From positions 124,001 through 188,000 of the forward strand of contig JAJECA010000060.1 in the NCBI GenBank assembly GCA_022822265.1: a DNA stretch of 64,000 nt, given 5' to 3'. The DNA comes from Acidimicrobiia bacterium (GTDB lineage: Bacteria > Actinomycetota > Acidimicrobiia > Acidimicrobiales > Bin134). Under the pieces are notes generated by a model. The model worked only from the letters and a program-made list of their open reading frames with translations. It was not told where the DNA came from and searched no databases. Below are positions 1 to 64,000 of the stretch, piece after piece; position 1 is the first letter of the stretch, and the number at the start of each line of letters is the position of its first letter. The position numbers and the translations under genes are program-made.

Positions 1-243
1 GAAGTGGCGGTGGTGGGCATTCCCGACGACCGCTGGGGCGAAGTGGTGTGCGCCGTGTTCGTGCTCGCACCGGGCGCTGCCCTGCCCACCCCCGATGCCG
101 TACAAGCCCATTTGAGCGATCGCCTAGCCCGGTTCAAACACCCCCGCCGGATCGAAGCCATGGATGCCATCCCCCGCACCCCCGCCACCGGCCAAGTCCG
201 CCGCCGCGAGGTGGTGGCGGCAGTGTTGTCAACCGACGGCTAG
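1..243 (+). CDS. Acyl-CoA synthetase (AMP-dependent ligase), C-terminal end; 5' truncated by window
   Basis: This is the last 80 residues of a class I adenylate-forming enzyme, which activates a carboxylic acid to its CoA thioester through an acyl-AMP. The reading frame is open from base 1 to the stop at 241-243. The segment shows the usual C-terminal subdomain: a GIPDDRWGE-type strand-turn, a helix with a LARFKHPRRI-type block, and the final A10 region. The A10 lysine, normally in a TGK context and needed for adenylation, reads Gln here (TGQVRR, about 15 residues from the end). The stop overlaps the stop of the convergent dehydrogenase gene by a few bases. The CoA-transferase and SDR neighbours suggest a fatty-acid or steroid-acid substrate. 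The family is clear; the substrate cannot be told from the tail. Confidence 0.85.
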   Translation, partial: EVAVVGIPDDRWGEVVCAVFVLAPGAALPTPDAVQAHLSDRLARFKHPRRIEAMDAIPRTPATGQVRRREVVAAVLSTDG

Positions 244-1166
244 TACTCCTCGTCGGGGTTGACGATTCCCGCTAGGGGTTGGCCATCGAGGCGGCGCTGG
301 AGATTGTCGGCGAAGGGGGCCATCAGGAAGTCCCAAGATTCGGGCATGCACCAGGACACGTGGGCGCTGAGCCTGACCTGGGGGTGGTCGTACAGCCAGT
401 GGCCCTCGGGCAAGGGCTCGGGCTCCACCGTGTCGAGCGATGCACGGGCGATGTGCCCGCCGTCGAGCGCGGCCCGCAGGGCGTCTTGGTCGATGAGGTC
501 GCCCCGGGCGATGTTGATGATGTGCGCGCCGGCCTTGGCTTTGGCCAGGGCGTCGGCATCCAAGAGGTGATGGGTGGCGGAAGTGGCTGGCGCAGCCACC
601 ACGATATGGTCGGAGCGCTCCAACAGCTTGTCCAATGAGGTGGCGATCTCCACCCCGGCCAAGGGCGAAGGGGCCGCAGTGCGTCGCAAAGCCAGTACCG
701 ACATGTCGAAGGCCAGCGCCCGGCGGGCCACCGCGGTGCCGATGCCGCCCAGCCCGATGAGGCCAAGCGTCTTGCCGTAGAGCGCCCCCAGATCGGCGGT
801 GAACCATCGCTCGGGCGGGCTTTGCAGCCACACGTAGGGCAGGTCTTTCTCAAAGGCCAGCATCATGGCCAGGCACCACTCGGAGATGCCGATGGCCGAG
901 GCTCCCCGAGAGCAGGTCATTACCCGGTCGCCCAGCAGCTCAAGGGGGAACCCGTCAATCCCGGTACTGGTCACGTGTACCCACTCCACCCCCCGGTCCA
1001 GCAGCTCGGCCAGGTTGGGATAGCCCCGGGGGATGGTCAGCAGGACGTCGCCGGACGCCTCATCGGGGATGTCGCCTTGGCGGGGCACGCACACGAACTC
1101 CACGGTCTCGAATCGGGAGATGATCGGGTCGAGCCGCCCGTCTTCCATGTGGTGTAGCACTCGCAC
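240..1166 (-). CDS. D-2-hydroxyacid dehydrogenase (NAD-dependent)
   Basis: The 308-residue protein belongs to the D-isomer-specific 2-hydroxyacid dehydrogenase family, which reduces 2-oxoacids to D-2-hydroxyacids with NAD(P)H in the cytosol. The Rossmann glycine motif GLGGIG is at about residues 138-143. The catalytic triad can be placed at Arg221 (INIARGD), Glu248 (DTVEPEP) and His269 (SAHVSW). Length is normal. The start is GTG at 1164-1166, chosen because a TAGGCT -10 hexamer ends 7 bases upstream and there is no ribosome-binding site, as in other leaderless genes here. It is convergent with the ligase and divergent from the CaiB pair. The substrate is unknown; it could be a hydroxypyruvate/glyoxylate reductase-like enzyme. 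Confidence 0.88.
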   Translation of the reverse strand: MRVLHHMEDGRLDPIISRFETVEFVCVPRQGDIPDEASGDVLLTIPRGYPNLAELLDRGVEWVHVTSTGIDGFPLELLGDRVMTCSRGASAIGISEWCLAMMLAFEKDLPYVWLQSPPERWFTADLGALYGKTLGLIGLGGIGTAVARRALAFDMSVLALRRTAAPSPLAGVEIATSLDKLLERSDHIVVAAPATSATHHLLDADALAKAKAGAHIINIARGDLIDQDALRAALDGGHIARASLDTVEPEPLPEGHWLYDHPQVRLSAHVSWCMPESWDFLMAPFADNLQRRLDGQPLAGIVNPDEEY

Positions 1167-1173
1167 GGGGAGG

Positions 1174-1179
1174 AGCCTA
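1174..1179 (-). promoter_or_regulatory. -10 hexamer TAGGCT, leaderless promoter of the D-2-hydroxyacid dehydrogenase
   Basis: On the minus strand TAGGCT is followed by 7 bases and then the GTG start, so transcription would begin at or next to the start codon. No convincing -35 or Shine-Dalgarno sequence is seen. Confidence 0.5.
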
Positions 1180-1239
1180 GGGAACGGCGGGCGGGGCCGT
1201 CAGCGATTCCCGGCTCGGATTCGGCTGGGTGCAACCGCA

Positions 1240-1245
1240 TAAGGT
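1240..1245 (+). promoter_or_regulatory. -10 hexamer TAAGGT, leaderless promoter of the CaiB pair
   Basis: TAAGGT is followed by 6 bases and then GTG at 1252, which puts +1 on the start codon. This supports the GTG start and a leaderless mRNA for the 1252-5314 unit. A 5-base inverted repeat (ACGGC-7-GCCGT) lies in the divergent spacer, but I cannot assign it a role. Confidence 0.5.
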
Positions 1246-1251
1246 CGGGCC

Positions 1252-2481
1252 GTGAAATCTGAGGCTTTGTCCCACATTCGCATCTGCGACTTCACCGGAC
1301 AGCTGGCCGGAGCAGGGGCCACCCGGTGGATGGCCGCCTTCGGGGCCGAGATCATCCGCATCGAAGATCCAGTGCGCCTGGGCAAATGGGATGTGCTCCG
1401 GGGAACGTCCCCGTTCGTGGACGACCGCCGAGGCCATGAGTTCGGCGGCTGCTTCAACAACCACAACGTGGAGAAGCTGGGGGTCACGCTCAACCTCCGC
1501 ACCGAGCGGGGCAAGGAGCTGCTGGCTGAGATCATCTCGGTGAGCGACGCAGTAACCGAGAACTTCGCCGCCGGGGTGCTGGAGCGCCTGGGTTTCGGCT
1601 ACGACCGTCTGCGAAAGATAAAGCCCGACATCTTGTACGTGTCCAACTGCGGGTTCGGCCACATCGGCCCCTATCGCAAGTACAAGACGTGGGGCCCGAT
1701 CGTGCAGGCCTGCTGCGGGCTCACGTTTACCTCCGGGCTTCCCGACATGCCCTCGGCCGGTTGGGGGTATTCCTACATGGACCACCACGGGGGGAACTTC
1801 ATGGCCATGGCCATCATGGCCGGGCTCATCCACCGCAGCCGCACCGGCGAGGGCCAGTGGATCGACATGTCGTGTACCGATGCCGGTGCCACCATGCTCG
1901 GCCCGGTGGCGCTGGACTACACCGTGAACGGACGGCCATTGCGACGCGACGGCATGCCCTATAGCAACCGCAGCCAGTTCCCGGCCATGGCCCCCCACGG
2001 CATCTATGAGGCCGACGGGCACGACGCGTGGCTGGCCCTAGCCGCCCGGGACGACCGCGATTGGCAGGCCATTGCCGGGCTCATGGGCATCGATGACAGC
2101 CGGTTTGATGATCTAACCGGCCGACTGGCCCATGAGGACGAGTTGGACGATGCCGTGCGGGCCTGGAGTTCGGGTCGGGATCGGTTCAAGGCCGCCTCCG
2201 AACTGCAAGCCGTCGGCGTGCCCGCTGCCGGCGTAGCCAAGCCGGAGGACCGAATCGACAACGACCTCAACACCGAGGACTGGGGCTTGTGGCCCACCGT
2301 CACCCACGGCGAGATGGGCCGGGTTCGGGTCGACGGCATTCCCGCCCATTTCTCCGAGACCGATTGGGTGCTGGAGCGAGGAGGTCCCCTATTGGGGCAG
2401 CACAACCGCCAGATTCTCGGGGGCCTGCTCGGTCATTCGGACGCCGAGTTAGCCGACTTGGCTGCGGAGGGGGTGATCTGA
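1252..2481 (+). CDS. CaiB/BaiF-type CoA-transferase (family III), subunit with catalytic Asp
   Basis: This 409-residue family III CoA-transferase moves CoA between carboxylic acids through an aspartyl-CoA intermediate. The N-terminal block (LSHIRICDFTGQLAGAG, FGAEIIRIE) and the GEGQWIDMS block are typical. Asp177, in YMDHHGG, sits where the active-site Asp of FRC/CaiB lies (about residue 169). The gene starts at GTG 1252 and its stop (TGA 2479-2481) shares a base with the ATG of the next CaiB gene, so the two are translationally coupled and probably form one enzyme. It heads an apparent operon with a thiolase-like and a DUF35 protein. The substrate is unknown; an aliphatic or steroid side-chain acid is plausible. 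Confidence 0.9.
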   Translation: MKSEALSHIRICDFTGQLAGAGATRWMAAFGAEIIRIEDPVRLGKWDVLRGTSPFVDDRRGHEFGGCFNNHNVEKLGVTLNLRTERGKELLAEIISVSDAVTENFAAGVLERLGFGYDRLRKIKPDILYVSNCGFGHIGPYRKYKTWGPIVQACCGLTFTSGLPDMPSAGWGYSYMDHHGGNFMAMAIMAGLIHRSRTGEGQWIDMSCTDAGATMLGPVALDYTVNGRPLRRDGMPYSNRSQFPAMAPHGIYEADGHDAWLALAARDDRDWQAIAGLMGIDDSRFDDLTGRLAHEDELDDAVRAWSSGRDRFKAASELQAVGVPAAGVAKPEDRIDNDLNTEDWGLWPTVTHGEMGRVRVDGIPAHFSETDWVLERGGPLLGQHNRQILGGLLGHSDAELADLAAEGVI

Positions 2482-3722
2482 TGACGGGGAACGATCTGCC
2501 CGGCGCTCTGGCTGGAATCCGAGTGGTGGAGCTGGCCGGAGAGGCCTCGGCCTATGCCGGGCTGCTGCTGGCCGGAATGGGGGCCGAGGTCATTGTGGTT
2601 GAGCCTCCCGATGGTCACCACACCCGGGGATTTGAGCCGTTTCTGCACGATGAGCCCGATCCCGAGCGCAGCCTGTGGTGGTGGCACTACAACGCCTCCA
2701 AGCTGGGCGTGACCCTGGATCTTGGGGATGAAGATGCTCGAGACCGGTTCCGCTCGCTGGTTGCCACCGCAGATGTGGTGCTGGAGTCGGAGCGTCCTGG
2801 CCGATTGGGCGACCTGGGCATCGACCACGACACTTTGCGGGCCGACCATCCCGAGTTGATCTGGGTATCGCTCACGCCGTTCGGCCGCAGCGGACCGCGG
2901 TCTCAAGAGGAGAGCATCGACCTGACCGTGCTGGCCGCGGGCGGGCCGGTGTGGAGCTGCGGTTACGACGACCACGCCATTCCGCCCCAGCGGGGCGGAG
3001 GCAACCAGGGGTACCAAACCGGCTCGGTGTTCGCAGTGCTCTCCACCCTGACCGCGCTGTTGGCCCGAGACCACTCCGGCCAAGGACAGTTCGTGGACGT
3101 CAGCATGCACGCGGCCGCCAACGTGACCACCGAGTTCGGCTCGGTGCAGTGGTTGGTGGCCGGCGACGAGGTGCAGCGCCAGACCGGGCGACACGCAGCC
3201 ATCGAGCCCACCACGTTCACCAGGGCACTGTCGGCGGACGGTATCGACGTGAACACCGGCTTCCCACCCCGCTCGGCCCGGGACTTCGCCGTGGTAGTGG
3301 AGTGGATGGAGAGCCTGGGGTTGAAGGACGACTTTGAAGAGTTCTTCTTCTTGGAGATGGGCGCGCAACTCGAAGAGGATCTGCATCTTTCGCAGGTGGG
3401 CCAGGATCCTGAGGTGACCGCCATGTTCGGCGCCGCCCGAGAGGCAGTCCGATTCATCTCCGAGAACATCACCGCCTACGAGTTCTTCATCGGCGCCCAA
3501 GAGCGGGGTTTGGCGGTGGGCATCATCTACTCGCCCGAAGAAGTGCTGGCCGACCCCCACTTCCAAGAGCGAGGCTTCCCCGTCGAAGTGGAGCACGAGG
3601 ACTTGGGCCGCAGCTTCACCTATCTGGGAGCGCCATACATCGCTCCCAAGTCCCCCTACCGCATCCGCCACCGCGCCCCCCACATAGGCGAGCACAACGA
3701 CCTACTCGAGGCTCTGGCCTAG
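2481..3722 (+). CDS. CaiB/BaiF-type CoA-transferase homologue lacking the catalytic Asp
   Basis: This 413-residue protein has the family III fold markers (LAGIRVVELAGEASAY, MGAEVIVVEPP, GQGQFVDVSMH). In the stretch where the nucleophilic Asp should be (residues about 172-186, GGGNQGYQTGSVF) there is no acidic residue. It is therefore likely a non-catalytic partner of the upstream, Asp-containing paralogue, to which it is coupled by a TGATG overlap. The start is ATG 2481; an upstream in-frame extension into the previous gene is rejected because it would overlap that gene by nearly 200 bases. A pseudo-heterodimer is inferred, since family III enzymes normally form interlocked dimers. The same active/inactive pairing recurs, fused, at 33553-35988. 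Confidence 0.85.
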   Translation: MTGNDLPGALAGIRVVELAGEASAYAGLLLAGMGAEVIVVEPPDGHHTRGFEPFLHDEPDPERSLWWWHYNASKLGVTLDLGDEDARDRFRSLVATADVVLESERPGRLGDLGIDHDTLRADHPELIWVSLTPFGRSGPRSQEESIDLTVLAAGGPVWSCGYDDHAIPPQRGGGNQGYQTGSVFAVLSTLTALLARDHSGQGQFVDVSMHAAANVTTEFGSVQWLVAGDEVQRQTGRHAAIEPTTFTRALSADGIDVNTGFPPRSARDFAVVVEWMESLGLKDDFEEFFFLEMGAQLEEDLHLSQVGQDPEVTAMFGAAREAVRFISENITAYEFFIGAQERGLAVGIIYSPEEVLADPHFQERGFPVEVEHEDLGRSFTYLGAPYIAPKSPYRIRHRAPHIGEHNDLLEALA

Positions 3723-4901
3723 ATGCCTTCCCGAGACCCGGTCATCTGCGGCATCGGCCTGAGCGACTATCCGGTGGTGCCGCATCTGAACTCGGTGCAG
3801 CACCATGCGTTGGCTGCCCGCCGGGCCATTGCCGACTGCGGCATCACCAAATCGGCCATCGACGGCTACGTGAGCACCAGCGGCGGCGGGCCGGGAGCAG
3901 GCGACGACGCCGTGTCCATGGCCGAGTACCTGGGGGTGAACCACCGCTACATCGACGGAACCATGGTGGGGGGCTCCTCGTTCGAGTTCCACGTGCAGCA
4001 CGCTGCCGCCGCCATCCGGGAGGGGCTGTGCGACACCGTTTTGGTCACCTACGGCTCTGATCAGCTCACCCGCATGGGCCGGGTGCTGGGCACAGGGGGC
4101 TTTCAGCGCGACGCCCAGCCGGTGGCCGGGGCCATGCAGATGGCCACCCCCTACGGATTGCCCCTTGTGGGGGCCTATGCCCTGGCCGCCCGCCGCCACA
4201 TGCACGAGTTCGGCACCACCTCTGAGCAATTGGCCGAGATCGCGGTAGGGATCCGGGAGTTCGCCGGACTCAACCCTGATGCCCGCTACCGCGACCCCAT
4301 CACGGTGGACGACGTGGTGAACAGCCGCATGATCGCCGATCCGCTGCACAAGCTGGATTGCTGCGTGATCACCGATGGGGGCGGGGCGCTGGTGATGACC
4401 ACCGAGGAGATCGCCCGCGACCTGTGCCAGCCCCCGATCTACGTGTTGGGGGCGGCGGGCACCCAGACCCACTGGAACATCCACCAGATGCCCGACTTCA
4501 CCGAGATGGGGGCGGCGGTGTGCGGACCGGAGGCGTTCGCCCAAGCGGGAGTGACGCCATCTGATATCGACACCGCCCAGCTCTACGACAGCTTCACCAT
4601 CACGGTGATGCTGATGCTGGAGGGCTTGGGTTTCTGCGGTCGGGGAGAAGGCGGTGCCTATGTGGAAGAGGGCCACTTACGCCGAGGCGGCTCAATGCCC
4701 ACAAACACCGACGGCGGGGGCCTGTCGTCCAACCATCCAGGGATGCGGGGAATCTTTCTGCTGATCGAAGCGGTGCGACAGCTCCGGGGCGACGCCGGCG
4801 AGGCCCAGGTGCCCAACGCGGAGTTGGCCCTGGCCTGCGGCTCCGGCGGTTGGCTGTCGGCTATCGCCACCGTCATCTTGGGCAAGGACCGGCCGACATG
4901 A
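3723..4901 (+). CDS. Thiolase-like protein (lipid-transfer/Ltp family), possible retro-aldolase
   Basis: The 392-residue protein has the thiolase fold of the SCP2/Ltp branch. The position of the nucleophilic Cys in true thiolases is in a VGGSSFEFHV block with no cysteine. The later blocks LYDSFT, LEGLGFCGRGEGG and NHPGMRG resemble Ltp2, the steroid side-chain aldolase, as I remember it. Ltp2 uses two tyrosines; the one in the LYD block is conserved here, the second appears replaced in SSNHPG. The gene follows the CaiB pair directly (stop at 3722, ATG at 3723) and overlaps the DUF35 gene by 4 bases. Thiolase-like plus DUF35 is the known arrangement of the Ltp2-ChsH2 aldolase. A condensing or transfer role remains possible. 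Confidence 0.8.
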   Translation: MPSRDPVICGIGLSDYPVVPHLNSVQHHALAARRAIADCGITKSAIDGYVSTSGGGPGAGDDAVSMAEYLGVNHRYIDGTMVGGSSFEFHVQHAAAAIREGLCDTVLVTYGSDQLTRMGRVLGTGGFQRDAQPVAGAMQMATPYGLPLVGAYALAARRHMHEFGTTSEQLAEIAVGIREFAGLNPDARYRDPITVDDVVNSRMIADPLHKLDCCVITDGGGALVMTTEEIARDLCQPPIYVLGAAGTQTHWNIHQMPDFTEMGAAVCGPEAFAQAGVTPSDIDTAQLYDSFTITVMLMLEGLGFCGRGEGGAYVEEGHLRRGGSMPTNTDGGGLSSNHPGMRGIFLLIEAVRQLRGDAGEAQVPNAELALACGSGGWLSAIATVILGKDRPT

Positions 4902-5314
4902 GGGTTGTGCGCGATCTTGAATGGCAGGGACCGGTTCCCGCCGGCGAGGGCGAGTACGGAGAGTTCTTCGCCGCCGCCGCTGAGGGCCGCTTGCTCATCC
5001 AGCAGTGCCCGGAGTGCGGCCACCGCCAGCACTATCCCCGGGCAATATGCACCGCCTGCGGCGCTGAGCCCGAGTGGATGGAGGCCGCCGGCACCGGCAC
5101 CGTCTACACCTACACCGTGGTCCGCCAATACGGCGTCCCCGCTTTCGCCGAACTGCCCTATGTGCTGGCCATGATCGACCTCCCAGAGGGAGTGAGAATG
5201 TTCGGCGGCCTCACCGGCATCGACCCCGACGACGTAGAGATCGGAATGCCCGTTACCGCCTACGCCCGCACCTACGACGACACCCACGCCCTGGTCTTCT
5301 GGGAACCCGCCTGA
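4898..5314 (+). CDS. Zn-ribbon/OB-fold protein (DUF35 family)
   Basis: The 138-residue DUF35 protein has an N-terminal zinc ribbon (CPEC near residue 38 and CTAC near residue 52) followed by an OB-fold segment (TGTVYTYTVV, LPYVLAMIDL). Such proteins are accessory subunits of thiolase-like enzymes: they complete the active site of Ltp2-type aldolases and bind acyl-CoA. The ATG at 4898 overlaps the stop of the thiolase-like gene (ATGA), which supports a stoichiometric complex. A longer reading frame from 4850 lies inside the upstream gene and is not used. Start and partner are well supported; the reaction depends on the thiolase partner. Confidence 0.88.
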   Translation: MRVVRDLEWQGPVPAGEGEYGEFFAAAAEGRLLIQQCPECGHRQHYPRAICTACGAEPEWMEAAGTGTVYTYTVVRQYGVPAFAELPYVLAMIDLPEGVRMFGGLTGIDPDDVEIGMPVTAYARTYDDTHALVFWEPA

Positions 5315-5367
5315 TACATCCCCAGGACGGTTCCTGATCCCCATTCGGCAGGGGCCATGATGGGGCC

Positions 5368-6168
5368 ATGCATGACGACATCATTGCTGCGTTTGATATT
5401 TCCGACCGGGTGGCGGTGGTCACGGGGGCGGCTTCGGGGATCGGCCGGGGGACAGCGGTCACGCTGGCCAAGGCCGGAGCCTCGGTGGTGCTGGGCGACG
5501 TCGACGCCGATGGGATGGGCGAGACCGGCGGGGCGCTGGACGAGTTGGGGGCCTCGTGGTCGGCGGTGCCTACCGATGTGAGCGACAAGACGGCGGTGGA
5601 TGCCCTGGTAGCCGATGCGGTGAACCGGCACGGGCGGCTGGACATCATGGTGAACAACGCTGGGATCATCACCGACAGCCTGATCGTGGATACCACCCCT
5701 GAGCAGCTCGACCGAGTGATGAACGTGAACATCAAGGGCGTCTACTGGGGCACCGCGGCGGCGGGACGGGCCATGGCCGACCAGAAGTCCGGGTCGATCG
5801 TGAACCTGTCGTCGGCTGGGGCCGATATGCCCGCCCCGATGATCTCGGTGTACGCCCTAACCAAGGCGGCGGTGAAAATGATCACCCGCACCGCGGCGGT
5901 GGAGATGGCCCCCATCCGAGTGAACGCGGTGGCCCCCGGCTCCATCGAAACCCCCATCTACGACCGCCACTTCCTCGACGACGATGGCAAAGTGGATCCC
6001 GAGCGACAGAGGAACCACTTCGACACCATTGCCCAAATGAATCCCCTTGGCTATGTGGGCAACCCCAACGACATTGCCTACGCCATCCTGTACCTGTGCT
6101 CCGAGGCCGGGAGATTCGTGACCGGCCAGACCGTGCGGCCCAACGGCGGCGTGGTGATGCCGCTGTAG
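5368..6168 (+). CDS. SDR-family oxidoreductase
   Basis: This 266-residue classical short-chain dehydrogenase has a cofactor-binding VTGAASGIGRG near residue 18, the NNAG strand, Ser in VNLSSAG and the catalytic YALTK. The C-terminal end (FVTGQTVRPNGGVVMP) resembles that of the SDR at 37210-38016, so the two are probably paralogues with related substrates. Asp in VLGDVDADG suggests NAD rather than NADP. The start is ATG 5368, with a weak CATGAT hexamer ending 6 bases before it. It lies downstream of the CaiB/thiolase unit but seems separately transcribed. It is likely a hydroxyacyl-CoA or hydroxysteroid dehydrogenase; the exact substrate is unknown. Confidence 0.87.
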   Translation: MHDDIIAAFDISDRVAVVTGAASGIGRGTAVTLAKAGASVVLGDVDADGMGETGGALDELGASWSAVPTDVSDKTAVDALVADAVNRHGRLDIMVNNAGIITDSLIVDTTPEQLDRVMNVNIKGVYWGTAAAGRAMADQKSGSIVNLSSAGADMPAPMISVYALTKAAVKMITRTAAVEMAPIRVNAVAPGSIETPIYDRHFLDDDGKVDPERQRNHFDTIAQMNPLGYVGNPNDIAYAILYLCSEAGRFVTGQTVRPNGGVVMPL

Positions 6169-6193
6169 TGAGGCCTCTGCGGTCGTATGGCCG

Positions 6194-6199
6194 TAGCCT
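6194..6199 (+). promoter_or_regulatory. -10 hexamer TAGCCT, leaderless promoter of the thioredoxin-like lipoprotein
   Basis: TAGCCT ends 6 bases before ATG 6206 and no Shine-Dalgarno sequence precedes the start. This is consistent with a leaderless transcript. Confidence 0.5.
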
Positions 6200-6205
6200 T
6201 AGGCC

Positions 6206-6823
6206 ATGAACCTGAAGCGCTGGTTCCGTCTAATTGGGGTTGTCGTGATCGCAGCCTTGATGCTGGCTGCTTGCGGCGGAGATGACGATGACTCCGCCGC
6301 TCCGCAAGCCGTCGAAGTCGCACCCGTGCAGATCGACGGCCAGCCGCTTGGACCGGTAGTGGAGTCAACTGTGCCCGATCCCGCATACGGCCAGCCGGTG
6401 CCCAGTCTTTCTGGCACAGCCATAGATGGGTCGCCGCTGGAATGGACAGCGGGAGAGCGGCCGGCTGCCATCGTGTTCCTGGCTCACTGGTGCCCAGCTT
6501 GCCAGGCTGAGGTTGCCGAACTCACCGGCTGGCTGGCAGCAGGCAACAACCTGCCTAAGGGTGTGGACCTTCTCAGTGTGGTTACGTTGGTTGACTCCAA
6601 CAGGGACAACTACCCGCCAAGCCAGTGGTTGGCCGATGAGGGTTGGCCATTCCCGGTTCTGGTGGACAGCGCCGACAATGAAATAGCCGGTGCCTTTGGT
6701 CAGGCGGGCACCCCGTTCTGGGTCCTCGTGTACGGGGACGGAACGCTGGCCCTCAGAGGGAGCGGCCGACTTCCCCCTGAGGCATTGGCTGAGCTCTTCG
6801 ACCGAATGTTGACTTCAGGCTGA
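6206..6823 (+). CDS. TlpA/ResA-like thioredoxin-fold lipoprotein
   Basis: The 205-residue protein starts with a lipoprotein signal peptide: basic MNLKRWFR, a hydrophobic stretch, and the lipobox LAAC at about residues 20-23. An acidic linker (GDDDDS) follows. The mature part is a redoxin/thioredoxin fold with an HWCPAC active site (a CxxC pair) near residue 95 and a GTPFWVL block carrying the cis-Pro. It is expected to face the outside of the membrane and act in thiol-disulfide exchange, for instance cytochrome c maturation or thiol protection. Its neighbours are SDR genes, with no ccd or ccs genes nearby, so the partner is unknown. Confidence 0.87.
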   Translation: MNLKRWFRLIGVVVIAALMLAACGGDDDDSAAPQAVEVAPVQIDGQPLGPVVESTVPDPAYGQPVPSLSGTAIDGSPLEWTAGERPAAIVFLAHWCPACQAEVAELTGWLAAGNNLPKGVDLLSVVTLVDSNRDNYPPSQWLADEGWPFPVLVDSADNEIAGAFGQAGTPFWVLVYGDGTLALRGSGRLPPEALAELFDRMLTSG

Positions 6824-6826
6824 AGA

Positions 6827-6832
6827 TAGGGT
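6827..6832 (+). promoter_or_regulatory. -10 hexamer TAGGGT deciding the GTG start at 6841
   Basis: TAGGGT ends 8 bases before GTG 6841. An upstream in-frame TTG at 6832 overlaps the hexamer, so it would lie outside a transcript starting near 6840. The GTG is therefore preferred. Confidence 0.55.
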
Positions 6833-6840
6833 TGCCCCCC

Positions 6841-7743
6841 GTGACTGGATATCTCGAAGGCAAGAACATCGTCGTCACCGGAGCGGGCAACGGCATTGGC
6901 CGAGCCATCGCTATGGGATGCGCGGCGGCCGGTGCCAACGTCGTGGTGGCCGACTATGGCGTGTCGCTGGACGGCTCCGACCCATCGTCGGACGTGGCCG
7001 ACTCAGTCGTCGCGGAGATCGAGGCGGCTGGCGGTACCGCTCTGGCATTGGCCTCCGACATCAGCACCATGGAGGGCGGCGCAGCCGCCGTCCAGGCCGC
7101 GGTGGACACTTGGGGGTCCATCGACGGCGCGGTGTGCGTGGCTGGCATCCTGCGGGAGCGGATGATCTTCAACATGACTGAAGAAGAGTTCGACGATGTG
7201 ATCCGGGTACACCTCAAGGGCCACTTCACCGTTTACAAGCACGCCTCGGCCATCATGCGCAAGCAGGAGACCGGTGGGTCGCTAGTGGGAATCACCTCCG
7301 GGGCGTTTACCGGCTCTACCTCCCAGTGCAACTACGCGTCGGCCAAGGGCGGCATCATCTCGCTCACCAAGAGCGCGGCGCTGGCTCTGAAGCGCTACGG
7401 GATCAACGCCAACTGCATCGCCCCCAGCGCTAAGACCCGCATGTCGGAGAATGTGCCGTTCGAGATCGAGGCCGGAGCCCCTGAAGACGTCGCCCCATTA
7501 GCCGTCTACTTGCTGAGTGATGTTGCCCGGGACATCACTGCCCAGGTGTACACCGTGGTTGGTCCCCGCATATCGGTGTGGGCCCAATTCGGCGAGGTTC
7601 GCTCCATGTACGCCCCCGAGAGCAGTTGGACGCCAGAGGGCATCGAGGAATCTCTGCCCCGAACCATCGGCATCGAGGAGCACCCCACCATGGCCCTGTT
7701 GGAGGCGCAGGCCGCCCAGCGCCAGGCAGCTCAGGGCAACTGA
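6841..7743 (+). CDS. SDR-family dehydrogenase, MFE2/ChsB1-like hydroxyacyl-CoA dehydrogenase
   Basis: The 300-residue SDR is of the multifunctional-enzyme type 2 (HSD17B4-like) branch: VTGAGNGIGRA near residue 12, a NMTEEEFDDVI helix, HLKGHF, and catalytic NYASAK. The long C-terminal tail after the fold (VVGPRISVWAQF and following) resembles mycobacterial ChsB1 (Rv3502c), which oxidises the 22-hydroxyl of the steroid side-chain acyl-CoA; this comparison is from memory. GTG 6841 is chosen over TTG 6832 because of the -10 position. It is the first of three tandem SDRs joined by 1-base and 4-base overlaps, so a short beta-oxidation-type operon is likely. Confidence 0.85.
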   Translation: MTGYLEGKNIVVTGAGNGIGRAIAMGCAAAGANVVVADYGVSLDGSDPSSDVADSVVAEIEAAGGTALALASDISTMEGGAAAVQAAVDTWGSIDGAVCVAGILRERMIFNMTEEEFDDVIRVHLKGHFTVYKHASAIMRKQETGGSLVGITSGAFTGSTSQCNYASAKGGIISLTKSAALALKRYGINANCIAPSAKTRMSENVPFEIEAGAPEDVAPLAVYLLSDVARDITAQVYTVVGPRISVWAQFGEVRSMYAPESSWTPEGIEESLPRTIGIEEHPTMALLEAQAAQRQAAQGN

Positions 7744-8636
7744 TGTCCGGCGGCGCGCTCGAGGGGCGGATCGCCGTCATCACCGGCGCCGGTCGGGGCA
7801 TCGGCCGTCACTACGCCCTGCTTTTCGCTGCTGAGGGAGCCAAAGTGGTGGTCAACGATCTTGGTTGCGCCGCCGACGGCACCGGCACCGATCCAGAGGT
7901 GGCCCAGGCGGTCGTCGACGAGATCACTGCCGCCGGCGGCACAGCAGTAGCCAACAGCGACGATGTGGCTGAGATGGCTGGGGCCGAATCGGTGTTGGCT
8001 CAGACGCTGGACGCCTTCGGCGGGGTGGACGTGGTGGTGAACAACGCCGGCATCCTGCGGGACAAGATGTTCGCCAGCATGAGCGAGGACGACTGGGACT
8101 CGGTGATCCGGGGTCACCTCAAGACCACGTTCTGCATGACCCGGGTGTGCGCCGGCTGGTGGCGCGATCAGACCAAGGCCGGGGAGGCGGTGAATGCCTC
8201 GGTGATCAACATCAGCTCCACTTCGGGGCTGATCGGCCAGGTAGGCCAGTCCAACTACGGCGCGGCCAAATCGGCCATTGCCGGCATGACGGTGATCATC
8301 GCCCAAGAACTGGGCCGCTACGGGGTGCGGGTGAACTGCGTGACCCCCGCGGGGCGCACCCGCATGACCGAGGGAGCGCCGGGAGTAGCCGAGATGGTGG
8401 CCAAGCCCGCCGAGGGATTCGACGTGTACCACCCCTTCCACCCCGCGCCGGTGGTGGGGTGGCTGGCCACGGCCGACTGCGAGGTGACCGGCCGGGTGTT
8501 CATGGCCAAGGGCGGCGACGTCCGTTGGTACACCCCGTGGCTGCGCCAGGACTTCCTTGACGACGAGCGGGAGTGGACCATCGCTGATTTGGCCGAGGCC
8601 ATGAAGAATCTGCCCCCTGCTCCGGTGTCACCGTGA
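7743..8636 (+). CDS. SDR-family dehydrogenase, MFE2-like
   Basis: The 297-residue SDR has VITGAGRGIGRH near residue 12, NDLG at the second strand, VNNAGILRDKMF, and the catalytic NYGAAK. The insert around residues 40-50 and the extended C-terminus (after KGGDVRWYTPW) put it in the hydroxyacyl-CoA dehydrogenase (HSD17B4/FabG-like) group, close to the preceding gene. ATG 7743 overlaps the previous stop (TGATG). A longer in-frame extension would run inside the upstream gene and is rejected. The next gene begins within its stop codon (GTGA), so the three SDRs are co-translated. Confidence 0.85.
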   Translation: MSGGALEGRIAVITGAGRGIGRHYALLFAAEGAKVVVNDLGCAADGTGTDPEVAQAVVDEITAAGGTAVANSDDVAEMAGAESVLAQTLDAFGGVDVVVNNAGILRDKMFASMSEDDWDSVIRGHLKTTFCMTRVCAGWWRDQTKAGEAVNASVINISSTSGLIGQVGQSNYGAAKSAIAGMTVIIAQELGRYGVRVNCVTPAGRTRMTEGAPGVAEMVAKPAEGFDVYHPFHPAPVVGWLATADCEVTGRVFMAKGGDVRWYTPWLRQDFLDDEREWTIADLAEAMKNLPPAPVSP

Positions 8637-9415
8637 GCCGGGAAGTTCCCGCCGAGCCCCCTGGCCGGGGGCTGTTGGAGGGCAAGACCGTGGTGGTGAC
8701 CGCGGCGGCGGGCACCGGTCTCGGGTTTGCCGCCGCTCGGCGGTGCATCGCCGAGGGCGCCCGGGTGCTTATCAGCGACATCCACGGGCGGCGTCTGGAC
8801 GAGGCCGCCAACCGCTTGGCCGAGGAGTTCGATGTTCGCCCTGCCAGTGCGCTGTGCAATGTCACGGTTGAGGAGGAGGTCCAAGCATTGATCGATGCCG
8901 CAGTGGCCGAGTTGGGCCATGTGGACGTGATGATCAACAACGCCGGCTTGGGGGGCACCGCCAACCTGGTGGACATGACCGATGAGCAGTGGCAGGTGGT
9001 GATTGATGTCACCCTCAACGGCACAATGCGAACCACCCGGGCGGCGCTGCGCCACATGATGCCTCGGGGCTCGGGGGTCATCGTCAACAACGCATCGGTG
9101 ATGGGTTGGCGGGCCCAAGCCGGCCAGAGCCACTACGCCGCAGCCAAGGCCGGGGTGATGGCCCTCACCCGCTGCGCGGCCATTGAAGCGGCCGAGACCG
9201 GGGTGCGAGTCAACTGCGTGGCGCCCAGCCTGGCCATGCACCCGTTCTTGGCCAAGACATCCAGCCAGGAATTCCTCGATAGCTTGATCTCGCTGGAAGC
9301 GTTCGACCGGGCCGCCGAGCCGTGGGAAGTGGCCAACGTGATGGTGTTTCTAGCCAGCGACTACTCCAGCTACATGACCGGGGAGATCGTCTCGGTCAGC
9401 TCCCAGCACCCCTAA
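8633..9415 (+). CDS. SDR-family oxidoreductase resembling mycobacterial Rv3549c
   Basis: The 260-residue SDR carries VVTAAAGTGLGF instead of the standard TGxxxGIG, the NNAGLGG block, Ser in VNNASVMGW and the catalytic HYAAAK. The pattern TAAAGTG, the RAQ-QSHYAAAKAGVM block and the terminal SSYMTGE...SSQHP match my recollection of M. tuberculosis Rv3549c, which lies beside the ipdA/ipdB genes in the cholesterol CD-ring cluster. The GTG start at 8633 overlaps the previous stop (GTGA). A steroid-ring hydroxyl or keto substrate is inferred. Its stop abuts the convergent Dabb gene. Confidence 0.85.
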   Translation: MSREVPAEPPGRGLLEGKTVVVTAAAGTGLGFAAARRCIAEGARVLISDIHGRRLDEAANRLAEEFDVRPASALCNVTVEEEVQALIDAAVAELGHVDVMINNAGLGGTANLVDMTDEQWQVVIDVTLNGTMRTTRAALRHMMPRGSGVIVNNASVMGWRAQAGQSHYAAAKAGVMALTRCAAIEAAETGVRVNCVAPSLAMHPFLAKTSSQEFLDSLISLEAFDRAAEPWEVANVMVFLASDYSSYMTGEIVSVSSQHP

Positions 9416-9993
9416 ACGAGGGCAGCGGCCAGAACAGAGCGGTCGGTGGGGTGATAGACGTGGGCCAGATTGAGGTCCACGATCTGCCGGGGCATCTCGG
9501 GATCAAACCAGCCGTCGATGAGACCCCAGTGGTGGGGACTCATCATGTAGTCCACCTTGAGTCCGTCAAGGGTGTAGTACTCCTGCTCCCAGCTGTGGGT
9601 CCACCGGGTACCCGACGGGCCAATTACCCGGCTGAGAGTCCAGTTCACAATGGCTGGAATGTGGTCGGGCATGGCCATGAGGTCCCGTTCGAATGCAGAC
9701 ACAGAATCGGCCGGTGCGTCGGGCTCGACCCGAAGCAGGAGGGTGCGCTTGATCTCCCCGGCGAAACCGGGATCGGCCAACGAACCGTCGATGAGCGACA
9801 ACTCGACCAAATCGACATCGGCCACGTCCTCAAATCCGGGCGGGACCGGATCGTCGATTCCGTCCCAGGTGTAGTGGCCGCCGCCCACCGTGCCCGGCAG
9901 GTGTTTGCCCAGCACCGCCGCCGATTCCAATTCGGCCACCCGGCTGGTATCAGCCCCGCTGTACAGGGTTACCAGCGCGAGTCTCCTGCTCAT
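9412..9993 (-). CDS. Dabb/ferredoxin-fold protein of unknown function
   Basis: The 193-residue protein has a C-terminal half that looks like a dimeric alpha/beta-barrel (Dabb) domain: FERDLMAMPDHIPAIVNW, then HSWEQEYYTLDGL, and a run ending in DLNLAHVYHPTD. Such domains are found in small monooxygenases, dehydratases and lyases acting on aromatic or polyketide substrates. The N-terminal half has no recognised motif. The ATG at 9991-9993 overlaps the stop of the upstream gene (ATGA), so the two small proteins are coupled. A frame extending upstream to 10146 is ignored because it would run inside that gene. The substrate is unknown. Confidence 0.65.
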   Translation of the reverse strand: MSRRLALVTLYSGADTSRVAELESAAVLGKHLPGTVGGGHYTWDGIDDPVPPGFEDVADVDLVELSLIDGSLADPGFAGEIKRTLLLRVEPDAPADSVSAFERDLMAMPDHIPAIVNWTLSRVIGPSGTRWTHSWEQEYYTLDGLKVDYMMSPHHWGLIDGWFDPEMPRQIVDLNLAHVYHPTDRSVLAAALV

Positions 9994-10328
9994 TGCCCCT
10001 CCCCGCCAATTTGATCGTCCACCAAAAACCGTCGTTGTCGCTCCACGCAGAGGGCGTCGACTTCGGCCCAGAAATCGGCGACGCTGAGGTCCCGCCCGGC
10101 AGCGCCCCGCATCGCCCACCACGCAGCCGCATCGGGCACCGACCACAGATAAACCAGCGTGTTGGGGTGGTCGAACAGCTCAATCGGCGGGGTCAGCCAC
10201 GTCTGCTCCAACGTCATGCCCCGCGCTTTGGCCCCCGCCATGTAGCCCTCGGTCATCAGCCGACGCACCTCGTCCAGCCGTCCGGGCTCGACGGTCAATT
10301 CGTCCAAGACGTGAATCTTCCCGACCAC
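9990..10328 (-). CDS. Small ferredoxin-fold (ABM/EthD-like) protein
   Basis: This 112-residue protein has a predicted beta-alpha-beta ferredoxin-like fold: HVLDELTVEPGRLDEVRRLM, LEQTWLTPP, LVYLWSVPDAAAWWAM. It resembles antibiotic-biosynthesis-monooxygenase/NIPSNAP-type domains. The start is GTG at 10326-10328, placed by a TAGCGT hexamer ending 6 bases upstream. It is coupled by a 4-base overlap to the larger Dabb protein downstream, and together they may form a heteromeric barrel. No catalytic residues can be assigned. Confidence 0.62.
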   Translation of the reverse strand: MVGKIHVLDELTVEPGRLDEVRRLMTEGYMAGAKARGMTLEQTWLTPPIELFDHPNTLVYLWSVPDAAAWWAMRGAAGRDLSVADFWAEVDALCVERQRRFLVDDQIGGEGQ

Positions 10329-10334
10329 GACCTC

Positions 10335-10340
10335 ACGCTA
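10335..10340 (-). promoter_or_regulatory. -10 hexamer TAGCGT of the Dabb gene pair
   Basis: On the minus strand TAGCGT ends 6 bases before the GTG start at 10328, with no ribosome-binding site. It is a leaderless promoter by the same rule as elsewhere in the window. Confidence 0.5.
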
Positions 10341-10387
10341 GTGGTGTCCTAGATTGCGGGCCGGAGGGAAGACGGGAAATTGGAGCA

Positions 10388-11134
10388 ATGAACCATCAGC
10401 GGCGCATCCCCCTGGAAGGGTGCGTGAACTTCCGAGACCTGGGCGGCTATGCCAGCTCATTGGGCGGCACCACCAAGTGGGGGGTGCTGTTCCGGGCTGA
10501 CTCGCTGCACCGGCTCAGTCCAGCGGACGCCGAGGTGATAACGGGCCGGTTGGGTGTCCGCACCGCCGTGGACTTACGGGCAAACGACGAGCGGGAGCGG
10601 GTTGGAGTGCTGGACCCGACACTTGGTGTCGTAGAGCACCACGTGGGAACCACCGACCGAACCATTCACACCTATGAGCGCCCCGATCCCGACTTAGCGA
10701 GCCGCTCTTTTGGCCAGCTCTACGAGAACATGATCAGCAGCGGGGGAGAGCGGTTTGCCGCAGCAATCGAAGTGGTGGCCGATCCCGACCTTTGGCCGAC
10801 TGCATTTTTCTGCATGGCAGGCAAGGACCGCACTGGCTGTCTGGCTGCGATGATTCTGGGATTGGCCGGGGTAAGTCGCCAAGACATAGTGGGCGACTAC
10901 GCGGCGACCGCTCCCGCCGTGCCGGCAATCCGAGAACGGTCCCTGGCCGAGTTGCCCGAAATGGCCAAAGTGTGGGCCAAGCTGCCCGACGACATAACCA
11001 ATGCCCCCATCAGCGCCATCACTGAGCTATTGGACATCGTCGACGACCGGTGGGGCGGTCTTGAGGGTTACGCCCTCAAATTCGGGGTCAAGCTCCAGAC
11101 CATCGAGCGCCTGCGGGCGTCCCTATTGGTCTGA
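10388..11134 (+). CDS. Tyrosine-protein phosphatase (MptpB-like)
   Basis: The 248-residue protein carries the FRDLGG motif (residues 15-20) of the bacterial tyrosine/lipid phosphatase family and a CX5R active site at Cys142-Arg148 (FCMAGKDRTG). The general-acid and substrate loops lie between them. Enzymes of this family dephosphorylate phosphotyrosine or phosphoinositides; MptpB of M. tuberculosis is the best-known member. No signal peptide is visible, so it is cytosolic or released by an unknown route. A possible TAGATT -10 lies at 10350-10355, about 32 bases before ATG, so unlike many genes here it probably has a leader (GGAG just before the start). Confidence 0.88.
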   Translation: MNHQRRIPLEGCVNFRDLGGYASSLGGTTKWGVLFRADSLHRLSPADAEVITGRLGVRTAVDLRANDERERVGVLDPTLGVVEHHVGTTDRTIHTYERPDPDLASRSFGQLYENMISSGGERFAAAIEVVADPDLWPTAFFCMAGKDRTGCLAAMILGLAGVSRQDIVGDYAATAPAVPAIRERSLAELPEMAKVWAKLPDDITNAPISAITELLDIVDDRWGGLEGYALKFGVKLQTIERLRASLLV

Positions 11135-11140
11135 CCCCGA

Positions 11141-12097
11141 CTAGGGCTCCACGACCACTTTGAGGGTGGGGGTGTCGCTGGCCGCCAGGGCGAAGGCCTC
11201 GCCGGCGGCGTCGAGGGGGAAGCGTTGCGTGATCATGGCCTCGGCGATCTCGGGGCGGTGGGCCAGCAGGGCGGCCGCGGAGTCGAAGGCCCGGCCCGCG
11301 CCGTGGTGGCCGTAGAACGTTCCCCACACCGCGGTCAGTTCTTTGAGCACCCAGGGCAGCACCTCGAACAGTTTGTTCTGGTAGTAGCCGGCCACCAGCA
11401 ACACGGTTCCGCCGGGGCGGGCTACCTCGGCAGAACGGGTGATGGAGCGCTCCGATCCGTCGCCTTCAATGACCACGTCGTAGGTGCCCGACAGGCCCAC
11501 GCCAAGGCCCATCTGCTCGGCGGCTTCGGCGTGCAAGTCGTGGTCCGGCTCTACATCCACCACACAGCCCCGCCAGCGGGCGGCGGCCCCGCCCAACAAG
11601 CCGAATCCGGTGATGCCAGGGCCGACCACCGCGACCCGGTGGCGGCTCTCCAATCGGCCCAGCATCAGGCTGTGGATGTTGACGGCCAGCGGCTCGCACA
11701 AGCAGGCGTTGGCCACGTCCAACCCATGGGGCAGACGCACCAGGCACCGCTCGGGAAGCAGGATCTCGTCGGCCATGCCGCCATCGAAGGCCACTCCGGC
11801 GATCATCTCGTGCGACTTTTCGCACCAGTGGTAGTCGCCCATCTCGCAGAACTCGCAGACGCCGCAGGGCACCATCGGCTCAATCGCCACCGGGGTTCCG
11901 TCGTCCAGCACACCGGCGAACTCATGGCCAAAGGTCATCTCCCGGGGACCGAAGCCCACCATGTTCAGATCGGTCTGGCAGATGCCCACCGAGCGAGGCC
12001 GGATCCGCACCCCCTCGGCGTCGCCCACCGCCACCTTGGTGGGCACCGGCACCTCCACCGGGCGGATGCCTTCGTGGGTGTGGCGCACTGCCCTCAC
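11141..12097 (-). CDS. Zinc-binding alcohol dehydrogenase (MDR family)
   Basis: The 318-residue medium-chain dehydrogenase has a catalytic-zinc Cys in GICQTD (about residue 40) and the GHEFAGVL block. A structural-zinc cluster follows, CGVCEFCEMGDYHWC, with four cysteines at about residues 78-92. The Rossmann segment (VAVVGPGITGFGLLG) and an NAD-type acidic residue after the second strand are present. It oxidises an alcohol or reduces an aldehyde; the short length is at the low end for the family. Its ATG overlaps the stop of the upstream SDR by 4 bases, so both probably act on one substrate. That substrate is unknown. Confidence 0.88.
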   Translation of the reverse strand: MRAVRHTHEGIRPVEVPVPTKVAVGDAEGVRIRPRSVGICQTDLNMVGFGPREMTFGHEFAGVLDDGTPVAIEPMVPCGVCEFCEMGDYHWCEKSHEMIAGVAFDGGMADEILLPERCLVRLPHGLDVANACLCEPLAVNIHSLMLGRLESRHRVAVVGPGITGFGLLGGAAARWRGCVVDVEPDHDLHAEAAEQMGLGVGLSGTYDVVIEGDGSERSITRSAEVARPGGTVLLVAGYYQNKLFEVLPWVLKELTAVWGTFYGHHGAGRAFDSAAALLAHRPEIAEAMITQRFPLDAAGEAFALAASDTPTLKVVVEP

Positions 12098-12912
12098 GCC
12101 GACAGACCCCGCTTTTTGAACTCGCTTTGGGCGTACACGATGCCGCCCAAGTGCTCATCGGCGTCGGAGGAAGTGGCCAGCCAGGCCACCACTGCGCCGA
12201 TGGTGGCCGGTTCTCCGCCGGGATACGGGAATGATCCTGCGGTGTTGCGGGCCCGGGCGGCCTCGGTGATCACATAGCCGGGGTCGATGCTGAAGCAGCG
12301 GATGCCGTCGGGGCCGTGCTCCACGTGGATGTGCGGGGTCATGCGGGTGAACGCCCCCTTGCTCATGGCGTAGGCCATGCCCCAGCCGCCTTTCCCGATG
12401 GGGCCGGGTGGGTCGGTGTAAGCCGAGGCCGAAATCATGTTCACGATGGTTCCGGAGCCCTGTTCCACCATCGCGGCCAGTACCCGCTCGGTGATCGCCA
12501 TCTGGGCAAACACGTTTCCCTCGAACAGCTTGTGAACCTCGGGTTCTTCCAGGTCCAGAATCGGGGTCATGCTCACTTTCCCCTGGTAGATGGCGTTGTT
12601 CACCAGTACATCGAGATGGCCGAAATGATCCAGCGCTCCGTCGATGCACGCCGTCACGCTTTCCCGGTCCAGCAAGTCCATTGTGAACGCCACTCCCTGT
12701 CGGCCCTCGGCTTCGATGGCAGCCACGGTGGTGTCGAGTCCGCCGGGAATGGCGAGGTTGGGGTCGTACATGTCCCGCCCGGCACCGTCCACCAAGGTCC
12801 GGGCCGACACAGCCACGTCGAAGCCGGCCCGAGCCAATGCGATGGCGCTGCCCTTTCCGATTCCCCGGCTGGCTCCGGTGACCAAGGCGGTCTTTCGATC
12901 ATTGGCGTTCAT
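12094..12912 (-). CDS. SDR-family oxidoreductase
   Basis: The protein is 272 residues from ATG 12912: VTGASRGIGKGSA near residue 10, an insertion rich in Asp/Pro after the third strand, LVNNAIYQG, and the catalytic AYAMSK. A longer start at 12951 is in frame, but that codon directly touches the minus-strand -10 (TACGGT, 12957-12952), so a transcript could not include it. The 12912 start, with a roughly 33-base leader, is preferred. The gene is coupled to the downstream zinc ADH. It is divergent from the racemase gene and shares its promoter region. Confidence 0.82.
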   Translation of the reverse strand: MNANDRKTALVTGASRGIGKGSAIALARAGFDVAVSARTLVDGAGRDMYDPNLAIPGGLDTTVAAIEAEGRQGVAFTMDLLDRESVTACIDGALDHFGHLDVLVNNAIYQGKVSMTPILDLEEPEVHKLFEGNVFAQMAITERVLAAMVEQGSGTIVNMISASAYTDPPGPIGKGGWGMAYAMSKGAFTRMTPHIHVEHGPDGIRCFSIDPGYVITEAARARNTAGSFPYPGGEPATIGAVVAWLATSSDADEHLGGIVYAQSEFKKRGLSA

Positions 12913-12950
12913 CTGGTTCTCTGCCTTTCGGTTGCTCCGGCTCGCAGGCA

Positions 12951-12957
12951 TACCGTA
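12951..12957. promoter_or_regulatory. Palindromic -10 element TACCGTA serving divergent genes
   Basis: On the plus strand TACCGT (12951-12956) ends 6 bases before ATG 12963 of the racemase. On the minus strand the same bases read TACGGT and precede the SDR start by about 39 bases. One 7-base near-palindrome could thus set transcription in both directions, leaderless on the plus side and leadered on the minus side. Confidence 0.5.
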
Positions 12958-12962
12958 GGGCC

Positions 12963-14102
12963 ATGGGTCCGCTAAAGGGAATGCGCATCATCGAACTGGC
13001 TGGTATCGGGCCGACCCCGTTTGCCGGCATGATGCTGTCGGACATGGGTGCCGAGGTCATCCGGGTCGACCGGGTGGGCGGCTCGGGCAACCCGGTGGCC
13101 TCGCAGTCGGGTCCTATGGAGAGAGGCAAACGCACCGTGGCCTTCGACCTGAAACAGCCTGAGGGAGTGGAGGCAGTGCTCCGTCTGGTCGAGTCGTCCG
13201 ACGGGCTTTTCGAAGGCTTCCGGGCCGGTGTGGCCGAGCGCCTCGGCGTCGGACCCGATGCGTGTCTGGCCCGCAATCCCAAGCTGGTCTACGGACGAAT
13301 GACCGGTTGGGGCCAATCCGGGCCATTGGCCGACCGGGCCGGCCACGACATCAACTACATCTCATTGGCCGGGCCGCTGGCCCACATCGGGCGGAGAGGA
13401 CAGCCGCCGTCGGTGCCCCTCAACCTCATTGGCGACTTCGGGGGCGGCTCGGTGTTCCTGGTGCTGGGCATGGTGGCCGCCTTGTTGGAGGTAGCGAGGG
13501 GCGGCGACGGCCAGGTGGTGGATGCAGCCATGGTGGACGGTGCCGCCTATCTGCTGTCTCCCCTATACGCGGCCCACGCCAGCGGGTTCTGGACCGACGA
13601 ATACGGGGCAAATTTCTTGGACTCCGGAGCCTACTTCTACGAGGTGTACGGCACTGCCGACGGCAAATGGCTGGCGGTTGGCGCCATCGAGCCCCAATTC
13701 CATGCCGAATTCATGGCCGGGATTGGTCTGGCCGACGCCGACGACCTGCCCGACCAGATGGACCGGGACCGGTGGCCGGATATGAAGCAGCGGGTGGGCG
13801 AAATTATCGCGGAGCGCAGCCAAGATGAGTGGATGGCCGTATTCGACGGCACCGACGCCTGCGTCACCCCGGTGCTGACCATGGGCCAGACCCCGGCCCA
13901 CCCCCACGCTGTGGCCCGCGATTCGTTCTTCCAGTTCGACGGCGTCAACCAGCCCCGCCCTGCCCCCCGATTCGAGGGCACCCCTTCTGAGCCCGCAATG
14001 GCGTCGCAGCAAGCAGGGGCTGACACCGATGCGGTGCTCTCTGAGTTGGGGTACTCCACTGAGAAGGTGAAGGAGCTCCGGTCGTTGGGGGCGGTGGCCT
14101 GA
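12963..14102 (+). CDS. mcr: Alpha-methylacyl-CoA racemase
   Basis: The 379-residue family III fold enzyme interconverts (R)- and (S)-2-methylacyl-CoA esters, which is required before beta-oxidation of cholesterol side chains and branched fatty acids. The signature sites line up with those known for M. tuberculosis MCR (His126, Asp156, Glu241): here His128 (GHDINY), Asp158 (NLIGDFGGGS) and Glu243 (GAIEPQF), all shifted by two. Length is typical. It is transcribed alone from a leaderless promoter and diverges from an SDR/ADH pair. The nearby ipd and acyl-CoA dehydrogenase genes support a steroid side-chain role. Confidence 0.93.
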   Translation: MGPLKGMRIIELAGIGPTPFAGMMLSDMGAEVIRVDRVGGSGNPVASQSGPMERGKRTVAFDLKQPEGVEAVLRLVESSDGLFEGFRAGVAERLGVGPDACLARNPKLVYGRMTGWGQSGPLADRAGHDINYISLAGPLAHIGRRGQPPSVPLNLIGDFGGGSVFLVLGMVAALLEVARGGDGQVVDAAMVDGAAYLLSPLYAAHASGFWTDEYGANFLDSGAYFYEVYGTADGKWLAVGAIEPQFHAEFMAGIGLADADDLPDQMDRDRWPDMKQRVGEIIAERSQDEWMAVFDGTDACVTPVLTMGQTPAHPHAVARDSFFQFDGVNQPRPAPRFEGTPSEPAMASQQAGADTDAVLSELGYSTEKVKELRSLGAVA

Positions 14103-14142
14103 GGGTTTCAAGCAATGCCGCAGCCCTTGAGGGAACCGTTAG

Positions 14143-14148
14143 TACCGT
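14143..14148 (+). promoter_or_regulatory. -10 hexamer TACCGT upstream of the first Cys-repeat lipoprotein
   Basis: TACCGT would give a transcript starting near 14155, with a leader of about 33 bases. A good ribosome-binding site (AGAGGA, 14175-14180) lies 7 bases before ATG 14188. This is one of the few clearly leadered genes here. Confidence 0.45.
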
Positions 14149-14187
14149 TGGGGCGTCGTAGATGGTGATTGGAAAGAGGATGCCATC

Positions 14188-15057
14188 ATGCCCATCTTGA
14201 AACTGGTACTGACGTTGCTCTTGGCCTGTTTGGTGGCCGCGGCCTGCGCCAGCGACAGTGATGACAGCTCCCCTCCCGTGGCGGCTACCGAATCCCCTAC
14301 CGTTGAGACCACTCAGCCCGCCCAAACCCCTGCCCCGGAGCCGACGACTGCCGAAGAAGGGCCCTCGAACGCCCAGCAAGAGCTAGCCGACGCGATCTTT
14401 TCTGCGATGCTGAATGATGAAGAGCGCCCAGACGCCGTGACCGAAGGCCAGCTCCGTTGTTTGGGCGACGGCGTAGCTGGCGTCTTCTCCAATGATCGGC
14501 TCGACGAACTGGGCATTACTGGTGCACGCGTCACCGCGGCGTATACCGATAGAGGCACCTTTGCCTTGGGCGATGACTACGACATCAATGACAGTGAGGC
14601 ATCACAAGTAGTGGACGTGTCTATGGGGTGCTTGGACTGGCGAACCGTTATAGCTGCGGCAATCACGCAGGAGGGCATTCCAGCGGACCAGGCCAATTGC
14701 ATTGCATCCGAGCTCTCAGACGAGTCGATTCGCTCTTCGGTGGAGAGTGGGTTGGTCTCCCAGTCGGAGGATGACCTCGGGATCGCCCAGTCGGAGGCTT
14801 CGGGAGCATTGCAAGCCTGTCTCAATGTTCGAGACTTGCTGTTTGAGACCTTCATCCAAGACGGCCTCTCCGAGCAGAGCGCCCGCTGCGTCGCCGACGG
14901 CCTGCCCGAGGAGCTGGTCGAGATGATGCTCGAAGGGCCGGAGCTCGACGACGAAGAGGCAGCATTGGAGCTCATGGGCGAGCTGATGGCGCTTCAGAAC
15001 CGATGCCTGACCCCCGAAGAAATTGAGTCGATGGGCGGGTCGTCTAGCCTCCAGTAG
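14188..15057 (+). CDS. Lipoprotein with Cys-containing repeats, unknown function
   Basis: The 289-residue protein has a lipoprotein signal (MPILKLVLTLLLACLVAAAC, lipobox Cys20), a Ser/Thr/Pro-rich linker to about residue 60, then an acidic helical domain. I do not recognise the family. Within it a unit of roughly 65 residues recurs: Cys-Leu, an Arg a few residues on, a hydrophobic helix ending QxG or QDG, then Cys-[IV]-Ala and an acidic helix. The units start near SMGCLDWR and ACLNVRDL, suggesting stacked disulfide-bonded helical hairpins outside the cell. It is followed by a shorter paralogue at 15108. Confidence 0.8.
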   Translation: MPILKLVLTLLLACLVAAACASDSDDSSPPVAATESPTVETTQPAQTPAPEPTTAEEGPSNAQQELADAIFSAMLNDEERPDAVTEGQLRCLGDGVAGVFSNDRLDELGITGARVTAAYTDRGTFALGDDYDINDSEASQVVDVSMGCLDWRTVIAAAITQEGIPADQANCIASELSDESIRSSVESGLVSQSEDDLGIAQSEASGALQACLNVRDLLFETFIQDGLSEQSARCVADGLPEELVEMMLEGPELDDEEAALELMGELMALQNRCLTPEEIESMGGSSSLQ

Positions 15058-15090
15058 TCGTGAACTCGATTACCAACGTAGAAATCGGCT

Positions 15091-15098
15091 GAGGGGGG
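15091..15098 (+). promoter_or_regulatory. Ribosome-binding site GAGGGGGG deciding a TTG start
   Basis: This purine-rich stretch lies 9 bases before TTG 15108. There is no ATG or GTG between it and the hydrophobic signal peptide, so the TTG is taken as the start. Confidence 0.6.
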
Positions 15099-15107
15099 AT
15101 CTGAACG

Positions 15108-15728
15108 TTGCGCCCTCGCTGGATTATTCCGATTCTCCTTGTATCCCTGATGGGCGCGGCCTGCTCGAGCGACAGCCAGGACAGCGCACCGTCCGTTTCA
15201 GCAACTCAGGCTCCCGCGGTTCAAGCCACCGAAGCGGTTGAAGCTCCTCGGCAGGAGTTGACCGACACGTTTGCGAGGCTGGTCTTGGAAGACGAACTGG
15301 TCACCAGTTTCATGACGCGACAGGAAATCACCTGCCTGGCCGAAGGAGCATTCACTGTCTTCACCGACGAACGGCTCAGCGAGCTGGGACTCAACCCAGA
15401 ATCGTTTGCCGCGGCATACCAGCAGCCGGGTTTGTTCGTATTCGGGGACTGGTTCGACCTTTCCGATCGCGAGGCGTTCGATCTTGAGAACCTCTCTTTG
15501 GGGTGCGTCGACTGGCGGAACTTCGTGGTCAACGTCTTGGTGGCAGAGGGTGAGCCGATGGATCTAGCCGAGTGCATCGCCTCCCAAATCTCAGTTGAAG
15601 GGCTGCGGGACGTCGTGAGGGACGCGATGGTGGTCGACACAGGAGAAGGATTCGGGGAGGCGCAAGACGAGGTGGCATCGGCTCTGGCTGCTTGCTACTT
15701 GAATGAGCCTTCAACGAGCGTCTCGTAG
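15108..15728 (+). CDS. Lipoprotein paralogous to the preceding gene, unknown function
   Basis: The 206-residue protein starts at TTG 15108 with a strong ribosome-binding site. Its signal peptide ends in a MGAAC lipobox (Cys19), followed by a Ser/Ala/Thr-rich linker. The folded part shares with the upstream lipoprotein an NDERL/TDERL-type helix, the SLGCVDWR block and a later AECIAS block, so the two arose by duplication. This copy holds one Cys-repeat unit where the first holds two. A short gap (50 bases) separates them and they may be co-transcribed. No function can be assigned. Confidence 0.8.
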   Translation: MRPRWIIPILLVSLMGAACSSDSQDSAPSVSATQAPAVQATEAVEAPRQELTDTFARLVLEDELVTSFMTRQEITCLAEGAFTVFTDERLSELGLNPESFAAAYQQPGLFVFGDWFDLSDREAFDLENLSLGCVDWRNFVVNVLVAEGEPMDLAECIASQISVEGLRDVVRDAMVVDTGEGFGEAQDEVASALAACYLNEPSTSVS

Positions 15729-15769
15729 TTGATCAGCCCGACGGTGCGCCTGCGGCGCTCACTGCCTTT

Positions 15770-16672
15770 CTACTCCTGGTAGTACACCGCCTCGGCGGTG
15801 GCCTCGCCGTCGGTGCCTACTCGGCCATCTCCTGTCATGGCGATGAGATGGGCCAGCACCGAGCGGGCCGCGGGCTCGTGCAGCTCGGGGGCCACGTCGG
15901 CGTACATCACCGCAACCATCTCTGTGATGGTCTGCGGCCCGGTGGCCAGGCACTCCAGGATTTGGCGTTCCCGGTCCAGGCGGTGGGCATAGAGGGCTTC
16001 CACAAGAGCTTGGGGCTTGGTGACCGGCGGGCCGTGGGTGGGCCAGTACACCCGGTCGTCGGGGGAGTCGGCCAAGAGCCGCAGGCTGGCCAGGTAGTCG
16101 GTCATGTCGCCGTCGGGTGGGGGGACGATGGTGGTGGACCAGCCCATGATGTGATCACCGGTGAACACGCCGGCCGCTTCCCGCCAGCGGTAGGCGATGT
16201 GGTTGGAGATGTGGCCGGGGGTGTACAGGCACTCGAAGCTCCAACCCGGTCCCTCCACCACATCCCGGTGGACCACTGCCGCGTCAGGTACGAACTGGAG
16301 ATCGCCCCTCTCTTCGCTCTTGCCATCGTCGTCATCAGCAGGTGGATGGGGACCGAACCCATAGGCAGGGGCGCCGGTGGCCTCGGCCACCGCCTGTGAC
16401 GCGGGGGAGTGGTCACGGTGAGTGTGGGTTATGAGCAGGGCCTCCACCTGCTCGCCGTCCACCGCGGCCAGGACGGCTTCGATGTGATCGGCGTCGTCGG
16501 GGCCGGGATCGACTATTGCCACCCGACTCTGTCCAACGATGTAGGTGCCGGTGCCCCGGTAGGTGAACTTGCCCGGGTTGTTGGCCACCACCCGGCGCAG
16601 GCCAGGGGCCATCTCCACCACCGCGCCGTAGTCCACCTCCGGCTCGGTCACAAACGGGATGCTCACCGCCAC
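15770..16672 (-). CDS. Metallo-beta-lactamase-fold hydrolase (LACTB2/glyoxalase II-like)
   Basis: The 300-residue protein carries the MBL zinc motif THTHRDHSP near residue 80, further metal ligands in TPGHISNH and FTGDHIMGW, and a C-terminal winged-helix-like segment typical of LACTB2-type hydrolases. Substrates in this group include acyl-thioesters, hydroxyacyl-glutathione analogues and RNA. GTG 16672 is chosen because GGGAGAG (complement of 16680-16686) lies 7 bases upstream. Longer frames would run through the preceding SDR gene, whose stop is at 16693. It is probably co-transcribed with that SDR, and a thioesterase role is plausible. Confidence 0.85.
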   Translation of the reverse strand: MAVSIPFVTEPEVDYGAVVEMAPGLRRVVANNPGKFTYRGTGTYIVGQSRVAIVDPGPDDADHIEAVLAAVDGEQVEALLITHTHRDHSPASQAVAEATGAPAYGFGPHPPADDDDGKSEERGDLQFVPDAAVVHRDVVEGPGWSFECLYTPGHISNHIAYRWREAAGVFTGDHIMGWSTTIVPPPDGDMTDYLASLRLLADSPDDRVYWPTHGPPVTKPQALVEALYAHRLDRERQILECLATGPQTITEMVAVMYADVAPELHEPAARSVLAHLIAMTGDGRVGTDGEATAEAVYYQE

Positions 16673-16692
16673 TGTGGGGCTCTCCCGACCGG

Positions 16693-17481
16693 TCAGGCGT
16701 CCTCGGCGGCCACCTCGCCGGTGGATACGCCCAGATAAGCCGGCTTCTCCCCCCCGCCGTGAACCTTTATGTTGGCCCCCGACATCCAACGGGCCATGGG
16801 CGAGGCCAAGAACAGGCACACGTCGGCCACGTCGTCGGGCTGGCCCATGCGGCCCAAAGCGATGGTCTCGCCCACCGCGGCGATTCCCGCCTCGTCGCCG
16901 TAGTAGAGGTGGGCGTCTTCGGTCACAATCAGCCCGACGGTCACGGTCAGAACCCGGATCTTGGGCCCCCACTCCACCGCCAGCGTTTCGCTCAGGTTCA
17001 ACAGTCCGGCCTTGGCCGCCCCGTAGGCGATCCCCATGGGGTTGGGCCGGATGCCCGACACCGACGAGATGTTGAGGATCACCCCGCCGCTGTCCTGGCT
17101 CTGCATCACCGGATACACGGCCTGGCTGAACGCCATCGGGGCCATCAGGTTCAAGGCCACGATCTTCTCGTTGAACCGGGGCGACACCGTGGCCGATTCG
17201 GCCGGGGGAGCGCCGCCGGCGTTGTTGATGAGGGTGTCGACCCGCCCGGTGTGTTCCACGGCGGCCTCCACCACGCCAGCGATCTGCTCGGGATCCCGCA
17301 CGTCGGCGGCCACGAACCGCGCCTCACGGCCTTCGGCGGTCACCGGCTCCTCCGGCGGGCGGCGGGCGCAGATCACCACATCGGCGCCCGCAGCCAGGAA
17401 GCGGGTGGCCATTCCCCGGCCCAGCCCCTTGGTGCCGCCGGTGATGATGGCGGTCTTGCCGGTGAAATCGAGGTCATCCAT
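16693..17481 (-). CDS. SDR-family oxidoreductase, IpdF-like
   Basis: The 262-residue SDR has IITGGTKGLGRGMA near residue 12, CARRPPEEP after the second strand, LINNAGGAPP, Ser in ISSVSG and the catalytic AYGAAK. It sits divergent from ipdA with 104 bases between them. Its length and the GGTKGLGRGMATRFLAAGADV opening fit what I recall of IpdF (Rv3559c), a HIP-pathway hydroxyacyl-CoA dehydrogenase, but I have not aligned it. The minus-strand promoter is unclear: CACACT, part of an 11-base direct repeat, lies 7 bases upstream. A generic FabG-type role is the alternative. Confidence 0.8.
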   Translation of the reverse strand: MDDLDFTGKTAIITGGTKGLGRGMATRFLAAGADVVICARRPPEEPVTAEGREARFVAADVRDPEQIAGVVEAAVEHTGRVDTLINNAGGAPPAESATVSPRFNEKIVALNLMAPMAFSQAVYPVMQSQDSGGVILNISSVSGIRPNPMGIAYGAAKAGLLNLSETLAVEWGPKIRVLTVTVGLIVTEDAHLYYGDEAGIAAVGETIALGRMGQPDDVADVCLFLASPMARWMSGANIKVHGGGEKPAYLGVSTGEVAAEDA

Positions 17482-17483
17482 TG

Positions 17484-17494
17484 CTGCCAGTGTG
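17484..17494. repeat. 11-base direct repeat CTGCCAGTGTG, copy 1
   Basis: This copy lies just upstream of the IpdF-like SDR start and overlaps its presumed -10. The second, identical copy is 57 bases away in the same divergent spacer. It could be a regulator site; that is inference. Confidence 0.45.
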
Positions 17495-17540
17495 CCCTAT
17501 GGGGGCTGCTGCGAACATCCCCACGCCCAAGGAGGCTGTT

Positions 17541-17551
17541 CTGCCAGTGTG
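17541..17551. repeat. 11-base direct repeat CTGCCAGTGTG, copy 2
   Basis: Identical to copy 1 and placed about 22 bases upstream of the ipdA -10 hexamer, roughly where a -35 or an activator site would lie. Confidence 0.45.
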
Positions 17552-17572
17552 GGCCGGGTCACAGGCGCGGGC

Positions 17573-17578
17573 TATCGT
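17573..17578 (+). promoter_or_regulatory. -10 hexamer TATCGT, leaderless promoter of the ipdABC unit
   Basis: TATCGT ends 7 bases before ATG 17586 and no ribosome-binding site is present. This supports ATG 17586 over a longer frame starting at 17481. Confidence 0.55.
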
Positions 17579-17585
17579 CGCCGCC

Positions 17586-18440
17586 ATGGTCGACAAGCGG
17601 ATGACCGAAGACGAGGTCGTCTCCGAGCTGAAAGACGGGATGACCATTGGCATCGGTGGCTGGGGTTCCCGGCGCAAGCCCATGTCGCTGGTGCGGGCGA
17701 TATTGCGCTCCGACCTGAAGGACCTCACCGTGGTGGCCTACGGGGGGCCCGACATCGGGCTGCTGTGCGCGGCGGGCAAGGTGCGCCGAGCGGTGTACGG
17801 GTTTGTATCGCTGGACTCCATCCCGCTGGAGCCCCACTTCCGCCAGGCTCGCCAGAGCGGGGCCATCGAGTTCACCGAACTGGACGAAGGCGCCTTCTAC
17901 CTGGGGCTTCTGGCCGCCTCACACCGGGTTCCGTTCTATCCCACCAGGGCAGGTCTGGGCTCCGACATGCTGAAGATGAACCCCGAGTTGCGCACGGTGA
18001 CCTCGCCCTATGAAGACGGGGAGGAGCTGGTGGCCATCCCCGCCTTCAAGCTTGATGCCGCGTTGATCCACATGAACCGGGCCGACGCCGCCGGCAACGG
18101 CCAGTTCTTGGGGCCCGACCTGTATTTCGACGACCTGTTCGCCATGGCCGCCGACAAGACCTACCTGAGCACCGAGAAGATCGTGCCCACCGAGAGCCTT
18201 CTCGACGAGGGATCGGTACACACGCTGCGCATCCAGCGCATCTTCACCGACGGCGTGGTGGAGGCCCCCCAGGGGGCGCACTTCACCGAGTGCCCACCCG
18301 ACTACGGGCGCGACGAGGCCTTCCAGCGGGAGTACGCTGCCACCGCCCGCGACCCCGAGGCGTGGGAGGCGTTCCGCTCCACCTACCTCGAAGCTCCCTC
18401 CCATGCGGAGTACCTGAAGGCGCTGGAGGCCCGGGCATGA
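17586..18440 (+). CDS. ipdA: IpdA-like subunit of the steroid CD-ring hydrolase (CoA-transferase family I)
   Basis: The 284-residue protein belongs to the alpha-subunit family of family I CoA-transferases. The blocks GMTIGI-GWGSRRKPM, LVRAILRSDLKDLTVV, YGGPDIGLLCAAGKVRR and AGLGSD match my recollection of M. tuberculosis IpdA (Rv3551). IpdAB does not transfer CoA: it hydrolytically opens the last steroid ring of COCHEA-CoA during HIP degradation. Partner ipdB follows with a 4-base overlap and ipdC after that, the mycobacterial order. The start at ATG 17586 is set by the leaderless promoter. The gene assignment is strong for a sequence-only call. Confidence 0.9.
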   Translation: MVDKRMTEDEVVSELKDGMTIGIGGWGSRRKPMSLVRAILRSDLKDLTVVAYGGPDIGLLCAAGKVRRAVYGFVSLDSIPLEPHFRQARQSGAIEFTELDEGAFYLGLLAASHRVPFYPTRAGLGSDMLKMNPELRTVTSPYEDGEELVAIPAFKLDAALIHMNRADAAGNGQFLGPDLYFDDLFAMAADKTYLSTEKIVPTESLLDEGSVHTLRIQRIFTDGVVEAPQGAHFTECPPDYGRDEAFQREYAATARDPEAWEAFRSTYLEAPSHAEYLKALEARA

Positions 18441-19204
18441 GCAGCATCGCCGAAGCAACCATCGACGAGATCTGCGTGGTGGCCTGCGCCGAGGCCTTCC
18501 GGGGTGACGGCGAGATCCTGTGCAACCCCATCGGAACCGTCCCCATTGTGGGCGGTCGCCTGGCCCGGGCCACCTTCGAGTCCGACTTGGTGTACACCGA
18601 CACGGTGGCGGTGCTGCCCGCCAACAACTTCCCGGTGGGAAATCCCGACGCCCCCAAGGTGGTGGAGTCGTGGGTGCCGTACCGCACCGTGTTCGACATC
18701 GTGTGGTCGGGCAAGCGCCATGTGTTGATGGGGGCCAGCCAGATCGACCAGTGGGGCAACCAGAACATCGCCGCCATCGGCGACTTCCGCCAGCCCAAGG
18801 CCCAGCTCCTCGGCCTGCGGGGCGCCCCGGGCAACCTGGTCAACCACACCACCAGCTACTGGGTGCCCAACCACTCCACCCGCTCGTTCGTGGCGTCGGT
18901 AGACGTGGTGTCGGGGCCGGGCTACGACCGGATGCGGGAGCTGGGCTCGCCGAGCAACCGCTTCCACGAGGTGCGCCGGGTGGTGTCCAACCTCGGGGTA
19001 TTCGACTTCCAGACCGACGACAACCGCATGAGGGTCGCCTCGGTCCACCCCGGCGTGACCGTGGAGCAGGTGATCGAGGCCACGGCATTCGAGCTGTTCG
19101 GCACCGACGACGTAGTCGAGACTCGGCTGCCCAGCGACGAGGAGCTACACCTGATCCGCGAGGTGCTCGATCCCGGCGGCGCTCGCAAAGCCGAGTTCCG
19201 CTGA
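18437..19204 (+). CDS. ipdB: IpdB-like subunit of the steroid CD-ring hydrolase
   Basis: The 255-residue beta-subunit homologue has VACAEAFRGDGEIL, GKRHVLMGASQIDQWGNQN, GLRGAPGNLVNH and the RVVSNLGVFDF and HPGVTVEQV blocks near the C-terminus. These follow M. tuberculosis IpdB (Rv3552) as I remember it. Together with IpdA it should form the heterotetrameric hydrolase that cleaves the remaining cyclohexene ring in cholesterol CD-ring catabolism. ATG 18437 overlaps the ipdA stop (ATGA). A gap of only 7 bases leads to ipdC. Confidence 0.9.
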   Translation: MSSIAEATIDEICVVACAEAFRGDGEILCNPIGTVPIVGGRLARATFESDLVYTDTVAVLPANNFPVGNPDAPKVVESWVPYRTVFDIVWSGKRHVLMGASQIDQWGNQNIAAIGDFRQPKAQLLGLRGAPGNLVNHTTSYWVPNHSTRSFVASVDVVSGPGYDRMRELGSPSNRFHEVRRVVSNLGVFDFQTDDNRMRVASVHPGVTVEQVIEATAFELFGTDDVVETRLPSDEELHLIREVLDPGGARKAEFR

Positions 19205-19211
19205 GCACTTG

Positions 19212-20294
19212 ATGGCTGTAGATCCCCGACTCCAGACCCGGGTGTGCCAGCTGTTCGGGGTGGAGTACCCCATCGTCCAGACCGGAATGGGCTGGGTGTC
19301 AGGAGCCCGACTGACCGCGGCCACCTCCAACGCCGGCGGCCTGGGCATCATTGCCGCCGCGCCCCTCACCTTTGATCAGATGGTCGAGACCATCGACACA
19401 GTGGCCGATGCCACCGACCGGCCCTTCGGCGTGAACCTCCGCACCGATGCCGCCGACATCGACCGCCGGGTGGACCACATCATCGCCGCGCAGATCCCGG
19501 TGGCAAGCTTCGCCCAAGCTCCCGGCGAGGCCATTGTCAAGAAGCTGAAGGACGCCGGAGTGGTGGTAGTGCCCACCATCGGCGCGCCCCGCCACGCGGA
19601 GAAGGTGGCCGCTTGGGGGGTCGACGCGGTGATCGCCCAGGGGGCCGAGGGCGGAGGCCACACCGGCCCCATTGCCACATCTTTGCTGCTGCCCGCGGTC
19701 GTCGACACGGTGGACATCCCGATCATCGCCGCCGGCGGCATGGTGGACGGCCGCTCGCTGGCCGCGGCCCTGGCCTTCGGGGCCGACGGCGTGGCCATGG
19801 GCACCCGATTCCTTCTGTCGTCCGACAGCGATGTGCCCGACCACGTGAAGGCCGTGTATCTCGACACCAAGCTCACCGGCACGGTGGTCACCACCGCGGT
19901 GGACGGCGTGCCCCAGCGGGTGATCAACACCAGTGTGATCTCCCGGCTGGAGCGCTCGGGACCGCTGTCGTTCATCCGGGCCGCCCGCAATGCGCTGAAG
20001 TTCCGAGCCCTCACCGGGGTGGGCTACCGCCAGCTCCTGTCCGAGGGCTTGGCCATGCGCCGCAGCCTGAACCTCACCTGGGCGCAGATGGCCATGGCGG
20101 CCAACGCTCCCATGATGACCAAGGCCGCCATGGTCGACGGCCACCCCGAGGTCGGCATCCTGCCCACCGGCCAAGTGGTGGGCAGCATCGATGCCCTCCC
20201 CAGCTGTCAGGAGATCATCGACTCCGTCGTTGCCGAAGCCACCGAAGTGCTGGACCGTCTGGCCGGTTCGGGCCCAACGTCCAGCAATCCGTAG
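19212..20294 (+). CDS. ipdC: Nitronate monooxygenase-family flavoprotein, IpdC-like
   Basis: The 360-residue TIM-barrel flavoprotein of the NMO/2-nitropropane dioxygenase family shows YPIVQTGMGW at the first strand, NAGGLGII, a GAEGGGHTG flavin-phosphate loop, and IIAAGGMVDGRSLAAALAFGADGVAMGTRF. By context (directly after ipdAB) it is IpdC, the flavin-dependent enzyme that introduces a double bond in 5-OH-HIC-CoA in the HIP pathway. Start ATG 19212 is preferred to the TTG immediately before it. An ordinary nitronate monooxygenase is the alternative, but the neighbourhood argues for IpdC. Confidence 0.85.
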   Translation: MAVDPRLQTRVCQLFGVEYPIVQTGMGWVSGARLTAATSNAGGLGIIAAAPLTFDQMVETIDTVADATDRPFGVNLRTDAADIDRRVDHIIAAQIPVASFAQAPGEAIVKKLKDAGVVVVPTIGAPRHAEKVAAWGVDAVIAQGAEGGGHTGPIATSLLLPAVVDTVDIPIIAAGGMVDGRSLAAALAFGADGVAMGTRFLLSSDSDVPDHVKAVYLDTKLTGTVVTTAVDGVPQRVINTSVISRLERSGPLSFIRAARNALKFRALTGVGYRQLLSEGLAMRRSLNLTWAQMAMAANAPMMTKAAMVDGHPEVGILPTGQVVGSIDALPSCQEIIDSVVAEATEVLDRLAGSGPTSSNP

Positions 20295-20297
20295 AGT
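20292..20297 (+). promoter_or_regulatory. -10 hexamer TAGAGT overlapping the ipdC stop
   Basis: TAGAGT begins on the ipdC TAG stop and ends 9 bases before ATG 20307. It could give a separate leaderless transcript for the acyl-CoA dehydrogenase pair, in addition to read-through from ipdABC. Confidence 0.4.
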
Positions 20298-20306
20298 TCT
20301 GCGCTG

Positions 20307-21449
20307 ATGGATCTGTCGTTCACCCCGGCGGAAGAGGAGTTTCGGGACGAGGCCCGTACTTGGCTGGCCGAGAACGTGCCCGCCGAGCCGCTGGCCTCAA
20401 TGGACACCCCGGACGGCTTCGAGGAGCACCGGGCGTGGGAGCACATCTTGTTCGACGCCGGCTGGGCGGTGGTGTCGTGGCCCGAGCGCTTCGGCGGCCG
20501 GGAGGCGTCGCTGGTGGAGTGGCTGATCTTCGAGGAGGAGTATTGGGCGTCAGGTGCGCCCGGGCGGGTCTCGTCCAACGGGGTGAGTCTCTTGGCCCCC
20601 ACCGTCTTCGACTTTGGCACCTCTGAGCAGCAGGACCGCTTCCTGCGGCCTATGGCCCGGGGCGACGAGATCTGGGCTCAGGGCTGGTCGGAGCCTGACG
20701 CTGGCTCCGATCTGGCCGGGATCAAGACCAAGGCGCAGCGCGACGGCGAGCACTTCGTGATCGAGGGGCAGAAGACCTGGTGCTCCCGAGGTGCTTTCGC
20801 CGACTGGTTCTTCTGTTTGGTGCGCACCGACCCCGATTCCGAGCGTCACGCCGGACTCAGTTATTTGCTGGTTCCGGCCGATACCGAGGGACTCGAGGCC
20901 CGGGCCATCGGCCGCCTGGACGGCGAGCCCGGTTTTGCCGAGCTGTTCTTCGACGGCGCCCGGGTACACGAGCGCTACCTGCTGGGCGGCGAGGGCGAGG
21001 GCTGGGCCGTGGCTATGGCCACTACCGGCAGTGAGCGGGGGCTGAACCTGCGGGCGCCGGGCCGGTTTATGGCCGCGGCCGACCGGCTAGTTGACCTGTA
21101 CAAGGAGCTGGCCGACAGCCGGGGCCCCGATCTGGACCGCCGCGATCAAGTGGTGAGCGCCTGGATGGGTTCCCAGGCCTACCGCTGGCAGACATACGCC
21201 ACTGAGGCCCGCTTGCGGGGCGGCGCCCCCATCGGCTCGGAGGCCAGCTTCATGAAAGTGCTGTGGTCGGAGCTGGATGTGGAGCTGCACGCCACCGCGC
21301 TGCGGTTGCTGGGCCGCGACGGGGAGCGGGCCGACAGCTCGTGGATGGACGGCTATGTGTTCGCACTGTCCGGCCCGATTTACGCCGGCACCAACGAGAT
21401 CCAGAGGAACATAATCTCCGAGCGAGTCCTAGGACTCCCGAGGCGGTAG
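20307..21449 (+). CDS. Acyl-CoA dehydrogenase, large (alpha) subunit, FadE31-like
   Basis: The 380-residue flavoprotein of the ACAD family has FAD/substrate blocks WAQGWSEPDAGSDLAG (about 124-138) and IEGQKTWCSR (about 152-161). A probable catalytic Glu243 lies in GSERG, and the C-terminal signature IYAGTNEIQRNII is present; the usual Glu of YEGT is Ala, as expected when the base is at the other position. The N-terminal half and HRAWEHILFDAGW block resemble M. tuberculosis FadE31 (Rv3562) as recalled. A small-subunit partner follows 4 bases later, giving the alpha2beta2 arrangement of steroid-type ACADs. It is expected to desaturate a CD-ring-derived acyl-CoA. Confidence 0.9.
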   Translation: MDLSFTPAEEEFRDEARTWLAENVPAEPLASMDTPDGFEEHRAWEHILFDAGWAVVSWPERFGGREASLVEWLIFEEEYWASGAPGRVSSNGVSLLAPTVFDFGTSEQQDRFLRPMARGDEIWAQGWSEPDAGSDLAGIKTKAQRDGEHFVIEGQKTWCSRGAFADWFFCLVRTDPDSERHAGLSYLLVPADTEGLEARAIGRLDGEPGFAELFFDGARVHERYLLGGEGEGWAVAMATTGSERGLNLRAPGRFMAAADRLVDLYKELADSRGPDLDRRDQVVSAWMGSQAYRWQTYATEARLRGGAPIGSEASFMKVLWSELDVELHATALRLLGRDGERADSSWMDGYVFALSGPIYAGTNEIQRNIISERVLGLPRR

Positions 21450-21453
21450 TCAC

Positions 21454-22434
21454 ATGGATTTCTCGTTCAGCGACGATCAGATCATGTTCCAGGAGGCGGT
21501 GCGCGACCTTTTGGCCAACGAGTGTCCACCCGAAGTGGTGAGAGAGGCCTGGGAGAACGACACCGGCCGAACCGACGGCCTGTGGGGGGCGCTGGCCGAG
21601 ATGGGCGTGGTGGGCATGACCGCCCCTGAGTCGGCTGGCGGATTGGGGATGGACGAGACCGACCTGGTGCTGCTACTGGAGGAGGCCGGACGGGCTGCGT
21701 TGCCCGAGCCCCTGCTGGAGCACACCGCAGTGGGCATTCCCACCCTGGCCGAGGCGGGCGGCGCCATTGCCGAAGCCTGGTTGGAGCAGGCCGTAGCAGG
21801 GGAGGCAACCCTGGGCGCGGGCGCCGATGGGGGCTATGCGGTAGGGGCGGCGACCAGCGATTTGGTGCTGCTCATCGGCGATGAGATCCGGGCCGTGCCG
21901 GTAGCAGGAGCGTCGCTGGTCGAGCATCAGTCGGTGGACTGGTCCCGTCGCCTGTTCGAGGTGGACGGCGATGAGGTGGTGCTCGATGCCGATCCTGGGC
22001 TGGCCTTCGACCGGGCCGCTGGAGCCGCTTCCGCCCAGTGCGTGGGGGTTGCCCAGCACTTGCTGGACGCCACCGTGGAGTACGTGGCTCAGCGCTATCA
22101 GTTCGGCAAGCCGGTGGGCAGCTACCAGGCGGTCAAGCACCACCTGGCCAATGCCGCCCTGAAGATCGAGTTCGCCCGCCCCGCGGCCCGCCATGCCGCC
22201 TGGTGCATCGCCGCCGGCGATCCCGACCGCAGCCGGGATGTATCGCTGGCCAAGGTTTTGGCCTCCGAAGCGGTGGACCTGGCCGCCCGCACCGCCCTCC
22301 AGTGCCACGGTGCCATCGGCTACACCTTCGAATACGACCTGCATCTGTGGATGAAGCGGGGCTGGGCCCTGTCAGCCGCGTGGGGCGACGCCGCTTGGCA
22401 CCGGAACCGAATCGCCGCCGCCCTGGGCATCTGA
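21454..22434 (+). CDS. Acyl-CoA dehydrogenase, small (beta) subunit, FadE32/33-like
   Basis: The 326-residue ACAD homologue is shorter than canonical members because of a reduced middle domain (about residues 115-190). It keeps the helical C-terminal domain with RYQFGKPVGSYQAVKH and CHGAIGYTFEYDLHLWMKR. It follows the alpha subunit with a 4-base gap and should complete an alpha2beta2 heterotetramer in which FAD lies at the interface. Mycobacterial counterparts are FadE32/FadE33 (IpdE2). By itself it lacks the SEPxAGSD flavin block, so it is unlikely to be active alone. Confidence 0.88.
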   Translation: MDFSFSDDQIMFQEAVRDLLANECPPEVVREAWENDTGRTDGLWGALAEMGVVGMTAPESAGGLGMDETDLVLLLEEAGRAALPEPLLEHTAVGIPTLAEAGGAIAEAWLEQAVAGEATLGAGADGGYAVGAATSDLVLLIGDEIRAVPVAGASLVEHQSVDWSRRLFEVDGDEVVLDADPGLAFDRAAGAASAQCVGVAQHLLDATVEYVAQRYQFGKPVGSYQAVKHHLANAALKIEFARPAARHAAWCIAAGDPDRSRDVSLAKVLASEAVDLAARTALQCHGAIGYTFEYDLHLWMKRGWALSAAWGDAAWHRNRIAAALGI

Positions 22435-22487
22435 ACTGAGCGCCACCCCCGTTATGGCCCTATCGGTTGGAGCCGCCCGCTCTGGAG

Positions 22488-22493
22488 TAGCGT
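22488..22493 (+). promoter_or_regulatory. -10 hexamer TAGCGT deciding the ATG start at 22501
   Basis: TAGCGT ends 7 bases before ATG 22501. The in-frame GTG at 22492 lies inside the hexamer and so cannot be the start of a transcript made from this promoter. Confidence 0.5.
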
Positions 22494-22500
22494 GGCGGAG

Positions 22501-23310
22501 ATGAGCACTGAGGGGGCCATTGCGGTGTCTGAGCGTCCCGCCGAGTCGGGCCAGCCCCTATTGGCTGTAGAGGGGGTCACCGTTCGCTTCGGCGGCGTGG
22601 TGGCGGTGGACAACGTGTCTATGTCGGTGCCACCCGGGCAGGTCAGAGGGCTCATCGGGCCCAATGGCGCAGGCAAGACAACCCTGTTCGACAGCATCAC
22701 CGGGGTGAACACTCCGTCAGCCGGGTCCATCCGACTGGAGGGGGAGGAGCTGACCGGCCGGCCGGCCACCACACGAGCCCGTATGGGCATCCGCCGCACC
22801 TTCCAGCGCCAGCAGCCCTTCGGCTGGCTGTCGGTGGCCGACAACGTGCTGTCGGCTTTGGAATGGGAAGGGGGCGGCGGCGGCATTACCGCTGATCTGT
22901 TTGCCCTGCCCGCCCGTCGCCGCATTGAAGCAGAGCGGCGCGAGCGGGTCGACGAGGTGCTGGAGCTGTGCGGGCTCACCGATATCAAGGACACCCCCGC
23001 AGGGGAGCTGCCCATTGCCCGAGCTCGCATGGTGGAGCTGGGCCGGGCCATCGTGTCCCGCCCCAAATTGCTGTTGCTGGACGAGCCCACCTCGGGCATC
23101 GAGCACGATGAGGCCGAACAGCTCGGACAGATCATCCAGACCATACGGGCCGAAGACCATTGCTCGGTGCTGCTGGTGGAGCACGACGTGGCCTTCGTGA
23201 TGGCGCAGTGCGACCTGATCACGGTATTGAACCTGGGCCAGGTGATCGGCGAGGGCTCACCCGAGGAAGTCCGCAACAACTCGGCCGTGCGCGACGCGTA
23301 TCTGGGCTAG
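22501..23310 (+). CDS. ABC transporter ATP-binding protein, LivG-like, orphan
   Basis: The 269-residue ATPase of the branched-chain amino-acid (LivG) type has Walker A GPNGAGKTT (about residues 54-62), the Q-loop in RRTFQRQQPF, Walker B LLLLDEPTSG and the switch His in LLVEHD. The signature motif, normally LSGGQ or LSYGQ, is replaced by ELPIARARMVELGRAI, and the D-loop that follows Walker B is IEHDE. No permease, second ATPase or binding protein lies nearby. It is in the gap between two steroid-type ACAD pairs. It may serve an uptake system encoded elsewhere, or have a non-transport role. ATG 22501 is chosen from the promoter position. Confidence 0.82.
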   Translation: MSTEGAIAVSERPAESGQPLLAVEGVTVRFGGVVAVDNVSMSVPPGQVRGLIGPNGAGKTTLFDSITGVNTPSAGSIRLEGEELTGRPATTRARMGIRRTFQRQQPFGWLSVADNVLSALEWEGGGGGITADLFALPARRRIEAERRERVDEVLELCGLTDIKDTPAGELPIARARMVELGRAIVSRPKLLLLDEPTSGIEHDEAEQLGQIIQTIRAEDHCSVLLVEHDVAFVMAQCDLITVLNLGQVIGEGSPEEVRNNSAVRDAYLG

Positions 23311-23322
23311 CAGTAGGCGGTC

Positions 23323-23772
23323 ATGCAGACTCTCTCATCCTCCACTTCTATTGCGGCTCCTCGAGAGATCGCTTGGGAGGTAATGACCAGCCACGAGCTC
23401 TATGCCCGATGGACGCCCGCTTCCCGGGTCGACCTGGAAATCGAGGGATCGCCCGAACCCAACGGCGTGGGGGCGGTTAGGGCGTTCCGCACCGGCCCGG
23501 TGAGCACTCGTGAGGAGGTCACCGTTTTCGAGCCACCCCATCGCATGGTCTATCGGGTGCTGAGCGCGCCGCTGCCCATACGAAACTACCGCTCCGAAAT
23601 GATCTTGGTGAGCGACGAGGGGGGCGAAAGCTGCCAGCTTCACTGGGATTCCTGGTTCGACGTAATCATTCCTCTGACCGGCGGGATTTTGCGAAATTTC
23701 ATGGCGTCGGCAGTGGCGAAGATGGCTGCCGGCATCGCCGAGGAGGCTCAGAACCGAGCCCAATCGGCGTGA
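23323..23772 (+). CDS. SRPBCC (START/Bet v1-like) protein
   Basis: The 149-residue protein starts with the first-strand pattern of the SRPBCC/polyketide-cyclase fold (SSSTSIAAPREIAWEVM). The expected WTP turn, a REEVTVFEPPHRMVYRV strand pair and a long C-terminal helix follow. Such proteins bind hydrophobic ligands (lipids, polyketides, steroids). The following thioesterase gene begins in its stop codon (4-base overlap), so they are co-translated. A lipid- or steroid-binding role fits the neighbours but is inference. Confidence 0.82.
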   Translation: MQTLSSSTSIAAPREIAWEVMTSHELYARWTPASRVDLEIEGSPEPNGVGAVRAFRTGPVSTREEVTVFEPPHRMVYRVLSAPLPIRNYRSEMILVSDEGGESCQLHWDSWFDVIIPLTGGILRNFMASAVAKMAAGIAEEAQNRAQSA

Positions 23773-24176
23773 GCGAAACAGGGCGGCTGGCTGCGCCCAA
23801 CTTGCTGCCTCCCGCGCTGGACGTGCGCTACGACGTCGACGACTTGGGCCACCCCACCGTGACCGCGGTGGTGTGTTTGGGCGAGGATTTTCAGGGGCCG
23901 CCCGGCGCCGTCCACGGCGGCTACCTGGCCGCCATGTTCGACAACCTTCTGGGGGTGCTGCCCTACCGCCTGACCGGGCAGCGGGGAGCTTTCACCGGCC
24001 GGCTCACCGTGCGCTATCGGGCGCTGACTCCTCTCGACACCGAGCTGGTTCTCACTGGCCGGTTGACCAGTGTCCGCAGCCGGCGGGTCACCGCCGCGGG
24101 TCAGTGCCATGTCGACGGCGTGCTGACCGCCGAGGCCGAGGCCTTGTTCGTCCGCCCTGCCGCCGAACGGCCATGA
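23769..24176 (+). CDS. Hotdog-fold acyl-CoA thioesterase (PaaI/YbgC-like)
   Basis: The 135-residue hotdog-fold protein carries GAVHGGYLAAMFDN, the typical block of the PaaI family: the HGG turn with an acidic residue in the following helix. A FTGRLTVRYRALTPL strand-turn follows. It is expected to hydrolyse acyl-CoA and so free CoA during catabolism. It overlaps the SRPBCC gene before it and the phosphatase gene after it by 4 bases each. The specificity is unknown. Confidence 0.87.
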   Translation: MSETGRLAAPNLLPPALDVRYDVDDLGHPTVTAVVCLGEDFQGPPGAVHGGYLAAMFDNLLGVLPYRLTGQRGAFTGRLTVRYRALTPLDTELVLTGRLTSVRSRRVTAAGQCHVDGVLTAEAEALFVRPAAERP

Positions 24177-24691
24177 CCGAGTCAGACGCCCGGCCGGTGG
24201 TTGTGATGCTGTGTACCGGCAACGCCGCCCGATCAGTGATGGCCACCGTCATCGGACGGGCCCGCACCGACGCAGTGCAATTTGTGGGCGCCGGCACCCA
24301 CAGCATCGAGGGCCTGCCCATGAGCGGTCGAACCCGGCGGGCGCTGGAGTCGCTGGGTCTGGCCGACGGCAGCCACCGCAGCCACCAGTTCACCGCCGCC
24401 GACGCCCGAGGCGCCGACCTCATCGTAGCCTTCGCCCCCGAGCACGTGGACTACGTGCGCCGAGTCCACCCCGAAGCCGCGGCCCGCACCGCAACCATCA
24501 AGCGCCTCGTCGACGAGTTGCCGTCCGGCCCTGAGTCATTGGCCCAGCGGGTGGCCGCTCTCAACCTGGCCGACGCCCCGCTGCCCTACGGCGAGGAGGT
24601 GGTGGACCCCGGCGGTTTCGACGAGGACATCTTCATCGCGTGCGCCCAAGAGATCGACTCCCTGATGGATCGACTACTGCCCCTTCTCTGA
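24173..24691 (+). CDS. Low-molecular-weight phosphatase/arsenate reductase-like protein
   Basis: The 172-residue protein has the P-loop CTGNAARS with Cys14 and Arg20 (CX5R) right after the first strand, as in LMW tyrosine phosphatases and thioredoxin-linked arsenate reductases. A later VVDPGGFDED block supplies the general-acid Asp of the family. It starts at ATG 24173 inside the thioesterase stop (ATGA); longer frames overlap that gene and are rejected. The reduced number of other cysteines argues for phosphatase over arsenate reductase. The substrate is unknown. Confidence 0.82.
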   Translation: MTESDARPVVVMLCTGNAARSVMATVIGRARTDAVQFVGAGTHSIEGLPMSGRTRRALESLGLADGSHRSHQFTAADARGADLIVAFAPEHVDYVRRVHPEAAARTATIKRLVDELPSGPESLAQRVAALNLADAPLPYGEEVVDPGGFDEDIFIACAQEIDSLMDRLLPLL

Positions 24692-24698
24692 AGGTCGG

Positions 24699-24704
24699 TA
24701 CCAT
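24699..24704 (+). promoter_or_regulatory. -10 hexamer TACCAT, leaderless promoter of the second ACAD pair
   Basis: TACCAT ends 8 bases before ATG 24713 and no ribosome-binding site is present. Confidence 0.45.
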
Positions 24705-24712
24705 CGCAGCCG

Positions 24713-25906
24713 ATGGACATTCGATTCTCCGCAGAAGAGATCGCGTTCCGCGACGAGCTGCGCGCCTGGCTCGGCGAGGTGCTGCCGACGCTGGGCGATC
24801 CCCCCGACCGCGACGATTGGACCGCTCGCCGGGAGTGGGACATGGGCTGGCAGCGCAAGCTCTACGACGCCGGGTACGCGGGCATCAACTGGCCGTCGGA
24901 GTTCGGCGGCCGAGGCTCCACTCCCACCGAGCACCTGATCTTTCTGGAGGAGACCACCCGGATGGGTGCCCCATACGTGGGGATGAACTTCGTGGCCCAG
25001 CTCCACGCCGGGCCCACCCTCATTCTCGAGGCCACTCCCGAACAGCAGGTCCGCCACTTGCCCGCCATGTTGAAGGGCGAGGAGGTGTGGTGCCAGGGGT
25101 TTTCCGAGCCCAACGCCGGGTCCGACTTGGCCTCGCTGTCTACCCGGGCCATCCGCGACGGCGATCACTACGTGGTTACCGGCCAGAAGATCTGGACATC
25201 GTTCGGCCACGTGGCCGACTACTGCGAGCTGTTGGTGCGCACCGATCAAGAGGCGCCCAAGCACCGGGGCATCACCTGGCTGATCTGCCCCATGGACCTG
25301 CCCGGCATCGAAGTTCGGCCCATTACCACCGTGGCCGGCTCCAGCGAGTTCTGCGAGGTGTTCTTCGACGAGGTCCGCATCCCGGTGGAGAATCGGGTGG
25401 GCGACGAGAACGACGGCTGGCGGGTGGCCATGGTCACGTTCAGCTTCGAGCGCGGCACCGCCTTCATTAGCGAGTTGCTGGGCACGATGAACCAACTGGC
25501 CGAGATGGCCGAATTGGCCCGCAGCGTCCCCCGCAACGGATCCACCGCCTGGGATGACGACGAGATTCGCCGAGAGATCGGCCGCCTCCAAGCGGAGTAC
25601 GACGCCCTCTGGGCGCTTACCAAACGGGTGGTGTCGCAGGCTCAGCGCACGGGGATGCCCGGCCCGGGCGGGTCGGTGTTCAAGCTCTACTACGCCGAGG
25701 TCAAAAAGCGAATGGCCGACTTGGCCCACCGGATGCTGGAGCGGAGGTCCCTGGTGTTGGCCGAGGGCAGCGGCGACGAGCAGACCGGCGGTGACATGGT
25801 GGCCAGCCGGCTCTACGTGCTCAGCTTGTCGATCGCGGCGGGCACCTCCGAGATCCAACGAAACATCATCGGCGAGCGCATTTTGGGCTTGCCCAAGGAG
25901 CGGTAG
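24713..25906 (+). CDS. Acyl-CoA dehydrogenase, large (alpha) subunit (steroid type)
   Basis: The 397-residue ACAD has WCQGFSEPNAGSDLAS (about 126-141), VTGQKIWTSFGH, a catalytic-Glu candidate at Glu246 (FSFERGTAF) and the C-terminal AAGTSEIQRNIIGERILGLP signature. The spacing and the SFERG block resemble mycobacterial FadE30/IpdE1 and related alpha subunits, but I cannot choose between them from memory. The beta partner starts 2 bases after its stop. With the ipdABC genes upstream, a role in a CD-ring or side-chain desaturation is likely. A long arm between residues 270 and 310 is rich in charged residues. Confidence 0.88.
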   Translation: MDIRFSAEEIAFRDELRAWLGEVLPTLGDPPDRDDWTARREWDMGWQRKLYDAGYAGINWPSEFGGRGSTPTEHLIFLEETTRMGAPYVGMNFVAQLHAGPTLILEATPEQQVRHLPAMLKGEEVWCQGFSEPNAGSDLASLSTRAIRDGDHYVVTGQKIWTSFGHVADYCELLVRTDQEAPKHRGITWLICPMDLPGIEVRPITTVAGSSEFCEVFFDEVRIPVENRVGDENDGWRVAMVTFSFERGTAFISELLGTMNQLAEMAELARSVPRNGSTAWDDDEIRREIGRLQAEYDALWALTKRVVSQAQRTGMPGPGGSVFKLYYAEVKKRMADLAHRMLERRSLVLAEGSGDEQTGGDMVASRLYVLSLSIAAGTSEIQRNIIGERILGLPKER

Positions 25907-25908
25907 GC

Positions 25909-26952
25909 ATGGACTTCGAGTTGAGCGACGACCAGGTTGCGCTGTGCGACGGCATTTGGGATCTGTGCCAAGGACGCTTCGACATCGACACCGTGCGGGG
26001 CTTGGCGGAATGCGGCGGAGTGGACCGCCAGTTGTGGGGTGAGCTGGCCGACACCGGAGTGTTCTCGCTGGTGGTGCCCGAGGAAGACGGCGGAGTCGGA
26101 CTGGGCTGGGCCGAGGCCGGGCTGGTGTTCGAGCAACTCGGACGGGCCCTGGTGCCCGGACCGCTGGTGGGCACGCTGTTGGCCGCAGAGGTAGTGGATG
26201 ATTCTGTGGTCGGCCTAATCGAGCGCACCGACGGGCCTGCCTTGGTGGAGTACCCCGACGTGCTCGACGCCTTGTTGGTGCTCGACGGCGATGGGGTGTG
26301 GCGGGTGGATGCCGCCGAGTTGTCGGTGGAAATGGCCCAGTCGGTGGACCCGCTGACCCCGGTGGGCCGGGTGGCCAAGCTGCCCCAGGGTGAACAGGTA
26401 TCTGAGGGGACCTACGGTTGGGCCAACCGGGCGGTGTTCTTGAGCTCGGCCCTCCAAGTGGGCCTGGCGATGGGCGCCCGAGAGCTGGCCGTGGCCTATG
26501 CCCAGGAGCGCCAGCAGTTCGGCAAGCCCATCGGCCAGTTCCAGGCCGTCAAGCACAAGTGCGCCGACATGTACAGCCGCGAAGAAGTGGCCCGAGCCTC
26601 CCTTTACTACGCCGGCTGCGTGATGGACGCCACGATGGGGCCTGGCCTGCCCGCTGAGCCCGGCGATTATCTGTACTTCCACGGCTGCACGATTGAACGT
26701 GGCGACGCGCTAGGCGATCACGAACATCGGGAATTGGTCCGGGCGGTGTCGGGGGCGCGCATCTTGGCCGCCGAGGCCGCCGACCACAACGGCAAAGACT
26801 GCGTGCAGGTCCACGGGGGCATGGGCTTCACCTGGGAGATCAACGCCCACCTCTACCTCAAGCGGGCCTGGGCGCTCACCCCCTGCTTCGGTTCACTGGA
26901 CAGGCACGCCGAGCGTATTGCCGAAATGGTGGGAGCGAATCCACTTGGCTGA
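25909..26952 (+). CDS. Acyl-CoA dehydrogenase, small (beta) subunit
   Basis: The 347-residue ACAD homologue shows LGWAEAGLVFEQLGRALVPGP in the N-terminal domain, a shortened middle domain, and the C-terminal ERQQFGKPIGQFQAVKHKCAD and VHGGMGFTWEINAHLYLKR blocks. It is the expected heterotetramer partner of the preceding alpha subunit (2-base gap). The FAD pyrophosphate and adenine contacts of such beta subunits come from the QFGK and HGGMGF blocks, which are intact. The start of the next gene lies inside its 3' end. Confidence 0.87.
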   Translation: MDFELSDDQVALCDGIWDLCQGRFDIDTVRGLAECGGVDRQLWGELADTGVFSLVVPEEDGGVGLGWAEAGLVFEQLGRALVPGPLVGTLLAAEVVDDSVVGLIERTDGPALVEYPDVLDALLVLDGDGVWRVDAAELSVEMAQSVDPLTPVGRVAKLPQGEQVSEGTYGWANRAVFLSSALQVGLAMGARELAVAYAQERQQFGKPIGQFQAVKHKCADMYSREEVARASLYYAGCVMDATMGPGLPAEPGDYLYFHGCTIERGDALGDHEHRELVRAVSGARILAAEAADHNGKDCVQVHGGMGFTWEINAHLYLKRAWALTPCFGSLDRHAERIAEMVGANPLG

Positions 26953-27532
26953 GTCGCGGCGGTGGGCTGAGCGCCTTCCGCCCCACCTCGATCCCGAGCT
27001 GGTGGAGGGCGGCGATACCCGCAACGTGGTGGACGCCTACCGCTTCTGGCGTCACGAGGCCATTGTGGCCGACCTTGATGCCCGCCGCCACGGCTTTCAC
27101 GTGGCGGTGGAGAATTGGCAGCACGACCTCAACATCGGCACCGTGGTGCGCAACGCCAACGCCTTCGGCGCCGCTGCGGTACACATCGTGGGCAAGCGGC
27201 GCTGGAACCGCCGGGGGGCCATGGTCACCGACCGCTACCTGCACGTGCTGCACCACCCCGAACTGGATGACCTCGTGGCCTGGGCCGCCGAGGCGGAGCT
27301 GTCGATCCTGGGCATTGACAACGGCCCCGGCACCGAGCCCATCGAGGGCTACTCGCTGCCCGAGCGCTGCGTGCTGCTCTTTGGCCAGGAGGGTCCCGGC
27401 CTGTCACCCGAGGCGGTGGCCGCGTGCCAGGCCGTGCTGGCCATCACCCAGTTCGGCTCCACCCGCTCCATAAACGCCGGGGTTGCCTCCGGCATCGCCA
27501 TGCACCGCTGGGCCTGCCAGCACGCCATCTGA
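26945..27532 (+). CDS. TrmH-family RNA 2'-O-methyltransferase (SpoU class)
   Basis: The 195-residue SPOUT methyltransferase has NIGTVVRNANAFGAAAV (motif 1), a LFGQEGPGLS block (motif 2) and RSINAGVASGIAMHRWA (motif 3), which form the trefoil knot that binds S-adenosylmethionine. It methylates a ribose in tRNA or rRNA. TTG 26945 is chosen because GGGAG (26931-26935) lies 9 bases upstream. A TTG at 26918 is the alternative, and both lie inside the end of the ACAD gene. Its position in a catabolic operon is probably incidental. Confidence 0.87.
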   Translation: MAESRRWAERLPPHLDPELVEGGDTRNVVDAYRFWRHEAIVADLDARRHGFHVAVENWQHDLNIGTVVRNANAFGAAAVHIVGKRRWNRRGAMVTDRYLHVLHHPELDDLVAWAAEAELSILGIDNGPGTEPIEGYSLPERCVLLFGQEGPGLSPEAVAACQAVLAITQFGSTRSINAGVASGIAMHRWACQHAI

Positions 27533-27534
27533 CC

Positions 27535-27551
27535 GCTCGCCGATGGCGAGC
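27535..27551. terminator. Hairpin between convergent trmH-like and SDR genes
   Basis: GCTCGCC-GAT-GGCGAGC is a perfect 7-base stem with a 3-base loop placed between the two convergent stops. No T-tract follows on either strand, so it would be an intrinsic terminator of the T-less, GC-rich kind or a transcript-end stabiliser working in both directions. Confidence 0.5.
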
Positions 27552-27559
27552 CTGGCCGC

Positions 27560-28465
27560 TCAGGGCCGGGGAAGCAGGTTGCGGGGGAACAGGTGGTCGA
27601 GCTCGTCCAAGGTCCACGGGTCTACTTGGGCGTGGTCGCCCCGGTAGATGGCCCGCTCCTCTCGCAGTTCGTTGAACACCGCCACCTGGCCGCCGGCGGC
27701 GTGGACTACGTGGCCGCTTATGTAGTCGGCCGCGTCGGTACACAGCCACACCACCGCGGGGGCCACGTACTCGGGCGGGGGAGTGGTTAGGTAGCTCTGC
27801 CACATCTCGTCATCGATGATCCCCTGCTCGTGCCAGGCCTTGAAGTCGTCGTGCGATTTGGCGTGCAGCCGGGTGGCCGCTCCCGGCGCTAGGCAGTTCA
27901 CGGTGACACCGGTGCCTGCCGTCTCGGTGGCCAGCGCCTTGGTCATGGAGATCACCCCGCCCATGGCCGCAGCGAATGCCGGCTGGCCCAGGTCGCCGAG
28001 CGCCCCGTGCGAGGTGGTGTTCACCACCCGGCCCCATCCCTGGGCCACCATCAGCGGAACCGCATGGCGGGCGATGTACCACTTCTGGGACATCTGCAAG
28101 GCAATGGTCTTGTGGTACAGCTCCGGCGCCATCTCATAGATCGAGCCTTCGATGGCCGCCCCCGCGCAGTTCACCGCGATGTCGATGCGCCCGTAGGCAT
28201 CCACCGTCTGCTGCACCACATCCCCAGCCCCCTCGAAAGAAGCCACGTCGCTGTGGTTGGCCACCGCCGTGCCCCCCGCCGCTTCAATGTCAGCCACTGT
28301 CCGCCCCGCATGGGAATCGTCCGCCCCGTCGCCCAGCTCATCGGTCCCCAGATCGTTCACCACCACCTGCGCCCCATGCTCCGCCAACAGCAGCGCAATG
28401 GCCCGACCAATCCCATTCCCCGCCCCCGTGACCATCGCCGCTTTTCCATCCAGCCTCTTGCTCAT
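27560..28465 (-). CDS. SDR-family protein lacking the catalytic Tyr and Lys
   Basis: The 301-residue MFE2/HSD17B4-like SDR has VTGAGNGIGRA near residue 12, NDLG, and an NCAG strand. At the active site the usual YxxxK reads FAAAM (GQPAFAAAMGG), so both the proton-donating Tyr and the Lys are absent, although the Ser-like TTSHGA strand is kept. The long C-terminal tail (residues about 255-301) is conserved in type with the 6841 SDR. It may be a non-catalytic NAD-binding partner or a lyase-like derivative. ATG 28465 is chosen from the TACTGT hexamer 7 bases upstream; a start at 28474 would overlap the hexamer. Confidence 0.83.
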   Translation of the reverse strand: MSKRLDGKAAMVTGAGNGIGRAIALLLAEHGAQVVVNDLGTDELGDGADDSHAGRTVADIEAAGGTAVANHSDVASFEGAGDVVQQTVDAYGRIDIAVNCAGAAIEGSIYEMAPELYHKTIALQMSQKWYIARHAVPLMVAQGWGRVVNTTSHGALGDLGQPAFAAAMGGVISMTKALATETAGTGVTVNCLAPGAATRLHAKSHDDFKAWHEQGIIDDEMWQSYLTTPPPEYVAPAVVWLCTDAADYISGHVVHAAGGQVAVFNELREERAIYRGDHAQVDPWTLDELDHLFPRNLLPRP

Positions 28466-28472
28466 GGCCGGC

Positions 28473-28478
28473 ACAGTA
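28473..28478 (-). promoter_or_regulatory. -10 hexamer TACTGT deciding the start at 28465
   Basis: On the minus strand TACTGT ends 7 bases before ATG 28465 and overlaps the alternative ATG at 28474, which is thereby excluded. Confidence 0.5.
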
Positions 28479-28529
28479 GCCGTAGGCAGTTGTGGTCCTG
28501 CGAGGTGGAAGACCCTGGTTTTAGGGCTG

Positions 28530-29348
28530 CTACTGCCGTCGCAGGTAGACGGTCCAGTTGGTTAGGCCTACTAGGGCGCCGCCGATGATGTTGCCGAGGG
28601 TGACAGCGATCAGGTTGTGGGCCACCCAACCGAAGTTGAGGCGGTCGATCTGGTCGGTGGTGAGGCCGGCGGCGGCTAGGGCTTCGGCGTCGGTGGACAC
28701 CAGCCAGCCCAGCGGCAAGAAGAACATGTTGGCGATGCTGTGCTCGAAGCCGGCGGCCACGAAGGCGGTGATGGGCAGGAGGATCCCGATCATCTTGTCC
28801 ACCAGCGAGCGGCCGGCCACCGCCATCCACACCGCCAGACACACCAGCATGTTGGCCAGCAGCCCTCGCACAAATGCGGTGCCGAACGAGAGGTTGACCT
28901 TGTCGTTGGCGATCTGGATGGTCCGCACTGAGAACGCGTAGTCGGCCTGGGCCCACCACCGGCTGAAGTACAACAAGAACACGATCACCAAAGAGCCGAC
29001 CAGATTGGCCACGAAGGCCAGGGCCCAGTTGCGGGTGAGCTCCGGACCGCTGATGCGGCGGCTGAAGAAGCTGGCCACCATGAGGTTGTTGCCGGTGAAC
29101 AGCTCCGAGCCGGTGACCACCACCAAGAACAGCCCCAGCGAGAAGCCCACCCCGATGAGCAGTCGGGCCGGTCCGGTTCCCAGTTCCGGGCTGACCGCGA
29201 TGGTGAGGGCGAACACGCCACCCAGGGCAATGAACGCCCCGGCCATGATTCCCAAAATGGAAGTCTGGGTGAAGTCGAACTGGGCCTTGCCGATTCCGGC
29301 CCGCTTGATCTTTCGGGCAATCTCCTCCGGCGTCAAGGCTTCAGACAT
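28530..29348 (-). CDS. Formate/nitrite transporter (FNT) family channel
   Basis: The 272-residue membrane protein has six predicted hydrophobic helices and the FNT markers: a TGSELFTGNNLM block (about residues 80-91) and the central pore His in GFEHSIANMFFLPLG. FNT pentamers move small anions such as formate, nitrite or hydrosulfide across the membrane. The start at ATG 29348 follows GGGGAG (complement of 29356-29361) at 7 bases. An in-frame upstream ATG at 29384 lacks such a site. No nitrite or formate enzyme gene is near, so the anion cannot be named. Confidence 0.88.
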   Translation of the reverse strand: MSEALTPEEIARKIKRAGIGKAQFDFTQTSILGIMAGAFIALGGVFALTIAVSPELGTGPARLLIGVGFSLGLFLVVVTGSELFTGNNLMVASFFSRRISGPELTRNWALAFVANLVGSLVIVFLLYFSRWWAQADYAFSVRTIQIANDKVNLSFGTAFVRGLLANMLVCLAVWMAVAGRSLVDKMIGILLPITAFVAAGFEHSIANMFFLPLGWLVSTDAEALAAAGLTTDQIDRLNFGWVAHNLIAVTLGNIIGGALVGLTNWTVYLRRQ

Positions 29349-29473
29349 GTTCCCGCTCCCCGTCCCTGGTTCCGATTGGATCAAACCGTACTATTTCGGT
29401 TCCCCTGGGGTGGCGTATGCGATTCACAGCATGGGGTGGCCTCCTCCTGCCCATATCTCTTGACGATTCCAAC

Positions 29474-29479
29474 TACCGT
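29474..29479 (+). promoter_or_regulatory. -10 hexamer TACCGT, leaderless promoter of the Ala-rich protein
   Basis: TACCGT ends 7 bases before ATG 29487. The 138-base divergent spacer (29349-29486) otherwise holds only a short repeated TGGGGTGGC stretch that I cannot interpret. Confidence 0.5.
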
Positions 29480-29486
29480 GTAGGCC

Positions 29487-30674
29487 ATGGCTGAGCCGGT
29501 AGAAGGCATGGAGTTCTCGGCCGGGGGCGTCGTAGCCGACTCCCGGTACTACGCCGGAGCCGTTGAGGCCCTGCGCAGTTCTTGCGCGCATATAGGGGAG
29601 GCGGCCGATGCAGCCCAGCGAGCCCGGTTCTTCTCCGGTATCTCCGGCTGGAACGATGAGGCCAACGCCTCGGCTCATGATGCCGACAAAGCTGCCGTCA
29701 TGGCCATGGCCGAGGCTTTGCGGGCCAAGGGGGCGGTTGCCGCCTACGCCGATGCCGCCCGCAGCACGCTGTCGGAAGTTACCGCCGCCTTCGCCGCGCC
29801 CGATACGCCCACCAGCGCCATCGTCGGCGCGGGCGCCGGGGATGGCGAGGCCGCGGATGGGAGCGAAGACGACGACAGCGCGTTCTCAGGCCACTTGGCC
29901 CGCGCCCTCGTTGCCCTGGTAGAGGAGCGGGAACGGGAAATCGACTCGGAATCCGACGAAGCCGGCTACGGCAAGATGGCCAACACCCTCTCGGTGCTGG
30001 CGGGGGCCCGGTCCGCCTATCGGGCGGTCGATGAGGCGCTGATTCTGCTGGCCAACGCCCGAATCGCCTATATCAAGGATTCGCTGGCCGCCGCGCAAAC
30101 CGCGCTGGCCGCCGACTTGAAGTCCGCAGTGGCCGACGACATACGGGCAACGTCAATCGGCCAGTTCCGCTCGGCGCTGACCACGCTGGCGGTTACCCGA
30201 ACCGCCTACAACGCCGAAGTCGCCGACGAGCTGTGGGGGGCGCTGGCTGAGGCTCGGACGAATCTGGCCGCGGCCACCGCAACCGTCTTCGAGATCCAGG
30301 CCGCCGCCGGTGATCGCGGCGGGGCCGACGACGTCCATTCGGCATCGGCCCTGGCGTACTCGTTCAGCGACTCCGAGACCCCGGCAGGCGTCTACGACGC
30401 GGCCCGAGACGTGGTCATCGAGGCCAAGGAGTTCCGGCGCCGGGCCCAGACCGCCTGCGACGCAGTAGACGCCCTATTGGTTGAGAACCGAGCAGTGGCT
30501 GCTGACGCCTTGATCGAAGCCCGAGCAGTGGTCGGTTCGACCGCTCTGGTGGAGGTCCGGGCAGCCTACGAAATCGTCAGTGCTGCCATGGACTCCCTGT
30601 TCGGGGCTCGGGCGGCGTTCGAAGTGGGATTCGACCTCACCGTCCCCGAGATCTTCGGAGACTTCGAGTTCTGA
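29487..30674 (+). CDS. Alanine-rich helical protein with ARxAY repeats, unknown function
   Basis: The 395-residue protein has no recognised domain, signal peptide or membrane segment. About a quarter of it is alanine, with many acidic residues. From residue about 165 the motif [AV]-R-x-A-[YF] recurs: GARSAYRAV, NARIAYIKD, TRTAYNAE, VRAAYEIV, GARAAFEVG. The intervals are irregular and lie in predicted long helices, suggesting a repeat-built helical rod or bundle. An acidic linker (GSEDDDS) separates this part from the N-terminal 125 residues. The neighbours (FNT channel, CopD-like protein) are divergent or convergent and give no hint. The gene is real by codon pattern and promoter. Confidence 0.7.
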   Translation: MAEPVEGMEFSAGGVVADSRYYAGAVEALRSSCAHIGEAADAAQRARFFSGISGWNDEANASAHDADKAAVMAMAEALRAKGAVAAYADAARSTLSEVTAAFAAPDTPTSAIVGAGAGDGEAADGSEDDDSAFSGHLARALVALVEEREREIDSESDEAGYGKMANTLSVLAGARSAYRAVDEALILLANARIAYIKDSLAAAQTALAADLKSAVADDIRATSIGQFRSALTTLAVTRTAYNAEVADELWGALAEARTNLAAATATVFEIQAAAGDRGGADDVHSASALAYSFSDSETPAGVYDAARDVVIEAKEFRRRAQTACDAVDALLVENRAVAADALIEARAVVGSTALVEVRAAYEIVSAAMDSLFGARAAFEVGFDLTVPEIFGDFEF

Positions 30675-30694
30675 GACAAGAGCGGGCGAGGGCT

Positions 30695-31099
30695 CTACAG
30701 CGCCACGCCCACCAGCACGGCTCCTATTGAGGTCACCCCCGACAGCGAGCCCATCATGGCAATGCGTCGGCGGTCGGTGGCCTTGGTGTGCAGCCAGGCG
30801 GTCACCCCGGTGGCAATCACCAGCACGATCTTGATGGTGAGGGTGATGTGATAGCTGTTGGCCGCGTCTTCGAACTCCACCTCGAGCAGGTTCCACAAGC
30901 CTGTCAGCACCGCCAGCCAGAAGAACGGCCATGCCACCCGGGCGAACTGCTGGGCGGCGGCCTGAGTGGCCTCGGGACCGATCCGGCGCAGCGCCGGCAC
31001 CAGTGCGGCGACAATGACCTGGCCTCCAACCCACACCGCAGCGCCCAGGATGTGGAGGAAAACCCGGAGGGTGTCGAGGTCCCAATTGGCTTTGATCAT
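30695..31099 (-). CDS. Small CopD-like membrane protein (four helices)
   Basis: The 134-residue protein has four predicted membrane helices. The first carries RVFLHILGAAVWVGGQV, a block seen in CopD/DUF2269-type proteins where the His may bind heme or copper. Helix two has VAWPFFWLAVLTGLWNLLEV; helix three contains HITLTIKIVLV. A role in copper handling or as a cytochrome-like anchor is possible but not shown. The start at ATG 31099 follows a TAGATT hexamer by 6 bases (leaderless), and the gene is divergent from the DinB-like enzyme. Confidence 0.72.
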   Translation of the reverse strand: MIKANWDLDTLRVFLHILGAAVWVGGQVIVAALVPALRRIGPEATQAAAQQFARVAWPFFWLAVLTGLWNLLEVEFEDAANSYHITLTIKIVLVIATGVTAWLHTKATDRRRIAMMGSLSGVTSIGAVLVGVAL

Positions 31100-31105
31100 G
31101 GCCTC

Positions 31106-31111
31106 AATCTA
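31106..31111 (-). promoter_or_regulatory. -10 hexamer TAGATT of the CopD-like gene
   Basis: On the minus strand TAGATT ends 6 bases before ATG 31099, indicating a leaderless transcript. Confidence 0.5.
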
Positions 31112-31134
31112 GTTATCGGCCCACTCGGTATTGG

Positions 31135-31140
31135 TACCGT
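31135..31140 (+). promoter_or_regulatory. -10 hexamer TACCGT of the DinB-like gene
   Basis: TACCGT ends 6 bases before ATG 31147. The divergent spacer is only 47 bases, so both promoters are compact and face away from each other. Confidence 0.5.
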
Positions 31141-31146
31141 CGCGCC

Positions 31147-31884
31147 ATGAGCATCGACCGAGCCGTCTATCAGCAAGCCCTGAGATCCGACGGCGAGGCC
31201 ATCGCCACGGCCGGACGGCGAGATATCGACGCCGTGGTGCCGTCGTGCCCCGGCTGGACTGTGCACAAGCTGCTGGCCCACGTGGGCCGGGTGTACCGCT
31301 CGGTTGGGCGCCACGTGGCCGAGCGGGCCACCGAGATGATCCCCGCCGATGAGATCCCACGACCTCCCGAGGGCGACGCCATTGTGGAGTGGTTCGAAGA
31401 GGGCCACCGCTTTGTGCAGGAGGCGCTGGATGGGGCCGACCCCAACGAGGCAGTATGGAGCTGGGCCGGCCAGAACACCATGGCCTTTTACTTCCGGCGA
31501 ATGGCCCATGAGACCGCCGTACACCGCTGGGACGCCGAGGCGGCCTTCGGCGACCCCGGCCCCATCGACTCCGATTTGGCTGCCGACGGAGTGAGCGAGC
31601 TCTTCGATGTGGTGCTGCCGTTCGCGGTGGCCAACTGGGAGATGACCCTGCCTGACGCCAGCATGCACCTGCACCGCACCGACGGAGAAGGGGAGTGGCT
31701 GCTGGTCAGCGACGGGGGCCGTATCAAGATGAGCCTTGAGCACGCCAAGGGCGATGCCGCGGTGCGGGCCAGCGGCACCGACCTGCTGCTGCTGTCGTGG
31801 GAGCGCATCGGCCTCGACAGCCCCGGCGTGGAGACCTTCGGCGACGCCGACGCCGCCCGAGCCTGGTTCGCCCTGTCCCGCTAG
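31147..31884 (+). CDS. DinB-like mycothiol-dependent enzyme (maleylpyruvate isomerase family)
   Basis: The 245-residue protein has the N-terminal DinB-like metal-binding helical bundle of the actinobacterial maleylpyruvate isomerase family: a CPGWTVHKLLAHVGRV block giving the first His, and AHETAVHRWDAE giving the later His. The C-terminal domain (from about residue 160) has the SCP2-like strand pattern. Members use mycothiol as cofactor in isomerisation or detoxification. The presence of this family supports an actinobacterial host. The substrate is unknown. The gene is first in a unit with the membrane protein 20 bases downstream. Confidence 0.85.
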   Translation: MSIDRAVYQQALRSDGEAIATAGRRDIDAVVPSCPGWTVHKLLAHVGRVYRSVGRHVAERATEMIPADEIPRPPEGDAIVEWFEEGHRFVQEALDGADPNEAVWSWAGQNTMAFYFRRMAHETAVHRWDAEAAFGDPGPIDSDLAADGVSELFDVVLPFAVANWEMTLPDASMHLHRTDGEGEWLLVSDGGRIKMSLEHAKGDAAVRASGTDLLLLSWERIGLDSPGVETFGDADAARAWFALSR

Positions 31885-31904
31885 AGCCGCCAAGCAAACC
31901 AACC

Positions 31905-32591
31905 ATGTCCGACGAATCATCCCCTCCGGTGCCGATGCCGCCGGTCCCCACCCGGGCCGATGTGTTCGACCAGTACATGCCGATCGTGCTGTTCTTGGTG
32001 CTCAACAGCGCCTTCGGCTTGATCCCTGCCATTGCCGCCATGACGCTTTGGGCCATAAAAGCCCAGGTCAGCCGACGCCGCCGGGGTCTGCCCTTGGGGC
32101 GGGTTATGCCCATCATCGTCGTCTACCTGCTGATCCGAGGCACCTTCGGCATCATCTACGACAGCGAAGACGTTTATTTCGGCATCGGAATCTCGGCCAA
32201 GGCGCTGGCCGCCCTGGCCCTGCTGGTGTCGGCGGCCCTGCGGCGCAACGCCACCGGATACGCCCTGCCCTATCTTGTACCGATCGACCGGGACACCAAG
32301 TCCCACCCCGAGTATCGAGCCACCACCCGGCGAGTCTCCGTAGCTGTGGCTCTGATCGTGTTCGCCAGCGTCGGTTTCGACATCTGGCTGCTTCAGAATG
32401 CCTCGGTAAACAAGTTCGTGCTCATCCGCTTGGGGGTCAACTGGGGGGCATCAATAGCCACGATTCTGGGCATGGGCCTGTATCTCGATCGCCGCTTGCG
32501 CCGCATCCCCGGCTTCCCCGGCATGATGCCCCTCGTTGAGCGGCGACTGAAGGACTTCGGCATGAGCCCGCCGCCCACTGCTGACGGATGA
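31905..32591 (+). CDS. Multi-pass membrane protein (DUF3159/VC0807-like)
   Basis: The 228-residue protein has about five or six hydrophobic segments: VLFLVLNSAFGLIPAIAAM, VMPIIVVYLLIRGTFGI, ISAKALAALALLVSAAL, VSVAVALIVFASVGFDIW and a further one. The SRRRRG loop and a proline-rich N-terminal tail are on the cytosolic side. The pattern fits the actinobacterial DUF3159/VC0807-like families of unknown function. The ATG at 31905 starts 20 bases after the DinB-like stop, so they are likely co-transcribed. Longer frames overlap that gene and are rejected. Confidence 0.7.
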   Translation: MSDESSPPVPMPPVPTRADVFDQYMPIVLFLVLNSAFGLIPAIAAMTLWAIKAQVSRRRRGLPLGRVMPIIVVYLLIRGTFGIIYDSEDVYFGIGISAKALAALALLVSAALRRNATGYALPYLVPIDRDTKSHPEYRATTRRVSVAVALIVFASVGFDIWLLQNASVNKFVLIRLGVNWGASIATILGMGLYLDRRLRRIPGFPGMMPLVERRLKDFGMSPPPTADG

Positions 32592-32627
32592 CTCCACGCT
32601 GGGGTGACCGGCTGGCATCCCTGTTAC

Positions 32628-32633
32628 TAGAGT
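32628..32633 (+). promoter_or_regulatory. -10 hexamer TAGAGT of the cyclase-family gene
   Basis: TAGAGT ends 7 bases before ATG 32641, inside the run TTACTAGAGT. A leaderless start is likely for the 32641-35988 unit. Confidence 0.5.
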
Positions 32634-32640
32634 CTCGGCT

Positions 32641-33543
32641 ATGGGAGAGAACAATTGGGGAAGATGGGGCGACGAGGATGAGCGGGGGGCGCTGAATCTG
32701 CTCACCCCCGACGTGGTGAAAGAGGCCAGTGCGTCGATCACCACCGGCAAGGTGTATCCGCTGGGCATTCCCATCCAGTCGCAGGGCGTTCCCATCATGG
32801 ACTACCGAGGCACGCCAATGCGGCTCACCCTCCAGAACGCCTCCGACGAGGGGATCTACGCGGCCTACGGCTGCCACGACGGCACCGGGGCCCATGAGGA
32901 CGTGCTGGTGTTCGCCTCCCACACCACCAGCCACATGGACGCCCTTTGCCATGTGTACGGCCAAGACCAGCACTACAACGGCTTCTCCAAGGAGGCCATG
33001 AAGACCCATACCGGGGCCTCCCGGCTGGGCATCGAGAAGGTGGGCGTTATCGCCGGGCGGGCCGTGCTGCTCGACATGGTGGCCCACATGGGTGCCGACA
33101 AGTGGCTGGAAGCGGGTACGCCGATCAGCGGGACCGACTTGGCCGCGTGCGCCGACGCCCAGGGCACCCCGGTGCGAGCCGGTGACATCGTGCTGATCCG
33201 CACCGGCTACCTCGACATGTGGTGGTCGATCGAGGCCGACCCCGCCGCTGAGCAGCCCTTCGCCCAGCCGGGCATCAACAACGACGGAGCCGAGTGGCTG
33301 ATGGCCCACGACGTGGTGGCCGTGGGGTCGGACAACGCGGCCATCGAGGTGATCCCGTTCGACGAGAACGACTTCCTTACCGTCCACAAGATCCTGCTGG
33401 TGGGTGCGGGCATCTACATGCTGGAGTTCTTGAACTTCTCTGAGATGGCCGCCGACGGGTGCCACGAGGGCTTCATGACCGTGTCCCCTCTCAACGTGAC
33501 CGGGGCCACCGGCAGCCCGATCAACCCTGTGGTAATCGGGTAG
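32641..33543 (+). CDS. Cyclase-family metal-dependent hydrolase (kynurenine formamidase-like)
   Basis: The 300-residue protein carries the metal motif of the cyclase/KynB family as HTTSHMDALCHVY (about residues 92-104), equivalent to HxGTHxDxxxH, and later GAEWLMAHDVVAVGSDNAAIE. Family members hydrolyse N-formylkynurenine, cyclise polyketides or open isatin-like and lactam rings. The N-terminal GRWGDEDERGALNLLTPD block is typical of the longer bacterial members. It heads a unit followed after 9 bases by the fused CoA-transferase, so it may act on the same acid. The substrate is unknown. Confidence 0.87.
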   Translation: MGENNWGRWGDEDERGALNLLTPDVVKEASASITTGKVYPLGIPIQSQGVPIMDYRGTPMRLTLQNASDEGIYAAYGCHDGTGAHEDVLVFASHTTSHMDALCHVYGQDQHYNGFSKEAMKTHTGASRLGIEKVGVIAGRAVLLDMVAHMGADKWLEAGTPISGTDLAACADAQGTPVRAGDIVLIRTGYLDMWWSIEADPAAEQPFAQPGINNDGAEWLMAHDVVAVGSDNAAIEVIPFDENDFLTVHKILLVGAGIYMLEFLNFSEMAADGCHEGFMTVSPLNVTGATGSPINPVVIG

Positions 33544-33552
33544 AACCCGCCC

Positions 33553-35988
33553 ATGCCCGAGATGGCCGGAGGAGGCCTGCTGGGCACCCCTGAGGGGGCG
33601 GTGCTCGACCAAGTGCGAGTGCTGGAGCTCACCCGCACCATCGGCGGGGCCTACACCGCCAAGCTGTTCGCCGATGCCGGGGCTGAGGTCATCATGATCG
33701 AACCCCCGGGCGGTGATCGGTTGCGGTCGTGGTCGGCATCGGGCTCGCCCGCGGGCGGCGATTCCGGCGACGGCGCGTTCTTCCAATTCCTCAACGCGGG
33801 CAAGCGCAGCATCGTGATCGACTTGGACGATTCTGGAGGCCGGGACCGGTTCCTGGAGTTGGCCGCCACCGCCGATCTGGTGGTGGAGGATTTGGGCGCC
33901 GGGACCGTCGAGTCAATGGGGCTGGGCCACGCTGATCTGGCCGAACAGAATCCCGCCTTGGTGCTGTTGTCGATCTCTCCCTGGGGCCGTGGTGGACCGT
34001 GGGACCATCGCCCAGCCAACGAGTTCACCCTCCAATCCTGGGTGGGTTCCACCCACAGCCGGGGCATTCCCGGGGAAATGCCCCTCGGGGTGGGGGGCAA
34101 GCTGGGGGAGTTCCTGACCGCAGCAAACGCCAGTTCACTGGGACTGGCCGCATTGATATCCGCCCGGCGAGATGGCGCTCAGGGCGAGCATGTGGACATC
34201 TCGGCCTACGAGGCCATGACCACCAGCTTCATTGTCTATGCCCACCTCTACGCCACCTACGCCCCAGAATCCCGCACTGGGGCCACTCGCTCCATCGAGA
34301 TCCCCTCGATAGAGCAGGCCAAAGACGGCTGGGTGGGCTTTTGCACCATCACCGGCCAGCAGTTCAAGGACTTCTGCGTGGTCATCGACGACCCCGAAAT
34401 GGCCGACGATCCGAAGCTGTCCAGCGGTGACGGCCGGATGGACAACCGCAACGAGGTTTGGGAGCGCATCGCCCGCTACACCAAGGCCCACACCGTGGAC
34501 GAGATCGTGGAGAAAGCCACCTTGTTGCGGGTGCCCGTGGCCCCCATCGGAGACGGCAGCCGTGTGGCCCAAATCGACCACTTCGCCGAGCGGGGCGTCT
34601 ACGTGGAGAACCCCGGCGGATTCACCCAACCTCGAGTGCCCTACAAGCTCAGTTCTCGGCCACCTCGCCCGGTGCCGCTTGCTCCTGCTCTGGGAGAAGC
34701 AGGTGATGAACTGCTGGGGGCGAAAGGCGGTTCGGGGGGAGCCCTGAGCCCGCGGCCGGCCCGTACGGAGCCTTCGCTCCCGCTTGCCGGAATCCGGGTG
34801 TGCGATCTGGCCACCTTCTGGGCCGGGCCGGTGGCATCGTGTCTGTACTCTGCTTTGGGCGCCGACGTCATCAAGGTGGAGTCCATCCAGCGGTGCGACG
34901 GGATGCGCTATGCCAGCGGGCTCAAACGCGACGACCTGTGGGAGTGGAGCCCGGTGACACACGGGGCCAACACCGGCAAGCGCTCGGTGACGCTGGACTT
35001 GTCCAGCGAAGACGGCTTGGCTCAGGTGAAGCGGCTTATCGAGATATCCGACATCGTGATCGAGAACTACTCCCCGCGGGTGGTGGAGAACTTCGGCTTG
35101 GACTGGGACGAGGTTCACCGGCTGAACCCCAACGCCATCATGGTGCGGATGCCCGCCTTCGGGCTCGATGGACCGTGGCGCGATCGCACCGGCTTCGCCA
35201 TGACCATCGAGCAGGCCAGCGGTTTGGCCTTCCTCACCGGCGATCCCGAGGGCCGGCCACTCGTCCCCCGGGGGATGTGCGACCAGCTTGGTGGGATGCA
35301 CGCGGTGTTCGCCACCCTGCTGGCCCTCGAGCACCGGGCCCAGACCGGTGAGGCGCAATTGGTAGAGGTTCCCCTGATTGAGGCTGGGTTGAATGCGGCA
35401 GCCGAGCAGGTGATCGAGTGGACTGCCTACGGACAGCTCCTCCAACGCCAGGGCAACCGTTCGCCCTACTCCGCCCCCCAAGGCATCTACGCCGCGCCGG
35501 GCGAAGACCAGTGGGTGGTGATTTCGGTGGACAACGATGCCCAATGGCCGGCATTAGCCCGACTCCTTGGCCGTGAGGATTGGGTGGTGTGGGCCAGCCG
35601 GGACGAGCGCCATGCCCACCACGACAAGATCGACGCCGCCATCAGCGCATGGGTGGCCGAGCGGGACCGGGATGCCGCCGTGGACGAGCTCCTTGAAGCC
35701 GGTGTGCCCGCCGCCCCGGTTATCAGCGGCCGGGAGTCGGTTGACAACCCTCAGCTTGTCGCTCGGGGCCACCAACAGTGGATGGACCACGTAGTGGTTG
35801 GGCGAGTGCCCTATCCCAGCTTCCCTGGCCGGTTCAACGGCCAATACCACCGTCTGGGCCGCCCCGCTCCCACCCTGGGAGAGCACAACGAGGAGATCTT
35901 GCGCGACGTGCTCGGCCTCGACGCATCCGAGATCGCCCGCCTGGCCGAAACCAAAGTCATCGGCACCCGTCCCGCCCATGCGGGCTGA
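33553..35988 (+). CDS. Fused tandem CaiB/BaiF CoA-transferase (inactive-type plus active-type domain)
   Basis: The 811-residue protein is twice the usual family III length and contains two complete CaiB/BaiF domains, about residues 16-385 and 411-800. A Gly/Ser/Pro-rich linker (about 388-410) joins them. The C-terminal domain has Asp577 (GMCDQLGGMHA) at the active-site position. The N-terminal domain has GGKLGEFLTAAN there, without Asp (the nearest acid is Glu186). Family III enzymes act as interlocked dimers, so the fusion may be a covalent pseudo-dimer. It mirrors the split pair at 1252-3722 in reverse order. It follows the cyclase-family gene by 9 bases; the substrate is unknown. Confidence 0.88.
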   Translation: MPEMAGGGLLGTPEGAVLDQVRVLELTRTIGGAYTAKLFADAGAEVIMIEPPGGDRLRSWSASGSPAGGDSGDGAFFQFLNAGKRSIVIDLDDSGGRDRFLELAATADLVVEDLGAGTVESMGLGHADLAEQNPALVLLSISPWGRGGPWDHRPANEFTLQSWVGSTHSRGIPGEMPLGVGGKLGEFLTAANASSLGLAALISARRDGAQGEHVDISAYEAMTTSFIVYAHLYATYAPESRTGATRSIEIPSIEQAKDGWVGFCTITGQQFKDFCVVIDDPEMADDPKLSSGDGRMDNRNEVWERIARYTKAHTVDEIVEKATLLRVPVAPIGDGSRVAQIDHFAERGVYVENPGGFTQPRVPYKLSSRPPRPVPLAPALGEAGDELLGAKGGSGGALSPRPARTEPSLPLAGIRVCDLATFWAGPVASCLYSALGADVIKVESIQRCDGMRYASGLKRDDLWEWSPVTHGANTGKRSVTLDLSSEDGLAQVKRLIEISDIVIENYSPRVVENFGLDWDEVHRLNPNAIMVRMPAFGLDGPWRDRTGFAMTIEQASGLAFLTGDPEGRPLVPRGMCDQLGGMHAVFATLLALEHRAQTGEAQLVEVPLIEAGLNAAAEQVIEWTAYGQLLQRQGNRSPYSAPQGIYAAPGEDQWVVISVDNDAQWPALARLLGREDWVVWASRDERHAHHDKIDAAISAWVAERDRDAAVDELLEAGVPAAPVISGRESVDNPQLVARGHQQWMDHVVVGRVPYPSFPGRFNGQYHRLGRPAPTLGEHNEEILRDVLGLDASEIARLAETKVIGTRPAHAG

Positions 35989-36026
35989 AGACGACTCCGG
36001 GCTGCGGATCGCGGCCTGAAGGACAA

Positions 36027-36032
36027 TAGGGT
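36027..36032 (+). promoter_or_regulatory. -10 hexamer TAGGGT of the side-chain acyl-CoA dehydrogenase
   Basis: TAGGGT ends 8 bases before ATG 36041 with no ribosome-binding site; a leaderless start is inferred. Confidence 0.45.
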
Positions 36033-36040
36033 TTCCGTCG

Positions 36041-37213
36041 ATGTTCCTCGACCTCACCGAAAGCCAGCTTGAGCTGCAAGCCACCCTGCGGAACTACTTC
36101 GAGAACCTGATGACCGCCGAACGGCGGGACGCCATGGAAGGCAGGCGGGCGGGGCAGGTTTACCGTGAGACCGTCCGCCAGATGGGCAAGGATGGCTGGC
36201 TGGGGGTGGGCTGGCCCAAGGAGTGGGGCGGGCAGGGCTACACCCCGCTGGAGCAGCTCATCTTCTTCGAGGAGGCCAACCGGGCCGGTGTGCCCTTGCC
36301 GTTCGTGACCCTCAACACGGTGGGACCGGCACTGAACGTGTACGGAACCGAGGAGCAGAAGGAGTTCTTCCTGCCCAAGATCCTGGCCGGCGAGTTGCAC
36401 TTTTCCATCGGCTACTCCGAGCCCACCGCGGGCACCGACTTGGCCTCGCTCAAGACCCGGGCGGTGCGCGACGGCGACGAGTGGATCATCAACGGCCAGA
36501 AGATCTGGACCACCGGCGGCCACGAGTCCGACTGGATATGGCTGGCCACCCGCACCGATCCCGACGTGCCCAAGCACAAGGGCATCACCATTTTTGCTGT
36601 GGACACGACCCTGGACGGCTTCAGCCACACCCCCATTTGGCTGCTGGGCGGGGGCCACACCAACGCCACCTATTACAACGACATCCGGGTGCCCGACTGG
36701 GCCCGCATCGGCGAGGTCAACGGCGGCTGGAAGCTCATCACCGCCCAGCTCAACCACGAGCGGGTGGGCCTGGCTCCAGCGGGCAACATCGACGGGCCAC
36801 TGCGTCGGGTGGTGGACTGGGCTCGCCAGACCACCCTGGGCGACGGGCGCCGGGTGATCGACCAGGAGTGGGTGCGGCTGGCCCTGGCCGAGGTGTACGC
36901 CCGCAACGAGGCGCTCAAGATGTACAACTGGAAGGTGGCTACCGCACTGGAGGACACCGAGCTGAAGCCGGCCGATGCCTCGGCCATGAAGGTGTTCGGT
37001 ACCGAGCTGAAGGTGAAGTCGTTCCAAGCCCTCATGGAGGTGCTGGGGCAGCGGTCATACCTGGTGAAGGGCACGCCGGAGGCGGTGCTCGGCGGCGAGT
37101 TGGAGCGGGCCTACCGGGGAGCGCCGGTGGGAACCTTCGGCGGGGGAGTGAACGAGGTCCAGCGCGACATCATCGCCACTGCGGGGATGGGGTTGCCCCG
37201 GTCGCCTCGCTAG
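36041..37213 (+). CDS. Acyl-CoA dehydrogenase resembling steroid side-chain FadE26/FadE29 (ChsE4/ChsE2)
   Basis: The 390-residue ACAD has FSIGYSEPTAGTDLASLKTRAVRDGDEW (positions about 121-148; key residues Ser, Glu, Thr, Asp), INGQKIWTTGGHE, THxNATYYND and a catalytic-Glu candidate at Glu240 (QLNHERV). The C-terminal FGGGVNEVQRDII replaces the usual EGT-EIQ. These blocks resemble mycobacterial FadE26 and FadE29, the alpha-type subunits of the enzymes that desaturate cholesterol side-chain CoA esters. Those work with a beta partner (FadE27/FadE28), but here the next gene is a convergent SDR, so the partner is missing locally. The stop overlaps that SDR's stop by 4 bases. Confidence 0.9.
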   Translation: MFLDLTESQLELQATLRNYFENLMTAERRDAMEGRRAGQVYRETVRQMGKDGWLGVGWPKEWGGQGYTPLEQLIFFEEANRAGVPLPFVTLNTVGPALNVYGTEEQKEFFLPKILAGELHFSIGYSEPTAGTDLASLKTRAVRDGDEWIINGQKIWTTGGHESDWIWLATRTDPDVPKHKGITIFAVDTTLDGFSHTPIWLLGGGHTNATYYNDIRVPDWARIGEVNGGWKLITAQLNHERVGLAPAGNIDGPLRRVVDWARQTTLGDGRRVIDQEWVRLALAEVYARNEALKMYNWKVATALEDTELKPADASAMKVFGTELKVKSFQALMEVLGQRSYLVKGTPEAVLGGELERAYRGAPVGTFGGGVNEVQRDIIATAGMGLPRSPR

Positions 37214-38016
37214 AAGGTTGTGGTCTGGCCCCCGTTGGAGCGGAAGACGTTGCCGGTGGTGAACTTGCCGGCATCTGAGGCCAGGTACAGCATCAGGTAT
37301 GCCTGGTCCAGGGCCTCGCCGAGGGCGCCGATGGGGGACATGTCTCGGGCGTAGTCCAAAAACTCGTCGTAGGCCTCCTGGTTGAGGGTTCCGTCTTCGT
37401 TGTGGAGCCGCCAGGTGGTGAAGTTGGTGAGGGTGCTGCCGGGAGCCAGGGTGCATACCCGGATCCCGTAGCGGCCCACCTCTAGGGCCAGAGTGCGGCC
37501 CAGCATGGCCACCGCGGCCTTCGTGAAGGCGTACACGCCGATGCCCTCATAGGCCAGGTCTATGGCCCCGGAAGAAACGTTGAGGATCACCCCGCCACCG
37601 TCATCCTTCATGGCCCTGATGGCGGCTTGGCAGCCGTAGAGCACGCCTTTGAGATTGAGGTCGATGCCTCGGTCGATGTCCTCGTCGGTGAGGTCCTCGA
37701 TGAGGCCGGGAGACATAGCACCGGCGATGTTGGCGATGATGTCGAGACCGCCGTAGGCGGCCACTGCTCGAGCCACCAATGCGTCCACCTCATCGCGGGA
37801 GGTCACGTTGCAAGCCTGGGCGATGGCCTCGCCCCCGTCCTCGCGGATGGCCTTGGCGGTGCTCTCGGCCCCCTCGCCGTCGAGGTCGCCGCACACCACC
37901 TTGGCCCCGGCGGCGGCGAACAGCTCGGCGGTGGCCTCGCCGATGCCCGAGGCGCCCCCGGTGATCACCGCGACTTTGCCGTCCAACCGGAATGCGTCCA
38001 GCGCGTCTGCCTTCAT
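37210..38016 (-). CDS. SDR-family oxidoreductase
   Basis: The 268-residue SDR has VITGGASGIGEAT near residue 17, CGDLDGEG after the second strand (NAD-type Asp), IANIAGA in place of NNAG, Ser in VSSGAI and the catalytic YAFTK. The C-terminal FTTGNVFRSNGGQ resembles the SDR at 5368-6168. It has a near-perfect AGGAGG ribosome-binding site (complement of 38022-38027) 5 bases before ATG 38016, unlike most first genes here. It is convergent with the ACAD and divergent from the next SDR. A hydroxyacyl-CoA or hydroxysteroid substrate is inferred from context only. Confidence 0.86.
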   Translation of the reverse strand: MKADALDAFRLDGKVAVITGGASGIGEATAELFAAAGAKVVCGDLDGEGAESTAKAIREDGGEAIAQACNVTSRDEVDALVARAVAAYGGLDIIANIAGAMSPGLIEDLTDEDIDRGIDLNLKGVLYGCQAAIRAMKDDGGGVILNVSSGAIDLAYEGIGVYAFTKAAVAMLGRTLALEVGRYGIRVCTLAPGSTLTNFTTWRLHNEDGTLNQEAYDEFLDYARDMSPIGALGEALDQAYLMLYLASDAGKFTTGNVFRSNGGQTTTF

Positions 38017-38101
38017 CAGATCCTCCTGTTACCTTTGCGGCTGCTGAGATCAATTGTCCGCACTAGGCAAACAGCCTTGTGCGATTCATCAGGGAGCAAT
38101 C

Positions 38102-38944
38102 ATGGCAGATGGAGTGAAGGGATATGGAGTGCTGGTGACCGGTGGCGGCACGGGAATCGGTCACGCCTGCGCGGCGGCGCTGGCCGCCGACGGCGCCGCG
38201 GTCACCATTTGCGGGCGAACCGAGTCGAAGCTAGCCGATTCGGCCGAGCGCATCAGCAACGAAGCGGGCAACGGGGGCAGCGTGGCCTACGTGGTGGCCG
38301 ACGTGACCGACGAGTCCTCGGTGGCCGCCGCAGTGGCCGCCGCCGCCGAGCCCACCGGGACGCTGAACGGCGTGGTGGCCAACGCGGGTGGAGGCGGGGG
38401 AATGGGCCCCTACCACCTCCAGGACACCGACGAGTTCCTGCGGGTGCTGCACCTCAATGTGCTGGGCACCATGCTCACCGTGAAGCATTCGGTACCCCTG
38501 ATGAGAGTCGCCGGGGGCGGGTCGTTCGTGGGCATGTCGTCGATTGCCGGCCATGTGACCCACATGTATTTCGGGGCCTACACCCCTGGTAAGGCGGGCA
38601 TTGAGGCCATCATGCGCAACGCCGCCGACGAGTACGGCGCGGCCAACATCCGGTTCAATGCCATCCGACCGGGTTTCATCGCCACCGAGATTATGGAGGG
38701 CATCCCCCGAGACGGCGAGGTGTACGACAGCTACATCGACAACACCCCCATGGCCGACGTGGGGTATCCCGAGGACGTGGGCCACCTGGCCCGGTTCCTG
38801 ATTGGTCCCGAGTCCCGATGGATAACCGGCCAATGCATCAACATCGACGGCGGCCACAGCCTGCGCAGGGGACCGTTTTTCGGCTCCTTCATCGAGCCCG
38901 CGCTGGGCCGTGACGTGATGCTTGGGGATATGCCGGGATCATGA
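38102..38944 (+). CDS. SDR-family oxidoreductase
   Basis: The 280-residue SDR has VTGGGTGIGHACA near residue 12, CGRTESK after the second strand (Arg suggests NADP), VANAGGGGG in place of NNAG, Ser in SSIAGH and a catalytic YTPGK. ATG 38102 is preceded by GGGAG; a frame beginning at 38054 lacks such a site. A short gap leads to the luciferase-like gene (38988), so the three genes 38102-40813 may form an operon of oxidoreductases. The substrate is unknown. Confidence 0.85.
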   Translation: MADGVKGYGVLVTGGGTGIGHACAAALAADGAAVTICGRTESKLADSAERISNEAGNGGSVAYVVADVTDESSVAAAVAAAAEPTGTLNGVVANAGGGGGMGPYHLQDTDEFLRVLHLNVLGTMLTVKHSVPLMRVAGGGSFVGMSSIAGHVTHMYFGAYTPGKAGIEAIMRNAADEYGAANIRFNAIRPGFIATEIMEGIPRDGEVYDSYIDNTPMADVGYPEDVGHLARFLIGPESRWITGQCINIDGGHSLRRGPFFGSFIEPALGRDVMLGDMPGS

Positions 38945-38975
38945 CCGGCCAGGGCGGCTCAGCAGGCGCCGAAGC

Positions 38976-38981
38976 AAGGAG
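38976..38981 (+). promoter_or_regulatory. Ribosome-binding site AAGGAG deciding a GTG start
   Basis: AAGGAG lies 6 bases before GTG 38988, which begins the conserved first strand of the luciferase-like barrel. Upstream in-frame codons are rejected. Confidence 0.7.
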
Positions 38982-38987
38982 AAGCCG

Positions 38988-39839
38988 GTGAAGTACTACG
39001 CCGCAGTGATGTTCGAGGACACCGATCAGCTGGTGGACATCGCCCGGGCCGCCGAGGCCGAGGGGTTCACCGGAGTGGCCCTGGCCGACCACGTGGCTGT
39101 GCCCGCCGGATTCGCCTCTGTACACCCCTCGGGGGAGAACCCCTTCAGCCACACCTCGCCGTTCGCCGATCCGCTGATCACGGCCTCGGCCATGCTGAGC
39201 GCTACCACGTCGCTGGAAGTGCTCACCTACGTGTACATCCTGCCCATGCGCGAGCCGTTCTCGGTGGCCAGCCAAGTCGCCACCCTGTCGCTGCTGTCCA
39301 ACAACCGGCTCCGGCTGGGCATTGGGGTGGGCTGGCTGCGGGAGGAGATCGAGCTGCTGGGGGCCGATCCCCGCACCCGGGGGCGGCGCACCGACGAGAT
39401 GATCGAAATCTGTCGCCGCTTTTGGCGCGACGGCACCGCCGAGTTCCACGGCGAGTTCTTCGACTTCGGCCCCACCGGGGTGTACCCCCAGCCCGACGAA
39501 CCGATCTCGATCTGGGTGGGGGGCAAGTCGGAGGCCGCGCTGGCCCGTGCGGTGCGCAACGACGGCTGGGTAGGCATGAACTACGACCTGCCCGAGATCC
39601 ACCAGTTGCTCGACCGCCTCGGCGAGCTGCGCAAAGAGGCCGGCAAAGAAGACGGGCCGTTTGAGACCATGGTGATCCCCAACGCCGATCCCTCACCTCG
39701 ACTGCACGACAAGATGAACGAGCATGGGGTCACCTCCACTATCGCCATGCCCTGGTATCCCGGCGACCCGGCCTGCGCCTCCATCGAGGCCAAGCGTGAC
39801 GCTCTGGGCCGCTTCGCCGACGCCTTCATTCGGCGCTGA
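38988..39839 (+). CDS. LLM-class (F420-type) oxidoreductase
   Basis: The 283-residue luciferase-like TIM-barrel protein has YYAAVMFEDTDQL at strand one, GVALADHV, a VLTYVYILPMREP strand, RLRLGIGVGWLREEIELLG and a later IWVGGKSEAALARA. The pattern matches F420-dependent LLM-family enzymes (TIGR03619-like). They use F420 or FMN to oxidise alcohols or reduce double bonds and ketones. A CofC/FbiD gene for F420 synthesis lies at 45 kb in this window, consistent with F420 use. The next LLM gene follows 5 bases after its stop. The substrate is unknown. Confidence 0.87.
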   Translation: MKYYAAVMFEDTDQLVDIARAAEAEGFTGVALADHVAVPAGFASVHPSGENPFSHTSPFADPLITASAMLSATTSLEVLTYVYILPMREPFSVASQVATLSLLSNNRLRLGIGVGWLREEIELLGADPRTRGRRTDEMIEICRRFWRDGTAEFHGEFFDFGPTGVYPQPDEPISIWVGGKSEAALARAVRNDGWVGMNYDLPEIHQLLDRLGELRKEAGKEDGPFETMVIPNADPSPRLHDKMNEHGVTSTIAMPWYPGDPACASIEAKRDALGRFADAFIRR

Positions 39840-39844
39840 ACTCT

Positions 39845-40813
39845 ATGGTTGACATCGCACCGCCGCTGGCCAAGGGCTCGGTATCGCTGCGGCTGTATCC
39901 CCACGACGGCCCAGCCGCTGAGCAGCTAAACGAGGTGCGCGACCTGGCCCGGCGAGCTGTGGAAGTGGGTTACGACGGGGTATTGGTGTCTGAGCACCAC
40001 GCAGGCTTCCCGGGCTATTTCCCCAGCCCTCAGCAAATGGCCGGATTCCTGCTGGCGGCCATGCCGTCTGGATGGGCGGCGCCGTGCCCTCTGCTGTTGC
40101 CGATGAAGCCCTACGCGCTCATCGCGGAAGAAGTGGCTTGGCTTGCCGCTGCCTTCCCCGGTCGTGTGGGCGCGGGTTTCGCGTCAGGTGCACTGCCCGT
40201 GGACTTCGAGCTTGCTGAGGTCCCGTTCGAAGAGATCAGCCCGCGATTCAAGCAGGCCCTACCCCTGGTGGTGGCCGCGCTGCGGGGCGAAGCCGATGGC
40301 CCGCTGGCCGACGACCGAGCCATCGCCGCCTGCGCCGACCACCCGGTGCCGATGGTGGCAGCCGCCCAGTCGCTCGCCGCTGTCCGCCGGGCGGCCGGAC
40401 TCGGCTTGGGCATCCTCTACGACAGCCTCCAAGCCACAGAACACGTGCGGGCGCTATCCGATGCCTACGACGAGGCGGGGGGAACCGGGCCCAAGATCCT
40501 CATCCGCCGAGTGTGGATCGGCGGCCCCCCCGGCGAGGCCGTCGACAACCAACTCGACCTCTACCGCACCTACACCACCGAAGGCACCATGGCCCGCTGG
40601 GACCAAGGCGCCAACACCGTCCTGGCCGCAAACGGTACCGAGGCCGCCCAGCAACTATGGGCCGCCATGGAAGCCACCGGCTCCAACACCATCAACATCC
40701 GCATCCACGTAGTCGGCCTGTCACCCGCCTACATCCGCGACCAACTCGACCTCCACGGCGAACTCGTGGAAACCCTGAGGGCGATGCTCTCCGGCTTGAC
40801 ACCCTCCTTGTGA
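39845..40813 (+). CDS. LLM-class luciferase-like oxidoreductase
   Basis: The 322-residue luciferase-like protein is of a different subgroup from its neighbour: GYDGVLVSEHHAGF (the SEHH turn), LIAEEVAWLAAAFPGRVGAGFASG, and VPMVAAAQSLAAVRRAAGLGLGI. The family uses FMN or F420. It is placed 5 bases after the previous LLM gene, so they are co-transcribed and may act in series. It ends 15 bases before the convergent RDD gene. No substrate can be assigned. Confidence 0.84.
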   Translation: MVDIAPPLAKGSVSLRLYPHDGPAAEQLNEVRDLARRAVEVGYDGVLVSEHHAGFPGYFPSPQQMAGFLLAAMPSGWAAPCPLLLPMKPYALIAEEVAWLAAAFPGRVGAGFASGALPVDFELAEVPFEEISPRFKQALPLVVAALRGEADGPLADDRAIAACADHPVPMVAAAQSLAAVRRAAGLGLGILYDSLQATEHVRALSDAYDEAGGTGPKILIRRVWIGGPPGEAVDNQLDLYRTYTTEGTMARWDQGANTVLAANGTEAAQQLWAAMEATGSNTINIRIHVVGLSPAYIRDQLDLHGELVETLRAMLSGLTPSL

Positions 40814-40828
40814 GGGCTCCGGTTCGAG

Positions 40829-41566
40829 CTACTGCGTCTTGACCACGAAGGTCCTCGCAACCTTGTCGTGCCAACCCTGACGGTCTCGATCCCAGACGAG
40901 TGAGAGGTAGCAAAGGATCGCCAGTAAGTTCCCGAACGGGACAAAATACACCGGGAGGCCCAAAACGAAGGGTAAGCCCCAGCGAAACAATGATTGCCCC
41001 CAACTCGGGGGCCGGCCCCATTCAGGTTGGAAGAGATCCTCGGACCGGACCACCTGAATTCTTGTAGCCATTTTGCCTGGTGTTTGGCCCTTGATGGCGA
41101 TGAACGCGATCTCATAGAAGGCCGCCGCGGCGGCAAACCACCAGCCCAAGAGTTCCAAGCCCTCGAAATAATCCTCGAAGTAGTCAAAGACCTCTTCGAC
41201 GTTTTCGGCGTCGGAGACTTCGTCGATTGGCATCGGTTTGATGTCGGTTAAGTGAAGGACGAACAGCAAGGCGACCGTAAGCGCCAAGAAAATGACCCCA
41301 TCGATGAGTCGGGCACCGAAGCGAGCAAGGCGGGAAGCCAGTTCCTGGGGCCGCTGAGAAGCAGCCATGTTCTGATCAGAAGCGCTTGAAGAGGCGGGTG
41401 CCGGCGGAATGGTTCGGCTCTTTGGCGGTTTCAGATTTTCCGCCCCGGTAAGGGGATCCAAAGATTGGACCCCGTCGTCGGCCACATACTCGGTCCATTT
41501 CTCGCCGTCCCACCAGCGGTACTCATGGCGGGTGGTGGGATCCGACTCCCAAGCAGGGTTGCTCAT
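40829..41566 (-). CDS. DUF2510-RDD family membrane protein
   Basis: The 245-residue protein has an N-terminal DUF2510-type motif (WESDPTTRHEYRWWDGEKW), a Pro/Ser-rich linker to about residue 85, and then an RDD domain. The domain begins RLARFGARLIDGVIFLALTV, with the Arg and Asp of the family, and has about four membrane helices plus the GQTPGKMATRIQVV block. RDD proteins are implicated in ion or solute exchange and membrane stress; the function here is unknown. Its -10 (TAGCCT) and 9-base spacing equal those of the paralogue upstream, so each copy has its own promoter. Confidence 0.82.
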   Translation of the reverse strand: MSNPAWESDPTTRHEYRWWDGEKWTEYVADDGVQSLDPLTGAENLKPPKSRTIPPAPASSSASDQNMAASQRPQELASRLARFGARLIDGVIFLALTVALLFVLHLTDIKPMPIDEVSDAENVEEVFDYFEDYFEGLELLGWWFAAAAAFYEIAFIAIKGQTPGKMATRIQVVRSEDLFQPEWGRPPSWGQSLFRWGLPFVLGLPVYFVPFGNLLAILCYLSLVWDRDRQGWHDKVARTFVVKTQ

Positions 41567-41575
41567 GCGGTGGTC

Positions 41576-41581
41576 AGGCTA
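41576..41581 (-). promoter_or_regulatory. -10 hexamer TAGCCT of the first RDD gene
   Basis: On the minus strand TAGCCTGAC is followed by 6 further bases and then ATG 41566. The same TAGCCTGAC and 9-base spacing occurs before the other RDD gene, which points to a duplicated promoter. Confidence 0.5.
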
Positions 41582-41639
41582 ACCGGTGGTTGTCAACCGA
41601 CCCGTGGCTCAGTCTGCGTCGACCGAGGCGACATCGCCG

Positions 41640-42281
41640 CTAGCTTCCTTGAGGGTATCGCGCATGGGGGACCGGCTTGAAGAGATGGTGCGGATCTCTG
41701 ATGACAACGGTCTTCAGCATTTTGTCCCACACCGTTTGATTGCGGTCGTTGTTCAGCAAGACGATGCCGTTGACGATTATCCAGACGATGCCCAAGAGAA
41801 AGACACCGGCCAAAAAGGTGATGACCGCTGCCTTCAACAGCAATTCGCGCAGGGCCATCCATCCCCAATTGGCCGCACGATGGCTTTCGAGTCGCACCAC
41901 CCTCATTTTCAAAACCTGCTTGGCCGGCGACTGGCCACGGGAGTAAACGATCAGCGACCAGATCAGCCAGCCGATCAACAAAGTGACAACCACCAGCAGG
42001 AGCTCAAGAAACAAGGCTCCGAAACGCTGACCTCGGGATGCCAGCATTCGCGACAGGTCGGGTTGCTCAATGCTTGAGTCGCTTTCAAACCCTTCCGAAG
42101 TCGGGCCAGGGGGCGGCAGTGCTGACGGTGGCGTCTCGAGGGGGAGCCCTGATTCAGCGGTGCTTATGGGATCGACCGACTGGATGCCGTCGTCGGCAAC
42201 CTGGTCGGTCCACTGTTCGCCGTCCCACCAGCGATACTGGTGGCGGCCGGTCGGGTCGGGCTCCCAGGAAGACACGCTCAT
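41640..42281 (-). CDS. DUF2510-RDD family membrane protein, paralogue
   Basis: The 213-residue tandem paralogue of the preceding gene has an N-terminal WEPDPTGRHQYRWWDGEQW motif, a Pro/Ser linker, and an RDD-like domain. In the latter the first helix reads RGQRFGALFLELLLVVVTLL, so the Asp positions of RDD are lost. The SRGQSPAKQVLKMRVV block, equivalent to GxxPGKxxxxxxVV, is kept. The two copies are separated by 73 bases and each has its own promoter. A divergent function after duplication is likely but unknown. Confidence 0.8.
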   Translation of the reverse strand: MSVSSWEPDPTGRHQYRWWDGEQWTDQVADDGIQSVDPISTAESGLPLETPPSALPPPGPTSEGFESDSSIEQPDLSRMLASRGQRFGALFLELLLVVVTLLIGWLIWSLIVYSRGQSPAKQVLKMRVVRLESHRAANWGWMALRELLLKAAVITFLAGVFLLGIVWIIVNGIVLLNNDRNQTVWDKMLKTVVIRDPHHLFKPVPHARYPQGS

Positions 42282-42290
42282 GATGGTGTC

Positions 42291-42296
42291 AGGCTA
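42291..42296 (-). promoter_or_regulatory. -10 hexamer TAGCCT of the second RDD gene
   Basis: On the minus strand TAGCCTGAC precedes ATG 42281 with a 9-base gap, matching the promoter of the neighbouring paralogue. Confidence 0.5.
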
Positions 42297-42337
42297 GTAG
42301 TTGGCAGCGGCAATCTGGCACCGACAGGGTGATGCTC

Positions 42338-43243
42338 ATGACCACTTATGACGAGTTCTCCATGCTGGCGGACAATGCCTCTGAGGTGGGGTTGGACTGG
42401 GATGGGCCGCCTCCGGTGGAGAGGTGTCGGGTGGAATTGCCCGGCGGGCTCGGCTTGAGCGCCATCGTGTGGGGGGATGCGCCGGCCCGGGTGGTGTTCA
42501 TCCACGGAGGCGCCCAGAATGCTCATACCTGGGACACGGTGGTGTTGGCTCTGGGGGAGCCGGCGGTGGCCATAGACCTGCCCGGCCATGGGCACTCCGA
42601 CTGGAGGCCCGAGCACGACTATTGGCCGCCATCGATGGCCGACGATGTGGCGGTGGCCATTCAGGAACTGGCACCGGAGGCGGAGCTAGTGGTGGGCATG
42701 TCGCTGGGCGGCCTGACCGCCATCTGCCTGGGCGCCCGCCACCCTCAGTTGGTTCCCTCCTTGGCGGTGGTGGACGTGACCCCCGGCACCGATCATGCCA
42801 AGGCCGAGCCGATTGTGGAGTTCATCTCGGGACCCCAGACATTTGAAAGCTTTGACGACATCCTGGGCCGCACCATGGAGTTCAATCCCACCCGCACCGA
42901 GTCGTCGCTGCGGCGGGGCATCATCCACAACGCTTTCGAACAGGAAGACGGTAGCTGGACCTGGCGATGGGATCCGGTGCGGGATTGGAAGCTCACCGAC
43001 CCGGCCAAACCAAGCAGCGGTAGCCCCGAGTTCTCCGACCTGTGGACCGCAGTGGATGCGCTGGCGTGCCCGGTGGTGTTGTATCGGGGGGCGGACTCAG
43101 GGGTGGTGGGCGACGAAGACGTGGAAGAGTTCTTGCGCCGCCAGCCCGATGCCGAGGTGGTGGTAGTGGCCGATGCCGGCCACAGCATCCAAGGCGACCA
43201 GCCGAGGGAGCTGGCCCGCCTGCTGGCGTCCCGCCTGGGCTAA
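42338..43243 (+). CDS. Alpha/beta hydrolase
   Basis: The 301-residue alpha/beta-hydrolase has an oxyanion block VVFIHGGAQNAHTWD, DLPGHGHSD, the nucleophile elbow GMSLGG (Ser at about residue 122), and a late ADAGHSIQGDQP with the catalytic His. The acid is probably the Asp in YRGADSGV or the following acidic cluster. It could be an esterase, a lactonase or a C-C hydrolase; in steroid pathways HsaD-type members act on ring cleavage products, but nothing here proves that. ATG 42338 is chosen because AGGGTG lies 6 bases upstream; starts at 42329 and 42332 are alternatives. Confidence 0.87.
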   Translation: MTTYDEFSMLADNASEVGLDWDGPPPVERCRVELPGGLGLSAIVWGDAPARVVFIHGGAQNAHTWDTVVLALGEPAVAIDLPGHGHSDWRPEHDYWPPSMADDVAVAIQELAPEAELVVGMSLGGLTAICLGARHPQLVPSLAVVDVTPGTDHAKAEPIVEFISGPQTFESFDDILGRTMEFNPTRTESSLRRGIIHNAFEQEDGSWTWRWDPVRDWKLTDPAKPSSGSPEFSDLWTAVDALACPVVLYRGADSGVVGDEDVEEFLRRQPDAEVVVVADAGHSIQGDQPRELARLLASRLG

Positions 43244-43246
43244 GCC

Positions 43247-44218
43247 CTAATCGTTGCCGTAGGCGGCGGTGAGGCGCTCGGCGCCGCCGATGCCGGGAGC
43301 GGGCTGGCCGCCGGGATAACGGGCTTCGTAGACCCCGGTCAGGCCGTCTCGCCAGCTCACCTGGCAAGGACCGGTGAGGGATATCCGCTTGGCCGGATCG
43401 GCTCCACTGCCGGGCTGCGATCCGGGGAAGACGTCGTAGGCAACCTCGGGCATCCTCCCGGAGAGCTCGCCCAGGAATGTCACCCAGTCCTCTGCCTTGA
43501 CGTGCTCGTCGCCGCCCCAGTTGACCACCCTGGCCGGCACCGACGCCGCGGCCAACAGCGGCTCGACGTGGGCGTTCATGTCGTCTTGGTGGATGGGGGA
43601 GTAGGGCGACGGGGCCGGTGCCCGCAGCCGGATAGGCAGGTCGTTCATCAGCCAGTCCATGTGGTACACGGGCAGCCCCCCGTTGGGCCCGTAGCTGGCG
43701 TTGATGCGGGCAATGGTGGTGGGTAGGTTGAGCGCCCGGGCCATGGTGCGGGCCACCGCCTCCCCGCCGATCTTCGACATTGAGTAGGTGGGGGCGTGGA
43801 CTGCGTGGCAGTCGCCGATGCGGTCGGTCTCGGTGTAGAGGTGCCACGGGTCGGGGTGGGCGTGGTACACCGAGCAGGTGGAAGCAATGAGCGCGGCCTT
43901 GGCCTTGTGGCAGTGGGCCATGAGCAGGCCGGTGCCCTCGGCGTTCACCCGGATAGCCCAGTCGTAGTCCAGGCCCTGCCCCTGGAAAGCCGCCATGTGT
44001 ACCAAATAGTCGAAGTCGTCGGGCAGCATCGAGAAGTCACCGTCGGCCACGTCCGCAACCTCGGTGTGAACCCCGGCGGCCTCCACCATCTCCCGGCTGC
44101 CCTCGGCGCTGAACCGGGCGATGCCCCACACCTCGTTGTGCTCGGCCAGAAAGGCGGCCATGGGGAGGGCGATCTGGCCGGTCATGCCGGTTATGAGGAT
44201 CTTCTGGTCTTGCAGCAT
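43247..44218 (-). CDS. NAD-dependent epimerase/dehydratase (extended SDR)
   Basis: The 323-residue extended SDR has ITGMTGQIALPMAAFL at the cofactor turn (GxxGxI), STCSVYHAHPD with the catalytic Ser/Thr, and YSMSK. The long C-terminal substrate domain starts at about residue 175. It probably acts on a nucleotide sugar or related carbonyl compound. ATG 44218 is preceded at 5 bases by AAGGAG (complement of 44224-44229). It is downstream of the PIG-L and cofC genes on the same strand with a 19-base gap, so it may be in their operon. Confidence 0.85.
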   Translation of the reverse strand: MLQDQKILITGMTGQIALPMAAFLAEHNEVWGIARFSAEGSREMVEAAGVHTEVADVADGDFSMLPDDFDYLVHMAAFQGQGLDYDWAIRVNAEGTGLLMAHCHKAKAALIASTCSVYHAHPDPWHLYTETDRIGDCHAVHAPTYSMSKIGGEAVARTMARALNLPTTIARINASYGPNGGLPVYHMDWLMNDLPIRLRAPAPSPYSPIHQDDMNAHVEPLLAAASVPARVVNWGGDEHVKAEDWVTFLGELSGRMPEVAYDVFPGSQPGSGADPAKRISLTGPCQVSWRDGLTGVYEARYPGGQPAPGIGGAERLTAAYGND

Positions 44219-44237
44219 GGGAACTCCTTCGCAGGTT

Positions 44238-44966
44238 CTAAAGGTCGTCGATCAGCTTGAACAGCTCGGCCGAGGCCAGTCCGGCCTCTGCGCCTGCCTG
44301 GGCCAGCTTGTCGGCCACCCACGCGTGGAGTCGGGCCAGGTCGGCATGGCTGGGGTTGGGGGGCAGGTCCAGGGTGGTCTCATATTGGCTGACGAAGGCC
44401 TCGATAGCTCTCGCCTTGGCCGACTCGAATCCGGAGGTGTCCTCGGCGTGATCGGGCTCGTCGGCCTCGAACAGGAGGAGGGTGTCGGGGCGGTGGGGGG
44501 CCAGGCCCAATTCGGGAAAGAAGTGGGGGTCGCGAGCAGCCACAATGCCGTCAACGGTCAGCCAGCCGGCATGGCGGTGGTCGGGATGGAGCCGCCATCG
44601 CCGCCACGGGTCGTGGCCCAGCACTACGGTGGGATGCAGGGTCCTGATCCACGAGGCCACTTGCCGTCGGGGCTCCGGCCCCGATTCCAGCTCCCCGTCT
44701 ACCCAGCCCAAGAACACCACCTCGCCGGAAGCGCCCAACCGTCGGGCCGATTCGCGCTGTTCGTCTTGGCGCACGGCCACCAGCTTGTCCAGGTCGGCAT
44801 TGGGATCCCAGGTTCCCTTGGAGCCGTCGGTACACACCAGCAGGCTCACCTCGCAGCCTTGGGCTGCCCATTTGGCCAGCGTGGCCCCGGCTTTCAATTC
44901 GATGTCGTCGGGATGGGCCCCGATGGCCAGCGCCCGCTCGGGGGTGGCCAAATCCTGCGACCTCAC
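44238..44966 (-). CDS. PIG-L family deacetylase
   Basis: The 242-residue LmbE/PIG-L protein has the zinc motif GAHPDDIEL (about residues 16-24), the TDGSKGTWD loop and a C-terminal DHRHAGW block giving the third ligand. Family members deacetylate N-acetylglucosaminyl compounds; in actinobacteria MshB and Mca act in mycothiol metabolism. Here the gene sits between cofC and an epimerase, so a role on a sugar conjugate is plausible. It overlaps cofC by 4 bases. It is not clearly MshB by sequence, so no symbol is given. Confidence 0.87.
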   Translation of the reverse strand: MRSQDLATPERALAIGAHPDDIELKAGATLAKWAAQGCEVSLLVCTDGSKGTWDPNADLDKLVAVRQDEQRESARRLGASGEVVFLGWVDGELESGPEPRRQVASWIRTLHPTVVLGHDPWRRWRLHPDHRHAGWLTVDGIVAARDPHFFPELGLAPHRPDTLLLFEADEPDHAEDTSGFESAKARAIEAFVSQYETTLDLPPNPSHADLARLHAWVADKLAQAGAEAGLASAELFKLIDDL

Positions 44967-45538
44967 GCCATCACTGCCAGCTCGTCCAAGTCGGCGGGAA
45001 CGTCGATGTCGAGTCCGAAGGCCGGGTCGCGCAGAATGCGCAGGCTGCGTCCCACCCGTTGAGCCTCGGCCAGGTGGCGGGCGAACGAGCCTCGGCCGTA
45101 GGAGAACTCAAACGGGCAGTCGCTGGGCAGGGTGATCACATTGGTGCCGTCGTTGCGGCGGTCGGGCACCAAAGTGATGCCGGGCCATTCGCCCAGCGGG
45201 GCCAGCGATCCGGCCCGCGGGAGGTCTCCATGGGCCACGATCACCCGGTCGAATCCGCTGTCTCTCAGGTGGTCCACCCCGCTGCGCACTGCACCGTTCA
45301 GCCCGGTACCGGGGCGCCACACCACCTCGGCCCCCACTGATTCGGCCCAGTCGCGTACCCCGCCGTCGTCGCACACCACGGCCACCGCCAGCGGAGCGGC
45401 CGACTGAACCACGTGGGTGGCCATGTCGCGGGCAAGAGCGGCCCGTTCCTCGGCCCCGAGAGCGGGTGCCAACCGGAGCTTGGCCTCGGCGAAGGCCTTC
45501 ACCGGTATCAACACCGCCACCTTCGGCCCTGGGCTCAC
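44963..45538 (-). CDS. cofC: 2-phospho-L-lactate/PEP guanylyltransferase (CofC/FbiD)
   Basis: The 191-residue nucleotidyltransferase makes the GDP-activated precursor of coenzyme F420 (from phospholactate or, in mycobacteria, PEP). It shows VLIPVKAFAEAKLRLAP at the N-terminus (the xPVKxxxxAKxRLxP block), VVCDDGG, GLNGAVRSG, and ALxxHGDLPR, then a DRRNDGTNVI block. The GTG start at 45538 is set by a TAGACT hexamer 7 bases upstream; a longer frame would reach into gpsA's promoter. Divergent arrangement with gpsA resembles the fbiD-gpsA neighbourhood in mycobacteria. It supports F420 use by the LLM genes at 39 kb. Confidence 0.88.
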   Translation of the reverse strand: MSPGPKVAVLIPVKAFAEAKLRLAPALGAEERAALARDMATHVVQSAAPLAVAVVCDDGGVRDWAESVGAEVVWRPGTGLNGAVRSGVDHLRDSGFDRVIVAHGDLPRAGSLAPLGEWPGITLVPDRRNDGTNVITLPSDCPFEFSYGRGSFARHLAEAQRVGRSLRILRDPAFGLDIDVPADLDELAVMA

Positions 45539-45545
45539 CCGCAGG

Positions 45546-45551
45546 AGTCTA
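45546..45551 (-). promoter_or_regulatory. -10 hexamer TAGACT deciding the cofC start
   Basis: On the minus strand TAGACT ends 7 bases before GTG 45538, where the conserved N-terminal strand begins. A leaderless start is supported. Confidence 0.5.
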
Positions 45552-45612
45552 CGGCCAACCACTCTGGCGGCCCATACGCAGTACCACTGGCCTCTTTCGG
45601 TACTGGCCCGTC

Positions 45613-45618
45613 TACGCT
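45613..45618 (+). promoter_or_regulatory. -10 hexamer TACGCT of gpsA
   Basis: TACGCT ends 8 bases before ATG 45627. It supports a leaderless gpsA transcript and excludes a frame starting at 45417. Confidence 0.45.
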
Positions 45619-45626
45619 CAGTGCCT

Positions 45627-46721
45627 ATGTCGAACAGGGTCGCGGTCATCGGCGGAGGGTCGTGGGGCACCACGGTTGCCCATCTGGCCGCGCACAACGA
45701 GCCCACCGTGTTGTGGTGCCGCGATCCGAAGACAGTCGCCGCCGTGAACGAGCGCCACGTCAATCCCCGTTATCTGGACGGCTTCGAGCTGCATCCCCGT
45801 CTGCGGGCCACCACCGATTTGGAGCAGGCCGTGGCGGAGGCCGAGGTGGTGGTTATGGGGATTCCGTCGTCCGCGTTCAGACAGGTCTTGGAGAGGGTGA
45901 CCCCTCACCTGCGGCCGTGGGTGCCGGTGGTGAGCCTCACCAAAGGGCTGGAGCGGGGCACCCGCCAGCGCATGACCGAGATCATCAACCAGGTGGCGCC
46001 GGCCCATCCCGCGGGCACCCTCACCGGTCCCAACCTGGCCAAGGAGATTCTGTCCGGACATGCGGCCACATCGGTGATGGCCATGGCCGACGACACCGTG
46101 GCCACTGCCCTCCAGGGGGTGTTCACCACCGATCGCTTCCGGGTCTACACCAATGACGACGTGATCGGCTGCGAGTTGGGCGGCACCCTCAAGAACGTGA
46201 TCGCTCTGGCTTCGGGCATGGTGGACGGCCTTGGCGCGGGGGACAACACCCGGGCGGCGGTGATTACCAGGGGGTTGGCAGAGATGGGCCGTCTGGGTAC
46301 TGCCATGGGCGGTCGGGCCGACACCTTTGCCGGACTGGCCGGTATGGGTGATCTGCTGGCCACGTGTATAAGTCCCCAGAGTCGTAACCGCCATGTGGGC
46401 GAGCAGATCGGACGGGGCCGCAAGGCCAAAGCGGTGGTGGCCGAGATGGACCAAGTGGCCGAAGGTGTATTCACCGCGGGGGTAGTAGTGGAGTTGGCCG
46501 CCGAGCATAGTGTGGAGATGCCCATCAGCACAGAGGTGCATGCGGTGATCAAGGGCACGCGGACCGCGGCCGAGGCATCGATGGTGCTGATGGGGCGCCA
46601 AACCCGCCCCGAGCCAGAGGCGACCAGGGCGTCGCGTTTCCGCCGATTGTGGCCGGAGAAGGCAGATTCCAAGGGGTCGCCGCTGCGTCGGCTCTGGCGG
46701 TTCGTTACCCGATCTTCTTGA
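45627..46721 (+). CDS. gpsA: Glycerol-3-phosphate dehydrogenase [NAD(P)+]
   Basis: The 364-residue enzyme reduces dihydroxyacetone phosphate to sn-glycerol-3-phosphate, the backbone for membrane lipids. It has the cofactor motif VIGGGSWGTTVA at residue 5-16, SLTKGLE, GPNLAKEI, and the substrate block LGGTLKNVIALASGM. GAGDNTRAAVITRGLAEM and a C-terminal AEGV block follow. It is longer than the usual 330-340 residues by a basic tail (about residues 330-364) ending RLWRFVTRSS. The TGA stop overlaps the ATG of the next gene. The start ATG 45627 is supported by the promoter. Confidence 0.93.
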   Translation: MSNRVAVIGGGSWGTTVAHLAAHNEPTVLWCRDPKTVAAVNERHVNPRYLDGFELHPRLRATTDLEQAVAEAEVVVMGIPSSAFRQVLERVTPHLRPWVPVVSLTKGLERGTRQRMTEIINQVAPAHPAGTLTGPNLAKEILSGHAATSVMAMADDTVATALQGVFTTDRFRVYTNDDVIGCELGGTLKNVIALASGMVDGLGAGDNTRAAVITRGLAEMGRLGTAMGGRADTFAGLAGMGDLLATCISPQSRNRHVGEQIGRGRKAKAVVAEMDQVAEGVFTAGVVVELAAEHSVEMPISTEVHAVIKGTRTAAEASMVLMGRQTRPEPEATRASRFRRLWPEKADSKGSPLRRLWRFVTRSS

Positions 46722-48067
46722 TGAGCAAACCTCTTGATGTTCTCGGTGCCCCCGGGTGGGGGGAAGTGGATACCCGCGGGTCAGTCCGCCCCGGTTCCGG
46801 GGAATGGACGCTGGACTGGTGGGTAGGGGCGTCGGATCGCTGGCACCAGGCATCGCAGGAGGCCGCCGTGCGCCAGAGCGATGTGGGGGCCGGTGCAGTG
46901 GTGGAGACCCGCATGAAGGTGCCCGACGGAGATGCGGTTCAGCGAGTTTGGGCGGTGGCCGCTGGCGGGGGACCGGCGGCGGCGGTGGTGGAGGTGGGAA
47001 ATGAGGCCTCCACCGCTTTCGCGGTTGCCTTGGTGGTGCAGGCCCCGGGGGCGGTGCTGTCGGTGAATACCGCCGGAGTGACCGTCGGCGGACAGCCGGT
47101 GCTGTCGTGGGATCATCTCCCAGCGGGTGCTGCGGTCGGGCATGACGCGATTGAGGCTCTGCTCGAGGTTGAAGGCGGGACCACCCCAGGGTTGGACCTC
47201 AAAGGCCGCGACGTGGTCGCCGCGGTGTGGCCGCTGCCCCACACCGCCCGGATGGCGGTGAGCGCATCGTTGGGCCGGGGCATGGTGCCGGCGCCATCCG
47301 ATCTGCCCGACGCCGAGGCGGTGGTGCGGGGCTGGCAGGCCCATCTGGATCGGGGGGCTCGGATCGAGGTGCCCGATGAGGGCTTGGCCCGGCGCATCGA
47401 CCGCAATCGCCGCCGATGGCTGGGGCAAACCGGCCGTATGGAGACCCTCGACGTCGCCGAACTCTGCGAGCTGTCGGTGCGGCTCGACCATCACGGCTAT
47501 CACGACGACGCCGAGGTGGTGCTGGATGAGGTCGCCGCCCGTTGGACCACCGAGGCGCCAACCGAACGGCTGACGGCCTTCACCGTTCACCACGACCTGA
47601 CGGACGACCAAAAGACCGCTGTTCGATTCGTTGAGGCTGTGGCCGAGGCAGTGGAGGCCGCCGCCCGCACCGGCTCAGCCGTGCCGGTTGATCCGGTCGA
47701 GCGCTTTCTGATCGCCACGGGCCAAGATCGGGCCGCTCAAGATCTCCGCCGTCTCGAATTGGGCCCTGCTGAGCCTCCTGCTGAAGGTCTGCGGGCCGAG
47801 TTAGTGGCCGACCACTGCGAAGATCTACTGGTAGCTCCCGGCTTCCGATCAGCATGGAGGGGAGGGTCGCTCTCGGTCTACGGGCTGCCCACTCGGTTCG
47901 GTACGCTCTCCTATGCAGTGCGCTGGCACGGTGCCCGCCCTGCGATGCTGTGGGAGCTGGACTCCCGACCCGGCCCGGATCCGGTTGTGATCCGAGCCCC
48001 GGGGCTGGACGAGAGCTGGTCGAGCCAGGATCCGGCCGGAGAAACGCTTTTGGCTGCACCCCAATAG
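46721..48067 (+). CDS. Hypothetical protein translationally coupled to gpsA
   Basis: The 448-residue protein has no recognised family. The N-terminal half is rich in beta-type strands (WTLDWWVGASDRWHQ, ETRMKVPDGDAVQRVW, VVEVGNEASTAFAVALVV). The middle is helical and acidic; the C-terminal part has a VYGLPTRFGTLSYAVRWHG block reminiscent of glycosidase beta-sandwich ends. I see no signal peptide or membrane helix. The ATG overlaps the gpsA stop by one base (TGATG), so it is made together with GpsA; a glycan or glycolipid role is a guess. It precedes rnhB by 13 bases. Confidence 0.78.
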   Translation: MSKPLDVLGAPGWGEVDTRGSVRPGSGEWTLDWWVGASDRWHQASQEAAVRQSDVGAGAVVETRMKVPDGDAVQRVWAVAAGGGPAAAVVEVGNEASTAFAVALVVQAPGAVLSVNTAGVTVGGQPVLSWDHLPAGAAVGHDAIEALLEVEGGTTPGLDLKGRDVVAAVWPLPHTARMAVSASLGRGMVPAPSDLPDAEAVVRGWQAHLDRGARIEVPDEGLARRIDRNRRRWLGQTGRMETLDVAELCELSVRLDHHGYHDDAEVVLDEVAARWTTEAPTERLTAFTVHHDLTDDQKTAVRFVEAVAEAVEAAARTGSAVPVDPVERFLIATGQDRAAQDLRRLELGPAEPPAEGLRAELVADHCEDLLVAPGFRSAWRGGSLSVYGLPTRFGTLSYAVRWHGARPAMLWELDSRPGPDPVVIRAPGLDESWSSQDPAGETLLAAPQ

Positions 48068-48068
48068 C

Positions 48069-48074
48069 TACTTT
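48069..48074 (+). promoter_or_regulatory. -10 hexamer TACTTT upstream of rnhB
   Basis: TACTTT ends 6 bases before ATG 48081. It could start a leaderless rnhB transcript, although GAAGGG just before the ATG may also act as a ribosome-binding site in a gpsA-led mRNA. Confidence 0.4.
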
Positions 48075-48080
48075 GAAGGG

Positions 48081-48749
48081 ATGCGGGCCGCACTCAAGTC
48101 GGCTGCCCCCACATTGGCGGTCGAGCGCCGTCTATGGGCCGATGGTCACCAGGTGGTGGTGGGCATAGACGAGGTGGGCAAAGGCGCGTGGGCCGGGCCC
48201 CTCACTTTGGTGGCCGCGGTGCTGCCCACCGACCGGAGGGTCTACCGAGTGCGGGACTCCAAGCTCTTGACCGAAGCCGAACGGGAAGGGCTCTTCGACC
48301 GGATCGCCGACTGGTGCGTGGCCTGGTCGGCGGGCCACGCCAGCAACAACGAGTGCGACGAGCTGGGAATGTCGGCGGCCCAGCGCCTGGCCGCCGGGCG
48401 GGCACTGGACGGCCTGGGCCTAGAAGCCGACGCGGTGCTGGTGGACGGGCGGTGGGATTTCGTAGGCAACGGCAAGACCCAGGCCTTGGTCAAGGGCGAC
48501 GCCACCTGCCTGTCCATCGCGGCGGCGTCCATCCTGGCCAAGGTCACCCGCGACCGGCTCATGCGGGCCGCAGCCGAAGACCACCCCGACTACAACTTCG
48601 ACAGCAACAAGGGCTACCCCTGTCCCCGCCATCGAGCCGCCCTGGCCGCCCAAGGTCCCACCCCTCTGCACCGCCGCTCCTGGGCCTTCATGGACAACCA
48701 CGGGTGGTCCCACCTCCGCATCCACCCCGGCTCCCCCTTGCCATTCTGA
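48081..48749 (+). CDS. rnhB: Ribonuclease HII
   Basis: The 222-residue protein removes ribonucleotides from RNA-DNA hybrids and misincorporated ribonucleotides from DNA. The catalytic motif GIDEVGKGAWAGPL with adjacent Asp-Glu lies near residues 31-44. The DSKLL block, a second acidic residue in LVDGRWDF and a third in KGDATCLSIAAASILAKVTRD follow. The C-terminus continues with HRRSWAFMDNH. ATG 48081 is right for the family. It ends just before the convergent vapC. Confidence 0.93.
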   Translation: MRAALKSAAPTLAVERRLWADGHQVVVGIDEVGKGAWAGPLTLVAAVLPTDRRVYRVRDSKLLTEAEREGLFDRIADWCVAWSAGHASNNECDELGMSAAQRLAAGRALDGLGLEADAVLVDGRWDFVGNGKTQALVKGDATCLSIAAASILAKVTRDRLMRAAAEDHPDYNFDSNKGYPCPRHRAALAAQGPTPLHRRSWAFMDNHGWSHLRIHPGSPLPF

Positions 48750-48753
48750 GGGA

Positions 48754-49173
48754 TCAGTCGGCGGTGCCGCGCCCCACTATCCATTCATGGGGTTGGCCGG
48801 TGATGGCGGCGACACGCTCGAAGTCGGCGTCATAGTGGAGCACGGTGAGTTGCCGGGCCTCGGCTATCGCCGCGACGAGAGCGTCCACCAATGAGAGCGA
48901 CCGGTGCTGACCAGACTGGGCCAATTGGCCCTGCACTTCGATTGCCCGCCGGTGGTCGGCGTCTGTGGTGGGAGTATGGGGAAATGCGGTCAGCACTTCC
49001 ATGAGCTCTTGATGATCGGCAGGGCTTTGGGCGCTGAATCCGAGTTCGAAGATCACTGGGGCGCAAACCGCAATGCGCCCCTCGGCTATCAGTGGGGCAG
49101 CGGCTGAAGCGACGATGGGCTTTGCCAGACGGGAAAAGGCGCTGGTGTCAGCCAGGTAGAGGGTTCGCGGCAA
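48754..49173 (-). CDS. vapC: VapC-type PIN-domain toxin
   Basis: The 139-residue PIN-domain ribonuclease of a type II toxin-antitoxin pair shows the acidic positions of the active site: Asp in LADTSAFSRL (about residue 9), Glu in VIFELGF, Asp in LVDALVAAIA and the late DADFERVA. VapC toxins cut tRNA or rRNA. The start is TTG at 49171-49173, directly next to the antitoxin stop (TAG, 49174-49176), with no other start available before the conserved first strand. Use of TTG may keep toxin yield low. Confidence 0.85.
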   Translation of the reverse strand: MPRTLYLADTSAFSRLAKPIVASAAAPLIAEGRIAVCAPVIFELGFSAQSPADHQELMEVLTAFPHTPTTDADHRRAIEVQGQLAQSGQHRSLSLVDALVAAIAEARQLTVLHYDADFERVAAITGQPHEWIVGRGTAD

Positions 49174-49380
49174 CTACTTGTCTCCGCCCCAGGCCGCATC
49201 AACGGCATCGAAGTCGAAGCGCTCGGGCTGGCTGAGCAGCCCGATCAGCTCAAGGCGCCGCCTGGCGTTGACAACCTCCAACAGTGAGGCATGAATGGTC
49301 TCGCGCAGCGTTTTCGTCCCCAATATCTCCGCAGCCCGCTGAGCGATATCTCGATCTACAACAACAGATGTCTTAGTCAC
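49174..49380 (-). CDS. vapB: VapB-type antitoxin
   Basis: The 68-residue protein precedes vapC without a gap. It has a ribbon-helix-helix-like N-terminus (TKTSVVVDRDIAQRAAEILG), a linker helix, and a Trp/Asp-rich tail (ERFDFDAVDAAWGGDK) typical of antitoxins that wrap the PIN active site. It should bind DNA at its own promoter and repress the pair. The GTG at 49380 follows a TATCTT hexamer by 6 bases. Confidence 0.82.
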   Translation of the reverse strand: MTKTSVVVDRDIAQRAAEILGTKTLRETIHASLLEVVNARRRLELIGLLSQPERFDFDAVDAAWGGDK

Positions 49381-49386
49381 AAGCTC

Positions 49387-49392
49387 AAGATA
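49387..49392 (-). promoter_or_regulatory. -10 hexamer TATCTT of vapBC
   Basis: On the minus strand TATCTT ends 6 bases before GTG 49380. The palindromic GATATC overlapping it could be part of a VapB operator; that part is inference. Confidence 0.45.
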
Positions 49393-49447
49393 TCACGACC
49401 GCGTCCGTTCTCCTCGAACGATTGACCGTGCGGTAGCGGCGAGCGGG

Positions 49448-49453
49448 TACGAT
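49448..49453 (+). promoter_or_regulatory. -10 hexamer TACGAT of the NifU-N gene
   Basis: TACGAT ends 10 bases before ATG 49464, the widest spacing in the set. A short or absent leader is expected. Confidence 0.35.
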
Positions 49454-49463
49454 CGCGGGTCGT

Positions 49464-49784
49464 ATGGGGCAGCCGGTGACTGTTGTGGAGAGGGCGACTA
49501 GTCGCCCCGGGGTGATCCGTTTTGAGATTAACCGGAGCATCACCGGCACTGGCCATGAGCACTATTCCGTCGGGCGGGAAGTGGCCGGGGAGCGGCCGGT
49601 GGACGAGTTGGCCCGCCGTCTGTTCGACCGGGGCGGGATCGACTCCATCCATGTGAACAGCAACATCATCACCGTGGATTTGGCCAAGGGCGGTACCCGG
49701 GACGGCATCGACGATCTGATCGCCAACCTGTTCATCTACTACGGCCCCGGCGTCGAGGTGCCCACCATTCCCGAAGGGGACTGA
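49464..49784 (+). CDS. NifU N-terminal/scaffold domain protein
   Basis: The 106-residue protein matches the small NifU-N (PF08712-type) domain: FEINRSITGTGHEHY, ARRLFDRGGIDSIHVNSNIITV and a GIDDLIANLFIYYG block. In two-domain Nfu proteins this domain precedes the CxxC iron-sulfur domain; here only the N-domain is present and there is no Cys, so it does not itself carry a cluster. It may be a regulator or adaptor in Fe-S assembly. It is followed after 15 bases by a membrane protein. Confidence 0.78.
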   Translation: MGQPVTVVERATSRPGVIRFEINRSITGTGHEHYSVGREVAGERPVDELARRLFDRGGIDSIHVNSNIITVDLAKGGTRDGIDDLIANLFIYYGPGVEVPTIPEGD

Positions 49785-49799
49785 CGGGCGGCAGAGGCG

Positions 49800-50972
49800 A
49801 TGACCTCTCGCCGTGAGGCCACCGAGCGCTGGTTCATCCGGCGGGGCGTTCCCCACGTAATCCACGACTACCGGGCCAGCACCGACGTTTTCACTCGGGC
49901 CGTGCCGTTCTTGGCCCTAGTGTTCCTGGTCGAGATTTTCGCCTCCTTTGGCGACCGCTTCGACGGCTGGGCGCAATTCGGCGTGTTCTGGGCGGGCGCG
50001 GGCATCGCTTTGGGGGCAGTGGCGGCGGTCAATCGGCTTAGAGGTCGGCGGCTGTTCCAGCTTCCCGATCGGGTGGGCGCCATCGAGCTGGCTGTGTTCG
50101 TGTTGGTGCCCCCGGTGTTGCCCGCCTTGTTCTCTGACGACCGGCTGTCTGATACCGCTGGCCTGGCGCTGATCAACGTCGCCCTGCTTGTGCTGGCCTA
50201 TGTGGTGGTGAGCTTTGGCCTGCTTCCCATGCTGTTCTGGGCCGGTGCATACTCCGTCAACCAGATAGCCCTGATCGGTCGATTGGTGGGGCGAATTCTG
50301 CCCCTGCTTCTGGTGTTCAGCGCCTTTTTGTTCCTGAACGCCGAAGTGTGGCAAGTGGCCCACGATTTCACTTGGCCCTTCTACGCCATAGTGCTGGGGG
50401 TATTCGGACTCATAGCTCTTGGCTCGGTGGCGGTTCGGGTGCCATCTGAACTGGTGGGCCTGGCCCACTTTGAGAGCTGGGAGCAGGCCTGTGAGTTGAT
50501 CGACGGATGTGACTCGCCGTTGGCCTCGGCTACACCGCCCACGGACTTCTCGGTATCCGCCGTTCCGGCGCTCGACCGCATGGACCGGGTGAATCTGGGA
50601 CTGCTGATATTTGTGGCCCAGGCCGTGCGGGTGGTGTTGGTAGGCGTGGTGATCGGAGCGTTCTATGTGGCCTTCGGCCTGCTGGTGGTAAGGGAGGCCA
50701 CCATCGTGTCGTGGGTGGCGTCGGACGCCCTGGATCCTCTGGCCCGCTTCGGCCTGTTCGGCACTGAGCTGGTGCTCACCTGGGAGCTGCTGGCGGTGTC
50801 GGGCTTCATCGCCACTCTCTCCGCTCTGCAGTTCGCCGTGTCAACCATCACCGACAAGGCCTACCGGGAGCACTTCTACGACGACATGGCCCACGAAGCC
50901 CGTGAAGTGCTGGCCACTCGGGCTCTGTACTTGGTGGAACTCAGCCGGGAGGCCGAGCAGCAAGGCGGTTAG
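49800..50972 (+). CDS. Multi-pass membrane protein, unknown function
   Basis: The 390-residue protein has roughly eight hydrophobic segments: FLALVFLVEIFASF, FWAGAGIALGAVAAV, VGAIELAVFVLVPPVLPALF, ALINVALLVLAYVVVSFG, ILPLLLVFSAFLFL, YAIVLGVFGLIALGSVAV, LGLLIFVAQAVRVVLVGVVIGAFYVAFGLLV and a last one. A soluble loop at about residues 225-262 separates helices six and seven. The cytosolic C-terminus is acidic and ends in EEAEQQGG-like charge. No family is recognised. The start ATG 49800 is 15 bases after the NifU-N stop, so the two may be co-transcribed; the stop overlaps that of the convergent amidohydrolase. Confidence 0.72.
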   Translation: MTSRREATERWFIRRGVPHVIHDYRASTDVFTRAVPFLALVFLVEIFASFGDRFDGWAQFGVFWAGAGIALGAVAAVNRLRGRRLFQLPDRVGAIELAVFVLVPPVLPALFSDDRLSDTAGLALINVALLVLAYVVVSFGLLPMLFWAGAYSVNQIALIGRLVGRILPLLLVFSAFLFLNAEVWQVAHDFTWPFYAIVLGVFGLIALGSVAVRVPSELVGLAHFESWEQACELIDGCDSPLASATPPTDFSVSAVPALDRMDRVNLGLLIFVAQAVRVVLVGVVIGAFYVAFGLLVVREATIVSWVASDALDPLARFGLFGTELVLTWELLAVSGFIATLSALQFAVSTITDKAYREHFYDDMAHEAREVLATRALYLVELSREAEQQGG

Positions 50973-52666
50973 CCAACCGCTCCGTTGCGCAGAAATTCGC
51001 CGGGCAGCGCGCCGGTGGATCGGTCGCCGGCCCAGGTGGGAACGCCGTTGACCACGGTGGCCCGATAGCCGGCCGGCTTGCGGCTGTAGCGCCAGCTGCC
51101 GGTGGGCAGGTCGTCGACTCGGACCTCGTCACCCAGGTCGATCTCGTCTAGGGCGAACACGGCCAGGTCGGCAGCCATTCCCTCGGCTATCGCACCCCGG
51201 CCGGAAATGCCGAAGAACGCGGCCTGCTTGCCGGTCACCGAGTGAACCGCCTCCTCGACGGAGAGCAGCCCCAGCTCTCGCACCATCTCGGTCAAGAAAA
51301 AGGTGGCGTCGCCCGCCCCGACGAACATTTGGATGTGGGCACCGGCATCCGACGCCCCGTTCACCGTCAGCGGCGAGCGGGCCATGGCGGCCAGCGTCTC
51401 GTTGTCCACCGGCTGGGGCTGGGTCTTGAGGTGGGTTCCCATGTTGTTGTCCAGCAGCCAGTCGGCCACCGCGTCCGACAGGTGTACGCCCCGAGCGTCG
51501 GCCAGATCGGCGATAGAGCGTCCGGTCCACTCGGCGTTGCGGGGCTCGTCGGAGGCCAGCAGGATCATGTGGGGGCGGTTGATGGGGGCCAGGGTGTAGG
51601 TGCAGGCGTCCCAGTCGCGGCGGGCCCGCTCTCGCCAGGCATCGTCGCGGAGCATGGCCATCTTGGCCTCGTCGCCGTCCACGTTGCACAGCTCGTGCCA
51701 CGCTTCCACCCCGCTCCACATGATCGACCGCTCGAAGTGCAGGTTCACATAACCGGGCCGCACCGAGAACAGCGTGGCGATCTCGCCGCCTTCGGAGTTG
51801 AGCCGCTCCACCAGGTCTAGGGAGATCTTGCGCTCCTTGGCCCGGTTTTCTTGGGCGAAGAAGCCGCCCCAGTTGGCCCGGATACCCCGATCCCGGCACA
51901 GCGCGGCCATGCGCTCCATGTCGCCGGGGAAGTGCTCGAACTCGAAGGCCCGGGGCACGAACTGGAAGGTGGTGCCGGGATGGGCGGCCACCACGTCGAG
52001 CAGGTCGCCCCACTCCTGGTCGTCGGCCATGCGGCTGGGCACCAGCCGGTTGTGGCGGTCCAAGTCCATCAGCGAAGTCGACAGGCCAAAGGCTCCGGCG
52101 GACAGGCCCTCGTTGAGCAGGTGGGCCATCTCGGCCCGCTCGGCCTCGGTGGCGGCCCGCTCCCACGCCTCGGCGCCCATGACCCACATCCTCAGGGTCT
52201 GGTGGGGGAAGAAGGCGGCCACGTTGAGCGCCGTCGGGTGCTCGTCATTGGCGGCCTGGTACTCGGGCCAGGTCTCCCACGTCCACGGGATGGCGGTCTC
52301 GAAGGCGTCGGTGGGCAGGTCCTCGATGAAGCACATCAGCTCGATGAGCTGGTTGCGGTCGGCCTCCCGCAGCGGCGCCAGTCCCAGTCCGCAGTTGGCC
52401 AGCACCACGCTGGTGGTGCCGTGCGATGGCATGGGGTCGATGTGGGGGTCCCACCACAGCGATCCGTCGTAGTGGGTGTGAGGCTCGATGAACCCCGGCG
52501 TCACCAATGCGCCGCCGGCGTCGATCTCGGGCTCGCCGTCGGGCCGAAGTGCCGGTCCTACTTCGGCGATCTTTCCCGAGCGCACCCGCACGTCGGCCTC
52601 ATAGGAGGGAGCGCCGGTGCCGTCCACCACCGTCCCCCCGCGAACCAGCAAGTCTCCTGAATCCAT
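50969..52666 (-). CDS. Amidohydrolase of the N-acyl-D-amino-acid deacylase family
   Basis: The 565-residue metal-dependent hydrolase has the urease-type barrel: GGTVVDGTGAPSYEADV and GGALVTPGFIEPHTHYDGSLWWD with the metal His pair (about residues 60-64). A long substrate domain and a GASDAGAHIQMF block carrying the late Asp and His follow. The C-terminal beta-sandwich is DLAVFALDEIDLGDEV. D-aminoacylases release free D-amino acids. ATG 52666 follows a TAAGGT hexamer by 6 bases. It is alone on its strand and convergent with the membrane protein. Substrate identity is open. Confidence 0.88.
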   Translation of the reverse strand: MDSGDLLVRGGTVVDGTGAPSYEADVRVRSGKIAEVGPALRPDGEPEIDAGGALVTPGFIEPHTHYDGSLWWDPHIDPMPSHGTTSVVLANCGLGLAPLREADRNQLIELMCFIEDLPTDAFETAIPWTWETWPEYQAANDEHPTALNVAAFFPHQTLRMWVMGAEAWERAATEAERAEMAHLLNEGLSAGAFGLSTSLMDLDRHNRLVPSRMADDQEWGDLLDVVAAHPGTTFQFVPRAFEFEHFPGDMERMAALCRDRGIRANWGGFFAQENRAKERKISLDLVERLNSEGGEIATLFSVRPGYVNLHFERSIMWSGVEAWHELCNVDGDEAKMAMLRDDAWRERARRDWDACTYTLAPINRPHMILLASDEPRNAEWTGRSIADLADARGVHLSDAVADWLLDNNMGTHLKTQPQPVDNETLAAMARSPLTVNGASDAGAHIQMFVGAGDATFFLTEMVRELGLLSVEEAVHSVTGKQAAFFGISGRGAIAEGMAADLAVFALDEIDLGDEVRVDDLPTGSWRYSRKPAGYRATVVNGVPTWAGDRSTGALPGEFLRNGAVG

Positions 52667-52672
52667 GCCAGA

Positions 52673-52678
52673 ACCTTA
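52673..52678 (-). promoter_or_regulatory. -10 hexamer TAAGGT of the amidohydrolase
   Basis: On the minus strand TAAGGT ends 6 bases before ATG 52666, giving a leaderless start. Confidence 0.5.
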
Positions 52679-52727
52679 GGAGGAAAATTGACCCGAATCC
52701 GACTCGGCTCTGAGGGAGAATTGGCAG

Positions 52728-52753
52728 ACCGCATCGAGACCATTTGATGCGGT
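52728..52753. promoter_or_regulatory. 8-base inverted repeat upstream of pheS
   Basis: ACCGCATC, a 10-base loop and GATGCGGT form a perfect inverted repeat in the 120-base spacer before pheS. It lies upstream of the likely -10 (52773-52778), so it is more probably an operator than a transcribed attenuator. No T-tract or leader peptide with Phe codons is seen. Confidence 0.45.
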
Positions 52754-52772
52754 GTTGAAGGACAAGGGTTGC

Positions 52773-52778
52773 CATAGT
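52773..52778 (+). promoter_or_regulatory. -10 hexamer CATAGT of pheST
   Basis: CATAGT ends 8 bases before ATG 52787. The match to TAnnnT is imperfect, but position and lack of a ribosome-binding site are as in other leaderless units. Confidence 0.4.
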
Positions 52779-52786
52779 GGAGTCCG

Positions 52787-53782
52787 ATGGCTGAGCCAGA
52801 ACAATTGGTGGTCGAAGCCGAACGGCGGGCGGCGGCCGCGACCACCCTCGATGAACTGGGCGCGGTGCGGACCGCGATGACCGGCAAGCGCTCTCCTCTG
52901 GTGGCGGCTCGCAAGGCTCTGGGCGACATGGAGCCCGACGCCCGGAAGCAGGCCGGGCAGGCCTTGAACGCAGCCAAAGCGTCCATCGACGAGATTCTGA
53001 GCGCCCGCGAGGCCGAGTTGGCGGCCGCGGCCCGGGCCCAGCAGCTGGCCGCCGAGCGGCTCGATCTCACCGAGGTCACCGAGCAATCCGCTAGCGGCCA
53101 TCTCCACGTGATCACTCAGACCTGGCAGGAGTTGGAGGACGTGTTCGTGGGCATGGGGTATCGAGTGGCCGAAGGTCCCGAGATCGAGAGCGAGTGGTAC
53201 AACTTCGGCGCCCTGAACTTCCCCCTCGGGCACCCGGCCCGGGACATGTACGACACCCTGTATGTGGACTACGGCGAGCCGGGCACCACCCTGCTGCGCA
53301 CCCACACCTCTCCGGTGCAGGCCCGGGTGATGGAGAACCAGGAGCCCCCCATCTATGTGGTGGCCCCCGGCCGGTGCTTCCGCCAGGACACCGCCGATGC
53401 CACCCACATGCCGGTGTTCCATCAGATCGAGGGGCTGGTGGTGGACCGCGACACCACCCTGGGCGACCTGGCCGGGACCATCGAGGCGTTCACTGCCGCT
53501 TACTTCGGCCCCGGCTTCTCCTCTCGGCTGCGGCCCTCCTATTTCCCGTTCACCGAGCCGTCAGCCGAGTTCGACATTCAGCGCCCCGACGGCACCTGGC
53601 TGGAGCTGGGGGGCTGCGGCATGGTCCACCCCAACGTGTTCGAGGCCTGCGGCATCGACCCCGAGCAGTGGCAGGGGTTTGCCTTCGGGTTCGGTATCGA
53701 CCGCCTGGCCCTCATCCGGTTCGGCATAGACGACCTGCGCGAGCTGTGGACCAACGACATCCGCTTTTTGGAGCAGTTCTGA
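52787..53782 (+). CDS. pheS: Phenylalanyl-tRNA synthetase alpha subunit
   Basis: The 331-residue alpha subunit of the (alpha-beta)2 PheRS charges tRNA-Phe. An N-terminal coiled-coil arm (about residues 1-95) is followed by the class II core: motif 1 region with GYRVAEGPEIESEWYNF, motif 2 with PGRCFRQDTADATHMPVFHQIEG (two segments around residue 195-215), and motif 3 in FGFGIDRLALIRFGIDD. It is the first gene of the pheS-pheT unit, 34 bases before pheT. Length is typical for actinobacteria. Confidence 0.95.
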   Translation: MAEPEQLVVEAERRAAAATTLDELGAVRTAMTGKRSPLVAARKALGDMEPDARKQAGQALNAAKASIDEILSAREAELAAAARAQQLAAERLDLTEVTEQSASGHLHVITQTWQELEDVFVGMGYRVAEGPEIESEWYNFGALNFPLGHPARDMYDTLYVDYGEPGTTLLRTHTSPVQARVMENQEPPIYVVAPGRCFRQDTADATHMPVFHQIEGLVVDRDTTLGDLAGTIEAFTAAYFGPGFSSRLRPSYFPFTEPSAEFDIQRPDGTWLELGGCGMVHPNVFEACGIDPEQWQGFAFGFGIDRLALIRFGIDDLRELWTNDIRFLEQF

Positions 53783-53816
53783 TGGTTCGCACTCCGATGT
53801 TTGAGGCGGTAGCGCG

Positions 53817-56174
53817 GTGAAGGTGCTGTTGAGCTGGCTGCGGGAGTTCGCCCCCGACATCGACGGCGACCCCGAGCAGTTGGCTGAAGTACTAGCCGAC
53901 TTGGGCCTGGCGGTGGAGGAGCTGTCCCATGTGGGGCGGGGGCTGGACGGCATCGTGATCGCCGAAGTGCTGGCCACCCGGCCCCATCCCGATGCCGACC
54001 GGATTCACCTAGTGGACGTGGACGCCGGCGACGGCGAGGCCCTCCAAGTGTGCTGTGGGGCCTTCAACATGGCGGTGGGCGACTTGGTGCCGCTGGCCAC
54101 TGTGGGAACCACCATGCCCAACGGCATTGAGATTGCCCGCCGCAAAATGCGGGGCGAGTGGAGCAACGGAATGCTGTGCTCGGGGGCCGAGATAGGCATG
54201 GGCGACGACCACGAGGGCATCTTGATCTTGGAACAGGACCTGTCGTTGGGACTCCCCTTGGCCGAGGCGCTGGGCATCCACCCCGATGTGTTGTTCGACC
54301 TGGAGGTGAACCCCAACCGCCCCGACGCCATGTCGGTTATGGGCGTGGCCCGCGACCTGGCCGCCCGCATGGGAGTGCCCTTCTCGGTCGCGGTTCCCGA
54401 TGTCAATCAGACCGGAACGCCCGCGGCCGAGCGGGCGTCGGTGAGCATCGCCGCCCCCGATTTCTGCCAGCGCTTTGGGGTGCGAGTGCTCGACAATGTT
54501 CCCTCGGGAGCGTCGCCCCGATGGATGGCCAACCGGTTGTTGGCCGTGGGGCAGCGGCCCATCAACGCGGTGGTCGACCTGTCCAACTACGTGATGTTCG
54601 AGCTGGGCCAGCCCAACCACACTTACGACCTCAATCTCGTACCCGGCGGGGAGCTGGGGGTGCGCATGGCCCATCGGGGCGAAGAGTTGATCACTTTGGA
54701 CGGCACGGCACGGGCTCTCACCACCTACGACGGGGTGATCGTCAACCGCGACGACGAGGCCATCGGCCTGGCCGGGATCATGGGCGGGGCCTCCACAGAG
54801 ATCTCCACTGACACCCGCTCGGTGCTGCTGGAAGCCGCCTGGTGGGATCCCATGACCATCGCCCGAACCGCCCGCCGATTGGGCCTGCGCAGCGAGGCCT
54901 CGGCCCGCTTCGAGCGGGGCGCCGACCCCGACATCATCCCTTTGGCGCTGGACCGCTTTGCCGAGCTGGCCGCCGCCCTCGGATCAACCACTGCCCCCGG
55001 CATGATCGACGCCGCCGGCAATCGCCCTGAGCCGAGCACCGTTCGGGTCCGCTCACGACGGGTCAATTCCATATTGGGCACCGACCTGAGCACCAGCGAG
55101 ATGACCGGCCTGCTCGAGCCCATCGGGTTCGCCTGCGAGACGGGCGGCGACAGCCAGGACTTCAACGTCACCATCCCGTCGTGGCGGCTGGATTCGGCCA
55201 CCGAGATCGACGTGATCGAGGAAGTGGGCCGGCTTCACGGCTTCTCCAAGATCGCCCGCACCGTCCCGGTGACCGAGCAGGCCGGCGCTCTCACCTCCCA
55301 GCAACTAGACCGCCGCCAGGTCCGGGCATTGCTCACCGGCATGGGGATCTCCGAGGCCATGCCCCTGCCCTTCCTAGCCCCCGGCGATCTGGCCGCAGCC
55401 GGCCTCGGCGACGACGGCATAACCGTGACCAACCCGCTGGTGGCCGAGGAGTCGATAATGCGGACTTCGCTGCGCCCCGGTCTGTTGAAGGCATTGGCCT
55501 ACAACGCCGCCCGGCGCACCACCGGGGTGTCGCTGTTCGAGATTGGCCGGGTGAATCCCGGCGGGGGAGGGGATCTCCCCGATGAGCATGAGCACCTCGC
55601 CGTGATCCTGGCCGGTCAAGAGGCCACCGCCGCCACCACACTGTGGCGCCGCCTGGCCCGCCATCTGACCGTGACGCGCCCCGGCGTGGTCAACGGCCCA
55701 GTAGACGGCCTTCATCCGGGCCGGTCGGGCCAAGTGCTGGCCGACGGCCAGCCGGTCGGCGCGCTGGGCGAGATCGACCCCCAAGTGCTGGATGCCTATG
55801 AGATCGATGAGCGGGTGGCCTGGCTGGAAGTTGATCTGGGCGCTCTATTGGAAGCTGATCGAGCCCTGGCCCCGTATCGAGCCCCCAGCCGCTACCCGTC
55901 CAGCGACGTGGATCTGGCCTTCACCGTTCCCGACGAGGTGTCGGCCGATGAGGTGTCCGCCACCATCGCCGAGGCCGGAGGCGAATTGCTGGCCTCAGTC
56001 GCCCTGTTCGACGTGTTCCGCTCCGACCAACTCGGCGAAGGCCACCGCAGCCTGGCTTTCACCCTCCGCTTCGAAGCCCCCGACCGCACCCTCAACGACG
56101 CCGAAGTAGCCAAGGCCCGCCAATCCTGCATCGACGCCGTCACAGCAACCCACAACGCCTCCCTCCGCGGCTGA
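53817..56174 (+). CDS. pheT: Phenylalanyl-tRNA synthetase beta subunit
   Basis: The 785-residue beta subunit has an N-terminal EMAP/tRNA-binding domain (about residues 40-150, with VLATRPHPDADRIHLVDVD). The B3/B4 editing domain (GLRSEASARFERGADPD and VNPNRPDA blocks), B5 repeats, a catalytic-like core and the C-terminal FDX-ACB anticodon-binding domain (SRYPSSDVDLAFTVPD at about 680) follow. The GTG start at 53817 directly begins KVLLSWLREF, the family N-terminus. The argC promoter lies 20 bases after its stop. Confidence 0.95.
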   Translation: MKVLLSWLREFAPDIDGDPEQLAEVLADLGLAVEELSHVGRGLDGIVIAEVLATRPHPDADRIHLVDVDAGDGEALQVCCGAFNMAVGDLVPLATVGTTMPNGIEIARRKMRGEWSNGMLCSGAEIGMGDDHEGILILEQDLSLGLPLAEALGIHPDVLFDLEVNPNRPDAMSVMGVARDLAARMGVPFSVAVPDVNQTGTPAAERASVSIAAPDFCQRFGVRVLDNVPSGASPRWMANRLLAVGQRPINAVVDLSNYVMFELGQPNHTYDLNLVPGGELGVRMAHRGEELITLDGTARALTTYDGVIVNRDDEAIGLAGIMGGASTEISTDTRSVLLEAAWWDPMTIARTARRLGLRSEASARFERGADPDIIPLALDRFAELAAALGSTTAPGMIDAAGNRPEPSTVRVRSRRVNSILGTDLSTSEMTGLLEPIGFACETGGDSQDFNVTIPSWRLDSATEIDVIEEVGRLHGFSKIARTVPVTEQAGALTSQQLDRRQVRALLTGMGISEAMPLPFLAPGDLAAAGLGDDGITVTNPLVAEESIMRTSLRPGLLKALAYNAARRTTGVSLFEIGRVNPGGGGDLPDEHEHLAVILAGQEATAATTLWRRLARHLTVTRPGVVNGPVDGLHPGRSGQVLADGQPVGALGEIDPQVLDAYEIDERVAWLEVDLGALLEADRALAPYRAPSRYPSSDVDLAFTVPDEVSADEVSATIAEAGGELLASVALFDVFRSDQLGEGHRSLAFTLRFEAPDRTLNDAEVAKARQSCIDAVTATHNASLRG

Positions 56175-56192
56175 ACTTCTACTGCAATTGAC

Positions 56193-56221
56193 TTGAATAC
56201 TTATTCATAGTTGTGCATAAT
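56193..56221 (+). promoter_or_regulatory. argC promoter (TTGAAT-17-CATAAT), leaderless
   Basis: A -35-like TTGAAT (56193-56198) and a -10 CATAAT (56216-56221) are separated by exactly 17 bases. The -10 ends 7 bases before ATG 56229, so +1 falls at the start codon. The region is visibly AT-rich compared with the rest of the window, and there is no ribosome-binding site. Confidence 0.65.
56194..56207 (+). promoter_or_regulatory. ARG box (ArgR operator)
   Basis: TGAAT-ACTT-ATTCA is a perfect palindrome matching the conserved ARG box core recognised by ArgR. It overlaps the -35 of the argC promoter, so ArgR-arginine binding would block transcription. A weaker second half-site (TGCAT, 56214-56218) is at the spacing expected of tandem boxes but degenerate. 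ArgR is encoded in the same operon at 61378. Confidence 0.75.
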
Positions 56222-56228
56222 TGTACCC

Positions 56229-57254
56229 ATGGGAGAAAAAGTTCCCATTGGGATCATTGGGGCGTCGGGGTATGTAGGCGCAGAGTTGATGCGGCTGCTG
56301 GCTCAGCATCCTGGCTTCGACGTGCGCTTTGTGACCGGCGACACCCAGGCGGGGCAGCCGGTCGCTGACCTCTATCCTCACCTGGCCGCCATTGGTGCCG
56401 ACCAGGAATTTGTGAAATACGACCCCACCTTGCTGGATGACGTGGCGTTGGCATTCTTGGCGCTGCCCCATGGCCAGTCCATGGCTATGGCTGCCGACAT
56501 TCTGGATCGGGACAAGGTTGCGGTTGATCTGGCTGCCGACTTCCGGCTGAACGACGCCGGGGAATACCAGCAGTGGTACGGAGAGCCTCATCTTGCTCCC
56601 GAGCTTCTCGGCCAGTTCGCCTATGGCCTGCCTGAGCTGTTCAGGGATGAGTTGGCCGGTGCTACCGCGGTGGCCGTACCGGGCTGCTATCCCACTGCTG
56701 CGGCGCTTGCGGTGGCTCCTTTGGTCCGCTTGGGACTCATCCAGGCCGATGGGGTCATCGTGGACGCGGCCAGCGGGGTTTCCGGCGCGGGTCGGCCCCC
56801 CAAAGCCCACACCACATTCTGCGCGGTCGATGAGGACTTCACTGCCTACGGGCTGCTCGACCACCGCCACACCCCGGAGATCGAACAGGCCGCCGGCGCA
56901 TCGGTGCTGTTCACTCCCCATCTGGCGCCGATGAATCGGGGCATCCTGGCCACCTGCTATGCCAAGCCGACGGGGGAGACCTCCAGCGAAGCAGTGCTCG
57001 CGGGGCTGGCCGAGTTCTACGCCGACGAGCCGTTCATCGTCGTGTCCGAGCGTCCGCCGTCCACCAAGGCCACGCTGGGCTCCAACGCCGCCCATCTCAC
57101 CGTCCGCTACGACGTCCGCACCAACACCGTGGTGGCGCTATGCGCCATCGACAACTTGGTTAAGGGGGCGGCTGGCCAAGCTGTGCAGTGCGCCAACCTG
57201 ATTTGCGGGCTCGACGAAACCACGGGCCTGACCGCGGTGGGGGTGTACCCATGA
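56229..57254 (+). CDS. argC: N-acetyl-gamma-glutamyl-phosphate reductase
   Basis: The 341-residue enzyme of arginine synthesis reduces N-acetylglutamyl-5-phosphate to the semialdehyde with NADPH. It has GASGYVGAELMRLL at the cofactor turn, FLALPHG, and the active-site Cys in VPGCYPTAAALA (about residue 156). A late HLTVRYDVRTNTVV block follows. ATG 56229 is preferred to a TTG at 56211 because the latter lies upstream of the inferred transcript start. It leads the arginine operon under the ARG box; its stop overlaps argJ's start. Confidence 0.95.
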   Translation: MGEKVPIGIIGASGYVGAELMRLLAQHPGFDVRFVTGDTQAGQPVADLYPHLAAIGADQEFVKYDPTLLDDVALAFLALPHGQSMAMAADILDRDKVAVDLAADFRLNDAGEYQQWYGEPHLAPELLGQFAYGLPELFRDELAGATAVAVPGCYPTAAALAVAPLVRLGLIQADGVIVDAASGVSGAGRPPKAHTTFCAVDEDFTAYGLLDHRHTPEIEQAAGASVLFTPHLAPMNRGILATCYAKPTGETSSEAVLAGLAEFYADEPFIVVSERPPSTKATLGSNAAHLTVRYDVRTNTVVALCAIDNLVKGAAGQAVQCANLICGLDETTGLTAVGVYP

Positions 57255-58408
57255 GTGTGACCGAAGTCCCAGGATTCACCGCCGCGGGGGTGACCTGCGG
57301 CATCAAGCCCAGTGGCAAGCCCGACCTCGCCATCGTGGCCACCGCCGACGGTGCCGCCGTCAGTGCGGCCGGGGTGTTCACCTCCAACAAGATGACCGCG
57401 GCCCCGGTGCTGGTGTGCCGGGAGCATCTGGCCGCCACGGGCGGCAAGGCCACTGCGGTGGTCCTCAACAGCGGCAATGCCAACGCGGCCACCGGGGCGC
57501 AGGGCATGGCCGACGCCCACCAGATGTGCAAGGAGACTGCCGCGGCCCTCGGAGTGGCCCCCCAGGATGTGCTGGTTTGCTCCACGGGCCTGATCGGTTA
57601 CGCACTACCCATGGACGCGGTGTCGGCGGGGATTACGGCCGCGGCCGCCGCCCTAACCGCCGAGGGCGGCTCTCAGGCGGCCGAGGCCATCATGACCACA
57701 GACACGGTTCCCAAGCAGGTGGTTGTCGCCGGAGACGGCTTCACCGTTGGAGGCATCGCTAAAGGTGCCGCCATGCTGGAGCCCAACATGGCCACCATGC
57801 TGGCCGTGTTGGTGACTGATGCAGCGGCCGACCCCGAAACTCTCCAGCAGGCTCTCAGAGCCGGAGTGGCGGGCACGTTCAACACCCTCACCGTGGACGG
57901 GGCTGAGTCCACCAACGACACGGTGCTGATTTTGGCCAACGGTCAGGCTGGCCCAGTCGATGCCGATGCCCTCACCCTGGCCATCGCCGACGCCTGCGAA
58001 AGCCTGGCCCTGCAAATGGCCGATGATGCCGAAGGCTCTACCAAGACGGTGTTCCTGAGGGTCACCGGGGCAGCCTCGGACGCCGAAGCGGCCAAAGCCG
58101 CCCGTGATACCGCCAACTGCCAGCTCGTGAAGTGCTCCTGGTACGGCCAAGACCCCTACTGGGGACGCATCGCCTCGGAGATGGGCGCAGCGGGGGTGGC
58201 CTTCGACCACACCAAGCTGACCATCGCCTACGGCCCCCATGTGGTGTATCAATACGGCGAGCCGGCCCATCCCCCCGAGCTGGCCCAATACATGACTGGC
58301 CGGCGGCTTGACCTGCACGTGGACCTCGGCATGGCCGATGGTTCGGCCCGGATCATCACCACCGACCTCACCCACGCCTACATCGACGAGAACATGGGGA
58401 CGTCATGA
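57251..58408 (+). CDS. argJ: Bifunctional glutamate N-acetyltransferase/ornithine acetyltransferase
   Basis: The 385-residue ArgJ moves the acetyl group from N-acetylornithine to glutamate, making the pathway cyclic, and may also use acetyl-CoA. It is an N-terminal-nucleophile enzyme: self-cleavage occurs before the Thr of the EPNMATMLA block (Thr182), which is intact, as is the preceding KGAAML. The ATG at 57251 overlaps the argC stop (ATGA). A longer upstream frame lies within argC and is rejected. Confidence 0.95.
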   Translation: MSVTEVPGFTAAGVTCGIKPSGKPDLAIVATADGAAVSAAGVFTSNKMTAAPVLVCREHLAATGGKATAVVLNSGNANAATGAQGMADAHQMCKETAAALGVAPQDVLVCSTGLIGYALPMDAVSAGITAAAAALTAEGGSQAAEAIMTTDTVPKQVVVAGDGFTVGGIAKGAAMLEPNMATMLAVLVTDAAADPETLQQALRAGVAGTFNTLTVDGAESTNDTVLILANGQAGPVDADALTLAIADACESLALQMADDAEGSTKTVFLRVTGAASDAEAAKAARDTANCQLVKCSWYGQDPYWGRIASEMGAAGVAFDHTKLTIAYGPHVVYQYGEPAHPPELAQYMTGRRLDLHVDLGMADGSARIITTDLTHAYIDENMGTS

Positions 58409-59283
58409 GCTTCAAAGCTGAAGACACCGCGGCGGTCCTCACCCAGGCCCTGCCCTACATCCAGCGGTTCTCAGGCTCGACCGTCGTCGTGAAATACGGC
58501 GGAAGCGCCATGGACAGCGACCACTTGGCCGGATTCGCAGCCGACATCGTGCTCATGCAATCGGTGGGCATCCGCCCCGTGGTGGTCCACGGCGGCGGCC
58601 CTCAGATCGGCGAGATGATGGAGCGGCTCGGCTTGGAACCCCGCTTTGTCGACGGGCTGCGGGTGACCGACGCCGAGACGCTGGACATCGCCCGCATGGT
58701 GCTGGTGGGCCGGGTCAACCGCGACATCGTGTCGGCCATCAACGTCCACGGACCCCTCGCCGTCGGCGTGTCCGGGGAGGACGCCGGGCTGATCCAGGCC
58801 CGGGCCGAGAACCCCGAGTTGGGCTACGTGGGCACGGTGGACACCGTCAACACCGCCATCATCGACCGGCTGTTGGACGAGAGCCTTATTCCGGTGGTCT
58901 CCACCATCGGCGCCGACGCCACCGGCCAAGCGCTCAACATCAACGCCGACACCGTGGCCGGGATCCTGGCCGGCGCCCTGGGGGCGGCCAAAGCCGTGTT
59001 CCTCACCGACGTCGAGGGCCTTTACGCCGATCCCGGCGATCCATCCACCCTCATCAGCGTGACCACCGCCTCTGATCTCGACGCCATGATCGCCGCCGGG
59101 GACTTGGCCGGGGGCATGATCCCCAAGGCCACCGCGGCCATTCACGCCGTTCGCCACGGCGTTGCCTCGGCCCACATGGTGAACGGCACCACCCCCCACG
59201 TGCTGCTGCTGGAGCTGTTCACCGATTCCGGGGTGGGCACCATGGTCTATCCCGACTCCGCCGATCAGGAGGCCACCCCATGA
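58405..59283 (+). CDS. argB: Acetylglutamate kinase
   Basis: The 292-residue amino-acid-kinase family enzyme phosphorylates N-acetylglutamate. It has VVKYGGSAM (about residues 30-38) for phosphate binding, VHGGGPQIGEMM, RVTDAETLDIARMVL, and the GTVDTVNTAII and INADTVAG blocks for substrate and ATP. Length suggests the hexameric, arginine-sensitive type: an N-terminal helix (about residues 1-20) precedes the fold, so end-product feedback is probable. It overlaps argJ and argD by 4 bases each. Confidence 0.95.
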   Translation: MSFKAEDTAAVLTQALPYIQRFSGSTVVVKYGGSAMDSDHLAGFAADIVLMQSVGIRPVVVHGGGPQIGEMMERLGLEPRFVDGLRVTDAETLDIARMVLVGRVNRDIVSAINVHGPLAVGVSGEDAGLIQARAENPELGYVGTVDTVNTAIIDRLLDESLIPVVSTIGADATGQALNINADTVAGILAGALGAAKAVFLTDVEGLYADPGDPSTLISVTTASDLDAMIAAGDLAGGMIPKATAAIHAVRHGVASAHMVNGTTPHVLLLELFTDSGVGTMVYPDSADQEATP

Positions 59284-60464
59284 GCATTCACACCGATGCG
59301 GTAGGAGTCGACGCCGGACCCTGCCCCCTCATGCCCACCTATGGCCCGCCCTCTGTCATGTTCGTGCGGGGGGAGGGCTGCTGGCTGTGGGACCGCGACG
59401 GCACCCGCTACCTGGACTTTCTCAGCGGCATCGCGGTGGTCAGCCTCGGCCACTCCCACCCCAAAGTGGCCGATGCGGTGGCCGAACAGGCCCGCACCCT
59501 GTGCCACGTGTCCAACCTGTACGCCACCGAGCCCCAGATGCACGTGGCCCGCACCATCGACCGTCTGGTCGGCGGGCCGCCCGGCCAGGTGTTCTTCGCC
59601 AACAGCGGGGCGGAGTCCAATGAGTGCGCCATCAAGCTGGCTCGCAAATGGGGCGGACCCGGCCGCTACACCGTGGTCAGCGCGGGCCGCTCATTCCACG
59701 GCCGGACGCTGGCCACGCTGCACGCCACCGGCCAAGCCGAGAAGCACGAGGCTTTCCAGCCCCTGCCCGAGGGATTCCGCCATGTCCCATGGGACGACAT
59801 AGCCGAGCTGGAGAAGGCAATCGACGACACCACCGCGGCTGTGCTGCTGGAGCCCATCCAGGGCGAGGGAGGCATCAACGTCCCGTCTGACGGATATCTA
59901 CAAGCGGTGCGCGAGCTGTGCGACGACCGGAGCCTGCTATTCATGCTCGACGAGGTGCAGACCGGCCTGGCCCGTACCGGGCGCTGGTTCGCCCACCACC
60001 ACGACGGCGTCGAGCCCGACGTGGTGACCATCGCCAAGGCGCTGGGCAATGGCATGCCCATCGGGGCGTGCTGGGCCCGGGAAGAGGTCGCCGCCGCTTT
60101 CAAGCCCGGCGACCACGCCACCACCTTCGGCGGCCAGCCATTGGCTGCGTCGGCGGCCAAGGCCACCCTGGGAGTGATGGAGGAACTGGATCTGCCGGCA
60201 AAGGCCGCGGCCGCCGGGGAGACCATGCGGTCCGCCGTAGAGGCGCTCGACGGAGTGGCCAGCGTGCGAGGTCGGGGTCTGTTGCTGGGCGTTGAACTAG
60301 CTGAGGAGCGGCCTGCTGCCGAGGTGGTTACCGCCGGAATGGCCGCGGGCCTGGTGCTGGGCACCGCTGGCGCTACTTCATTGCGGATCGCGCCTCCCCT
60401 CATCATCAGCGATGACGAGATCGCCCATGGCGTGGCCGTGCTCGACAAGGTGTTGAGGCAATGA
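59280..60464 (+). CDS. argD: Acetylornithine aminotransferase
   Basis: The 394-residue PLP enzyme of class III makes N-acetylornithine from the semialdehyde with glutamate. It has FANSGAESNECAIKLAR (phosphate cup), FHGRTLATLHATG, FMLDEVQTGLARTG with the cofactor Asp, and the Schiff-base Lys in TIAKALGNGMPIG (about residue 250). The C-terminal RIAPPLIISDDEI is normal. It overlaps argB before and argF after by 4 bases. Confidence 0.95.
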   Translation: MSIHTDAVGVDAGPCPLMPTYGPPSVMFVRGEGCWLWDRDGTRYLDFLSGIAVVSLGHSHPKVADAVAEQARTLCHVSNLYATEPQMHVARTIDRLVGGPPGQVFFANSGAESNECAIKLARKWGGPGRYTVVSAGRSFHGRTLATLHATGQAEKHEAFQPLPEGFRHVPWDDIAELEKAIDDTTAAVLLEPIQGEGGINVPSDGYLQAVRELCDDRSLLFMLDEVQTGLARTGRWFAHHHDGVEPDVVTIAKALGNGMPIGACWAREEVAAAFKPGDHATTFGGQPLAASAAKATLGVMEELDLPAKAAAAGETMRSAVEALDGVASVRGRGLLLGVELAEERPAAEVVTAGMAAGLVLGTAGATSLRIAPPLIISDDEIAHGVAVLDKVLRQ

Positions 60465-61381
60465 GCTCGACAACTCCTCCTGGCAGCATCCGCCACATTC
60501 TCGAAGTCGACGACCTCAGTGCAGACGAACTGCTCCAAGTTCTGGACTTGTCCGGCGATCCCAATCCTCCCAAGGTACTGGAGGGCAAGGGCATGGCCCT
60601 GCTGTTTGAGAAGCCATCGGCTCGCACCCGGCACTCCATGGAGATGGCGGTGGTGCAGCTCGGCGGCCATCCGGTGACGGTTGCCGCTGCCGAGGTGGGA
60701 ATCGACCAGCGGGAGTCCGCCGAAGACGTTGCCCGGACCCTGGCCTGCTTCCATGCGGCCATCGGCGCCCGGGTGAAGTCCCACAGCCTGCTCGAGCGCA
60801 TGGCCACGGTCAGCTCGGTCCCGGTGGTCAACATGCTGAGCGACCAAGCCCACCCCTTGCAGGCGCTGGCCGACCTGCTGACCGTCAAACAGGAGTTCGG
60901 CGAGATCAGCGGGCGTCGCATCGCCTTCGTGGGCGACGCCAACAACGTGTCTCGGTCGTTGGCCATAGGCGCCGGTTTGGCCGGTGCCCAGTTCGTGATC
61001 TCCGGGCCTCCTGGCTACCAATTCGAGAGCACCAATCTCGATCGCATAGCTGCGACGGGTGGCGCTGCTGAAGTGGTCGATGATCCGTTTGAAGCAGTTA
61101 CCGGTGCCCACGTGGTGTACACCGACGTCTGGGTGTCCATGGGCGAGGAGGCCCAGGCCTCCGAGAAAATCGACGCTTTCGCCGGCCGCTACTCGGTGAG
61201 CAAGGCCCTCATGGGCCAGGCCGCTGCCGACGCCATCTTCCTGCACTGCCTGCCCGCCAACCCCGGTCAAGAGGCCAGTGAAGAGATTCTCTACGGCCCG
61301 CAGAGCCGGATATGGCAACAGGCCGAGAACCGGATGCATGCCGCCCGCGGTCTGTTGGCCTGGCTGTTAGGAGTGTCATGA
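60461..61381 (+). CDS. argF: Ornithine carbamoyltransferase
   Basis: The 306-residue enzyme joins carbamoyl phosphate and ornithine to citrulline. The carbamoyl-phosphate motif is FEKPSARTRHSMEMA (SxRTR at about residue 54), and there is a HPLQALADLLT block, FVGDANNVSRSL, and the ornithine-side HCLPA (about residue 265). The motif here has Ala in place of the common Thr (SARTR for STRTR), a variant I cannot judge further. It overlaps argD and argR by 4 bases each. Confidence 0.95.
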   Translation: MSSTTPPGSIRHILEVDDLSADELLQVLDLSGDPNPPKVLEGKGMALLFEKPSARTRHSMEMAVVQLGGHPVTVAAAEVGIDQRESAEDVARTLACFHAAIGARVKSHSLLERMATVSSVPVVNMLSDQAHPLQALADLLTVKQEFGEISGRRIAFVGDANNVSRSLAIGAGLAGAQFVISGPPGYQFESTNLDRIAATGGAAEVVDDPFEAVTGAHVVYTDVWVSMGEEAQASEKIDAFAGRYSVSKALMGQAAADAIFLHCLPANPGQEASEEILYGPQSRIWQQAENRMHAARGLLAWLLGVS

Positions 61382-61877
61382 GGTTGGGCAAGAACCAGCG
61401 CCAGCATCGGATCGCGCAGATCCTCCGGCAGGAGTCGGTGTCCAGCCAAGATCACCTGGTGGACCTCCTAACTGCTCAGGGCGTGGCGGTCACCCAGGCC
61501 ACCGTGTCGCGCGACCTCGACGACCTCGGCGCGGTCAAAGTACCCACCGGGGGCGGATCGGTGTACGCCATCCCTGAGCTGCCCTCAGAACAGATCGCTC
61601 CCGACGACCACCTTCGGCGGGTGCTGGGGGAGTGGGTGGTGGCCGTGGGCTTCTCTCAGAACTTGGTTGTGCTGAACACCCCTCCGGGGTCGGCCCATGT
61701 GGTGGGCTCAGCCATAGATCGCTCGGCGGTTAATGGCGTGCTGGGCACCGTCGCCGGCGACGACACCGTGCTGGTGGTAGCCACCGAGGCGGCCGGCGGA
61801 GCAGCGGTGGCCGATTTCTTCCACTCATTGGCCGGACTGTTGGACTCGGCTGACAACTCCCCAATGGAGGAGAGCTC

Positions 61878-61881
<4 letters not shown>
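61378..61881 (+). CDS. argR: Arginine repressor
   Basis: The 167-residue regulator has an N-terminal winged helix (about residues 5-70): [22 protein letters not shown] and the recognition helix in [17 protein letters not shown]. Its C-terminal hexamerisation/arginine-binding domain has the [12 protein letters not shown] block with the two Asp that contact arginine. It should bind the ARG box before argC and thus control its own operon. The position between argF and argG is the actinobacterial order. ATG 61378 overlaps argF; argG starts in its stop codon (GTGA). Confidence 0.94.
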
Positions 61882-63091
<1,210 letters not shown>

Positions 63092-63095
<4 letters not shown>

Positions 63096-64000
63096 GCACG
63101 CTTTGGCACGGCAGGTTCGACGGCGACCCCGCCGATGAGCTGATGGCCTACACCGCCAGCATCGGCTTCGACGTGAGGTTGGCACCTGACGACATTGCTG
63201 GGTCGCGGGCCCATGTCTGGATGCTGGGTCGCGTTGGCTTGCTGACCGGCGACGAGGTTGACGAGGTTCTGGCCGCGCTCGACCAAGCCGAGCAGGAGCT
63301 GGCGTCCGGTGAGTTCGACTTCGCGCCCGGCGACGAGGACATCCACACCGCCATCGAGCGCCGGGTCACCGAGCTGGCCGGTCCCGCCGGAGCCAAGCTC
63401 CACACCGGTCGCAGCCGCAACGACCAAGTGGCCACCGACCTGCGCCTGTTCGCCAAGCGGGAGCTGGCCGCCATCGCCGCCGACGTGATCGCCCTCCAGC
63501 AGGTGCTGCTAGAGCGGGCCGTCGACGCGGGCGACACCTACCTGCCGGGCTACACCCACCTCCAGCGGGCCCAGCCGGTGCTGCTAGCCCACCATCTGCT
63601 GGCCCACGGCTGGGCACTGGCCCGGGATGTTGACCGGTTGGCCGACGCCCGCGTACGACTAGACGTGAGCCCCTTGGGGGCGGGAGCGGTGGCCGGCTCG
63701 TCGCTGCCTTTGGATCCCGATATGGCCGCGGCCGAGTTGGGCTTCGCCGCCCGGTTCGACAACTCCATGGACGCGGTGTCCGACCGGGACTTCGCGGCCG
63801 AGAGCCTATTCGCGCTGACCATAGTGGCCATCCACCTGTCCCGGCTCGGCGAGGAGATCGTGTTCTGGACCTCCGAGGAGGCTGGTTTCGCCACCCTCGA
63901 CGACGCCTACGCCACCGGCAGCTCCATGCTGCCCCAGAAGAAGAATCCCGACATCGCCGAGCTGGCCCGAGCCAAGGCCGGCCGGCTCATCGGCAACCTC
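63092..64000 (+). CDS. argH: Argininosuccinate lyase, 3' truncated by window end
   Basis: The first 303 residues of argininosuccinate lyase, which releases arginine and fumarate, are present; the frame is open to base 64000. Visible blocks are [10 protein letters not shown] at the start, [42 protein letters not shown], and the family signature [11 protein letters not shown] (about residues 280-290). The fourth region is beyond the window. It starts at ATG 63092 inside the argG stop codon, the last of the 4-base overlaps seen in this operon. Confidence 0.95.

Follow-up and report, generated by a model that had tools for sequence, protein, structure and literature searches.

A fused double family III CoA-transferase of an Acidimicrobiia bacterium, probably with one working site and a pseudo-site that keeps an acidic residue

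The window analysed here is a stretch of 64,000 nucleotides from an Acidimicrobiia bacterium (contig JAJECA010000060.1, positions 124,001 to 188,000). One of its genes is a genuine open frame for a protein of 811 residues in which PF02515 (CoA_transf_3) matches two stretches, with a total of 593.8 bits against a curated cut-off of 23.3, the strongest stretch being residues 411-779. According to both Pfam and our own HMM, the two halves are full-length family III domains, in agreement with the initial annotation, which had described 811 residues with two complete domains of this family. The features of the gene and its direct neighbours are collected in Table 1. A second long frame of the window, at 53817-56174, was also considered and was found to encode the phenylalanyl-tRNA synthetase beta chain.

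Table 1. Features of the fused CoA-transferase gene and of its direct neighbours, in window coordinates
Feature	Position	Strand	Remark	Basis
PF04199 cyclase-family hydrolase	32641..33543	+	Directly upstream; neighbour conserved in the genus	Pfam, ortholog loci
Fused double CoA-transferase family III	33553..35988	+	811 aa	ORF, Pfam
Domain 1 (A-type, Asp-less)	33589..34722	+	Residues 13-390	Own HMM
EDLGAG	33886..33903	+	Residues 112-117, domain 1; degenerate counterpart of the E-N-F-x-P-G loop	Alignment
E186 (GAG)	34108..34110	+	Stands in domain 1 at the place of the catalytic Asp; some orthologs have an Asp (GAT) here	Alignments
R246	34288..34290	+	Domain 1, at the place of the YfdE GNxH-loop His; by homology faces D577	Alignment
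Linker	34723..34767	+	Residues 391-405; short	Own HMM boundaries
Domain 2 (B-type, Asp-bearing)	34768..35919	+	Residues 406-789	Own HMM
ENYSPR	35062..35079	+	Residues 504-509, domain 2; conserved CoA-loop counterpart, the last residue being R, usually G	Alignment
D577 (GAC)	35281..35283	+	Catalytic Asp of domain 2; counterpart of BbsEF D178	Alignments
RQGNRS	35446..35463	+	Residues 632-637, GN loop of domain 2; by homology faces E186	Alignment
Acyl-CoA dehydrogenase	36041..37213	+	Next gene downstream, as in most copies within the genus	Pfam, ortholog loci

In domain 2, D577 aligns with the family III catalytic Asp, as had been annotated. At the same place domain 1 reads VGGKLGEFLTA, and the earlier description of GGKLGEFL as a motif without Asp is correct; the residue is not just lost, however, and a Glu (E186) stands exactly there and fills the site. 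This Glu falls on the catalytic position in five PDB alignments, the stretch P177-E186 being ungapped, and the residue opposite it is Asp in 4ed9, YfdE (Asp173, by manual count on the alignment), 10uh and 9br7, and Tyr in chain A of BbsEF. Because E186 aligns there without a gap, the catalytic site of domain 1 is substituted, not empty.

The same genome (3.5 Mb) gave 39 matches in a PF02515 profile search, 19 of which fall in nine open frames with two domains each, the other 20 being single domains; 33 of these domains were aligned together with four references. All nine fused proteins hold an Asp in domain 2 and none of them holds one in domain 1, where the residue is E in four, S in three, Y in one and H in one. 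Among the single-domain members the catalytic Asp is present in 16/20 (including L001, L003, L005, L006 and the window frame at 12963-14102), and the four Asp-less ones carry G, V, I and Y. The single-domain member with Ile at this place is L025 (C52:53100-55900). Three adjacent unfused pairs were seen in the genome, and in every one of them an Asp-less partner stands beside one that has the Asp. An adjacent unfused CoA-transferase pair of the BbsEF kind lies in the window (1252-2481 and 2289-3722), with the Asp subunit first and the Tyr subunit second, and an ortholog pair at another locus (L125) shows the same D and Y.

Searches with the window protein (E<=1e-60, own genome counted) found a match for 19 of 22 genomes in the genus. 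In the class and the phylum, where five and three candidates per genome, respectively, were scored, at least 51 of 198 and at least 18 of 296 genomes had one, some of these matches spanning a single domain. The named relatives are Acidimicrobiia and bacterial metagenome bins, one of which belongs to the marine group Sva0996; in the viral sequence collection the window protein found no relative. The loci of relatives were the best matches, up to 30 per search, a sample biased toward closer relatives, and 77 two-domain frames were read from 129 loci, identical frames being counted once and one-half fragments left out (among others L045, L074 and L128, with E, and L103, L110 and L111, with D). 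The residues of domain 1 and domain 2 in these 77 frames are E/D in 59, D/D in 10, S/D in 4, Y/D in 3 and H/D in 1. Seventy of the fused proteins, at least 42% identical in domain 2 (the next one reaches 34%), are called here the clan; its members have E (59), D (10) or Y (1) in domain 1, which is therefore acidic in 69/70, and Asp in domain 2 in 70/70. Five further fused proteins are encoded on plasmids, three of Rhodococcus (L144-L146) being E/D, one of Cupriavidus A/D and one of Bosea S/D. Adjoining unfused Glu and Asp subunits were seen at L075, on a contig labelled Bacillota, and at L133, on a contig of the viral set. A contig labelled Gemmatimonadetes (L074) carries the 5' half of an ortholog (88%), again preceded by the cyclase; a binning error or transfer is the probable cause.

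The absence of an Asp from domain 1 at the place of FRC Asp169, on which the initial annotation relied, holds for the window protein with its E186 and does not hold for all of its relatives: an Asp stands there in 10/70 clan members and in 7 of the 18 most similar copies within the genus, counting that of the window, the other 11 having Glu. In a set that overlaps these copies, 15 named orthologs, the codon is GAT (Asp) in six and GAG or GAA (Glu) in nine. The two residues differ between orthologs that are 94-97% identical per domain, and no other restoration of the domain 1 site was seen in the Asp-bearing orthologs. Among 38 clan members less than 80% identical to each other, the column reads E34 D3 Y1 (acidic in 37/38), and only 38 of 350 columns have lower entropy. 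A quick clan tree, built without this column and with SH-aLRT as its only support, shows seven gains or losses of the domain 1 Asp, at least five of which are forced by branches with SH-aLRT of at least 95. Because of the composition of this column and of these forced changes, the acid appears to have been exchanged repeatedly yet hardly ever lost. These counts, and an E/D exchange that recurred with a single escape, make it highly improbable that domain 1 is a dead scaffold in plain decay with a Glu present by chance, even if five of the genome's fused genes have S, Y or H there, which would agree with such a decay.

The family loop E-N-F-x-P-G, known from FRC structures, binds CoA. In the same 38 non-redundant clan members, its counterpart in domain 2 holds E in 36 and N, F/Y, P and R in all 38, and that of domain 1 holds E in 13, mostly S (17) or D (9) at the place of the N, has lost the F, and holds P in 16 and G in 18. 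To judge from this alignment, little of the usual CoA-binding loop is left in domain 1, and domain 2 keeps it. R58 of domain 1 is R in 36/38.

Each active site of YfdE is formed by two subunits, and Asp173 and the GNxH-loop His233 of one site belong to different subunits (PMC3720670, in the text available). Mapped on YfdE, D577 is faced by a loop of domain 1 that has an Arg (R246) at the His place in 32/38, and E186 is faced by the R632-x-G-N-R636 loop of domain 2 (R36, G36, N34 and R31 of 38). In each of the 69 acidic clan members an Arg occupies the 632 or the 636 place, and the sole Tyr member (L099) has one at neither. Outside the clan, five of the seven fused proteins, none of which is acidic, have no Arg at either place and two have one. 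Arg at the two places is also common in single-domain enzymes (16/24 and 9/24). The acid-Arg pattern thus fits a salt bridge between E186 and the domain 2 loop, and it represents one event in the clan, confounded by descent.

These data bear on what E186 might do. Both sites might work, E186 (Asp in orthologs) being the second nucleophile of an asymmetric two-site transferase, perhaps for different acids. Indeed, an acid kept in nearly all clan members could be catalytic, which counts against a pseudo-site, and the domain 2 loop that faces E186 is the more standard of the two in its G and N. Moreover, family I CoA-transferases do use a Glu nucleophile, and the intermediates of family III are an aspartyl anhydride and an aspartyl-CoA thioester (available text of PMC9813914). 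Nevertheless, the CoA loop of domain 1 is mostly gone, and the chain length of a nucleophile should matter, whereas D and E replace each other in almost identical orthologs. The D169E variant of formyl-CoA transferase has been made and solved (1vgr, PDB title). This variant is reportedly inactive, which also speaks against a second nucleophile. We thus hold a second working site of this kind to be unlikely: the swap at such identity, with no other restoration, makes a role as nucleophile unlikely and favours a structural or charge role. An enzyme with two unequal sites, the usual Asp site and a Glu/Asp site at which an intermediate becomes bound to the enzyme although the standard CoA pocket is lacking, seems quite improbable; if true, it would place Glu chemistry like that of family I within the fold of family III and link two acids in a single molecule. 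The E186 site may also have a job unrelated to CoA: it might bind an effector or a small acid, or carry out base chemistry of the kind known from the family's racemase branch. The site acid and R58, both kept where the CoA loop is not, would be in line with such a job; the genomic context suggests no ligand or reaction for it, the annotated neighbours being ordinary acyl-CoA and redox genes, and we consider it rather unlikely.

The relationships of the two halves were studied in a quick domain tree of 67 rows (SH-aLRT only), a chosen subset made up of 16 fused proteins from the set of 77, four of the five plasmid ones, single domains and four references. One clade with SH-aLRT 99 contains the domain 2 of 9/9 clan members, of 5/7 other fused proteins and of 4/4 plasmid proteins, together with the Asp-bearing chain B of BbsEF and the Asp subunits of the window pair, L125 and L075. 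The nine clan domain 1s and two Rhodococcus domain 1s form a second clade, also with SH-aLRT 99, and close to it lie the Tyr subunit of the window pair and chain A of BbsEF, most of the forks on which the position of domain 1 depends being weak or open. Because both halves of L013 and L016 fall elsewhere on this tree (fork 94), it suggests more than one fusion event.

A full-length AlphaFold2 model had a mean pLDDT of 75.0 and a pTM of 0.85; an input of 16 rows 83-95% identical gave a pLDDT of 48.9, and 75.0 was reached on addition of ten single-domain rows from the viral collection, all of which aligned to domain 2. The loop 226-250 around R246 has a pLDDT below 50 in the model. The best PDB match of the model in Foldseek is chain D of BbsEF, with a TM of 0.90 by target length. 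In the PDB, entry 9fol has 'D178-CoA adduct' in its title, and the Asp aligned to D577 is residue 178 by manual count. By analogy with the family, we infer that the halves interlock like two subunits. The initial annotation had proposed a covalent pair of an active and an inactive domain, that is, a single-site pseudo-heterodimer. Part of this stands, given the Asp, the CoA loop and the grouping of domain 2 with the Asp chain of BbsEF, and a domain 1 that lacks the Asp and most of the loop; the idea of a simple loss of the residue does not. Given the D/E swap between orthologs, domain 1 is likely inactive.

Pfam agrees with the annotation of a cyclase-family hydrolase and an acyl-CoA dehydrogenase as the neighbours of the gene. 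Among the 16 named ortholog loci (L059-L074), the cyclase lies directly upstream in 15, L069 beginning within the gene, and the dehydrogenase lies downstream in 14, L064 being without one in 2 kb and L074 coming to its end. About 0.7 kb of extra DNA separates transferase and dehydrogenase in L061, L067, L071 and L072 and is not seen in the other two-gene named orthologs. L049, a second copy in another genome of the genus, has neither cyclase nor dehydrogenase in its 1.5 kb flanks. Beyond the genus (tblastn, E<=1e-5, at least 60 residues), neither neighbour was found in the 1.5 kb flanks of full-length clan relatives, bar a dehydrogenase at 39% at L099. A cyclase at 31-33% occurs near three single-domain homologs (L113, L116 and L118). 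On the Rhodococcus rhodochrous plasmid (L144), a dehydrogenase 52% identical to that of the window lies two genes upstream of the fused E/D transferase, and the other two Rhodococcus loci hold acyl-CoA dehydrogenases, an enoyl-CoA hydratase and SDRs, with a P450 in one of them. The Bosea locus has transporter genes in place of acyl-CoA genes, and the Cupriavidus locus carries no annotation.

The dehydrogenase had been described as steroid side-chain-type and a steroid acid had been proposed as the substrate of the transferase. The best of its 20 NCBIfam matches is the large subunit of pimeloyl-CoA dehydrogenase, whose 209.7 bits fall short of the cut-off (623.85), and no steroid model is among the 20. 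Further on, the window has two SDRs and two luciferase-like genes, and both SDRs stay far under the cut-offs of the 7-alpha-hydroxysteroid dehydrogenase models (e.g. 167.9 against 367 bits), which are among more than 200 SDR models matched. The steroid side-chain type was not borne out, and on these two grounds the steroid link was rejected. As a guess, a route from oxidation over a lactone to the hydrolase, CoA transfer and beta-oxidation would fit the context. The 56 luciferase-like matches of the genome and its 39 family III matches recall the SAR202 Chloroflexi, of another phylum. That group has many CaiB/BaiF, luciferase-like monooxygenase and SDR genes, and an oxidation of refractory ring compounds has been proposed for SAR202 (PMC5395668, in the part available), to which the guessed route would be close.

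Among known systems, BbsEF is the closest solved relative and the best structural match, with the class III fold in common. In both, one unit has the catalytic Asp (D178 in BbsEF) and the other is without it; BbsEF consists, however, of two separate proteins with a Tyr in the Asp-less one, whereas the fused protein is one chain with a putative Glu/Asp pseudo-site. The CoA donor of BbsEF is succinyl-CoA, according to the accessible text of PMC10818641. A literature search that covered few subscription papers found no paper on the BbsEF structure, and an exact-phrase search of the same coverage found none on fused or tandem CaiB domains. DddD, a DMSP CoA-transferase/lyase, does have two CaiB domains in one chain (PMC7174347, in the text available). 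It is likened to the fused protein by architecture, and its lyase activity is not expected of the fused protein. Alcolombri et al. 2014 are said to have placed the catalytic Asp (Asp602) in the second domain of DddD. FRC/YfdW and YfdE share the fold and the catalytic Asp with the fused protein but are homodimers with two equal sites, whereas in the fused domain 1 an Arg loop replaces the GNxH or Gly-rich loop. A pair of one active and one Asp-less unit is thus already known from BbsEF and a fused two-CaiB chain from DddD, and the idea is not new in kind; the new twist is the acid retained at the pseudo-site.

In our opinion, the protein is probably a fused A-B enzyme of the BbsEF type, in which one site works and the other is a pseudo-site that retains its acid for reasons of structure or charge. 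Two unlike class III subunits would be joined in one chain, A before B, with their halves interlocked. The single standard site would be made of the Rossmann part of domain 2 (D577 and ENYSPR) and the small-domain loop of domain 1, where the conserved R246, in place of the GNxH His, probably binds the acceptor carboxylate. Following the family mechanism, D577 would accept the acyl group from the donor CoA ester to give a mixed anhydride, and the aspartyl-CoA thioester then present on D577 would hand the CoA to the acceptor acid. This acceptor is probably an acid from ring or side-chain oxidation, whose CoA ester would feed the neighbouring acyl-CoA dehydrogenase. The second site, in which E186 faces R632-x-G-N-R636, would be the pseudo-site, with most of its CoA loop gone, and selection would keep the carboxylate of E186 there, its most likely role being to pair with the loop of domain 2 through its charge or a salt bridge.

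To conclude, the fused protein unites the theme of the Asp-less subunit, as in BbsEF, with that of a fused two-CaiB chain, and it would contain a pseudo-active site in which the acid has outlasted most of the CoA loop, Glu and Asp having replaced each other repeatedly. Versions with E and with D, at about 95% identity per domain, exist naturally, which makes the role of the acid directly measurable. Moreover, the rule that the second half has the Asp and the first half does not, seen in all nine fused genes of this genome, may help to annotate fused CoA-transferases elsewhere.
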